NCBI GenBank assembly: GCA_902575065.1
Contig: CACGPU010000011.1
Coordinates: 1 to 39,068 of the forward strand
DNA from: an uncultured Alphaproteobacteria bacterium
GTDB lineage: Bacteria > Pseudomonadota > Alphaproteobacteria > HIMB59
Reading direction: 5' to 3'
Length of the DNA: 39,068 nt
Below the pieces are notes generated by a model. It made no database searches. It was not told where the DNA came from and saw only the letters and a list, made by a program, of their open reading frames with translations. Positions 1 to 39,068 of the stretch are shown one piece after another (the first letter of the stretch is position 1; each line of letters begins with the position of its first letter). The translations under genes were made by a program, and so were the position numbers.

Positions 1-67
1 ACAGATAGGAAAATAATAAAATCAGAATTAAAAAAAAAATAATTATTACTATTTTTAGATTTTTCAC
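1..67 (-). CDS. N-terminus of a membrane-anchored protein (partial, cut by window edge)
   Basis: Reading leftward from a GTG at 67-65, an open frame of 22 codons runs off the window. It starts M-K-N-L-K and continues as an almost unbroken hydrophobic stretch (I, V, F, L), which is a typical signal anchor or transmembrane segment preceded by two lysines. The GTG overlaps the argS stop codon (ATGTGA), so the gene would be translationally coupled to argS. In many alphaproteobacteria the gene after argS encodes a SPOR-domain cell-division protein with one N-terminal membrane anchor. That identity is inferred from position only; no SPOR sequence is visible. Confidence 0.5.
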   Translation of the reverse strand, partial: MKNLKIVIIIFFLILILLFSYL

Positions 68-1713
68 ATTTGTAATTTAGGCTTAATGCCTAAAATTTTT
101 AACCCTTCGTCTAAGACACTTTGATAATTATGTAATAACTTAATTAGATTAGAGGAAATATTATTCTCATTATCTAAAAATTTTACTGATGGTTTATTTT
201 TTGAAGAGGACCATAATGTATGGAAATATGAAGACAAACTCTCTAAGTAGTGTGCTATTAAGTGAACTTCTTTTTTTAAATATGCAGATTTTACCACATT
301 ATCCCACTCCAATAATTTTTTATATAAGTTTTTTAATTCTGAAGTAATTATAACGGGTGTATCAACAACTTTATTTACTTTATTTAAAATGGATTGTGTT
401 CTAGCATAAGAATACTGAATATAATAAATAGGATTTTCCTTATTCTCTCTCTTAATTAAATCTATGTCTAAATCCATGTGAGTATCATTTTTTCTGTAAG
501 ACATAAAATATCTAAAATTATCAATTCCTATTTCATCTATTAAATTTTTTAGTTCAAAAATGTTACCCTCTCTTTTTGAGAGTTTTTGTATTTTATTATC
601 GCGTTTTAAATTGACAATTTGACAAAAAACAACTGAAAAATCAATTTTTGGATGTAAAGAAGTTATCGCTGATGACAATCTTTTGAGATATCCTAAATGA
701 TCTGCGCCCCATATATTTATTAATTTATTAAATCCTCTTTGAAATTTATCTTCATGATAAGCAATATCATTTGCAAAATAAGTGGGAGTGCCATCATTTT
801 TAGTTAACGCTCTATCTTCATCATCATCAAAAAGAGTTGATTTAAATATTGTTAGCTGATTATCTTTTAAAGTGCCCGTAAAATCTTTAGGGGCATTTAA
901 TTGACCTTCATATATTAGATCTTTTTGCTTAAATTTTTCAAGAATTAACGGGAGATAACCCTTATCCATAATAGTTGTTTCATATGAAATTTGATCGAAT
1001 TTAATCCCTGCTGTGCCAAGTGTTTGAAGCGTCTGATTGACAAGATTTTCTATAGCATAATTTACTATATTGTTTTTCTCATCAGAACTTAGCTTATTAT
1101 CAAATATTGGTTTAAATTTTTCGTAACAGTTCTTTGCTATATCATTAATGTAATCACCTTTGTAAAATTGTTTTTCATTAAGGTTTAGATTATATGTATG
1201 TGAAATCGAATAAAGTATTGAAGATAGAAATTCATTAATTTGATTACCTGTGTTATTTACATAATATTCACGAGTTACAGGATGTCCAAAATACTCAAAT
1301 AAATTAGATAAAATATCCCCAACAACTGCACCTCTTCCATGTGCTAAGTGTAATGGGCCTGTTGGATTTGCAGATACAAATTCGATATTTACCTTTTCAT
1401 TTTCTGTAAATTCTTTTTCATAATTGAATAATTGAGGATTAAAACTTTCATCCTTAAGAAAAAAATTTATAAAACCAGGTCCAGCAATTTCTACTTTTTC
1501 AAAATTATTTAAATTTATACCCTTTAAAATAATGTCTGCTAATTGATTTGGATTTTTTCCAAATATTTTTGAAAATTTTAGAGCAGCATTAGTTGTAAAA
1601 TCGCCTTTTTGGTCAAAAAGTGTTTCAACTTCAACATCTTCAAAATAAATACTAACGTTCTTATCAATTTTAATTAATATTTCAAAAAGAGATTTTTTTA
1701 AATTATGTAACAT
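64..1713 (-). CDS. argS: Arginyl-tRNA synthetase
   Basis: This cytoplasmic class I synthetase charges tRNA-Arg with arginine using ATP. It has 549 residues, within the family's usual range. The N-terminal Arg-specific tRNA-binding domain occupies about residues 1-85. The HIGH-type motif appears as H-L-A-H at 122-125 inside SANPTGPLHLAHGRGAV, and the KMSKS-type motif as K-L-S-K at 377-380 followed by REGN. The C-terminal helical DALR-type domain ends near residue 549. The third HIGH residue is Ala rather than the usual Gly. The gene is downstream of dgt and overlaps its end by 11 bp, so the two are probably one transcript, and it also overlaps the next partial gene. Confidence 0.97.
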   Translation of the reverse strand: MLHNLKKSLFEILIKIDKNVSIYFEDVEVETLFDQKGDFTTNAALKFSKIFGKNPNQLADIILKGINLNNFEKVEIAGPGFINFFLKDESFNPQLFNYEKEFTENEKVNIEFVSANPTGPLHLAHGRGAVVGDILSNLFEYFGHPVTREYYVNNTGNQINEFLSSILYSISHTYNLNLNEKQFYKGDYINDIAKNCYEKFKPIFDNKLSSDEKNNIVNYAIENLVNQTLQTLGTAGIKFDQISYETTIMDKGYLPLILEKFKQKDLIYEGQLNAPKDFTGTLKDNQLTIFKSTLFDDDEDRALTKNDGTPTYFANDIAYHEDKFQRGFNKLINIWGADHLGYLKRLSSAITSLHPKIDFSVVFCQIVNLKRDNKIQKLSKREGNIFELKNLIDEIGIDNFRYFMSYRKNDTHMDLDIDLIKRENKENPIYYIQYSYARTQSILNKVNKVVDTPVIITSELKNLYKKLLEWDNVVKSAYLKKEVHLIAHYLESLSSYFHTLWSSSKNKPSVKFLDNENNISSNLIKLLHNYQSVLDEGLKILGIKPKLQM

Positions 1714-2812
1714 ATTTTTTATAGAAATTTATAGCATACTGATCTGTCATACCACATACATAATCGACAATAATTTGTTGCTTATCTGTATCATATTGTA
1801 ATTTTTCTTTCCATTTAGATGGAAGCATAGAGGTATCATTATTTAATAATTTTATTATAGATACTAAAATTTTTTCAGCTTGTGTTCTATTTTTATATAC
1901 AAAATCAGATGTGTAAAAAAATTCGAATAGAAAATTTTTAAGAAATTTTACTTTATCTAATACTGGAGGACTAAACTTAACCAAAAAATTTGTGTTTATT
2001 ATAACATCTTCAATTGATCGTATTTGTGAGTTATTAGAAAGAGTATTTTCAGTTTCGTTTAGAAGATCTAAAATTAAGTAGTTCATAATGGACCTTGAAA
2101 AGTAATTTCTTGCAATACTTTTATCTAAGTTTGCAATGTATGAAAAATCTATAAAATTAAATTGCTCTTTATTTTCAGCTAAACTTGATATTGTCAGAAT
2201 ACCTGATCTTAAAGCATCATCGAAATCATGAGCTATGTAAGCTATGTCATCAGACAAGGATGCGATTTGAGCCTCTAATGAGGGATTTTTATTTAAATCA
2301 AATTTAAAATTTTTTGATAAGTCGTAGTTTCTATTTGTTTCTTGTATTTTTCCATTATGCTTTATTAAGCCATCTATTGTTTCCCAAGTTAAATTTAAAC
2401 CATCAAAATTTATATATCTCTTTTCTAATAATGTAATTTGTCTAAAAGATTGAAAATTATGGTTAAAATTTGCATCTAATTCTTGAGTAATTATTTCTTC
2501 GCCTACATGACCAAAAGGACTATGACCTAAATCATGAGATAGCGCTATACATTCTGTGAGATCTTCATTTAAAGACAATTTTCTACTTATAGATCTTGCT
2601 ATTTGAGATACCTCAAGAGTATGTGTTAGTCTATTTCTATAATAGTCACCTTTTTCAAACATAAATACTTGTGTTTTATCTTTTAGTTTTCTAAAGGCTG
2701 TTGAATGATAAATTCTGTCTCTATCTCTCTCGTAAAGCGATCGATGATCATTTATTTCATCGTAAAGTCTTCCTTTTGAATTTTCTGGTAAAGCTGATAA
2801 ATTACTGAACAT
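1703..2812 (-). CDS. dgt: Deoxyguanosinetriphosphate triphosphohydrolase-like HD protein
   Basis: This HD-superfamily phosphohydrolase probably splits dGTP or related dNTPs into nucleoside and triphosphate, affecting dNTP pools. The 369-residue protein begins MFSNLSALPENSKGRLYD and continues with the family signature RDRDRIYHSTAFRKLK. Metal-site residues are visible in R-L-T-H-T-L-E, the HD pair of ALSHDLGHSPFGH, and a downstream D in SDDIAYIAHDFDD. The frame stays open further upstream to 2974, but that extension lies antisense to erpA and resembles no Dgt N-terminus, so the ATG at 2812-2810 was chosen. That ATG directly abuts the divergent erpA ATG. No ribosome binding site is recognisable. 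Confidence 0.92.
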   Translation of the reverse strand: MFSNLSALPENSKGRLYDEINDHRSLYERDRDRIYHSTAFRKLKDKTQVFMFEKGDYYRNRLTHTLEVSQIARSISRKLSLNEDLTECIALSHDLGHSPFGHVGEEIITQELDANFNHNFQSFRQITLLEKRYINFDGLNLTWETIDGLIKHNGKIQETNRNYDLSKNFKFDLNKNPSLEAQIASLSDDIAYIAHDFDDALRSGILTISSLAENKEQFNFIDFSYIANLDKSIARNYFSRSIMNYLILDLLNETENTLSNNSQIRSIEDVIINTNFLVKFSPPVLDKVKFLKNFLFEFFYTSDFVYKNRTQAEKILVSIIKLLNNDTSMLPSKWKEKLQYDTDKQQIIVDYVCGMTDQYAINFYKKYVT

Positions 2813-3139
2813 ATGGGAAGTATTAATATAACAGATAAAGCTATAAATAAAATTCAAGAAGTTCTGAAAGATCAAAATATGAAATATTTTAGAATCAGAG
2901 TCAAAGGTGGTGGATGTTCTGGATTCCAGTACGTATTTAAAAGTGAAAATGTAATTAATGAAACCAAAGATCATGTATTTAACTTTAAAGATTTACAAAT
3001 TCTGATCGATAAAAATTCTATGACTTTCATAAATGAGTCTGAATTAGATTATAAAGATGAATTGATTGGCTCTAGCTTCTCTATTTCAAATCCTAATGCT
3101 AAAAATTCTTGTGGCTGTGGCACATCATTTAGCGTTTAA
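2813..3139 (+). CDS. erpA: Iron-sulfur cluster insertion protein, A-type carrier
   Basis: This 108-residue A-type carrier (IscA/ErpA/HesB family) passes Fe-S clusters to apoproteins. The three conserved cluster-binding cysteines are present: C35 in GGCSGFQY, and C100 and C102 in the C-terminal SCGCGTSF. The length is normal. The ErpA assignment rather than IscA rests on the alphaproteobacterial neighbourhood (divergent from dgt, followed by xthA), since there are no isc or suf genes alongside. Its ATG is immediately adjacent to the dgt ATG on the other strand, so any promoter must lie inside dgt. The stop is 2 nt before the xthA start, indicating a two-gene operon. Confidence 0.9.
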   Translation: MGSINITDKAINKIQEVLKDQNMKYFRIRVKGGGCSGFQYVFKSENVINETKDHVFNFKDLQILIDKNSMTFINESELDYKDELIGSSFSISNPNAKNSCGCGTSFSV

Positions 3140-3141
3140 TT

Positions 3142-3909
3142 GTGAAAATAATTAGTTGGAATGTAAATTCTTTAAGAGCTCGAGAACCACTTATAGAAAA
3201 AATAATAAAAACAGAAACTCCAGATATAATTTGCTTACAAGAACTGAAGATATTAGATAAAGAATACGTAGAAAATTTTTTTAATCAATTTTCATTGAAT
3301 ACAGTGGCTGAAACTCAAAAAAGCTATAATGGGGTAAGCGTTTCTTGTAAAAGAGAGATTGTATTAAATGAAAATCCTATAAAGAAGTTAAATATGACAC
3401 AAGCAAGAAACAATACAGTTATTATAAAAGATAAAAATTTAGCAATCCTCAATTGTTATTTCCCTAATGGAAATCCTATAGATACAGACAAATTTACAAA
3501 TAAGCTTGAATGGATGAAATTACTTTATAAAGAAATAGAAATACTTAAAAAAGAATATGAAGTTTTATTAATGGGAGATTTTAATGTTATTCCAGATGAT
3601 GAAGATGCTCATGATATTAAAAAATATAAAAATGATGCTCTAGCACAACCTCAATCCAGAAAAGAATTCTATAAGTTAATAAATTTAGATCTAATTGATG
3701 TTTTTAAGTCTACTCCAAAAAAACAAAGTTATACTTTTTTTGATTATAAAACTTACAAATTTGGAAAAGAGGAGGGAATAAGAATAGACTTCTTTCTTTT
3801 ATCTCCATTTTTGAAAAGTAAAATAATGAAACTAAAAGTATTAAAAGAATACCGTGATATGGATAGACCCTCTGATCATTGCCCTATTCTTATAGATTTA
3901 AATATCTGA
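3142..3909 (+). CDS. xthA: Exodeoxyribonuclease III / AP endonuclease
   Basis: This EEP-superfamily nuclease of 255 residues cleaves DNA at abasic sites and trims 3' ends in base excision repair. Motifs in order are [11 protein letters not shown] at the N-terminus, the metal-ligand Glu in CLQELK, YNGVSV, GDFNV with the catalytic Asp/Asn, RIDFFLLS, and the terminal SDHCPI with the Asp-His pair. The start is GTG at 3142, because no ATG gives the conserved MKIISWN beginning and GTG sits 2 nt after the erpA stop. Its last 12 bp overlap the convergent ilvD gene. Confidence 0.95.
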
Positions 3910-5610
3910 ATAAGTCTTTTTTTCTAATTTACCACCAGGGTGTGTAACTGCCCCTAGGTTTGCAGGTCCAACAGTTTTCATGTATTTCCATAGAGTACCT
4001 GACATAAACTCTGGTTCTTTATTAACCCATTTAGTTTTTCTATCGGATAACGTTTTTTCGTCTACATTCAAATTTAGTAAATTTTTCTCTGCATCAATTT
4101 CTATTTCATCACCATCTTCAACTAACGCTATAGGTCCACAATCATAAGCCTCTGGACCTACATGGCCGATACAAAAACCTCGTGTGCCTCCAGAGAACCT
4201 TCCGTCAGTAATTAAAGCTACCTCTTCGCCAAGATCTTGTCCATAAAGGGCACTAGTGGTAGATAGCATTTCTCTCATACCTGGCCCTCCTTTTGGACCC
4301 TCATATCTGATAATCACAACATGACCAGGTTTAATTTTACCATTTAAGACAGCGTCTAGAGCATGTTCTTCTCTATCAAAGCAAATTGCCTTTCCTTTGA
4401 ACTGTAATTTTTTAAGTCCAGCTATTTTTACGATCGCACCATCTGGAGCAAGTGAACCATTCAAACCTACCACGCCACCTGTTTTGGTAATTGGGCTACT
4501 AACAGGATAAACAACATCTTGATTTTTTGGTAACTCCACATCTTTTACATTTTCAGCTAACGTTTTTCCAGTAACTGTCATGCATGATCCATCAATCAAC
4601 CCGCCATCAATGAGTGCTTTAATTAGAACAGGAACGCCACCAACTTCATATAAATCTTTAGCTACATATTTTCCCCCCGGAGCTAAATTACCTATATAAG
4701 GTGTTGATTGGAAAATATTACAGACATCTTCCAAAGTAAATTCAATACCAGCTTCATGAGCCATAGCAGGTAGATGCAAACCTGCGTTGGTTGATCCACC
4801 TGATGCTGAAACAACCACAGCCGCATTTATTAGTGATTGTTTTGTAACAATATCCCTAGGTCTCAAGTTTTTTTCAATTAATTCCATAACTACTTTTCCA
4901 CTTTCATAAGCGTATTTATCTCTACTTTCATAAGGAGCTGGTGTCATAGCAGAACCTGGAAGAGCTAAACCAATAGTCTCTGAAACGCATGCCATAGTAT
5001 TTGCGGTAAACTGTCCGCCACAGGATCCAGCAGATGGACAGGCAACACACTCAATTTCATGGAGTTCTTTGTCTGAAATCTTTCCTGTTGAATGTTTTCC
5101 AACAGCCTCAAAAACATCTACTATAGTTACGTCCTTATCCTTATAAACACCTGGTAATATAGATCCACCGTACATAAATACAGATGGCACATTAAGTCTT
5201 AGCATTGCCATCATTAAACCTGGCAGAGATTTATCACACCCAGCCAATCCGACTAAGGCATCATAACAGTGCCCTCTTACAGAAAGTTCAGTTGAGTCAG
5301 CTATAATCTCCCTACTAGTTAAAGAAGATTTCATTCCCTCATGACCCATAGCAATACCATCAGTAACAGTAATGGTGGTAAATTCTCTTGGTGTACCTTT
5401 TGCATCCCACACACCTTTTTTGGCTGATTGAGCTTGGCGAGAAAGTGAAATATTGCAAGGGGCAGACTCATTCCATGTGGTTACTACACCAACAAAAGGT
5501 TGTTTAATCTGTTCTTCGGTAATGCCCATAGCATAATAAAAAGCTCTATGTGGTGCACTTTTAGGACCTACAGAAACATGTCTACTTGGTAATTTGCTTT
5601 TATCAACCAT
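3898..5610 (-). CDS. ilvD: Dihydroxy-acid dehydratase
   Basis: This enzyme dehydrates 2,3-dihydroxy-isovalerate and 2,3-dihydroxy-3-methylvalerate to the 2-oxo acids that precede valine, leucine and isoleucine. The 570-residue protein carries three cysteines at positions expected for the Fe-S cluster: C52 (ESAPCN), C125 (GCDKSLPG) and C197 ([10 protein letters not shown]). It also has the Mg-site Asp in [11 protein letters not shown]127 that is carbamylated in relatives, and the C-terminal GRFSGGTRG motif. Its ATG overlaps the valS stop by one base (TAATG), indicating coupling in the pcm-valS-ilvD operon. The 3' end overlaps the convergent xthA gene. Confidence 0.97.
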
Positions 5611-8207
5611 TATTGAATATTAATTAATATACTATCAATTTTAGACAATTCCATATTAATTGAACCTTGTCTCTCTTTATTTTGATCAATGAGATCTTTT
5701 GGAGCTTTTGATACAAAATTTTCATTTGATAAATTTTTATCAATCGTATTTTTTTCTTTTTCCAAAGAGCTTTTATTTTCTTGAAGTTTTTGTTTGATTT
5801 TAGATTTATCAATTTGGCTAGTGGAAATTTCAAAATCAAACTCTTTAAAAGGTAAAGTAACACTATTGTCTTTATGAGATGATGAAAGTTTTTTTCTTGT
5901 TAAAAATTCAAATGTTTTTTTATTATCTTCTAAAATTGTTTGAATTAATTGGTTTTTAGAAAAAATTTCTACAGTATCTTCTTTTTTGATTTCAAAAAGT
6001 TTTTCTATTGACCTGTATTCCTCTATAAAATCAATAAATAATTTTGTTTTAGATACATGATCACTCTCTGTTTTTAGATCAACATAGTCCCACTGATGAC
6101 TCATCAAGATATCTTTATTATTTTTACCCCACAATTTTTCAGTGATAAAAGGAATCACTGGATGTAAAAGTTGCAATAAAGAATTAAATACTAAATGAAA
6201 AGTTTGTTTGGTTTCATCTCTAAATTGATTGTCGTCTAAAAGATTTTTAGAAAGTTCAATATACCAGTCACAAAAAGTATGCCATGTAAAATGATATAAT
6301 TGATTAGCTACTTCATGAAAATAGTATTTCTCATAATTTTCTTGAACTTTTTTATATAACTCTTGAAACTCATTTATAATCCAAATATTAAAAATATGGT
6401 TAGGGTTAACTTTGCCATTATCTGTAAATGGATAAATTCCTTTAAATTCAGCAAACTTATAGGCATTGGTGATTTTAGTAACGAAGTTTCTATAACCAGC
6501 TATGCGTTGCTCACTTAACCTTACATCCCTTCCAGGTGTATTTAATGATGTTAGAGTAAAGCGAAGTGTATCTGCACCATACTTGTCAATTATTTCTAAA
6601 GGATCTATGACATTACCTTTTGATTTTGACATTTTTTGACCTTTTTCATCACGAACGAGAGCGTGAACATAAACAGTTTTAAAAGGTGTTTCTGACATAA
6701 ATTTATTACCCATCATCATCATGCGGGCAACCCAGAAAAAGATGATATCAAAACCCGTAACTAGTACAGAATTAGGATAAAATGTATCTAATGTTTGTTC
6801 TTTGTTGGGCCACCCCAATGTAGAGAAAGGCCAAAGAGCTGAGGAGAACCAGGTGTCTAAGACGTCTTGATCTCTTTTTAAAATTATTTTGTCCGCTTTA
6901 TAAAAGTCTACAGCTAAATTTTTAGCTTCTTCTTCAGTTTCTGCACAAAATTCTTTTCCATCAGGACCATACCAAACTGGAATTTGATGTCCCCACCATA
7001 TTTGTCGAGAAATACACCATGGTCTTATATTTTCCATCCATTGAAAGTATGTTTTCTCCCAATTTGAGGGAAAAAATTTTGTATCACCGTCTTTTACAAC
7101 TTTCATTGCCTGTTTTGCTAATTCTTCAGCATTACAAAACCACTGATGAGTTAAAAAAGGTTCGACAACAGTGTTCGAGCGATCACCATATGGTATTGTA
7201 GTTTTATAATCTTCAATTTTTTCTAAAAAACCTTTTGCTTTTAGCAATTGAACAACTTTTTTTCTTGCCTCAAATCGATCTAAACCCTGAAATTCTTTTG
7301 GACAATTTTTGTTCAATGATCCGTCCTCGTTTAGAATATTTAATAGCTCTAAGTTGTGTCTTTTACCGATTTCAAAATCGTTAAAATCGTGTGCTGGGGT
7401 AATTTTAACTGCACCACTTCCCATTTCCGGATCAGAATATTCATCAAATATAAGTGGAATAGATCTTGATGTTAAAGGAATAGTAAAAGTTTCTTTTTTT
7501 AATGAAGTATATCTACTGTCATTGGGGTTAACTGCTATAGCAACATCACCAAAAATTGTTTCTGGCCTAACTGTTGCAACAGTTATATTCTCAGAATTAG
7601 AGCTTGGATATTTTATATAGTAAATTTGGGTGCTTACATCCGTAGGAACAACTTCTAAATCAGAAATAGCTGTTTTAAATTTGGTATCCCAATTAACAAG
7701 AGCTTGATCTTTATATATCAACCCCTCTGTATATAATTTAACAAAAACCTTTCTAACTGCAGATGACAATCCTTCATCCATGGTAAATCTTTCCCTTGAC
7801 CAATCACATGAACTACCAAGCCTTTTTAATTGATTTATGATTGTGGAACCTGAATATTCTTTCCACTCCCATATTTTTTCAATGAACTCTTCTCTTGTGA
7901 GATCTTTACGATAAATATTTGTCTCAGCTAAGTTTCTTTCCACAACCATTTGTGTCGCTATGCCTGCATGGTCTGTTCCAGGTTGCCAAAGAGTATTAAA
8001 TCCATTCATTCGGTGATATCTTGTTAAAATATCCTGAATAGTGTTATTAAGTGCATGTCCCATATGCAACGACCCTGTTACATTTGGGGGAGGTATACAA
8101 ATAGAAAAGTTTTTATCAAAATTGTATTTAGGTTTAAAACATTCTTTGTCTAACCAAAGCTGATAAATTTCATTTTCATATTCTTTTTTATTTTGAAATT
8201 CATCCAT
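5610..8207 (-). CDS. valS: Valyl-tRNA synthetase
   Basis: This class Ia synthetase charges tRNA-Val and edits mischarged Thr. In 865 residues it shows the HIGH motif H-M-G-H at 48-51 after PPPNVTGSL, the CP1 editing-domain entry [10 protein letters not shown] near 212, the tryptophan-rich [14 protein letters not shown] near 397, and K-M-S-K-S at 525-529. A C-terminal coiled-coil rich in Lys, Glu and Asn covers roughly 805-865, as is usual for ValRS. It follows the methyltransferase gene by 3 nt and overlaps the ilvD ATG by one base. Linking ValRS with ilvD in one transcript ties charging to branched-chain supply. Confidence 0.97.
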
Positions 8208-8210
8208 TTG

Positions 8211-8873
8211 CTAAAAAACAAATGGTTCGGATTGAACATATTTATAAATATAAGAAGAAGAAGCTTCATCTATAACAAACTTATTCGATTTGCCTCCTAC
8301 TTTTATATATTTAACAATCTTATGTTTAAAATCTTGGTTATCAATTATACAAACTATCTCTGCATTATCAGATGCGTTTTTAATTATATTTATGGGCTCT
8401 TCATCAAGTGAACCATTAATTATAATCTTTTGGTATTTTTTAATATTTGGCTTTTTGTCATTGAAAAATTCCTCTATCGTTAAATTTAATAAAGAGGCAT
8501 TGAACAAGCCGTCTTTCATACTATTTTTGAAAACTTCAGTCATTTGCATAGAAGACTCTATACAGTCAATATTAGAGGAAAATTTATTTATAATAGATGT
8601 TGATGTACCAAATCCAGAACCAATTTCTAAAATACTCTCATCATCAATCTCTCCCAAGGCTTGTAATAAATGAAATGATGTTAAAGGAGGTAGAATAAAG
8701 CGACCATCATCTAAAAATATAATTTTATCAGAGTAAGCCAAATGTTTATAAGATTTTGGATACAAGTTTTCTCTTGGAAATAATTCAATTTTTTCAATTA
8801 AAGATGAGTTTTTTATACGATTAGCTCTTAGTTGATTAAGAACCATATTTGTTCTTGCTTGTTCAAAATTCAT
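8211..8873 (-). CDS. pcm: Protein-L-isoaspartate O-methyltransferase family protein
   Basis: This SAM-dependent methyltransferase of the PCMT family has 220 residues. The N-terminus MNFEQARTNMVLNQLRANR and the glycine-rich SAM-binding loop LEIGSGFGTST (about residues 81-91) match alphaproteobacterial PCMT-like proteins. Relatives methylate isoaspartyl residues in damaged proteins, but several PCMT-family members have unproven substrates. The usual strand after motif I is recognisable (NIDCIESS). It is the first gene of the minus-strand operon with valS and ilvD. The 82-bp divergent gap upstream presumably holds its promoter. Confidence 0.8.
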   Translation of the reverse strand: MNFEQARTNMVLNQLRANRIKNSSLIEKIELFPRENLYPKSYKHLAYSDKIIFLDDGRFILPPLTSFHLLQALGEIDDESILEIGSGFGTSTSIINKFSSNIDCIESSMQMTEVFKNSMKDGLFNASLLNLTIEEFFNDKKPNIKKYQKIIINGSLDEEPINIIKNASDNAEIVCIIDNQDFKHKIVKYIKVGGKSNKFVIDEASSSYIYKYVQSEPFVF

Positions 8874-8955
8874 GATAAAGTTTGATTTATAACAAAATTA
8901 ATTGTTTTTCATAGATCATATTCGCCTCATATAAAATAATAGTGTAAATTAAATT

Positions 8956-9534
8956 ATGAAATTTTTTAGTGTTTTTATTTTAATTACCTTTTGTTCATTA
9001 TCCTATGCTCATCAACCTGTAATAAATGACTCAAACCCAAATAAACCTAATGAGGCATATCTAATAGAAAAACCAGAAATATCAAAAGCAATATACTCTA
9101 AATTAAATGGTGATCCACATTATTACTTAATAAATTCTGATCAGAAATTTAATTTTTATGTTGGTATTACTGTTCCAAAAATTGATGATTGTAATACATT
9201 TAGAAAGTTCTCATTTAGTATTTTAGAAGTTAAAGACCTTGAGTTAAGTGTCATCGAGGAAGTTAATGGTCAAAATTTTGAGTGGTGGGAATGGTATGAG
9301 CCCTATGGTAAAAAATGGTATTGGATAGGACCACAAATAGGTGAAGATTTTAAAAGTACAGTAACTTACAAACCAGGTTCATACTACATTAAAGTTTTCA
9401 ATGAAATTAATATGGGTAATTACGTTCTTGCAACTGGGGATATAGAAAAATTTGGACCTACTGTTATTGCTAAACTGCCATTAATAATGCCAAAGGTTAA
9501 TAAATTTTGGGACATTGAACATTGTGTAAAATAA
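8956..9534 (+). CDS. Exported protein of unknown function
   Basis: This is a 192-residue protein that I do not recognise with a named function. A signal peptide is clear: MKFF, a hydrophobic core to about residue 15, then S-Y-A with cleavage likely after A18. Cleavage there leaves a mature N-terminus beginning His-Gln-Pro. The rest is soluble and probably beta-rich, with an aromatic cluster (EWWEWYEPYGKKWYWIGP, about 113-130) followed by a beta-hairpin-like YYIKVFNEINMGNYVLATGD, a style seen in pre-peptidase or GOLD-like sandwich domains. There are two Cys (in DDCNTF and at the C-terminal HCVK). It stands alone, divergent from pcm and convergent to the carnitine operon. Confidence 0.8.
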   Translation: MKFFSVFILITFCSLSYAHQPVINDSNPNKPNEAYLIEKPEISKAIYSKLNGDPHYYLINSDQKFNFYVGITVPKIDDCNTFRKFSFSILEVKDLELSVIEEVNGQNFEWWEWYEPYGKKWYWIGPQIGEDFKSTVTYKPGSYYIKVFNEINMGNYVLATGDIEKFGPTVIAKLPLIMPKVNKFWDIEHCVK

Positions 9535-9797
9535 AGTTTTCATAATATTCACAAATTAAAAAATACAAAATCCAATTTATTTGATAAGATAGAATCACCT
9601 AGAGGATAGGTTTAAGGATGGAGGTTAAAAAGATGAAGCCACCAAAGTAAGTAATTTAAGACATTACTTAACAAAATTTTCTCATTATCTATTGCTTCTT
9701 TTAGCTTTTAACATAACTAATCCTAATAAATTTTATTATTTATATTGCTGTAATCTTTGAACAACTTTTGAATTTTTTATTTTAATTTTTATTAAAT
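9535..9797. other. 263-bp convergent intergenic region
   Basis: This lies between two convergent genes. Most of it is featureless A+T-rich DNA, but 9591-9669 is noticeably richer in G and has two hairpins and a strong Shine-Dalgarno followed by a tiny open frame on the plus strand (listed separately). The remaining part, 9700-9797, shows only T-rich runs. Confidence 0.6.
9591..9669 (+). ncRNA. Candidate small structured RNA or micro-ORF
   Basis: A perfect 5-bp hairpin (ACCTA 9597-9601, loop GAGGA, TAGGT 9607-9611) is followed by GGAGG at 9620-9624, 8 nt, and ATG at 9633 opening a five-codon frame M-K-P-P-K ending in TAA at 9648-9650. An in-frame ATG at 9618 would give M-E-V-K-K-M-K-P-P-K. 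A 7-bp hairpin (AAGTAAT 9649-9655, ATTACTT 9663-9669, 7-nt loop) begins at the stop codon. No plus-strand gene follows, so it is not an obvious leader. It matches no riboswitch I can name; it could be a small RNA, a micro-peptide or chance. Confidence 0.3.
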
Positions 9798-10940
9798 TTA
9801 AGGATTTAAATTTTCAATATAATTTAAACGACCCAAAATTTCATCTCTGTCCATATAATAACCTTGAAGGTGCCTTTCTCCAGAATTGGCATCATATTCT
9901 TTTCTACCATGTAACACTCTTCGATTATTAAAACTAAAAATATCTCCGGCTTGCATACGAAAGTTAATTTCAAACCTCTGGTCATGAAGTAAGCTTAAAA
10001 GCTTTCTGTATGCTGAGTAAAAATGATCCATTTTATCAGGATGGCAGTCCATAACTCCCATGTAAGCAACGCTGAACCTAATATCATTATAATCATTATT
10101 GTGATCGAGAGTTATTATAGGTTTATGCATTACTCTAATTGTATTAGTTGTGTAGTCTCTATTTACAAATTTTACAGACGTATTAAGCAGTACTTCATAA
10201 TCATTTGGGTGATTATTTTTTAAATAATCAATTACCTTAAAACCATCTACAGCAACTGACTCACCACCAGTAGCATTATTTATTAAGCAGTGAAGAAATT
10301 GATATCCTGGAGCTATCTCATAATATGGTAAATCAATATGATTTCTTAGACCTGCAGCAGTATAAGCTGAATTATTAGGGTTAGGTATATCAATGACCTC
10401 GAATGGTGTTTTAAAAAAAGTTTCTCGAGTGTGACTTATATTTTTCAGAATATCAAAACCAGAATTTACATCTGTTGGAGCATTTTTAACAATTGAAATA
10501 CCAAAAAAATGTAGTTGCTGTAACCACTTTTTTAAACCATCATCACTTCTAATTATTTCGCTGTAATCTATTTGAATATCAGTAAATGTATCTTGCATGG
10601 ATTTATCCCAAATCCTATATGGTGAAACGTACTCTCGACTGTGTTTTAAAGAATAACAATTATGTCTCAACCAATCTCTCTCATAAACACTTTTATGCCC
10701 TCCCTCACTCCATTCAATCTCAAGATTACCTTCACTATTTAGAGAGTAATTTTTAGGGTGAATATCTTCAGATACATCAAGCAAATTAAAAGTTCGTTCA
10801 CGAGCTGTTGGATGCACTTCAGAGGGACAATTATCTCTCAACCATAAGAAATTATATTTACTTTTAAAACCATCGCTCCAATCGACCAAAATAGACTTGT
10901 TATTTTTATCGATTGTTTTAATTGAAAGATTTTCGCTCAT
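9798..10940 (-). CDS. Gamma-butyrobetaine dioxygenase (2-oxoglutarate/Fe(II) oxygenase)
   Basis: This TauD/BBOX-type oxygenase of 380 residues is predicted to hydroxylate gamma-butyrobetaine to L-carnitine, consuming O2 and 2-oxoglutarate. The N-terminal GBBH-like domain (about 1-95) has FLWLRDNCPSEVHP and a second DWLRHNC. The catalytic jelly roll follows, with the Fe ligands in LRNHIDLPYYE (H-x-D) and the distal H in RRVLHGRKEY, whose Arg would bind 2-oxoglutarate. Compared with the human zinc site (C38, C40, C43, H82), C38 is kept, C40 is Ser and C43 is His. It starts 1 nt after the carnitine dehydrogenase stop, so the two form an operon. Trimethyllysine dioxygenase is the main alternative. 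Confidence 0.85.
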   Translation of the reverse strand: MSENLSIKTIDKNNKSILVDWSDGFKSKYNFLWLRDNCPSEVHPTARERTFNLLDVSEDIHPKNYSLNSEGNLEIEWSEGGHKSVYERDWLRHNCYSLKHSREYVSPYRIWDKSMQDTFTDIQIDYSEIIRSDDGLKKWLQQLHFFGISIVKNAPTDVNSGFDILKNISHTRETFFKTPFEVIDIPNPNNSAYTAAGLRNHIDLPYYEIAPGYQFLHCLINNATGGESVAVDGFKVIDYLKNNHPNDYEVLLNTSVKFVNRDYTTNTIRVMHKPIITLDHNNDYNDIRFSVAYMGVMDCHPDKMDHFYSAYRKLLSLLHDQRFEINFRMQAGDIFSFNNRRVLHGRKEYDANSGERHLQGYYMDRDEILGRLNYIENLNP

Positions 10941-10941
10941 A

Positions 10942-11913
10942 TTAAAATTTATTAAATGTTTTATTCCAATTAGGAAAATTATTTCTTTGATATTTATTCA
11001 AAGTTTTCATGATTTCAATCAAAAAAATATCTCTTTGCACTTCTAGATCTTTAATAGTGTATTTTCCTGCCTGTTTTTTTGTGCCTGAAATCATTAATTT
11101 TTTTAGTTTTGCATCAAGTTTTGGCGCCTTTAATTTAGTCCAAGGTAATTTAAGAGCAGGTCCAAACTGCTCTAACATGTGTTTCATACCAGTTTGCCCT
11201 CCTGCAAGATGAAAAGTTAGACAAACACCCATAAAAGACCATCGTAATCCAGGTCCATAAACAATCGCATCGTCAACATCTTGAGTCGAAGCAATTCCAT
11301 CTTTAATTATGTGAAGTGCCTCTCTCCAAAGAGCCTCCTGTAAGCGATCAGATATATAACCCTCAATTTCTTTTTTTACAATCAAAGGCTTCATTCCTAT
11401 TCCCTCGTAAAACTTCTTAGCTCCGGTAATTGTGTTTTTCTTTGTTTGCTTACCTGATACCAACTCGACAAGAGGAAGTAAATATACAGGGTTAAATGGA
11501 TGTCCTATACAAACTCTTTCTGGATAATTACATAAAGATTGAATTCTTGTAGGCAAAAGTCCTGATGAACTAGACGCAATGATTATATTTTTTGGCAATA
11601 ATTTATCTATATCTTTAAGAAGTTTCTTCTTTAATTTTTCATTCTCTGGAGCATTTTCTTGGACAAAGGTGGTTGAATGAAGAGACTCTCTGAGATCAGA
11701 ATAAATTTTCAAATTACTAAGTTTTGCATTTTTATTTAAACCTAATCTTTGAAGGCTCTTTAAAGCTGTTTTGGTATTTGATAATAGTTGCTTTCTTGCC
11801 TTAACACTTGGGTCATAAGCATTAACTATTAGACCACATGCTAGCATTCTAGCAGCCCATCCAGCGCCAATGACGCCAGCACCGACTATCGTGACAATCT
11901 TTTTTTTAATCAA
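10942..11913 (-). CDS. lcdH: L-carnitine 3-dehydrogenase (3-hydroxyacyl-CoA dehydrogenase family)
   Basis: This NAD-dependent dehydrogenase of 323 residues probably oxidises L-carnitine to 3-dehydrocarnitine. The Rossmann motif GAGVIGAGWAARM is at the N-terminus, the catalytic His lies in CIGHPFNPVYLLPLVE, and the C-terminal segment GPGLRWSFMGVCLTFHLAGG closely resembles bacterial carnitine dehydrogenases rather than 3-hydroxybutyryl-CoA dehydrogenases. Some homologues carry a C-terminal thioesterase domain; this one does not. It is the promoter-proximal gene with the butyrobetaine oxygenase behind it. Enzymes for the next steps (dehydrocarnitine cleavage by a BKACE enzyme, betainyl-CoA thioesterase) are not in the window. 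Confidence 0.85.
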   Translation of the reverse strand: MIKKKIVTIVGAGVIGAGWAARMLACGLIVNAYDPSVKARKQLLSNTKTALKSLQRLGLNKNAKLSNLKIYSDLRESLHSTTFVQENAPENEKLKKKLLKDIDKLLPKNIIIASSSSGLLPTRIQSLCNYPERVCIGHPFNPVYLLPLVELVSGKQTKKNTITGAKKFYEGIGMKPLIVKKEIEGYISDRLQEALWREALHIIKDGIASTQDVDDAIVYGPGLRWSFMGVCLTFHLAGGQTGMKHMLEQFGPALKLPWTKLKAPKLDAKLKKLMISGTKKQAGKYTIKDLEVQRDIFLIEIMKTLNKYQRNNFPNWNKTFNKF

Positions 11914-11941
11914 CTTTTAAAAATATATTAACTCATAAATA

Positions 11942-11965
11942 TTAAATTATGATATTTTTTTTGTA
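11942..11965 (+). promoter_or_regulatory. Promoter/leader element, copy 1 of a 24-nt direct repeat
   Basis: A TATGAT hexamer at 11948-11953 looks like a -10 element. It is followed by eight T residues and G-T, and the start codon of the next gene begins at 11965. The same 24-nt block with 2 differences lies in front of the desaturase gene at 12404-12427. If the hexamer is a -10, the mRNA leader would be only a few nucleotides. Confidence 0.4.
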
Positions 11966-12387
11966 TGATTATATACATATGTAAGTTTCTTCATCTTATA
12001 TCTCTGTTTATTGCTGGAGGAGGAGGTATTGGTAGTGCTGTTATACAATCTATATATAAAAAAGAAGGTAAAGTCCCTGAGCCTCATTTGGCTAAAGGTT
12101 TTAAGGTTTTAGCATTTTTATCTTTATTAGCTATCATCACAATGTGGGTTACTGGAATTATTTTGCTATTGGCAATATACGGCTCATTTTATTTAGGTTG
12201 GGCTTTTCATATGAAATTATTTGGAGCTAGCTTAATTTTAATAACAGCTATATTCATAAATATGCATTTATATGTATCAGCTAGAAAAAGCCTATCCCCC
12301 AATCAAAAATATATTAAAAATTCTGGATCTTTGTCTAGATTAGGCTTGATTCTTGCCATAGCTGGTGCAATAGGATCATTTGTCTGA
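11965..12387 (+). CDS. Four-helix integral membrane protein of unknown function
   Basis: This 140-residue protein has four predicted transmembrane helices: about 3-25 with a Gly-rich turn FIAGGGGIGS, 47-70, 76-100 and 122-140. A His in helix 1 (KFLHLIS) and another in AFHMKLFG, together with the four-helix layout, resemble the CopD/DUF2269/HemJ-like families, some of which bind heme or copper. That comparison is loose. It precedes the desaturase by 41 bp and shares the same short upstream element with it, so the two may be co-expressed and work at the same membrane, for example by supplying electrons; this is inference. Confidence 0.75.
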   Translation: MIIYICKFLHLISLFIAGGGGIGSAVIQSIYKKEGKVPEPHLAKGFKVLAFLSLLAIITMWVTGIILLLAIYGSFYLGWAFHMKLFGASLILITAIFINMHLYVSARKSLSPNQKYIKNSGSLSRLGLILAIAGAIGSFV

Positions 12388-12403
12388 CCTTATTTATTTT
12401 TTT

Positions 12404-12427
12404 TTAATTTATGGTATTTTTTTTGTA
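12404..12427 (+). promoter_or_regulatory. Promoter/leader element, copy 2 of a 24-nt direct repeat
   Basis: This block matches 22 of 24 bases of the one at 11942-11965, including TATGGT in place of TATGAT and the run of eight T followed by GTA. The desaturase ATG starts at 12429. In copy 1 the ATG starts on the last base of the block and here 2 nt after it, so the position relative to the start codon is nearly the same. Confidence 0.4.
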
Positions 12428-12428
12428 A

Positions 12429-13421
12429 ATGAAAGTTGACTTAGACAAATGGCATCATTGTGACGTTGATAAAGAAGAATTTGTAAAGCTTCTTAAGAAG
12501 TCGGATTATCAAGGTTTTAAACACATGTTTATTTTCTTTGGATCTTTAATTGTATTCGGTGTTTTAGCTTATATGACATGGGGGACTTGGTGGTCTTTAT
12601 TATTTTTTTTAATTTATGGAAATATATGGAATTGTGCAGATCCTATTTGGCACGAAACAGGACATAAAACAGCTTTTAAAACGAACTATTGGAATAACTT
12701 TTTTTATCAAATTGGAAGTTATATGAATGGATTTGAACCAGTAAGATGGAGATGGTCACATTTTCGTCATCATGGTTATACTTACTTTGATGATCCACTT
12801 GATTTTGAAATAGCAATTAGAAGACCAACTGATGTTTTTTACTTTTTCAGTTTATTCGTACCTTTCTTTGACATATTTAATTTTAAAAAAACAACTCAAT
12901 ACGAGACTATTCTTCATGCTCTAGGCAAAAAAACAGAAGTAATGAAACAAGTAATCCCTGAAAGAGAACATCAAAAATGCATAAACTCCTCAAGATTACA
13001 TGTTGGTATTTGGATCTTATTAATTTTAATGTCAATTGCTTTTCAGTCTTGGTTGCCGGTTTTATATTTTTTACTTCCAAACTTTTATGGGATAACACTC
13101 AAAAGACTTTTTGGATTAACTCAACATACTGGGCTTAAAGATAATATCAAAGATCATAGATATAGTACTAGGACAATGCATTTAAACCCGATCTTCAGTT
13201 TTTTATATTGGCAGATGGAATATCATATTGAACATCATATGTTCCCTACTGTACCATCGCATAATTTGCCTAAACTGCACCAATTAGTTAAAGATCAGAT
13301 GCCTCCTGCAAAAAAAGGTTTATGGGGAGCATACTCTGAAATCATCCCTACTATTTTAAAACAAGCAAAAAACCCTTCATATGAATTACAAGTAGCCGTT
13401 CCATCTAATAACAATGGCTAA
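12429..13421 (+). CDS. Fatty acid desaturase-family membrane di-iron oxygenase
   Basis: This integral membrane di-iron enzyme of 330 residues has the three histidine boxes H75-ETG-H79, H111-FR-HH115 and H266-IE-HH270, plus extra His in TQHTG and KDHRY that often complete the site. Hydrophobic helices lie around 33-65 and 193-222. Family members desaturate or hydroxylate acyl chains, sphingoid bases, carotenoids or alkanes. The substrate cannot be read from the sequence. It overlaps the PanB-like gene by 8 bp, so a joint pathway is likely, and the neighbouring operon handles trimethylammonium compounds. No fused rubredoxin or cytochrome b5 electron donor is present. Confidence 0.85.
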   Translation: MKVDLDKWHHCDVDKEEFVKLLKKSDYQGFKHMFIFFGSLIVFGVLAYMTWGTWWSLLFFLIYGNIWNCADPIWHETGHKTAFKTNYWNNFFYQIGSYMNGFEPVRWRWSHFRHHGYTYFDDPLDFEIAIRRPTDVFYFFSLFVPFFDIFNFKKTTQYETILHALGKKTEVMKQVIPEREHQKCINSSRLHVGIWILLILMSIAFQSWLPVLYFLLPNFYGITLKRLFGLTQHTGLKDNIKDHRYSTRTMHLNPIFSFLYWQMEYHIEHHMFPTVPSHNLPKLHQLVKDQMPPAKKGLWGAYSEIIPTILKQAKNPSYELQVAVPSNNNG

Positions 13422-14199
13422 AAGAACTACCGTTTTTGATTTATGGAGTCAAAAAGGGAAAAAGAAGTGGCCTCAAACTCATATAGATACAGCAAAAGAG
13501 GCAGAAGCTGCCTATAAAGCAGGAATTGAAATAATTTCCTGTGAACCCGATCATCATTTCAAGGATGTAAGAAATGTTGCTCCAACAGCATTTTTATCTG
13601 TTGGTCTTAAACATGGGTTGGTGAGTTCTCCTCAAGAGGCAATAAAAAAAGGTTTTGAAATAATGGAAATGGGAGCAGATGCTATTTATTGTTCACACTC
13701 AATTAACTTTATTGAAGCTATGGCAAAAGAGGGAATACCTGTAACTGCACACGTTGGATTAGTCCCAAATATTGCAACATGGACTAATTACAGAGCTGTA
13801 GGAAAAACATCAAACGAAGCTTTTAAAGTATATCAAAAAGTAAAAGATCTCGAAAATGCTGGAGCGGCTTGCGTAGAAGTCGAGGTGGTACCAGTTGAGC
13901 TTGCAGAATTTATAACAAAGAATACTAAAATGATAACTATGGGTATGGGTTGTGGTGATGTGTGTGATACACAATATTTATTTTGTAATGATATACTTGG
14001 TACAAACGTTGGTCATTATCCTCGACATGCAAAAAAATATGTAGATTTAGAAATTAAAGAAAGAGAGTTACAAGAATTAAGAATAAAAGGTTTTAAGATG
14101 TTTGTTGATGAATTTAATAGTGGTGTATACCCTGAAGATAAACATCTTATTAAAATGGAAGAAAAAGAGCTTAATGATTTTCTAGATAAAGTTAAATAG
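13414..14199 (+). CDS. PanB-like protein (ketopantoate hydroxymethyltransferase superfamily)
   Basis: This 261-residue protein belongs to the PEP mutase/isocitrate lyase-like barrel superfamily. The second half closely follows PanB: GADAIYCSHS, GIPVTAHVGLVPN, YRAVGKT, then VEVEVVPVELAEFIT with the conserved catalytic-type Glu, and MGMGCGDVCDTQYLFCNDILG. The first half is different: the PanB metal-binding segment with VGDSLG has no counterpart, and IISCEPDHHF stands in that region. It is therefore probably not the pantothenate enzyme but a relative acting on another oxo acid. It overlaps the desaturase upstream and the convergent glutamine-synthetase homologue downstream, each by 8 bp. Confidence 0.75.
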   Translation: MAKRTTVFDLWSQKGKKKWPQTHIDTAKEAEAAYKAGIEIISCEPDHHFKDVRNVAPTAFLSVGLKHGLVSSPQEAIKKGFEIMEMGADAIYCSHSINFIEAMAKEGIPVTAHVGLVPNIATWTNYRAVGKTSNEAFKVYQKVKDLENAGAACVEVEVVPVELAEFITKNTKMITMGMGCGDVCDTQYLFCNDILGTNVGHYPRHAKKYVDLEIKERELQELRIKGFKMFVDEFNSGVYPEDKHLIKMEEKELNDFLDKVK

Positions 14200-15577
14200 C
14201 ATCTAAATATAAATCAATATCTAATTCTGATATAGTACTAGCAAATTTATGATATTCCATTTCCTTAATGGCTATAAAAGCCTTATGTAATTCTGGGCCT
14301 AAAGTTTGTTTTAAAAAAGAGGATTTCTTAGATAGCATAATTGATGAATTCCAGTCAGAAGGAATTTTGTATTTTTGATTATTTTTCTTTAAATAAGCAT
14401 TTCCGGTTGTTTGTTTATCTGGAGAAATTTTATTTTGAATTCCTAATTCAATTGCTGAAATTATAGTTAAGGCTACTAAATATGGGTTTGCATCAACTCC
14501 TGAGACTCTATGTTCTATCCTTCTATTATTTTTATTACTACTTGGTATTCGAAAAGCAACTGATCTGTTATCTATTCCCCAATTAGGCTTTGTTGGTGCA
14601 TAAGACCCTGAAACAAATCTCCTCCAACTATTAGCATTTGGTGCGAATATCAACATACTTTCACCCATGGTCTTTGAAAGACCCCCAAGTGCATAATTAA
14701 GATTTTTATTTATTTTTTCATTATTTCTTTCGGCAAAAATATTTTTTTCTTTTTGATCATAAAGTGAAATATGAAAATGCATTCCAGAACCAGAGATGTT
14801 TTCCATAGGTTTTGCCATAAAGCATGCAGTGACTCCATGTTTTCTTGCTTGTGCTCTTATAATTCTTTTTAACCTTAAAATATCATCAGCAGCTTTTAGT
14901 AACGATTTTTGATGTTTTAATGTTAATTCGTATTGACCGGGTGCGTACTCTGAAATAATAGTTTCAGCATCTATTCTTGCAAGTTTTGTAGCTTCATAAA
15001 TATCATCAATTAAAGGTAACATACCATGGAGATGATCTACTGAATATACATCTGTCTTTTTAATTGATGCTCTTTTTCCAAGTATAGATTTTGCTGGTTT
15101 GAGTTTTCCATACTCATCCAATTCATTTGAAACAAGAAAAAATTCTAGCTCAAATGCTGCATAAAAATTAATTCCTTTTTTTTTAAAATCTTGAATTTTA
15201 TTTTCCAAAATATTTCTTGGATCTGTTAACAATTTTTTTCCATCAATATCATACATGTTCATGAATAACTCACCTCTTGGTGGTTTGCTTTTATGCAATA
15301 ACTTTAGTGATGATGGTATAGGCCAAGCTTTTATGTCACCATCACCTTGCTCTAAAATTAATCCTGTTTCAGGTGTATCCTCACCAGTAATATCCATTCC
15401 AAGTAATGAAAGAGGAAATTGCCTACCTGACTTATACAAATTTAATAACTCATTTCTTCTAATTATTTTTCCACGACCTACACCATTACAGTCATGCATT
15501 ACAATATCGAATGATTTTACTTGTGTATTTCTTTTCAGAAAATTTTGTGCTTCAGATAAATAATTTTTAGTTTTCAT
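14192..15577 (-). CDS. Glutamine synthetase-family ligase, PuuA type
   Basis: This 461-residue ATP-dependent gamma-glutamyl ligase is of the glutamine synthetase fold. It has the N-terminal beta-grasp segment (DIVMHDCNGVGRGKI), metal-site Glu in FELEFFL and SEYAPGQYEL, the ammonia/ATP loop GSGMHFHISL, the NRSVAFRIP Arg region and RIEHRVSGVDANPYL. The sequence is closest in style to gamma-glutamylputrescine synthetases, which attach glutamate to amines, rather than nitrogen-assimilating GlnA, whose adenylylation-site region is not recognisable. The substrate is unknown and may be putrescine or another primary amine. It is convergent to the PanB-like gene and divergent from the GST. Confidence 0.85.
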   Translation of the reverse strand: MKTKNYLSEAQNFLKRNTQVKSFDIVMHDCNGVGRGKIIRRNELLNLYKSGRQFPLSLLGMDITGEDTPETGLILEQGDGDIKAWPIPSSLKLLHKSKPPRGELFMNMYDIDGKKLLTDPRNILENKIQDFKKKGINFYAAFELEFFLVSNELDEYGKLKPAKSILGKRASIKKTDVYSVDHLHGMLPLIDDIYEATKLARIDAETIISEYAPGQYELTLKHQKSLLKAADDILRLKRIIRAQARKHGVTACFMAKPMENISGSGMHFHISLYDQKEKNIFAERNNEKINKNLNYALGGLSKTMGESMLIFAPNANSWRRFVSGSYAPTKPNWGIDNRSVAFRIPSSNKNNRRIEHRVSGVDANPYLVALTIISAIELGIQNKISPDKQTTGNAYLKKNNQKYKIPSDWNSSIMLSKKSSFLKQTLGPELHKAFIAIKEMEYHKFASTISELDIDLYLDAI

Positions 15578-15616
15578 GACAAATATTTATAATATAAAAA
15601 TATTAATATAAACTTT

Positions 15617-16315
15617 ATGTCTAAACTACAGTTAATCTATTTCAATCTTAGAGCTTTGTGTGAGGCTCCAAGGATGATGCTACATACTGCGGGTATCGAA
15701 TATTCATATGAAATGGCATGGGATTATTTTAAAAAACCATGGGGTGATGTCAAAAAAGAGGTGATTTTTCATAAATTACCTTTACTTGTTATAGATGAGA
15801 AAATTAAAATATGGCAAAGCAATACTATCTCAAGATATATAGCTAAACTTACAAACAATATCCCCAATAATGAGGAAATGGTAGCATATGCTGACTCTAT
15901 ATTTGAGTCTGCCCATGATTTATTTTTTCCTTTAAATCCAACAATAAATGTTTGGGTTGGTGAAATGCACTTAAAGAATAAAAAAAATCTTCTAGATGAA
16001 ATTTTACCCAAAGCTTTTACAAATTTTGAAAAGTTATTAAGTAAATATGAAGGTAATTTTTTTTTAGGAGAAAGAGCATTTTATTGTGACTTTAATGTTT
16101 ATCATCATGTTTCACTAGCATTGCTATTAGATGATAAAATTTTAGATAACTTTCCAAAGTTAAAAAAATTTATGAGCGATTTTGAAAAGATTCAAGGTAT
16201 TTTAGATTATCTGGAGTCAAGACCCAAACTTATTGGAATTGGTACTTGGCCAAAAGTAGTAATTGATGGTATAGAATACACATCTGGCACTAATCCCGAT
16301 TACAAATATCAATAA
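15617..16315 (+). CDS. Glutathione S-transferase family protein
   Basis: This soluble GST-fold protein has 232 residues. The thioredoxin-like N-domain opens with LQLIYFNLRALCEAPRMML, whose Tyr8 matches the catalytic Tyr of Sigma-type GSTs. The cis-Pro segment FHKLPLLVIDEKIKIWQSN carries the glutathione gamma-glutamyl-binding S-N pair. An all-helical C-domain follows (about 90-215), with the N-capping box-like motif ERAFYCDFNVYHH. Targets of this family are diverse (peroxides, electrophiles, isomerisations), so no substrate is assigned. It is divergent from the PuuA-like gene by 39 bp. Its 3' end contains the likely promoter of tRNA-Cys. Confidence 0.82.
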   Translation: MSKLQLIYFNLRALCEAPRMMLHTAGIEYSYEMAWDYFKKPWGDVKKEVIFHKLPLLVIDEKIKIWQSNTISRYIAKLTNNIPNNEEMVAYADSIFESAHDLFFPLNPTINVWVGEMHLKNKKNLLDEILPKAFTNFEKLLSKYEGNFFLGERAFYCDFNVYHHVSLALLLDDKILDNFPKLKKFMSDFEKIQGILDYLESRPKLIGIGTWPKVVIDGIEYTSGTNPDYKYQ

Positions 16316-16327
16316 AAGTGTTATGCT
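16300..16327 (+). promoter_or_regulatory. Likely sigma-70-type promoter for tRNA-Cys
   Basis: TTACAA at 16300-16305 and TATGCT at 16322-16327 are separated by 16 nt, with tRNA-Cys beginning at 16337, 9 nt after the -10 element. The -35 part lies within the last codons of the GST gene. It was found by eye and in A+T-rich DNA such matches are common. Confidence 0.35.
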
Positions 16328-16336
16328 AAGTTTTAT

Positions 16337-16410
16337 GGCCCGCTGGCAGATTGGTTATGCAGAGGACTGCAAATCCTTGTAGCTCGGTTCGATTCCGGGG
16401 TGGGCCTCCA
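16337..16410 (+). tRNA. tRNA-Cys (GCA)
   Basis: A complete cloverleaf is present: acceptor GGCCCGC (16337-16343) pairs with GTGGGCC (16400-16406). The anticodon loop CTGCAAA has GCA at 16369-16371. The T arm is CTCGG/CCGGG with loop TTCGATT. The discriminator is U (16407), as expected for tRNA-Cys, and CCA is encoded at 16408-16410. The stop codon of the convergent creatininase gene begins at the next base. Confidence 0.97.
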
Positions 16411-17169
16411 CTACTTCATTTCATCAATTATTTTTTTTAAAGTTCTTGATGTGAGATCTAGAATTCTTTTTCCTTTATCTGCAGAGGATTTTGTAGGATT
16501 GCCAATTATACCTGTCTTGGACAAATCTTTTGTATTCCAAGCTCTTTTAATTGTTCTTTCATAAGAAATTATTTTTTTAGATTTAAAGTCAGATGAGAGT
16601 TTGTTTCTTTTAATTTTATTTAATTTTATCAATTCTGGATAAAGGTGAAGCATTATTGATGTTTCAAATTCACCTCCATGATATCCATATAGTAATTCCT
16701 TTTTTGGAATAATTTTTTCAAAACCTTTAAATAAAAAATAATGTGCCTTAACAATATCGACAGCTTTATATCTACTTTTAATTTCTTTAGCAGCTATATC
16801 TAAGTGACTAATTTGTCCGCCATGACTATTTAAAAAGATAAATTTTTTATATCTACGAATACATAACTCACCAACTATGCTGATAATATAATCAATATAA
16901 TTTGTAGAGTTCGAAGATAGAGTGCCCTCAAAGCTATTATGCTCACTCGCTGAACCTATTGAGATATTTGGTAGAATTAAATATTTATTAAGTTTGGGAT
17001 ATTTCATAATAAAAGTATTTAAAATTCCATCTAATATCAATTTATCAGTACCTGATGGAAGGTGTTCTCCATGTTGTTCTACAGATGAAAATGGGAGAAT
17101 AAGTATTTTATTTTTACCTAATTTATTAATATCTGCTGATGTTAAATCGGACCAAAACTTTGATAGCAT
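16411..17169 (-). CDS. Creatininase-family amidohydrolase (ArfB/MftE-like)
   Basis: This 252-residue metal-dependent hydrolase has the family ligands: LPFSSVEQHGEHLPSGTD (Glu, His and Asp, about 26-43), FLNSHGGQ near 112 and GYHGGEFETS near 160. The family includes creatininase, mycofactocin MftE and archaeal ArfB, which removes formate from the formylaminopyrimidine made from GTP. Lying in the same gene group as a GTP cyclohydrolase II, a RibD-type reductase and a PTPS homologue, an ArfB-like deformylation or amide hydrolysis of a GTP-derived pyrimidine is the best guess. The start lies 29 bp from the divergent dehydrogenase start. The stop abuts tRNA-Cys. Confidence 0.82.
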   Translation of the reverse strand: MLSKFWSDLTSADINKLGKNKILILPFSSVEQHGEHLPSGTDKLILDGILNTFIMKYPKLNKYLILPNISIGSASEHNSFEGTLSSNSTNYIDYIISIVGELCIRRYKKFIFLNSHGGQISHLDIAAKEIKSRYKAVDIVKAHYFLFKGFEKIIPKKELLYGYHGGEFETSIMLHLYPELIKLNKIKRNKLSSDFKSKKIISYERTIKRAWNTKDLSKTGIIGNPTKSSADKGKRILDLTSRTLKKIIDEMK

Positions 17170-17198
17170 AAGTGATATTTAACATTTATATAATTATT

Positions 17199-18161
17199 AT
17201 GGAAACTTATTCTCTATGGCTTAAGAATGAAAATAAAGCAATTATTAAGAAAAAAATACTAAGCTATAAAAAAAATTCTAAAACTGTCCTTGTAAAAACT
17301 CTTTATTCAGGAATTAGTAAAGGTACTGAGAGATTAGTAGCATCTGGTAGTATTAGCAAAGATCAATTCGATATAATGAAATCTCCTTTTCAAGAAGGAT
17401 CTTTTTCTTTTCCAATTAAATACGGTTACATTAATGTTGGTAAAATAGTTGAAGGACCAAAAAAATATTTAAATAAAAATACATTCTGCCTTTACCCTCA
17501 TCAGTCACTATTTAAGATTGATATAAATAATGTAAATATTTTGAAAGGTAATGGTGATATTCGAAAATATTTACTAACAGCAAATATGGAAACAGCTATT
17601 AATATCTTTTGGGATACTCAAGCAAAATTAAATAACAAAATATTGATAGTAGGGATGGGCTCTGTTGGTATTTTAACTGCCTACTATTATAAATTACTAA
17701 AATTTAAAAATGTCTTTATTACTGACATAAATATTAAAAAGAAGAAATTTGCTAATATTTTAGGACTAAAATTTATTAATTTTAAAAAAATTAAAGACTT
17801 AGATGTTATAATTAATACAACTTCTAATTACGATGTACTAAACCTATCACTAAAAAAGTTAAATTTAGAGGGAAAATTTATTGAGGCTAGTTGGTATGGA
17901 AATAGAAAAGGTCATGTAAATTTAGGAGGTAATTTTCACTCAAAGAGATTAAAAATTATTGGTTCTCAAGTTTCAAATATTCCAAAGTATTTATCAAAAA
18001 AATATGATTATAAAAAGAGACTGAATTTAGCAATTAATGCTTTATCTAATAACCAACTTCTTAAATTAATAAACACTGAAAGTAACTTTAAGGATCTAGA
18101 GAAAGATTATATTTCAATATTAAATAATCCAGAAAGCATAATGCATGCTATAAAGTATTAA
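17199..18161 (+). CDS. MDR-family dehydrogenase lacking the usual zinc ligands (BchC-like)
   Basis: This 320-residue medium-chain dehydrogenase/reductase has the N-terminal GroES-like fold marked by LYSGISKGTERLVASG, a signature shared with BchC-type dehydrogenases where canonical alcohol dehydrogenases have a zinc Cys. The nucleotide-binding domain starts at ILIVGMGSVGILTAYYY. Cys/His zinc ligands of classical alcohol dehydrogenases are not visible. A GTG at 17172 is in frame, but the ATG at 17199 gives the natural N-terminus METYSLW. Its stop is 1 nt before the PTPS-like gene. It probably oxidises or reduces a hydroxyl or carbonyl on the cluster's intermediate; the substrate is unknown. Confidence 0.75.
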   Translation: METYSLWLKNENKAIIKKKILSYKKNSKTVLVKTLYSGISKGTERLVASGSISKDQFDIMKSPFQEGSFSFPIKYGYINVGKIVEGPKKYLNKNTFCLYPHQSLFKIDINNVNILKGNGDIRKYLLTANMETAINIFWDTQAKLNNKILIVGMGSVGILTAYYYKLLKFKNVFITDINIKKKKFANILGLKFINFKKIKDLDVIINTTSNYDVLNLSLKKLNLEGKFIEASWYGNRKGHVNLGGNFHSKRLKIIGSQVSNIPKYLSKKYDYKKRLNLAINALSNNQLLKLINTESNFKDLEKDYISILNNPESIMHAIKY

Positions 18162-18162
18162 A

Positions 18163-18570
18163 ATGTATTCAATTACTGTTCGAAATAATATTTTAATTGC
18201 ACATTCTCTCCCGGGTGAGGTTTTTGGACCAGCACAGAATATGCATGGAGCGACCTACATAGTTGATGCTGAGTTTTATGCAAAAGAGATTAACAAATAT
18301 AACATTATTATGGATCTCGGGGTTGTAACAGAAATTCTCTCTGACGTATTAAAATTTTATAGTTATAAAAATTTAGACGAAGTTGAAGAATTTAAAAATA
18401 TAATTACCTCTACGGAATTTCTTGCAAAAGATATTTTTGATAGAATATGCGCTAAATTACAAAAAGATTACATAGAAGATTTTAACAAGTTGCATAAAAT
18501 TAAAATTATTTTAACTGAGTCAAATGTAGCTTGGGCTTCTTATGAACAAGAGATCAATAATACACAATAA
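18163..18570 (+). CDS. 6-pyruvoyltetrahydropterin synthase/QueD-family protein with altered active site
   Basis: This 135-residue T-fold protein is related to PTPS and QueD, which act on dihydroneopterin triphosphate. The alignable motif is LIAHSLPGEVFGPAQNMHGATY (positions 11-32). H14 and H28 match two zinc ligands, but the third ligand of the normal H-G-H is Ala (A30), and the catalytic Cys four residues before H28 is Ala (A24). The C-terminal Glu in TESNVAWASYE remains. Standard carboxytetrahydropterin or pyruvoyl synthase activity is therefore doubtful. It sits 1 nt after the dehydrogenase and overlaps the glycosyltransferase start by 29 bp. Confidence 0.8.
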   Translation: MYSITVRNNILIAHSLPGEVFGPAQNMHGATYIVDAEFYAKEINKYNIIMDLGVVTEILSDVLKFYSYKNLDEVEEFKNIITSTEFLAKDIFDRICAKLQKDYIEDFNKLHKIKIILTESNVAWASYEQEINNTQ

Positions 18571-19585
18571 ATCTTATTATTTTATTTATCCGGGTGATAT
18601 TAATACAAAAACAGGCGGTTACATTTATGAAAAAAATATATTAAGAAGAGCAAAAAAAATTAAATTTAATTTAAATGCTATCAAACTAGCTAACAGCTTT
18701 CCCTTTCCTAAAGAAAATGACTTAAAAAAACTAAAAAAAACTTTAGAAAAATTACCTGATAATGCAGTACTAATTATTGATGGGTTAGTTTTTGAGTGTA
18801 TTGATAGTATAATAAACTGTTTAGATAGATTTGTAGTAATAGCTCTTATACACCACCCTCTTTATCTAGAATTTAATGGCAATCAAAGTCAATTTTTTCT
18901 TAAGAACGCTAAAAAGTTATATAAGAAAACGAAAAAAATAATTGTCACTTCAAATGATACAAAACAACTAATTTTTGAAAAATTTAAAATTAATAAGCAT
19001 AAAATTCAAGTTGTAGAGCCTGGAATAAAAAAATTAAGAAAATATAAATATAAAAGAGATAAAAATATAAATTTACTATCTGTAGGAAGTATTATTGAGA
19101 GAAAAAATTATCATTATCTGTTAAACGAATTAAGATACATGGATAAAATAAAATTAAATATTGTAGGAGATATAACTAGAGAGAATAAGTACTATAATAG
19201 ATTACTAAAAATTATAAGTGATTATAGATTAAGTAAAAAAGTTAAGTTTCATAGTAATGTATCGACTAATTTATTATCAAAACTATATTCTAAGTGTGAC
19301 TTCTATGTCTCAGTAAGTAAATATGAAGGTTTTGGTATGTCACTTGCTAATGCGCTTCAGCTCAAAAAAATGATTATTACATATAAAACTAAAACAATTA
19401 TGAGTACTCTAAAAAAGGATGGAATTATCTACTTAAATAATTTCAAAGAAAAAAGTTTATCAAAATTAATTACTAAAAATGCATTTAATTCAGATTTATC
19501 AAAAAAATTATCACAAAATAAGAGAAAATTTTTAACACCAATACAATCTGGGGATCTTTTTATCAAGGTAATAAAAAATGCATAA
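18542..19585 (+). CDS. GT4-type glycosyltransferase
   Basis: This 347-residue glycosyltransferase has a GT-B layout. The N-terminal domain includes GDINTKTGGYIYEKNI (acceptor-side glycine loop) and ALIHHPLYLE. The C-terminal domain starts about residue 175 with LLSVGSIIERKNYHYLL, the usual GT4 phosphate-binding region, and has SKYEGFGMSLANAL. The donor-binding E-x7-E is E262 with Asn at position 270, so the second Glu is replaced. The ATG at 18542 lies inside the PTPS-like gene and no later in-frame start keeps the glycine loop. It overlaps the methyltransferase by 8 bp. Its acceptor is presumably the small molecule made by this cluster rather than lipid or cell wall. Confidence 0.8.
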   Translation: MNKRSIIHNKSYYFIYPGDINTKTGGYIYEKNILRRAKKIKFNLNAIKLANSFPFPKENDLKKLKKTLEKLPDNAVLIIDGLVFECIDSIINCLDRFVVIALIHHPLYLEFNGNQSQFFLKNAKKLYKKTKKIIVTSNDTKQLIFEKFKINKHKIQVVEPGIKKLRKYKYKRDKNINLLSVGSIIERKNYHYLLNELRYMDKIKLNIVGDITRENKYYNRLLKIISDYRLSKKVKFHSNVSTNLLSKLYSKCDFYVSVSKYEGFGMSLANALQLKKMIITYKTKTIMSTLKKDGIIYLNNFKEKSLSKLITKNAFNSDLSKKLSQNKRKFLTPIQSGDLFIKVIKNA

Positions 19586-20366
19586 ATTTAATAATGATTG
19601 GCTATTTCTACGAGAGAAAATTGATAAAGTTTCAAGAAATAGAAAAATTATAGAAAAAATAAATAAATATTTTCAAGACTACAAAATATTGTCTATCGCT
19701 GATTTAGGTTGTGGAACAGGTTCCAACTATAGATATATGTACCCTAAACTTAAAAAAAGGCAATCATGGGATATGATAGACATATCATTTGAGTCAATTA
19801 AAGAATTTAAGAAAATAACAAATAATAAGAATAAAATTATAAATATAAATTATAAAAAATTTGATTTAATCAAGAATATTAAAAATTTTGAGTTCAAAAA
19901 ATACGATATTATTACAGGATCTGCGTATTTAGATATAATGCCAAAAAATTGGTATTTAGAATTTAAAAAACAAAATTTAAATACAAAAGTTATATATTTT
20001 TCAATTAATTATGATGGATTTTTTAAATTTTTCCCAAAACATAAAAATGACCAATACGTTTTAAGTTTATTTAATAAAGACCAGGAGTCAGATAAAGGTA
20101 TTGGACAAAAAGCAGTTGGTAGAAACTGTAGTCAAATAATTAATAAAATGTTTACTAAGTCACACAAAACATTTGTTTTTGACTCGAGTTGGGATGTATC
20201 AAAGAATAAAAAATTTCAAAATATATTTTTAGATTTTTGTGAAAATATACTTGAAAAAAATAAGATATCATTAGATAGATGGTTAGATTTTAGAAGGGAG
20301 AATATTAAAAAAAATAAATCAAAATTATTTTTAAGAAATAAAGATTTTTTAGCTTTAAAACTCTAA
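19578..20366 (+). CDS. SAM-dependent methyltransferase
   Basis: This 262-residue class I methyltransferase has motif I SIADLGCGTGSN (about 39-50), followed by WDMIDISFESIKEF, where the acidic residue should bind the SAM ribose. TGSAYLDIMPKNWY may be the motif IV region. The C-terminal half is lysine- and asparagine-rich and not assignable. The target atom cannot be predicted. It overlaps the glycosyltransferase by 8 bp and the convergent reductase gene by 12 bp. It is among the most A+T-rich genes in the window, with runs of AAA and AAT codons. Confidence 0.8.
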   Translation: MHKFNNDWLFLREKIDKVSRNRKIIEKINKYFQDYKILSIADLGCGTGSNYRYMYPKLKKRQSWDMIDISFESIKEFKKITNNKNKIININYKKFDLIKNIKNFEFKKYDIITGSAYLDIMPKNWYLEFKKQNLNTKVIYFSINYDGFFKFFPKHKNDQYVLSLFNKDQESDKGIGQKAVGRNCSQIINKMFTKSHKTFVFDSSWDVSKNKKFQNIFLDFCENILEKNKISLDRWLDFRRENIKKNKSKLFLRNKDFLALKL

Positions 20367-21185
20367 ACTTACTATCATTTCATCGCCAAATTTATAAATT
20401 TTATTTTTTGTTCTAATAACTTTTTTTAAATTTGTTATAGGTTTTATATTTATAGAATTAATACCAGAACCAATAATTGTAGGTGCTATCATAAATTGCA
20501 TAATATCTAATAATTTATTCTCAAGAAATTTAGATATAGTTTTAGAACCACCTTCTACTAATACGAACTTAAAACCTAAATTATTTATATGTTTGTATAT
20601 AAGATTTGTGAAATTTCTTTCAGGTAATTTATAAATTTGTGTATTATCTAAATTCTTTTTAATATTAGAGTGTGTAAATATGATATTTGAAAAACCATCT
20701 TTAAATATTTGATAGTTATTTGTTAATTTTAGAGATGGATCTATAATTATCCTCTGAGGATTTGAGCCCTTAATTGCTCTTGTAGTGAGCAAGGGATTAT
20801 CTTTTTTTATTGTATTTACACCAACTATGACTGCATCACACACTGAACGAAGACTATGAAGGTATGAAATACTATTTTTATCATTAATGTAATGAGAATT
20901 GCCGTTTAAAAGTGCAATTTTACCGTCTAAACTTTGCCCAATTTGACCGATATAGAATTTTTTTTTTATCATCAATATTGGTAACAAAATTTGTGCTATT
21001 TCATTTATTTTTTTTTCAATCTTACAATTAAAATTAACGCCATTTTTATCAATTAAAATATGATTGGTTTTAGAATGTTGACTAAGTACAAACGATTTGT
21101 TAATTAAATCAATTCTTAAGATATTTGATTTTTTTTGTTTTTTTACAAATTCAAATAGTGAAGAAATATTATGCTTTGTTATCAT
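20355..21185 (-). CDS. RibD C-terminal domain (pyrimidine reductase) protein, no deaminase domain
   Basis: This 276-residue protein belongs to the RibD C-terminal/dihydrofolate-reductase-like fold. Characteristic segments are GQIGQSLDGKIALLNGNSHY (about 98-117), SLRSVCDAVIVGVNTIKKDNP, LLTTR, and VEGGSKTISKFLENKLLD with APTIIGSG. RibD reductases and archaeal ArfC reduce the ribosyl side chain of the diaminopyrimidine with NADPH. The N-terminal 95 residues are not the zinc deaminase of bifunctional RibD: no HAE or PCxxxxC motif is present. It is divergent from the GTP cyclohydrolase gene by 41 bp, suggesting a shared control region. Confidence 0.85.
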   Translation of the reverse strand: MITKHNISSLFEFVKKQKKSNILRIDLINKSFVLSQHSKTNHILIDKNGVNFNCKIEKKINEIAQILLPILMIKKKFYIGQIGQSLDGKIALLNGNSHYINDKNSISYLHSLRSVCDAVIVGVNTIKKDNPLLTTRAIKGSNPQRIIIDPSLKLTNNYQIFKDGFSNIIFTHSNIKKNLDNTQIYKLPERNFTNLIYKHINNLGFKFVLVEGGSKTISKFLENKLLDIMQFMIAPTIIGSGINSINIKPITNLKKVIRTKNKIYKFGDEMIVSLEF

Positions 21186-21226
21186 TTTTCATCTGTATCA
21201 AGTACTATTGAGTATATATATAGTCT

Positions 21227-22345
21227 ATGAGTTTAAAATCAAATTTTGGCACATTTATTGACAGAGCTATCAATGAGCTTAGAACCGGAAGACCAATAGT
21301 TATCAAAGAAAATAAAAATTATTGGATGTTCTTTAATATTGAACATTCGGACAATAAAATTTTAAATCAATTCAATCAATACCTACAAAAAGACAAATAT
21401 CTTTTAATTACAAAACAAAAAGCAAAATCAATATTTGAAAATAAAGTATCAACAAATATTTATTTAAAAATAAATGAAAAAATATCAAACAAATCTTTAT
21501 TAAGTTTATTCATTAACCCTTTATCTGATCAAAATAAAATATTATTTAAAGATGAGCCTTATATCAAAAGTAAAGACTTCCATAATGTCTGTTTAGATAT
21601 AGCCAAAAATGCGAAGGTAATACCATCGCTTGTATTTAAAAAAATTAATCCTAAATATTATAAAAATATTGATAATTTAATATTACAACTTGGTCTATTA
21701 AGATTTAACCATAAAGAGTTAAAAAATCAGAATAAATTTATAACTAATAGTATCAGATTAGTTTCAAGTGCAAATGTGCCCTTACCAAATGTTGCGTCTA
21801 CTACTTTTAATATTTTTAAGTCATATATTGGTGCTAGAAGACATATCGCGATCATAATTAAACCAAAAAATTTAAAACAACCAACAAACCTTAGAATTCA
21901 CTCTGCTTGTTTTACTGGGGATATATTTCACTCTAGAAAATGCGATTGCGGAGAACAATTAAATAACTCTTTAAACTATATGGTTAAAAATAAAGGAGGT
22001 ATTATCCTTTATTTAGATCAAGAAGGGAGAGGTATAGGACTAGCCAATAAAATGAGGGCATATTCTCTTCAGTCAAAAGGCTTGGATACTATTGATGCTG
22101 ATCACAACATAGGTTTTTTAGATGATGAAAGAGATTTTAATATTGCCGCTAAGATACTTAAGTTATTAAAAGTAAATAAAGTCAATATTATCACAAATAA
22201 TTTTACAAAAGTTTCTTCTCTTAAAAAAGCTGGTATTAAAATTGCCAAGCAAATAAATACAAAACCTACAATTAATAAATTTAATAAGAATTATTTTAAA
22301 ACAAGAGTAAAAAAAACAGGTTACGGTTTTAAAAATTTAGACTAA
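21227..22345 (+). CDS. ribA: GTP cyclohydrolase II with a non-catalytic N-terminal domain
   Basis: This 372-residue protein has a complete C-terminal GTP cyclohydrolase II domain (about 175-372). The zinc Cys are C228, C239 and C241 in HSACFTGDIFHSRKCDCGE. LDQEGRGIGLANKMRAYSLQ supplies Y279, and R302 lies in DDERDF with the same 23-residue spacing as E. coli Tyr105 and Arg128. The domain opens GTP, releasing formate and pyrophosphate. The first 170 residues begin like RibBA proteins (IDRAINELRTGRPIVI), but the DHBP-synthase motifs (DDEDRENEG and the downstream R-x-GHTE) are missing, so this half is probably structural or regulatory. Together with the lone RibD reductase it suggests a pathway beside riboflavin. 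Confidence 0.88.
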   Translation: MSLKSNFGTFIDRAINELRTGRPIVIKENKNYWMFFNIEHSDNKILNQFNQYLQKDKYLLITKQKAKSIFENKVSTNIYLKINEKISNKSLLSLFINPLSDQNKILFKDEPYIKSKDFHNVCLDIAKNAKVIPSLVFKKINPKYYKNIDNLILQLGLLRFNHKELKNQNKFITNSIRLVSSANVPLPNVASTTFNIFKSYIGARRHIAIIIKPKNLKQPTNLRIHSACFTGDIFHSRKCDCGEQLNNSLNYMVKNKGGIILYLDQEGRGIGLANKMRAYSLQSKGLDTIDADHNIGFLDDERDFNIAAKILKLLKVNKVNIITNNFTKVSSLKKAGIKIAKQINTKPTINKFNKNYFKTRVKKTGYGFKNLD

Positions 22346-22349
22346 AAAT

Positions 22350-22589
22350 TTAGTCAAAGTCTCCTCGTTCTAATCTATCTTCGTATTCATTGGAGGACTC
22401 AGAAATAGTATTAAGCTGTTTTTTAGTCATAATTTTTAGAGTTTTTTTTATAGCAAGTTGGTAAGTATGTAACTTTTCAACAATATTTCTTTCGCTTGTG
22501 TTTCTCATCATTTGACTTAGGGCTCTATTTAGCTCAGTAAGTCTGCCTAACAACGTATTATCGTCATTATTATCATCATCGTAATACAT
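22350..22589 (-). CDS. Small acidic protein of unknown function
   Basis: This 79-residue protein is not recognised. The N-terminus is Asp/Asn-rich (MYYDDDNNDDN), followed by a likely helical or coiled-coil body (LLGRLTELNRALSQMM, IVEKLHTYQLAIKKTLKIM) and an acidic tail. There is no signal peptide or membrane segment. The stop lies 4 bp from the ribA stop in convergent orientation, and the upstream gene on the same strand is the 33-residue membrane peptide 61 bp away. The codon use matches its neighbours and the frame is fully open, so it is probably a real gene. Confidence 0.6.
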   Translation of the reverse strand: MYYDDDNNDDNTLLGRLTELNRALSQMMRNTSERNIVEKLHTYQLAIKKTLKIMTKKQLNTISESSNEYEDRLERGDFD

Positions 22590-22650
22590 TATTTAATATT
22601 ATAATAATTTTGGAGATCATAAATAAAATAATTAAATAAAACTTAATGAT

Positions 22651-22752
22651 TTATTTTTTTTTTCTATAAAATAATAATCCAATTATAATTATCCCAATAC
22701 CTATAATCATCAGAAGTTCACCTGCATTCCAAAACCATATTAAGAATTCCAT
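22651..22752 (-). CDS. 33-residue single-span membrane peptide
   Basis: This short frame starts with ATG at 22752-22750 and ends with TAA at 22653-22651. It begins M-E-F-L-I-W-F-W-N-A-G-E, then has a hydrophobic helix rich in Ile, Gly and Leu (about 13-28), and finishes Y-R-K-K-K. That is a clean N-out or tail-anchored topology with a positive C-terminus. It lies only 4 nt after the stop of the AhpD-like gene on the same strand, consistent with translational coupling. There is no clear Shine-Dalgarno. Its function is unknown. Confidence 0.5.
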   Translation of the reverse strand: MEFLIWFWNAGELLMIIGIGIIIIGLLFYRKKK

Positions 22753-22756
22753 TGGA

Positions 22757-23164
22757 TTATTTTTCTATGTCTTCATCAAATATTTCATCTACTGGCACTT
22801 GGATACTATTGACCAGTTGATTTGTTTTTGCTGCAAGAGCTACAATATTTAAAAATTCTGAATGTTCGTCATCAGTCATCCCAAGTTTTTTTGCTGCAGC
22901 TGTATGTGAGTGTGTGCAATACGAGCAATTATTTGTTATAGAGACTGCCATATAAATCATTTCTTTAGTTTTATTTGGAATTATGGTTTGTTTAACCATT
23001 AGATCTTTAACATCACTCCAAACATTTTTTAGTAATTGAGGATCAAATGCTAAATATTTCCAAAAATTACCTATATGAGTTGTGTTTCTTGATTGTTTAA
23101 TATCTTCATAGACTTCCTTTATAATTAGATGATTATCATCTTCAGTTCTTTTAATTGTGCTCAC
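22757..23164 (-). CDS. Carboxymuconolactone decarboxylase/AhpD-like protein
   Basis: This 135-residue all-helical protein of the CMD/AhpD superfamily has the redox motif N-C-S-Y-C-T-H-S-H (near residue 85), which contains the C-x-x-C and the His typical of AhpD-like peroxidase or disulfide reductases. The N-terminal half (NFWKYLAFDPQLLKNVW) is also characteristic. Its role is likely in peroxide or other oxidative-stress reduction; a decarboxylase role is not supported because the CxxC motif is present. It is followed after 4 nt by a small membrane peptide. It is divergent from the MFS gene, with a 62-bp gap. Confidence 0.83.
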   Translation of the reverse strand: MSTIKRTEDDNHLIIKEVYEDIKQSRNTTHIGNFWKYLAFDPQLLKNVWSDVKDLMVKQTIIPNKTKEMIYMAVSITNNCSYCTHSHTAAAKKLGMTDDEHSEFLNIVALAAKTNQLVNSIQVPVDEIFDEDIEK

Positions 23165-23226
23165 CAGTGGTCCCTTTCTTTATTATAATTGATATATAGT
23201 CATTAAATCATAATATCCCTCTTGTT

Positions 23227-24420
23227 TTGATTAATTTTATAAATAAAAATTCAAATTTATTAATATTTGGCTTTCTAATAGCATTCGCATCAGGATTTGG
23301 ACAAACATTTTTTATTTCTCTTTTTAGTGAAGATTTTAGAGAAACATTTAACTTAAGTAATACACAATTTGGCAGTCTGTATTCAATAGCTACAATTTTA
23401 AGTGCGATAACTATTATATGGGCTGGCAAACTTATAGATACGGTCTCTCTTAAAAAATATACTTTAGCAATTGTATTAGGTCTTTCGATAACATGTTTTT
23501 TTGCAAGTATTGTGTTTAATGTAATTCTTCTTTTTTTTGTAATTTATTTTTTAAGACTTTTTGGACAAGGGCTTATGGGACACACTTCAAGAACAACCAT
23601 GGCAAGATACTTTAAAGCTAATAGAGGAAAAGCATTAGCTATATCTGGATTTGGTTTTTCTTTTGGTGAGATGATCTATCCATTTGTAGTAGTAATTTTA
23701 ATATTAACTTTTGGCTGGAGAATTACCTGGTTTAGTTCATCTGTATTTATAATAATATTTTTCGGAGTATTTTTATACTACCTATTAAATAAAAATAATT
23801 TTAAAAGTGAAACTGGGTTTGAGAAAGAAGATATACAAAATTCATTTTCATGGAGAAGAAGAGATGTCTTAACAGATCTTAAATTTTATCTTTATTTACC
23901 TCTTACATTATTTATGTCATTTACAGTAACTGGTTTTTTATTTCATCAAGTTTTTATTGGGCAATTAAATAATTGGACAATGTTAGATATTGCACAAAGT
24001 TTTATTTTTTATGCAATCTGTGGAATTGGTGGTTCATTAGTTTCTGGTTTGTTAGTTGATAAATTTTCTGGTAGGAGTGTAATCACATTTCACTTAATTC
24101 CGATGGCTTTAATATTTATTGTGATGTTATTTTCAAATCATATATTTGTATTATATCTTTACATGGCAGGTCTTGGATTATCAAATGGCTTAACTGAAAA
24201 TATGTCTAATTCTTTGTGGGCAGAAATGTATGGAGTCAAAAACCTAGGTGCAATAAGGGCCCTTTTAACATTTTTTGGTGTTTTGGCCTCAGCAGCCTCT
24301 CCTTTCTTATATGGATTGATATTGGATGAGACAAATTCGATAAACACCTTGATCTATATGAGCCTTACCTTAATAATTATTTTTTCTTCTATGAGCTTTA
24401 TAGGTAATAAAATTAAATAA
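23227..24420 (+). CDS. Major facilitator superfamily transporter
   Basis: This 397-residue transporter has about 12 transmembrane helices in two halves separated by a charged loop near residues 190-215 (NKNNFKSETGFEKEDIQ). The loop 2-3 motif appears as W-A-G-K-L-I-D-T near 64-71, and a related G-L-L-V-D-K-F-S-G-R lies in the second half. The first helix has FASGFGQTFFISLF, as in carboxylate-type MFS carriers. The substrate is unknown. The start is TTG at 23227, because no ATG or GTG precedes the first helix. The end overlaps the convergent exonuclease gene by 8 bp. Confidence 0.85.
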   Translation: MINFINKNSNLLIFGFLIAFASGFGQTFFISLFSEDFRETFNLSNTQFGSLYSIATILSAITIIWAGKLIDTVSLKKYTLAIVLGLSITCFFASIVFNVILLFFVIYFLRLFGQGLMGHTSRTTMARYFKANRGKALAISGFGFSFGEMIYPFVVVILILTFGWRITWFSSSVFIIIFFGVFLYYLLNKNNFKSETGFEKEDIQNSFSWRRRDVLTDLKFYLYLPLTLFMSFTVTGFLFHQVFIGQLNNWTMLDIAQSFIFYAICGIGGSLVSGLLVDKFSGRSVITFHLIPMALIFIVMLFSNHIFVLYLYMAGLGLSNGLTENMSNSLWAEMYGVKNLGAIRALLTFFGVLASAASPFLYGLILDETNSINTLIYMSLTLIIIFSSMSFIGNKIK

Positions 24421-24913
24421 AATAACCCTTTTTAAAAGCCTCAATAGCTATCAAAGCACATCCTTTAGCATCTGATAATGCATCATGATGATTTAATGGA
24501 ATTCTTAAATTTTTACATACTGTATTTAGTTTATTGTTTTCAAATTCCCAATATTTTCTTGCGATTACAACAGTATCTTTAAATTCTTGTTTAGGTAAGT
24601 CGATATTATAAAAATAACAACATGAGTGCAGGACAGATCGATCAAAAGGAGCATTATGTGCAAAAAAGTAATCAACAGCTGATAATTCACTCTTAATTTG
24701 GCGCCACACTTTATCAAATGTTTTAGCTTTCTTTAACATATCCCATGTTAAACCATGAATATCTGTAAAATGAACTTCAGGTTTAGGTGGTCTTATTAAA
24801 TGGGAGATTTTTTTTATAATTTTAGTTTTATTAAATATTACATATCCAATAGCACATGCTGATGTTCTCTCACTTGTGGCTGTTTCAAAATCTATGGCTG
24901 CAAATAATTGCAT
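24413..24913 (-). CDS. DEDDh 3'-5' exonuclease (DNA polymerase III epsilon-like)
   Basis: This 166-residue stand-alone exonuclease domain contains Exo I AAIDFETATS (Asp and Glu), Exo II FAHNAPFDRSVL and Exo III HHDALSDA with the catalytic His and Asp. The first motif differs slightly from replicative epsilon subunits, and there is no polymerase-binding tail, so it is more likely a repair or RNA-processing nuclease of the DnaQ superfamily than the replicative proofreader. It is the last gene of a five-gene overlapping operon. Its ATG shares one base with the acyl-CoA synthetase stop (TAATG). Confidence 0.87.
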   Translation of the reverse strand: MQLFAAIDFETATSERTSACAIGYVIFNKTKIIKKISHLIRPPKPEVHFTDIHGLTWDMLKKAKTFDKVWRQIKSELSAVDYFFAHNAPFDRSVLHSCCYFYNIDLPKQEFKDTVVIARKYWEFENNKLNTVCKNLRIPLNHHDALSDAKGCALIAIEAFKKGYFI

Positions 24914-26619
24914 TAAAATAATTGATCAATTTGATTTTGATATTTTTTTTGTACTTCATGTCTCCTAACTTTCATTGTGGGAGTCATTAGGTTATTTTCA
25001 ATACTAAAAGGCTCATCAATAAAGATAAACTTTTTTATTTTTTCTGGTTGAGTTAAGTCTCTATTTACTTCATCAATATATCTTTGAATATCTTCATCAC
25101 TAGATTTACTCTCTGAGTTTAATACTAATAATGCTGCAATGTAATTCTTTTGTTCACCAAAGACACAGGCTTGTTCTATATCAGGAGATAAAGTTAATAG
25201 ATTTTCAATCTTAGATGGTGCAATATTATCACCTCCTAGAGAAACTATTATATCCTTTTTACGATCTGTAATTTTAAGATAATTGTCCTCATCAAATTCA
25301 CCAATATCCCCCGTATGGAGCCAACCATCTTTTATTGTTTGCTCAGTAGCTTCTTTATTATTCCAATAGCCCAGCATAAGGTTCTCCCCTTTAACTAATA
25401 TTTCACCATCTTCTGCTAATTTAACTTCAACTCCAGGAAATATAGGACCAACTGTATCAACTTTTACTTTATTTAATAAATTGCAGCTTACAACTGGTGA
25501 GGTTTCTGTTAAGCCATAACCTTGTAAAGTCTTTAAACCAAGCGCATTAAGCGCCTCCCCTACTTGACTATCAAGAGGTCCTCCACCTGATATAAAAGCC
25601 TCTAATCTGCCACCAAAATTATTTTTTACTTTTTTTCTGACTAATTTATCTAATATTAGGTTAATTATGTTTTCACTAGAACTTAATTTAATATTTTTAA
25701 ATTTTTTTGTTCCTAGCTGGATAGTCTTATTAAATAAATTTTGTTTAAAATTAGACTGATTTTTCAGATTAATCTTCATTTTTGCATGGAGATTATTATA
25801 AAATCTTGGAACAGCAGTCATTATATGAGGTTGTGCAATTTTTACTGTAGGCAGAAGTGTTTCAATACTTTTATTATAAAATACTTTTGCTTCTAAAATA
25901 ATCTGAACAAATTGAACTGCATGTTCATATGAATGAGATAAAGGTAACCAAGTAAGAAAGGTTAAATCTGGACTCTTTATAGTTTTAAGAAGCTCATACG
26001 CTCCTTCACAATTACTTAATATGCCTCCATGACTTAAAATAACACCTTTTGGTAATCCTTGTGTACCTGACGTGTAAATAATGCAAGCTGGATCTGTGCG
26101 CTTAATTTCTTTAATTTTTTCTCTGTTATTATCATTATTGTCATCTGTTAAGTCATTTAAAAATACTAAATTTGAAATTGAATTATTTTCAAAATAATCA
26201 AAACATAAGATAAATTTGAAATTATATTTAACTTTTTCGCTGGCAGTTAAAATTGTCTGAAGTAAATTTTGGTTTGAAACTATTAACCCTACAGGCTGAG
26301 AGTCATTTAAAATATGCTCGAAATCTCTTGATGTATAAGTTGTATAATTGGGGACACAGATAAGTTTATTAGACATTATAGCGATATCAGAGGCCATCCA
26401 CTCAGGTCTATTTTCTGAAACCAATAAAACTCTCTCTAATTCACCTAAATATTTATTTGCTAAAAAATTGTGTATTTTCTTTGTTAGATTTTTTGTCTCT
26501 AACCAACTCATTGAGACAACTTGATTGTTTGAGTCGAGTTTTAGTAAGTGTTGATTATTTTCGTTCTTATCTGCTTGAAAATAAAATAGTTCTGGAAGAT
26601 TATTAAATTTATTCATCAT
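24913..26619 (-). CDS. Long-chain acyl-CoA synthetase (AMP-forming)
   Basis: This 568-residue ANL-superfamily ligase activates fatty acids to acyl-AMP and then acyl-CoA. The P-loop is IIYTSGTQGLPKGVILSH (about 180-197). The substrate segment is LTWLPLSHSYEH, and the adenine-binding motif is LKTLQGYGLTETSPV near 370. The hinge is DGWLHTGDIGEFDEDNYLKITDRKKD near 430. The short C-terminal domain carries TPTMKVRR with the catalytic-type Lys. This architecture is the usual bacterial long-chain type. It overlaps the alpha/beta hydrolase gene by 11 bp; a hydrolase that frees fatty acids followed by a synthetase that activates them would make sense. Confidence 0.92.
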   Translation of the reverse strand: MMNKFNNLPELFYFQADKNENNQHLLKLDSNNQVVSMSWLETKNLTKKIHNFLANKYLGELERVLLVSENRPEWMASDIAIMSNKLICVPNYTTYTSRDFEHILNDSQPVGLIVSNQNLLQTILTASEKVKYNFKFILCFDYFENNSISNLVFLNDLTDDNNDNNREKIKEIKRTDPACIIYTSGTQGLPKGVILSHGGILSNCEGAYELLKTIKSPDLTFLTWLPLSHSYEHAVQFVQIILEAKVFYNKSIETLLPTVKIAQPHIMTAVPRFYNNLHAKMKINLKNQSNFKQNLFNKTIQLGTKKFKNIKLSSSENIINLILDKLVRKKVKNNFGGRLEAFISGGGPLDSQVGEALNALGLKTLQGYGLTETSPVVSCNLLNKVKVDTVGPIFPGVEVKLAEDGEILVKGENLMLGYWNNKEATEQTIKDGWLHTGDIGEFDEDNYLKITDRKKDIIVSLGGDNIAPSKIENLLTLSPDIEQACVFGEQKNYIAALLVLNSESKSSDEDIQRYIDEVNRDLTQPEKIKKFIFIDEPFSIENNLMTPTMKVRRHEVQKKYQNQIDQLF

Positions 26620-27427
26620 TAATTATAGTTTCATAAAACTCATCCATTTTATTCATTAAATTTTCATCATAAGTTACTAAATGTTCATTCTCATCAACGA
26701 AATAACTACTTTTAGGTGAATTTGCTAATTTGTACATTTTTTCACCCATTCTAAATGGAACAATATCATCCCCTGTGGCGTGCATAATAAATATAGGGGA
26801 AATAACATTTTTAATCTTTTTGTCACTTAAATACTTATCTTTAAGCATGATTGAAACAGGAAGGTATGGATAATGAAATTTAGCAGCATCAATCATTGAA
26901 GTAAATGGCGCCTCCAGAATTAGACCCTTAAAATTATTATTCTGGGCTATTTCTATACTAACAGCAGTTCCTAAAGATTCTCCATAAATAATGATGTCCT
27001 TTTTAGAAATATTTTTTTCTTCAAGCCATTTTATAGCACTGCTAGCGTCATCATATAAACCATCCTCAGTAGGTTCACCATCATTACCGCTATATGATCT
27101 CCAAGAAATAAGTAAAATATTTTGGTCATATTTTGATAACTTGTTAATTTTATAAAATCTATTTTCAATAGGACCAGCATTACCGTGAAACATTAGTAAT
27201 GTAGTTTTAGTATTAGATGGATGTTTATAAAAAATTGACCTTAATTTTATATTTGAGCTATTTTTAATAAATACTTGTTCCGCAGGAATGATTAGTGATT
27301 CATCATCATAATTATCAATTTGAGGTACATAAAGAAGAGATCTTTGTTTTGTATAAACATAAAAGATAATCAAAAGGTATATAAATAGTAATATTAAGAT
27401 AATCTTGATTGTTAATGAGTAATTCAT
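26609..27427 (-). CDS. Membrane-anchored alpha/beta hydrolase (BEM46/YfhR-like)
   Basis: This 272-residue protein starts with an N-terminal membrane anchor (about 6-26), followed by an alpha/beta hydrolase domain. The oxyanion loop is MLFHGNAGPIENR, the nucleophile elbow is IIYGESLGTAVS, the acid is in MHATGDDIVPF and the catalytic His is in ENEHLVTY. The layout matches the BEM46/YfhR group of serine hydrolases, with unknown natural substrates (possibly acyl esters or lipids). It overlaps the GFA gene by 4 bp (ATGA) and the acyl-CoA synthetase by 11 bp, so all appear translationally coupled. Confidence 0.87.
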   Translation of the reverse strand: MNYSLTIKIILILLFIYLLIIFYVYTKQRSLLYVPQIDNYDDESLIIPAEQVFIKNSSNIKLRSIFYKHPSNTKTTLLMFHGNAGPIENRFYKINKLSKYDQNILLISWRSYSGNDGEPTEDGLYDDASSAIKWLEEKNISKKDIIIYGESLGTAVSIEIAQNNNFKGLILEAPFTSMIDAAKFHYPYLPVSIMLKDKYLSDKKIKNVISPIFIMHATGDDIVPFRMGEKMYKLANSPKSSYFVDENEHLVTYDENLMNKMDEFYETIINDE

Positions 27428-27846
27428 TTAATTCTATAAATAAACTTATCAAAATATCCTTGGGCAGATTGAGGAAATTTTTTTAATTTAGAAAAATTAA
27501 TTTTTGATTTTTTATATTTGTAAAAAATATGGCCGATTGAAGGTATATTTTTATTTAAGGTACCTGTTGATATTGAGATATAATTATCTGAAGATTTTTT
27601 TTGAAAAAATAATGAACTTCCACAAATTGAACAAAAACCTCTTTTATAATGTTTACTAGAAACAAACCATTTTAAAGTTTTTTTACTTTTAAAATTTAGA
27701 TTTTCTTTTTTTACTTTTGTATAAGAACTAAATTCAGCATTTGAAGCTTGGCACATCTGGCAATGGCAAAAAACTGAGTATCTACATTCATTTTTAATTT
27801 CAAAGGTAATTTTCTTGCAAAGACACGAGCCTTTAATTTTTTTCAT
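27424..27846 (-). CDS. GFA-family zinc protein (glutathione-dependent formaldehyde-activating-like)
   Basis: This 140-residue zinc-binding protein of the GFA/CENP-V fold has the expected cysteine sets: K-G-S-C-L-C-K-K near the N-terminus, F-C-H-C-Q-M-C near 27-33 and F-C-S-I-C-G-S near 75. The strand SISTGTLN near 93 is also a family mark. Despite the name, most members are not shown to act on formaldehyde, so the function is left open. It overlaps DUF1289 upstream and the hydrolase downstream by 4 bp each. Confidence 0.87.
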   Translation of the reverse strand: MKKIKGSCLCKKITFEIKNECRYSVFCHCQMCQASNAEFSSYTKVKKENLNFKSKKTLKWFVSSKHYKRGFCSICGSSLFFQKKSSDNYISISTGTLNKNIPSIGHIFYKYKKSKINFSKLKKFPQSAQGYFDKFIYRIK

Positions 27847-28100
27847 TTATTCATCATTTTGTGCTTTGCTAAAGATATTCCGTTTTTTATTTTAAAATCA
27901 TATGACTCCTCAAATGATGATAATTGCCAACCAGAAAGTCTATTTTTTAACTCGGAAATATTATTTATTTTCCATTCATTTGTCGTATTTTCGTCTTTCC
28001 ATATAGCTTTTTCTTCAGAAGTTCTAGCACAGCCATAACAATATCCGGTAGATGGATCTGTTTTGCATATTGATATACAAGGTGAAATAATTTTTTCCAT
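27843..28100 (-). CDS. DUF1289 protein
   Basis: This 85-residue small protein has the DUF1289 signature S-P-C-I-S-I-C-K-T-D-P, then G-Y-C-Y-G-C-A-R-T. The four cysteines (C8, C12, C21, C24) could hold a metal or an Fe-S cluster. The conserved EEKAIWKD and W-K-I/L-R-L segments follow, while the last 30 residues look variable. The function of the family is not established. It is the first gene of the five-gene operon, in which every junction overlaps. Confidence 0.87.
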   Translation of the reverse strand: MEKIISPCISICKTDPSTGYCYGCARTSEEKAIWKDENTTNEWKINNISELKNRLSGWQLSSFEESYDFKIKNGISLAKHKMMNK

Positions 28101-28209
28101 CTACGTATTATATCCAAATAAACCCTAATATCATTGAAAATTATTTTTTAAATTGAATAAAAAAATGCTAATTGAAAAATTAAAAAATTATTGTAGTTTG
28201 ATGCAACGT

Positions 28210-28284
28210 TCCGCAGTAGCTCAGCGGTAGAGCATTCGGCTGTTAACCGACAGGTCGTAGGTTCGAATCCTACCTGCGGAGCCA
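28210..28284 (+). tRNA. tRNA-Asn (GTT)
   Basis: The cloverleaf is complete: acceptor TCCGCAG (28210-28216) pairs with CTGCGGA (28274-28280). The D arm is AGCTCAGCGGTAGAGC, the anticodon loop CTGTTAA has GTT at 28242-28244, and the T arm is GTAGG/CCTAC with TTCGAAT. The discriminator is G (28281) and CCA is encoded at 28282-28284. The next gene's ATG follows after 7 nt. Confidence 0.97.
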
Positions 28285-28291
28285 GTTTCTT

Positions 28292-29203
28292 ATGAACTCC
28301 AAACATTTCTTATCTACTTTATGTCTCATAGTAGCATCAATAATTTGGGGTACTGCATTTGTGGCTCAAACTACAGGAATGGAATTTATTGGTCCACTAA
28401 CTTTTACAAATATGCGTTTTTTAATTGGAGGAATAATAGTTTTACCTTTTGCTTTTTATGAAATAAATAAAATTAAAAATCTTAAAAATAAAAAAAAATT
28501 TATATTCGTAGTTCTTTTAACTGGTTTAAGTTTATTATTAGGAACTTACCTTCAACAATACGCTTTACAGTATACTAAAGTAGGAAATGCAGCTTTCTTA
28601 ACTATATTATATGTTCCTTTTGTTCCTATAATATCGAGATTATTTTTAAAAAAGAAAATACACTGGAGCATTTGGTTATCTGTATCAATATGTCTTGTAG
28701 GCTCTTATTACTTAACTCTAGAAAATAGTTTTGAAGCACAATTTGCTGATATACTTGTAGTTGTATGTGCTTTATTTTTTGCAATACATTGCATTTTAAT
28801 TGATGAATACTTTGAAATTATAAACGCACCATTTACTTTGGCTTCATCTCAATTTCTATTATGTTTTTTTTATAGTTTGCCTTTTATATTCATTTTTGAA
28901 AATCCTACTATTGATGGGATATCAAAAGAAATCTTTGAGCTTTTATATGTAGGTGTAATGTCAAGTGGGATTGCATATACCCTTCAAGTTTTTGGGCAAA
29001 GGTATGTAAAACCCACTACAGCAGCAATTACATTTTCTCTTGAAGGAGTATTTGGATCGTTAGCAGCTTGGGTTATTCTTTCTCAATTTTTGACAAATGT
29101 TCAGATTTTTGGATGTTTTTTAATACTTATAGGGGTGCTAATTGCACAACTTTTACCCTTAATTAACAAAGAGGCAGCCTTAAATAGGTTTTATAGTGAA
29201 TAA
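28292..29203 (+). CDS. EamA/DMT-superfamily transporter
   Basis: This 303-residue exporter-type membrane protein has ten predicted helices in two EamA repeats. The first begins ASIIWGTAFVAQTTGMEFIGP with FTNMRFLIGG, and the second has ALFFAIHCILIDEYFE and SSGIAYTLQVFGQRYVKPT followed by LEGVFGSLAAW. Family members export metabolites, often amino acids; this substrate is unknown. The ATG at 28292 lies only 7 nt after the encoded CCA of tRNA-Asn, and the next in-frame ATG would remove helix 1, so the early start is preferred. After tRNA 3' processing the mRNA would have nearly no leader. Confidence 0.87.
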   Translation: MNSKHFLSTLCLIVASIIWGTAFVAQTTGMEFIGPLTFTNMRFLIGGIIVLPFAFYEINKIKNLKNKKKFIFVVLLTGLSLLLGTYLQQYALQYTKVGNAAFLTILYVPFVPIISRLFLKKKIHWSIWLSVSICLVGSYYLTLENSFEAQFADILVVVCALFFAIHCILIDEYFEIINAPFTLASSQFLLCFFYSLPFIFIFENPTIDGISKEIFELLYVGVMSSGIAYTLQVFGQRYVKPTTAAITFSLEGVFGSLAAWVILSQFLTNVQIFGCFLILIGVLIAQLLPLINKEAALNRFYSE

Positions 29204-29247
29204 ATAATCCTACTTTTTATCTAACAAATACAATAAAATTCTACATT

Positions 29248-30609
29248 ATGAGTGAGGATAGTAAATTTTTTCTAAAAGACAGTGATGTGCCAAAACAGTG
29301 GTACAACCTGGGAGCGGATTTAAAAGAGCCTATGAGCCCACCCTTAAATCCAGGTACAAAACAACCAATAGGTCCAGATGACTTAGCACCTTTATTTCCC
29401 ATGGAATTAATAATGCAAGAAGTTACCCAAGAGAGATATATTGATATTCCAGGGCCAGTTTTAGAGGCTTACAGTCGTTGGAGATCTACGCCACTGGTAA
29501 GGGCTAGAGCTTTAGAGAAAGCATTAGATACACCAGCCAGAATTTATTACAAATACGAAGGAGCAAGTCCATCAGGTAGCCATAAACCTAATACTGCATT
29601 AGCTCAGGCTTTTTATAATAAAGAGGCAGGCGTAAAAAAGATAGCAACTGAGACTGGTGCTGGTCAATGGGGAACAGCATTAAGTTATGCCGGAGCCGTG
29701 TTTGGAATAGAAATAAAAGTATTCATGGTAAGAGTAAGCTATGATCAAAAACCATATAGAAGAGCAATCATTGAGAGTTACGGTGGTAGTGTTGTAGCCA
29801 GTCCGTCAAATGAAACAAATTCAGGAAGAGCTATACTTGAAAAGGATCCAAATAGTTCAGGTTCACTCGGTATTGCTATTTCAGAGGCTGCAGAAGTTGC
29901 TGCCACAAATGATGACACAAAATATGCATTAGGTAGTGTTCTTAATCATGTTTTAATGCATCAGTCTATAATTGGGCAAGAGGCACTTTTACAAATGGAA
30001 ATGGCAAATGACTATCCTGATATTGTTATAGGATGCACTGGTGGAGGAAGTAATTTCTCAGGTTTATGTAATCCTTTTTTAGGAAAAAAATTTAGAGGAG
30101 AACAAGATGTTCATGCTATTGCAGTTGAGCCATCTTCTTGTCCTTCTTTAACTAAAGGTAAATATTCCTATGACTTTGGTGATACTCTAAAATCCGCACC
30201 ATTGTTGAAGATGCATACATTAGGCTCTGATTTTATGCCATCGCCCACGCATGTAGGTGGACTAAGGTATCATGGAATGTCTCCAATGCTATCGCATTTA
30301 GTTCATAATGGTCATATGGAACCTCGAGCTTATGGTCAAAAGGAGTGCTTAGAAGCCGGTATACAATTTGCCAGAACTGAGGGCATTATGCCTGCACCTG
30401 AAGCTACTCACGCGATTAAAGGTGCTGTTGATGAGGCTCTTAAGTGTAAAGCCGAGGGTAAATCAAAAGCTATTTTGTTCAATCTTTGTGGGCATGGTCA
30501 TTTTGATATGCAAGCATATATGGATTATTTTTCAGGCAATCTTGCTGAAGATAAATTCGATACTGAAGCTTTTGAAGAGTCTATGGCATCAATACCTGCT
30601 GTAAATTAA
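29248..30609 (+). CDS. trpB2: Tryptophan synthase beta-like protein, TrpB2 subfamily
   Basis: This 453-residue PLP enzyme is of the long TrpEb_2 (TrpB2) subfamily, marked by the N-terminal extension (KQWYNLGADLKEPMSPPLNPG) and the ELIMQEVTQERYIDIPGP segment absent from ordinary TrpB. The PLP lysine is K113 in SPSGSHKPNTA, the phosphate-binding glycine loop is GCTGGGSNFSG, and there is ETGAGQWG near 143. It condenses indole and serine to tryptophan and may salvage indole; some TrpB2 proteins may use other substrates. No trpA or other trp gene is nearby. Codon use is less A+T-extreme than in the neighbouring cluster, as expected for a well-expressed gene. It overlaps umuC tail to tail by 4 bp. 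Confidence 0.93.
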   Translation: MSEDSKFFLKDSDVPKQWYNLGADLKEPMSPPLNPGTKQPIGPDDLAPLFPMELIMQEVTQERYIDIPGPVLEAYSRWRSTPLVRARALEKALDTPARIYYKYEGASPSGSHKPNTALAQAFYNKEAGVKKIATETGAGQWGTALSYAGAVFGIEIKVFMVRVSYDQKPYRRAIIESYGGSVVASPSNETNSGRAILEKDPNSSGSLGIAISEAAEVAATNDDTKYALGSVLNHVLMHQSIIGQEALLQMEMANDYPDIVIGCTGGGSNFSGLCNPFLGKKFRGEQDVHAIAVEPSSCPSLTKGKYSYDFGDTLKSAPLLKMHTLGSDFMPSPTHVGGLRYHGMSPMLSHLVHNGHMEPRAYGQKECLEAGIQFARTEGIMPAPEATHAIKGAVDEALKCKAEGKSKAILFNLCGHGHFDMQAYMDYFSGNLAEDKFDTEAFEESMASIPAVN

Positions 30610-31880
30610 TTTACATTAGGTAGATCATCAAAATTTGATGTATATGCGGGACTTAAGTTTTGTCGTCTAGTTATGTAAAACTTTTCGTAGTTTTCTTTGG
30701 CAACACAAATGGTCCCGCTTCCGTATCTGTTATTTAGATTATCAAATACCTTATTTACCCTAATCTTTTTTAAAATACTCTCTTCTGATTGGTGAAAAAA
30801 TAAATCTCTATTGTATTCTCCCTCTGGAGTTAAGTCTGAGAGTATAACACCTGCTTTTTTATATTTAATTTCTGGTCGATAAATAGATTTTAGCGCCTTT
30901 GTAGCAAATTTAATCGTCTCAAATAAGTCATTTGATGGAGATATAAAATCAAAAGTCTTAGCTGCATGGTATTGTTTATTATTATTGTTAAATTTATTTG
31001 AACGAATAAATGTAGTAATTTTTTTTGCCTGCAAACCATCAGATCTAATCTTTTCTGATGCTCTGGTAGTATAAGATATTATTCTTTTCTCTAAATCATG
31101 AAAGCTTGTTACATAATTTTCAAAAGATCTTGATACTCGACATTGTTTTTTTGGTTCAGATCTCTCTACTATGGGTATACATATTTCACCATGTAGTTCT
31201 CTATAGGTTCTCTCTCCCACTACTCCTAGGTGTTGCCTAACCCACCTTGGGTCTGTTTTGTATAGATCGTATGCGGTGTGGATACTATTTTTTTGAAGAA
31301 ATTTCTCTATCCTAGCTCCTATTCCCCAAATATCACCCACCCCTAATACCTTTAGGGATATTTCTATTTGTTTTTGATTTATAATTTCTACTACTTGGGA
31401 TCCTAGTTCATCTTTTTTAGCTAGATGGTTTGCTACTTTTGATAAGGTTTTATTGTTAGCTATTCCTATACTTACAGGTATACCTATCCACTTCCTTATT
31501 ATTTTTTTTATTCCTTCTGCTCTTGAAACAAAACTTCTCTCTGAATATTTATTTAATATTAAAAAAGCTTCATCTATAGAATAAACTTCCAATCTGTCAC
31601 AATGCTCTTTTAATACTCCCATTACCCTAGATGAGATATTTCCATATAAACTGTAATTTGATGAAAACACATGCACTGGATATTTTTTTATTATTTGCTT
31701 TATCTCAAAGAAAGGTACACCCATTTTAATTCCTAATTTCTTAGCTTCAGAACTTCTAGCTATGACACATCCATCGTTGTTTGATAGAACCACAATAGGT
31801 TTTTTACTTAAATCGGGTTTAAAAATAGTCTCACACGAGGCATAAAATGAATTACAATCTACTAGGGCCACTATATTCAT
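30606..31880 (-). CDS. umuC: DNA polymerase V catalytic subunit (Y family)
   Basis: This Y-family translesion polymerase has a complete 424 residues, like E. coli UmuC. The catalytic acids are in ALVDCNSFYASCE (residues about 6-18) and VYSIDEAFLIL near 103. The fingers carry SNNDGCVIARS, the thumb has the helix-hairpin-helix VGDIWGIGARIEKFL, and the little-finger domain ends before the C-terminal tail. It copies past damaged DNA together with cleaved UmuD and RecA. It starts 3 nt after the umuD stop, forming the umuDC operon under the SOS-type box at umuD. It is convergent to trpB2. Confidence 0.95.
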   Translation of the reverse strand: MNIVALVDCNSFYASCETIFKPDLSKKPIVVLSNNDGCVIARSSEAKKLGIKMGVPFFEIKQIIKKYPVHVFSSNYSLYGNISSRVMGVLKEHCDRLEVYSIDEAFLILNKYSERSFVSRAEGIKKIIRKWIGIPVSIGIANNKTLSKVANHLAKKDELGSQVVEIINQKQIEISLKVLGVGDIWGIGARIEKFLQKNSIHTAYDLYKTDPRWVRQHLGVVGERTYRELHGEICIPIVERSEPKKQCRVSRSFENYVTSFHDLEKRIISYTTRASEKIRSDGLQAKKITTFIRSNKFNNNNKQYHAAKTFDFISPSNDLFETIKFATKALKSIYRPEIKYKKAGVILSDLTPEGEYNRDLFFHQSEESILKKIRVNKVFDNLNNRYGSGTICVAKENYEKFYITRRQNLSPAYTSNFDDLPNVN

Positions 31881-31883
31881 GGG

Positions 31884-32321
31884 TTATTTAATAAATTGAC
31901 GAATAGCGCTGGTAACAACTCCCCATATCTCTAATTCTGCATACTCTGATATTAATATGTTTTTATACAATGGGTTCTCAGCTTTTAAGATGGCAGAACC
32001 ATCTGTCTTAATAACTAGTCGTTTGACAGTTAAGTTTCCCTCGAATATAGCTATTACTACATCTCTGCTTTTAGCATCTAAACTCCTATCCACAACTAAT
32101 ATGTCACCATCATTAATTCCAGCATCTACCATGGAGTCACCACTAGATCTCATTAGGAAAGTAGATAAGTGATTTTTGATCAATAGTTCTGATAAGCTTA
32201 GGTTATTTTCTATATAATCATCAGCTGGGGATGGAAATCCAGCTGAAATCTTAGACAAAATATAAGGCACAGACTCAAGATTGTTATCTTTATCGGTCTT
32301 TACTGGGATATTTTTGTTCAT
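31884..32321 (-). CDS. umuD: UmuD, self-cleaving subunit of DNA polymerase V
   Basis: This LexA/UmuD-family protein has 145 residues. The cleavage site is A27-G28 in KISAGFPSP, an Ala-Gly as in LexA instead of the Cys-Gly of E. coli UmuD. The Ser-Lys dyad is S63 (SSGDSMVDAG) and K100 (LTVKRLV). There is no DNA-binding helix-turn-helix before the cleavage site, so this is UmuD and not LexA. RecA-stimulated cleavage should give the active UmuD'. The start codon lies within a GTTC-N7-GTTC repeat, the operator type used by alphaproteobacterial LexA. A 3-nt gap separates it from umuC. Confidence 0.95.
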   Translation of the reverse strand: MNKNIPVKTDKDNNLESVPYILSKISAGFPSPADDYIENNLSLSELLIKNHLSTFLMRSSGDSMVDAGINDGDILVVDRSLDAKSRDVVIAIFEGNLTVKRLVIKTDGSAILKAENPLYKNILISEYAELEIWGVVTSAIRQFIK

Positions 32322-32330
32322 ATTTTGTTC
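32316..32330. promoter_or_regulatory. LexA (SOS) box, GTTC-N7-GTTC
   Basis: GTTC at 32316-32319 and GTTC at 32327-32330 are separated by exactly 7 nt (ATATTTT). This direct repeat is the known LexA operator of many alphaproteobacteria. The umuD ATG occupies 32321-32319, so the operator overlaps the start codon. On the minus strand a TATGAT hexamer lies a short distance upstream of the box, so the box would cover the transcription start or early transcript. Confidence 0.75.
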
Positions 32331-32386
32331 TTTTATAAACTATCATAGACCTTAAAGAAATAAAAAAATTTTTAAAATAAAACTAA

Positions 32387-32659
32387 TTATTCGTCTCTAT
32401 AGGAATTTATTTTTTGGTTAACAATAGCGAGTTGTTCACATAAAGACTTAGTGTGAGAGATGAATACATATAAAACCAAATAAAGAGATATAAAAATCAA
32501 TATAAAATCAAGATTAATTAAATTAGGTGTTTTTAAAAAAATCTTATTGATAAGCACCGAACCTATAAAACTAGTAACAAAAGGTGCCAATCTTGAGAAA
32601 ATAAGAAAATTACGAATAAGTATACTTCTTTGATTATATAAATTAGTGTTATCTTCCAT
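32387..32659 (-). CDS. Small two-helix membrane protein of unknown function
   Basis: This 90-residue protein is not recognised. Two hydrophobic helices are predicted at about 22-42 (FSRLAPFVTSFIGSVLI) and 50-68 (LDFILIFISLYLVLYVF), preceded by a polar N-terminus and followed by a helical polar tail (SLCEQLAIVNQKINSY). It lies upstream of umuD on the same strand but is separated from it by 65 bp containing the SOS box, so it is probably a separate transcript. It is divergent from the MOSC gene by 30 bp. Confidence 0.55.
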   Translation of the reverse strand: MEDNTNLYNQRSILIRNFLIFSRLAPFVTSFIGSVLINKIFLKTPNLINLDFILIFISLYLVLYVFISHTKSLCEQLAIVNQKINSYRDE

Positions 32660-32689
32660 ATTTATAAATTAAAGTTAATATATTAGAAA

Positions 32690-33136
32690 ATGTCTAAAAT
32701 TAAAGCAATCAATATTACCAATTTAAATGGTGAGAATACTTTTTATATAAATCAAGCATTATTGAATAAAAATAAGGGAATAATAAATGATAGATTTTAT
32801 AATAATTTTAAATATATGTATGAACAGGTAACTCTAATAGAGTCTGAAAATATAGATTATTTGAATAATACTATTAAAAAACAAATTAATTACAAAAACT
32901 TTAGAAGAAATATTATTACATCAGGTATTAATTTAAACAAGTTAGTAAAAAAGGAAATTAAGATTAATGATGTAGTTTTAAAAATTCACCAATTATGCCA
33001 GCCATGCAAATATCTTCAGAATAAATTGGGTGTAAATAATTTTGTAAAATTAATGGTTAATAAAAGTGGAGTTTATGCTGAAATTATTAAATCAGGTAAA
33101 ATATCAATAAATGATAAGATTAAAATAATTAATTAG
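32690..33136 (+). CDS. MOSC-domain protein
   Basis: This 148-residue single MOSC domain resembles the C-terminal domain of molybdenum cofactor sulfurases and YiiM-type proteins. Visible marks are GIINDRF, EQVTLIES, the RRNIITSGINLNKLV strand-turn, and HQLCQPCKYLQ with the Cys expected to hold sulfur or the molybdenum cofactor. The terminal KSGVYAEIIKSGKI is also typical. It is shorter than YiiM and has no beta-barrel N-terminal domain or ferredoxin domain. It may transfer sulfur or bind Moco; the substrate is unknown. Its stop directly abuts the stop of the convergent AsmA-like gene. Confidence 0.78.
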   Translation: MSKIKAINITNLNGENTFYINQALLNKNKGIINDRFYNNFKYMYEQVTLIESENIDYLNNTIKKQINYKNFRRNIITSGINLNKLVKKEIKINDVVLKIHQLCQPCKYLQNKLGVNNFVKLMVNKSGVYAEIIKSGKISINDKIKIIN

Positions 33137-34168
33137 CTATTCCCAAATATCAAAAAAGTTTCTTGTTTTACCAGGTGTTAAAATTGATAGAGGGTTAAAT
33201 ATAAAATTTGTTTTATTTCCAATTTTTTCAACTTTAAAATCAGCAGCCAAGAGACTTTCTTCAACATTTTTACCAAATAATTCACTCAAAAAAGGTATAT
33301 TTTTAAAATTCTTCTCAAATAGATATAACGGTCCGTATGTACCATTAACAGATGCTGTTTTCATAGACGGGTTAGCTTCTCCCTTAAATGAAAAAGCAAC
33401 TGTACCTCCTAACATTATAGCATGATCAAAACTATAAATTTTTCCTTTTTTAAAAACTGGTATCTCTAAATAATTAAATTTATCCTGACTATTTTGTATG
33501 ACTGAAAATATATCTAGCATTCTAGATGTAAGCAATAAATTATAAAATTTAGAGTATTTATCGATGCTAAAATCTTTAACTTTTACATTAAGATCAAAAT
33601 CGTCAAATTTTCTAAAAGATCCATTACCAATTAATGCTCCTCCGATCATATTTTTTGAAATCTTTTGAGCGTAAAAAAATTGACCTGCATTTTTAGAAAA
33701 TAAATAAATTTTTTTATTTCCATTATCTTCAGGGAGTATTGATAATTCAAATTCTTTATTATTGTCATAAAAAGTCATTGACTCAAAGCCTTTATCATAA
33801 ATAAAGTTTAATTTATTTGATAATAAAGAATAATTATCTGAGATTATCATTTCTGATATCTCCCAATTAAAATTAATTTTCTTTTCTAGTTTTTTATTTT
33901 TTTGTGGCTTAGGAAAGGCTTTTTTAAAATCTTCGAATGAAATTTTATTAGTATTTAAAATTATATAAACTTCGTCGTTGTGGTAATTTATTAATCCAAA
34001 ATTTTTTTGACCATCAATCTCAATATCAAATTTTATTTCCCTAATCTTATTATTTTCAAAATCAAGTTTGATTGAAATATCATCTTTTTGGTAAATAAAA
34101 TCATAAGCAATTATTTCTAAAGGTATTAAAGCTAAAAGAATTATTTTTGAAAAAAAAACTTTATACAT
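33137..34168 (-). CDS. Short exported AsmA-like C-terminal domain protein
   Basis: This 343-residue protein starts with a signal peptide or anchor (VFFSKIILLALIPLEIIA). The second half resembles the AsmA-like C-terminal module of large alphaproteobacterial envelope proteins (YhdP/DUF3971 type): GGALIGNGSFRKFDDF, then LGGTVAFSFKGEANPSMKT, GTYGPLYLFEKNFKNIP and the closing FNPLSILTPGKTRNFFD. Full-size relatives exceed 1000 residues and bridge the periplasm for lipid transport, so this is a compact form or a partner. Its ATG overlaps the prfB stop region by 8 bp, so it is the third gene of the mrcA-prfB operon. I see no frameshift or truncated relic upstream. Confidence 0.65.
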   Translation of the reverse strand: MYKVFFSKIILLALIPLEIIAYDFIYQKDDISIKLDFENNKIREIKFDIEIDGQKNFGLINYHNDEVYIILNTNKISFEDFKKAFPKPQKNKKLEKKINFNWEISEMIISDNYSLLSNKLNFIYDKGFESMTFYDNNKEFELSILPEDNGNKKIYLFSKNAGQFFYAQKISKNMIGGALIGNGSFRKFDDFDLNVKVKDFSIDKYSKFYNLLLTSRMLDIFSVIQNSQDKFNYLEIPVFKKGKIYSFDHAIMLGGTVAFSFKGEANPSMKTASVNGTYGPLYLFEKNFKNIPFLSELFGKNVEESLLAADFKVEKIGNKTNFIFNPLSILTPGKTRNFFDIWE

Positions 34169-35253
34169 CTATTAATGTTGACTCCAAAAAATCAAATATT
34201 TCACCATCAAGTACATTATCAGCATTGGATGTTTGATAGTTAGTCCTAAGATCTTTAACCATTTTATATGGGTGAAGAACATATGATCTTATTTGATTTC
34301 CCCATCCAATCTGTTTTTTGTTACTTTCTTCTTTTTTTTTCTCTTCATTTTTTTTATCTATCTCAATATCAAAAATTCTTGATTTTAACATCTTCATTGC
34401 AGTATCTCTATTACGATGTTGAGACCTTTCACTTTGACTTTGTACAACTATATTATATTTTAAGTGAGTTATTCTAACTGCACTATCAGTTGTGTTAACA
34501 TGCTGACCTCCAGCTCCAGAAGCCCTGAATGTATCGATTCTAAGATCTTTGTTATTAATTTCAATTTCAATATCTTTTTCAATCTCTGGGTAAACCCATA
34601 CACTTGAAAAACTTGTATGTCTCCTCTTGTTTGAGTCAAAAGGTGAAATTCTTACCAGTCTATGAATACCTGTTTCATTTTTTAAATAACCATATGTTTT
34701 GAAACCAGATAACAACATAGTGACACTTTTAACTCCAGCCTCTTCTCCCTTTTGGAAGTCTATAATTTTAAATTTATAATCATTTTTTTCAGCAAAACGT
34801 TGATACATTCTTAACAACATTTCAGCCCAGTCTTGACTTTCTGTGCCTCCCGCACCTGCATGTATCTCTAAAAAAGCATTACAATCATCAGTTTCTTGAT
34901 TTAAGAGTGACTTAATTTTCAATTTTTCACAATGACTTTTTAGTTCACTAATTTTAGAAACTAATTCGTCGATCTCGTTTTTATTTAAAGAGTCAAATAT
35001 TTGAATAAACTCTTTAAAATCTTTAAATTGATGACTAATAAAATTGAATTCATCAATTACACTATTATATTGTTTTATTTTTTCTTGAGATTTATTAATT
35101 AATTTAATATTTTTCCAATTATCAGGGTTTGTGATAACAACATTTAAGTCTTCAATTTCATTTTTAATTTTATCGTAGTCAAAGACTCCTCCTAGTCAAA
35201 TCTATGAGAGACTCAATTTCTTTAATTAAACTTAATAATTCAAACTTATCCAT
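34161..35253 (-). CDS. prfB: Peptide chain release factor 2, with programmed +1 frameshift
   Basis: RF2 terminates translation at UGA and UAA. The gene starts with ATG at 35253-35251, reads 24 codons (MDKFELLSLIKEI...RRSL) and meets an in-frame TGA at 35181-35179. Shifting +1 at CTT-T-GAC continues with GAC at 35180 for 339 more codons, giving 363 residues, the usual RF2 length. The later part shows the SPF tripeptide in RISPFDSNKRRHTS and the GGQ loop in GAGGQHVNTT. Without the frameshift only a 253-residue fragment from an internal start would be recovered. The ATG shares one base with the mrcA stop. Confidence 0.96.
35179..35193 (-). promoter_or_regulatory. RF2 autoregulatory frameshift element
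   Basis: On the minus strand AGGAGG (35193-35188) is followed by AGT, then CTT (35184-35182) and TGA (35181-35179) with C next. This is the classic arrangement: a Shine-Dalgarno-like sequence three nucleotides before the CUU slippery codon, and UGA-C as a weak stop. Low RF2 lets ribosomes slip to +1, restoring synthesis. Confidence 0.95.
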
Positions 35254-37544
35254 TAATTAATGCCCCCAATACTTTCGATTTTATTTATATCATCCAATAT
35301 ATCTAGTTGATCTTTTGTAAAATAGTCAATAATTGTATTTTGTCCATCAGAAACTTTTCCATTATTTATATTAACATTTTTTACAATCAAATCGCTGGGA
35401 ACTAAAAATTTATCATTTATATCATTATTATTTAAAAGATGTTTCTCAATTATTGTTTTAAAAATAGGTAAAGCAACAGACGAGCCAGTTTCTCTATAAC
35501 CTATAGTTGCTGGTGTATCGTAACCAACATATACTCCAATGACATATCTAGGAGTTAGTCCAAAAAACCATAAGTCCTTACTTTCATTCGTGGTTCCTGT
35601 TTTTCCCGCAATAGGATAATTAATTTCATTCAGAGATTTTGCTGTTCCTCTTTTGACAGCTCCTTCTAGTATATTTAAGATCTGAAAAGAAGTTTGTGGA
35701 GATATAACTTTTTCATTCTGTGATTTTATTATTGGTTTTCTATAAGACCTGTCATTGATTGAAAATGAACAATAATCACATTTAAAATATTCGTTATTAA
35801 TAATTAATTCACCATCATTTGAAACAACTTTTTTAATGATTGATGGTTCAACAATATACCCTCCATTTAAAAAAATTGAATATGATTTTGTTATACTTAA
35901 AAGATTATTTTCTACTGTACCAAGGAGATTTGAGTAAATTTCAGTATTTGTATTTTTTTGATAAAAATCTATCTTATCTAAAAAATTATTTACTGAATTT
36001 AATCCTAAATCTAAACCGATTTTAAGTGTAACTAAATTATTTGAAGTTTCTAAAGCTTTTCTAAAGGTTAATTCACCATATGATTTATTAGAATAGTTTT
36101 TGGGTACCCATACTGGGAGATTTTTTCCTTGATCTAAAGAAATATTGGAATCCAGAATAAGAGTATTTGGTAGATATTTTTCAGTCTCTAAGGCTTGCGC
36201 ATATATGAAAGGTTTTATTGATGAGCCTGGCTGTCTATATGCCTGTGTAGCTCTATTAAAACTACTTTCATTATAACTCACACCACCCACCATAGAGACT
36301 ATATCGCCATTAAATGGATCTAAAATTACTACAGATCCATTAATTTTATGTAATTGTACTGCATAATATAATCCATCAATGTTTGTAATAAATAGGAAAT
36401 CATTTAAATTTAAATAGTTATAAGGTGTAACTTTTTTAGGCCCATACAAATTTAAATTTTTATCTAAGCTAATTATTTCATTAGTGTTGATGATTGATAA
36501 TTCTATTAAATTATTATTTATATTAATAACCTTTGCGATATCCCAATGTTCATTAGCAAGCTTTGAAATATCCTCTAAATTTTTAAAACTGCCAGCCCAA
36601 TTCCTATATTTTCTCTCAAATAAGGCTAAATTATCTATTAAAGATTTTTCTGAAATTTTTTGAAGTTTTTGATCAATTGTTGATTGAATATAAAATGCAT
36701 TTTTGTTAAAAGAATTCAGATTAAGATAATTTAATATAAAATCAGTCTTGTAGTCTGACCTGTATTTTTTAATATTTCTTTGAGAGAGTTCTATACTTAA
36801 ATTTGAATAATACTCATATTGATTTGACGATATATATTGATTCATTTCCATTTGTTTTAAAACATAATTTCTTCTATCAAGAGCCCTTTTATAATTTTTT
36901 TTAGGATCATAATTATTTGGACCTTTTGGAAGGGCTGCTAGATATGCATATTCATGTATATCTAAATCGAATATTGATTTATCAAAGTAGTTAAATGATG
37001 CTGATGCTATTCCATATGATCGCCTACCAAAATAAATTTCATTTAAATAAAGTTCTATTATAAATTCTTTAGAGTAATCCTGTTCTATTCTAAGAGATAA
37101 TATTAATTCTTTAATTTTTCTTGAAATCGTTTGGTCTTTATTAAGTAGAATATTTTTAACTAACTGTTGCGTAATTGTTGAAGCTCCGACGTAATTATTA
37201 TTATTCTTTGAGTAAATATTTTTAAGGTTAATTATAAAAGCATTGACTATACCTTTTAAATCAAATCCTTGATGTTGAAAAAAAGTTTTGTCCTCTGCAG
37301 AAATTATTGCGTTTATCATATTTTTAGGTATGTCTTTATAGTCTAAGTAAAATCTATCTCTATTACCTACATGATACATAAGCTCATATTTTTCATCATA
37401 AATTTTTGTTATTTCATTTGGAAAATATTTAGATATATTATGATCAGGCAACTCTTGTTGAATGTTCCATATATATAGAATCACTATAGATGTGCCTAAT
37501 ATAAAAAGTATGAAAATGTACTGTAAATATTTAAAAAGTTTCAT
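35253..37544 (-). CDS. mrcA: Class A penicillin-binding protein 1A
   Basis: This 763-residue bifunctional cell-wall enzyme polymerises lipid II and cross-links peptide stems. There is one N-terminal anchor (about 9-27). The glycosyltransferase domain carries ISAEDKTFFQHQG (Glu84), followed by GASTITQQLVKN and RKIKELILSLRIE. The transpeptidase domain has S441-x-x-K444 (GSSIKPF), S501-N-N503 and K648-T-G650. It is somewhat shorter than the E. coli protein (about 850 residues), lacking the C-terminal extension. It leads the minus-strand operon mrcA-prfB-AsmA-like, with a one-base overlap to prfB. It is divergent from rne by 54 bp; the amidase gene often found between rne and mrcA in alphaproteobacteria is absent. 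Confidence 0.96.
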   Translation of the reverse strand: MKLFKYLQYIFILFILGTSIVILYIWNIQQELPDHNISKYFPNEITKIYDEKYELMYHVGNRDRFYLDYKDIPKNMINAIISAEDKTFFQHQGFDLKGIVNAFIINLKNIYSKNNNNYVGASTITQQLVKNILLNKDQTISRKIKELILSLRIEQDYSKEFIIELYLNEIYFGRRSYGIASASFNYFDKSIFDLDIHEYAYLAALPKGPNNYDPKKNYKRALDRRNYVLKQMEMNQYISSNQYEYYSNLSIELSQRNIKKYRSDYKTDFILNYLNLNSFNKNAFYIQSTIDQKLQKISEKSLIDNLALFERKYRNWAGSFKNLEDISKLANEHWDIAKVININNNLIELSIINTNEIISLDKNLNLYGPKKVTPYNYLNLNDFLFITNIDGLYYAVQLHKINGSVVILDPFNGDIVSMVGGVSYNESSFNRATQAYRQPGSSIKPFIYAQALETEKYLPNTLILDSNISLDQGKNLPVWVPKNYSNKSYGELTFRKALETSNNLVTLKIGLDLGLNSVNNFLDKIDFYQKNTNTEIYSNLLGTVENNLLSITKSYSIFLNGGYIVEPSIIKKVVSNDGELIINNEYFKCDYCSFSINDRSYRKPIIKSQNEKVISPQTSFQILNILEGAVKRGTAKSLNEINYPIAGKTGTTNESKDLWFFGLTPRYVIGVYVGYDTPATIGYRETGSSVALPIFKTIIEKHLLNNNDINDKFLVPSDLIVKNVNINNGKVSDGQNTIIDYFTKDQLDILDDINKIESIGGIN

Positions 37545-37598
37545 TTCGAATAATAATCGAGTTTTAATTAACTTATCATATCAAAAGGATTTAAAAAC

Positions 37599-39068
37599 AT
37601 GTCTAAAAGAATTTTTATTGATGGCAGCATCAATAGCGAATTGTGTATTATTGCTACAGATGGGCAAGAAATCAACTATTTTGACTACTCTGATGACCAG
37701 GCATTAAGAAAAAAAAATAATATTTACCTTGGCACTGTATCGAGAGTAGAGCCATCTCTTCAGGCTGCATTTATTGAATTTGGATCAGAAAAAAAAGCAT
37801 TTTTACCCTTTGATGAAATACATCCAAGTTACTTTAAAATACCTCATAATGAAAAAATTTTTTCAAATAAAAATGAAAAAAATTATGAAATAGAGGATGA
37901 AAAGGAAAGTAAAAAGAATTTTCTATCATTTTATCGAAAATACAAAATTCAAGATGTAATAAAAAAAGATCAAGTATTATTAATACAAATTGTAAAAGAA
38001 GAAAGAGGAACAAAAGGAGCCGCAATTACAACATTTATATCTTTACCTGGCAGATATAGCGTTTTATTACCAAATAATTCATCCACGGGTGGTGTTTCAA
38101 AGAAAATTTCAAATCCACTTGATAGAAAAAGGTTAAAAAAATTACATGACAATTTCGATTTACCAGAGGGCATGTCATTGATTATTAGGACAAATGCAAT
38201 ATCTTCAGAAGATGAGGATATAGTTTCTGATTTTAATTATTTAAAAAAGTTATGGACCAAAATTAGAGAAATTACTTTAAAGTCTAAAGCACCTACATTA
38301 ATAGCAGAATTAGATACACCAATAATAAAAGTAGCTAGAGATTTTAATCAACGAACAATAGAAGAAATCGTATTCTCAGATCTAAATACTATGAAACTTT
38401 ACAAAAAATTAGAAAATGATTTTAGTGTTAAATCAAAAAAAAAAATATCTCATTATAAAGATAAATTACCTCTATTTGAGAATTATGGAATCAAAAATCC
38501 TATTAATAGTCTAACAGAAGAAAATATATATCTAAAGTCAGGTGGGTATTTAGTTATCAATCCAACTGAGGCTCTAACAAGTATCGATATTAACTCCGGT
38601 CGAGCAACTTCAGAAAAAAATATAGAAATAACAGCACTAAATACAAATTTAGAAGCAAGTAACGAAATTTTCAAACAAATACAATTAAGAAATATTGCAG
38701 GATTAATAGTAATTGATTTTATAGACATGAATATAAATGCAAATAATCAAAAAGTTGAGAGGAGAATAAAAGAATTATTTTACAAGGATAGATCGAGAGT
38801 GCAATTTACTAAAATTTCACAATTCGGGTTAATGGAAATATCAAGACAAAGGATTGGAAATAGTATTTATGAAACATTTTACAATAAATGTGATTGTTGT
38901 GATGGAAACGGTTTTAAAAAAACAAATTCAATCATAATTTACAATATTATTTCTTATATTAAAGGAATTAATGCCATCGGAAACGAGGAAGATATCGATA
39001 TTCAGATAGATGAAAAATTTTACGAACAGAATGAAAAAGAAATTTTAAAAAGAATAAAATTAATAAAA
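37599..39068 (+). CDS. rne: Ribonuclease E/G (5' 490 codons, continues past the window)
   Basis: This endoribonuclease of the RNase E/G family is central to mRNA decay and rRNA/tRNA processing. The open frame runs unbroken to the window edge. The N-terminus MSKRIFIDGSINSELCI is followed by an S1 domain (YLGTVSRVEPSLQAAFIEFG) interrupted by a low-complexity Lys/Glu insert near residues 86-108. The catalytic metal Asp residues lie in LTSIDINSGRAT and LIVIDFIDM. The zinc-link C-x-x-C is in NKCDCCDGNG. A Shine-Dalgarno-like AAGGA precedes the ATG. It is likely rne rather than rng because of length and the mrcA neighbourhood; the C-terminal degradosome scaffold, if present, is outside the window. 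Confidence 0.93.
   Translation, partial: MSKRIFIDGSINSELCIIATDGQEINYFDYSDDQALRKKNNIYLGTVSRVEPSLQAAFIEFGSEKKAFLPFDEIHPSYFKIPHNEKIFSNKNEKNYEIEDEKESKKNFLSFYRKYKIQDVIKKDQVLLIQIVKEERGTKGAAITTFISLPGRYSVLLPNNSSTGGVSKKISNPLDRKRLKKLHDNFDLPEGMSLIIRTNAISSEDEDIVSDFNYLKKLWTKIREITLKSKAPTLIAELDTPIIKVARDFNQRTIEEIVFSDLNTMKLYKKLENDFSVKSKKKISHYKDKLPLFENYGIKNPINSLTEENIYLKSGGYLVINPTEALTSIDINSGRATSEKNIEITALNTNLEASNEIFKQIQLRNIAGLIVIDFIDMNINANNQKVERRIKELFYKDRSRVQFTKISQFGLMEISRQRIGNSIYETFYNKCDCCDGNGFKKTNSIIIYNIISYIKGINAIGNEEDIDIQIDEKFYEQNEKEILKRIKLIK

Follow-up and report, generated by a model that had tools for sequence, protein, structure and literature searches.

Early riboflavin and F420 synthesis in archaea and fungi runs through GCH III/ArfA and ArfB, with the reductase acting before the deaminase. 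A GTP cyclohydrolase II (GCHII) of the Streptomyces coelicolor SCO6655 type reportedly has Met in place of a Tyr and releases the formamidopyrimidine. The PTPS homologue SCO6650 of S. coelicolor (PDB 3d7j, named 'uncharacterized') is said to form a T-fold hexamer that has neither zinc nor a catalytic triad and keeps the pterin-binding residues; its structure paper reportedly describes no pathway. SAR11-type cells, to which the locus described here belongs, rank with the commonest cells of the ocean. According to PMC13259868, GTP cyclohydrolase I is the start of most biological pterins, and the cyanobacterial biopterin glucoside and cyanopterin are glycosylated pterins tied to light protection and phototaxis.

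A seven-gene block and its relation to described systems

The window (the whole 39,068-nt stretch analysed, contig CACGPU010000011.1) contains seven intact open reading frames at positions 16411–22345, as confirmed by an ORF check and by Pfam and NCBIfam searches. All seven families named in the original prediction were found together there, six of them with Pfam matches:

16411..17169, minus strand: CRE, creatininase-family amidohydrolase (Pfam Creatininase, 179 bits)
17199..18161, plus strand: MDR, zinc-less BchC-like medium-chain dehydrogenase (sub-cut-off NCBIfam BchC match and homologue comparison)
18163..18570, plus strand: PTPS-like protein of the SCO6650/3d7j type (Pfam PTPS, 75 bits)
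18542..19585, plus strand: GT4 glycosyltransferase (Pfam Glycos_transf_1, 79 bits)
19578..20366, plus strand: MT, class I SAM methyltransferase (Pfam Methyltransf_25, 29 bits; cut-off, 27)
20355..21185, minus strand: RibD_C, reductase-only RibD-type pyrimidine reductase (Pfam RibD_C, 100 bits)
21227..22345, plus strand: GCHII (Pfam GTP_cyclohydro2, 162 bits)
15617..16315, plus strand: glutathione S-transferase-like gene, separating the cluster from the conserved left flank

The measured junctions agree with the predicted arrangement of coupled plus-strand genes and opposed flanking genes: MDR and PTPS are separated by 1 nt, PTPS and GT4 overlap by 29 nt and GT4 and MT by 8 nt, with CRE and MDR head to head and MT and RibD_C tail to tail (12-nt overlap). 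The MDR frame opens at GTG 17172, and the internal ATG 17199 fits the homologues better by eye. MDR matches no Pfam family and falls short of a BchC assignment (NCBIfam, 50.5 bits against a cut-off of 291); at what we take to be the position of the usual zinc ligands it has SGIS[RK]GTE, with no Cys or His, in keeping with its earlier description as zinc-less. RibD_C was likewise correctly called reductase-only, being the sole RibD domain found by Pfam; with the NCBIfam model of the full deaminase-plus-reductase RibD the protein scores 116 against a cut-off of 156. CRE and its homologues align in an EQHG..D, SHGG and E pattern, presumably metal ligands, and CRE is a candidate formamidopyrimidine deformylase. 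As to its proposed likeness to ArfB, a search at E 0.01 gave no match of the window CRE to the NCBIfam ArfB equivalog NF033501, and a Streptomyces fungicidicus homologue matched weakly below the cut-off (37 against 180). For the GT4 family profile, the nearest solved chains are Tll1590, D-inositol 3-phosphate glycosyltransferase and enzymes of the Pim and TarM types. GCHII carries the zinc Cys motif C..GD.....C.C and QEGRGIGL..Tyr, preceded by an N-terminal region of about 170 amino acids without a Pfam match.

The block resembles the archaeal and fungal route in GTP opening, a creatininase-family protein and a stand-alone reductase, and one Haloarcula cluster has GCH IIa; it differs in its companions, which are MDR, PTPS-like protein, GT4 and MT where that route has a deaminase or FO synthase. 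The actinobacterial cluster GCHII is Tyr-less like SCO6655, with a creatininase always in the locus, whereas the window GCHII keeps the Tyr. As with the cyanobacterial pterin glycosides, the product predicted here would be a glycosylated bacterial pterin; unlike them, it is associated with GCHII in the cluster and with lipid-attachment genes in many hosts. No description of the cluster was found in the literature searched, which mostly excludes subscription papers, or in passages of PMC13259868, PMC1971073 and PMC2853524.

Conservation of the cluster

The species-genome collection has at least 593 stretches with a gene of the PTPS family, from which 80 loci were kept. MDR and at least one of RibD, GCHII and creatininase lie near PTPS in all 18 SAR11-like loci, in 22 of the 28 alphaproteobacterial loci drawn and in 51 of 64 other named loci (5 of the 64 have no MDR nearby). 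Within about 10 kb, the alphaproteobacterial loci, which were found through PTPS alone, contain MDR in 27 of 28 cases and a RibD reductase in 21, with GCHII in only 8 (L062 doubtful) and creatininase in 4; RibD_C occurs in 4 of 36 actinobacterial loci. These low counts speak against the pathway proposed below, whose feeding steps would in many hosts have to be supplied by genes outside the locus; 13 RibD_C matches were found in one cluster-bearing Streptomyces genome. Twenty control stretches from the same genomes contained no cluster family at 100 bits or more (weaker matches, E < 1e-5: MDR in 1, GT4 in 2 and FkbM in 1), and chance neighbours were rejected on these controls and the synteny.

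The four-gene core order is kept in many other bacteria and in haloarchaea, which share the order MDR–PTPS–(GT4)–MT with the cluster (of ten haloarchaeal records, seven were examined; L259 and L264 are very similar). As for the check proposed earlier, co-occurrence in related genomes, the genes were found side by side in relatives, and cluster neighbours recur in several phyla and haloarchaea. Nine plasmid loci (L033–L038 and L071–L073), left out of the 10-kb tallies, comprise six with MDR, PTPS, MT and GT4, one with MDR, PTPS and GT4 (L072) and two with PTPS alone (L034 and L073); two Streptomyces plasmids have PTPS without the other cluster genes. Distance matrices of the genes correlate with one another (r = 0.74–0.97, confounded by shared taxonomy), and the MDR tree did not resolve the origin of the SAR11 cluster. 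A scan of viral contigs yielded one pattern match and no relative, and a virus-borne cluster was rejected.

Thirty-two genomes matched, and 30 neighbourhoods were taken besides the window (G023, a weak match, was left out). The 28 alphaproteobacterial loci exclude G161, which belongs to the same order as the window genome and was counted with SAR11, and G106, a weak match with no cluster. At E 1e-15, PTPS matched 57 Pseudomonadota genomes among 398. Scores exceed 180 bits in 27 of them, the genome of the window included; the matches in the remaining 30, which score 59–68 bits, probably represent different PTPS types and were not counted.

Among SAR11 relatives, the seven-gene order is identical in two families with different flanks. 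In the sister family f2, a cluster-type GCHII (165–169 bits) is present in all 27 genomes with PTPS and, among the 12 without PTPS, only in G256 and G293, in which the block runs off the contig start. A PTPS match is lacking in 26 of 80 genomes of the order, in some cases owing to contig ends. The congeners G280, G030 and G316 have an empty syntenic site from which the whole block is absent, suggesting that it may be gained or lost as a unit. The glutathione S-transferase-like gene, missing from the empty sites too, is probably outside the pathway. A dedicated biosynthetic cluster is well supported, both by the synteny across phyla and by the congeners from which the block is missing entirely; it probably converts GTP to a small molecule bearing sugar and methyl groups and akin to riboflavin and pterins.

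The PTPS-like protein

The closest solved chain to the window PTPS-like protein is SCO6650 (E 6e-34, residues 1–129 aligned), and alignment with 3d7j places it in that type by similarity and residue pattern. The catalytic Cys of the CxxxHGH motif of PTPS/QueD enzymes is missing (GPAQNMHGA, versus HRCHRMHGH in two Mesorhizobium QueD proteins), with Ala at this position in 37 of 38 aligned rows. H14 and H28 of the zinc set are kept and the third His is Ala, again in 37 of 38 rows; the five aligned haloarchaeal rows retain an HSH motif. As read from the alignment, residues on which standard PTPS/QueD chemistry depends are thus missing from the protein. E119, which we take to be the C-terminal pterin-anchoring Glu of these enzymes, is present in all 38 rows and in both Mesorhizobium proteins. 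The conserved partner genes defined here in several phyla and haloarchaea give SCO6650, a crystallized protein of hitherto uncharacterized function, a genomic context.

The two Ala positions are also what speaks for the main alternative, in which a dedicated cluster makes a modified pyrimidine nucleoside, an azapteridine or a lumazine-like compound of the toxoflavin type rather than a classical pterin, and the PTPS-like protein is a binder, not a cyclase. Methyltransferase, GCHII and RibD are moreover the toolkit of toxoflavin synthesis. The invariant E119 and the pterin-binding residues reportedly retained in SCO6650 count against this alternative, which we regard as possible, although less probable than a pterin. 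The MT family profile gives weak generic matches only among solved structures.

GTP opening, riboflavin and folate

A riboflavin operon on contig C10 of the same genome encodes a complete deaminase–reductase RibD, riboflavin synthase, RibBA and lumazine synthase. The GCHII half of this RibBA matches Pfam (58.5 bits), yet its zinc and QEGR motifs are gone, so that no intact GCHII other than the window enzyme was detected in the 85%-complete genome, and this enzyme probably also supplies riboflavin synthesis here. Separate riboflavin genes, sought as a check on the original prediction, are therefore present for RibD, of which the cluster copy is not unique, but not for GCHII. A dedicated pathway had been considered unlikely if these were the only copies or if the neighbours were not conserved; that verdict does not apply, given the conserved neighbours and the sister family f2, which has the cluster GCHII on top of another homologue (a stand-alone RibA is listed besides it in 23 of 27 genomes with PTPS). 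The outcome of the check is nonetheless mixed. The sole intact GCHII would suit a reading of GCHII and RibD as riboflavin housekeeping genes with five chance neighbours, as would the other GCHII found in five cluster-free congeners (37–46% identity across roughly half the length of the window protein). This reading is very improbable in light of the complete RibD on C10, the additional RibA in f2, the seven-gene order kept across two families despite different flanks, and identical neighbours in other phyla.

Slightly less probable still is a folate role in SAR11, with the cluster standing in for GTP cyclohydrolase I: neither family of that enzyme was matched in any of the 80 genomes of the order, 16 of 21 relatives have FolB and Chlamydia is said to use GCHII for folate, but the 26 genomes without a PTPS match equally lack the enzyme, and folate needs neither a glycosyl- nor a methyltransferase.

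The GTP-opening enzyme varies by host: Tyr-type GCHII, Tyr-less GCHII with creatininase or, in one of seven halophile loci (a Haloarcula plasmid on which RibD_C was not found), GCH IIa. In Actinobacteria, the Tyr of the cluster GCHII is replaced in all 30 loci (24 Met, 5 His and 1 Gln), each of which contains a creatininase; Tyr loss and this linkage are limited to one phylum here, so these are not independent cases. The window GCHII, which keeps the Tyr, should make the deformylated product itself, and the creatininase that nevertheless accompanies it is a point against the model below.

Proposed pathway

We consider the chances about even that the block makes one GTP-derived small molecule that is a glycosylated, methylated pterin formed independently of GTP cyclohydrolase I, with the PTPS-like protein as the putative ring-closing enzyme. 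GCHII would open GTP to 2,5-diamino-6-ribosylaminopyrimidinone phosphate; elsewhere this step would fall to Tyr-less GCHII or archaeal GCH IIa, with the creatininase as the deformylase. The RibD-type reductase would yield the ribityl form without deamination. On chemical grounds, the zinc-less MDR may then oxidize the ribityl chain at C2', with the net result that the Amadori step achieves within GTP cyclohydrolase I, and the PTPS-like protein, from which the usual zinc site is absent, may bind the 2-amino-4-oxo-pyrimidine through E119 and, by ring closure, form a dihydroneopterin-type pterin phosphate. Glycosylation by GT4 and methylation by MT would follow. Such ring closure, if true, would be a second way to build pterins. 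The cluster defines a small-molecule pathway whose PTPS marker is accompanied by partner genes in most inspected loci, those of SAR11-type cells included.

In SAR11 the compound is probably soluble. Many hosts outside SAR11 encode a CDP-alcohol phosphatidyltransferase and a flippase-like protein close by, which suggests that the compound is linked to lipid there; the two proteins may attach it to lipid and export it. That the whole scheme holds, as a bacterial and archaeal pterin route by reduction, re-oxidation of C2' by MDR and PTPS closure, with a product lipid-coupled and flipped in many hosts (a new lipid class) and soluble in SAR11, is a speculative and rather unlikely proposition. A cluster-type CDP-alcohol phosphatidyltransferase hidden elsewhere in SAR11 was rejected: the best matches in 80 genomes do not exceed 40.3 bits and lie mostly in ORFs of 184–189 and 240–253 amino acids read as PgsA/PssA, and the cluster copies score 137–284 bits with a different profile. 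SULF was rejected as an LtaS/OpgB-type transferase (a weak lipoteichoic acid primase match, E 0.076, and none with a profile) and, its assignment resting on motif reading by eye, was left out of the model. OpgH-like neighbours occur in 14 loci, and neighbours that we presume to be OpgG-like occur in 4.

Conservation of the cluster

All seven ORFs of the cluster (16411..22345)—creatininase, zinc-less BchC-like MDR dehydrogenase, PTPS-like protein, GT4 glycosyltransferase, methyltransferase (MT), RibD_C reductase and GTP cyclohydrolase II (GCHII)—lie where originally predicted, and their family assignments were confirmed. Literature text searches found no published description of the cluster. 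Given that its parts are known families, one with a solved structure, we classify it as a putative variant of GTP-derived pyrimidine/pterin pathways. The window corresponds to contig C11 of its genome. Among the matches listed, its nearest named relatives are 'uncultured Alphaproteobacteria' isolates (98–99% for PTPS at five loci) and also include Pelagibacterales and Pelagibacteraceae records (79% and 69%), and we therefore term the host SAR11-like.

Within the order, 54 of the 80 genomes covered have PTPS, and at least four of the genomes without it (G255, G257, G256 and G293) have the loss at a contig end. Three genomes of the window's genus (G280, G030 and G316) have no PTPS match and retain both cluster flanks in synteny (identity about 60–89%), spaced 0.85–2.1 kb apart versus 7.2 kb in the window; the seven-gene block and the adjacent GST-like gene (15617..16315) are missing together, in one piece. 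In G030, an unrelated 323-aa ORF occupies the gap. The flanks of G253 are on separate contigs, which has no bearing on block absence. In the sister SAR11 family, the seven-gene order is unchanged (48–68% identity) and the flanks differ. A ketopantoate hydroxymethyltransferase-family gene (13414–14199) adjoins a glutamine-synthetase-family gene in the window, and both flanks are retained in cluster-free congeners.

A search of 240 genomes from the class with PTPS alone as query matched 32, and neighbourhoods of up to 20 kb were taken around 30 matches besides the window (28 from other orders). A genome scan gave at least 593 PTPS relatives, of which 80 were kept (16 SAR11-like and 64 others, with group labels taken from record titles).

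Gene families near PTPS (number of loci; phosphatidyltransferase, CDP-alcohol phosphatidyltransferase)
Alphaproteobacteria, other orders (n = 28): MDR 27, GT4 26, MT 26, RibD_C 21, GCHII 8 (including doubtful L062), creatininase 4, phosphatidyltransferase 8, FkbM 6, cytochrome b561 6, sulfatase-like 5, flippase-like 0
SAR11-like, including the window and L039 (n = 18): creatininase 18, MDR 18, GT4 17, MT, RibD_C and GCHII 15 each (loci short of genes, L079, L083 and L090, each end shortly past PTPS)
Actinobacteria (n = 36): MDR 34, GT4 33, MT 31, creatininase 30, GCHII 29, RibD_C 4, phosphatidyltransferase 33, flippase-like 31, sulfatase-like 6
Gamma/beta/other Proteobacteria (n = 10): MDR 10, GT4 10, RibD_C 10, MT 7, GCHII 3, creatininase 2, phosphatidyltransferase 8, flippase-like 8
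Named Alphaproteobacteria (n = 12): MDR 11, GT4 12, MT 12, RibD_C 7, GCHII 2, creatininase 0
Bacteroidota (n = 4): MDR, GT4, MT, RibD_C and GCHII 2 each
Gemmatimonadales and Aquiluna (n = 2): MDR, GT4 and RibD_C 2 each, MT 1

MDR was accompanied by at least one of RibD_C, GCHII and creatininase at 22/28 alphaproteobacterial, 18/18 SAR11-like and 51/64 other named loci. Control stretches (n = 20) drawn from the genomes of the 28 alphaproteobacterial loci contained no family above 100 bits (weaker matches: MDR 1, GT4 2, FkbM 1). At all seven haloarchaeal plasmid loci inspected, MDR precedes PTPS and a gene follows at the MT place (five carry a methyltransferase annotation and two are hypothetical), and GT4 lies in between at five loci; four loci carry CDP-alcohol phosphatidyltransferase, two creatininase and one GCH IIa. 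An OpgH/MdoH-like glucosyltransferase lies near the cluster in 14 loci (for example, L038 7079–8881) and an OpgG-like gene (named by eye) in four, which may point to a connection to periplasmic glucans. Two Streptomyces plasmids (L034 and L073; 10001–10396) carry a PTPS of the same family without pathway genes, next to cupin, MEKHLA-domain, MBL-fold and BTAD-regulator genes on both plasmids, possibly a separate use.

Riboflavin genes and GCHII copies

A dedicated pathway had been predicted, raising the question of separate riboflavin genes. These are present on contig C10 of the window genome (1.25 Mb, 85% complete), followed by a nusB-like ORF (by eye only):

C10: nrdR-ribD-ribE-ribBA-ribH, Pfam-confirmed
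C10 (locus L069), 6949–8022: RibBA, GCHII half without the C..GD, CDC and QEGR motifs

The separation does not extend to GCHII, as the window copy is the only intact one seen. Given the missing RibBA motifs, the window GCHII, whose N-terminal half is not recognised by Pfam, probably also serves riboflavin synthesis. Of the 27 PTPS-bearing genomes in the sister family, 23 supplement the cluster GCHII with a separate RibA of about 198 aa, and RibBA is a third homologue in many. G247 carries a second GCHII (158 bits) alongside the cluster, and five cluster-free congeners have a GCHII of another kind.

Active sites and proposed chemistry

Across 38 aligned PTPS rows, H14, H28, D51, E85 and E119 are invariant, and the positions of the catalytic Cys and third zinc His are each Ala in 37 (two Mesorhizobium QueD proteins served as the direct reference). 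The nearest solved structure is Streptomyces coelicolor SCO6650 (3d7j). The window GCHII retains the zinc site and Tyr. Among 50 aligned GCHII from PTPS loci, this Tyr is lost in all 30 actinobacterial proteins (24 Met, 5 His, 1 Gln), all with creatininase in the locus, and kept in 19 of 20 others (L062 was unaligned there); six of these 20 have creatininase. These cases are phylogenetically non-independent. Solved relatives of MDR, polyol dehydrogenases among them, match mostly across the nucleotide-binding half; those of GT4 are Tll1590, inositol-phosphate, Pim and TarM types, and MT gave weak generic matches only.

GTP opening and reduction without a deaminase would yield 2,5-diamino-6-ribitylamino-pyrimidinone phosphate. 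Oxidation of C2′ of the ribityl chain would give a compound identical to that of the GTP cyclohydrolase I Amadori step, and attack by the 5-amino group would then close the ring to dihydroneopterin; we infer that MDR may catalyse the oxidation and the PTPS-like protein the ring closure. Further modification of the product would fall to GT4 and MT. The cluster phosphatidyltransferase (D..DG..AR...G...D...D motif in 17/17 rows) has no resembling match in SAR11, so we propose lipid attachment for other hosts only.

The start of folate/pterin synthesis in SAR11 looks like a gap: GTP cyclohydrolase I families (PF01227 and PF02649) were found in none of 80 genomes of the order, and FolB was found in 16 of 21 relatives. 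FolB and stand-alone RibA lie ~9 kb apart in sister-family genomes (G161:C1, G248:C1 and G250:C3).
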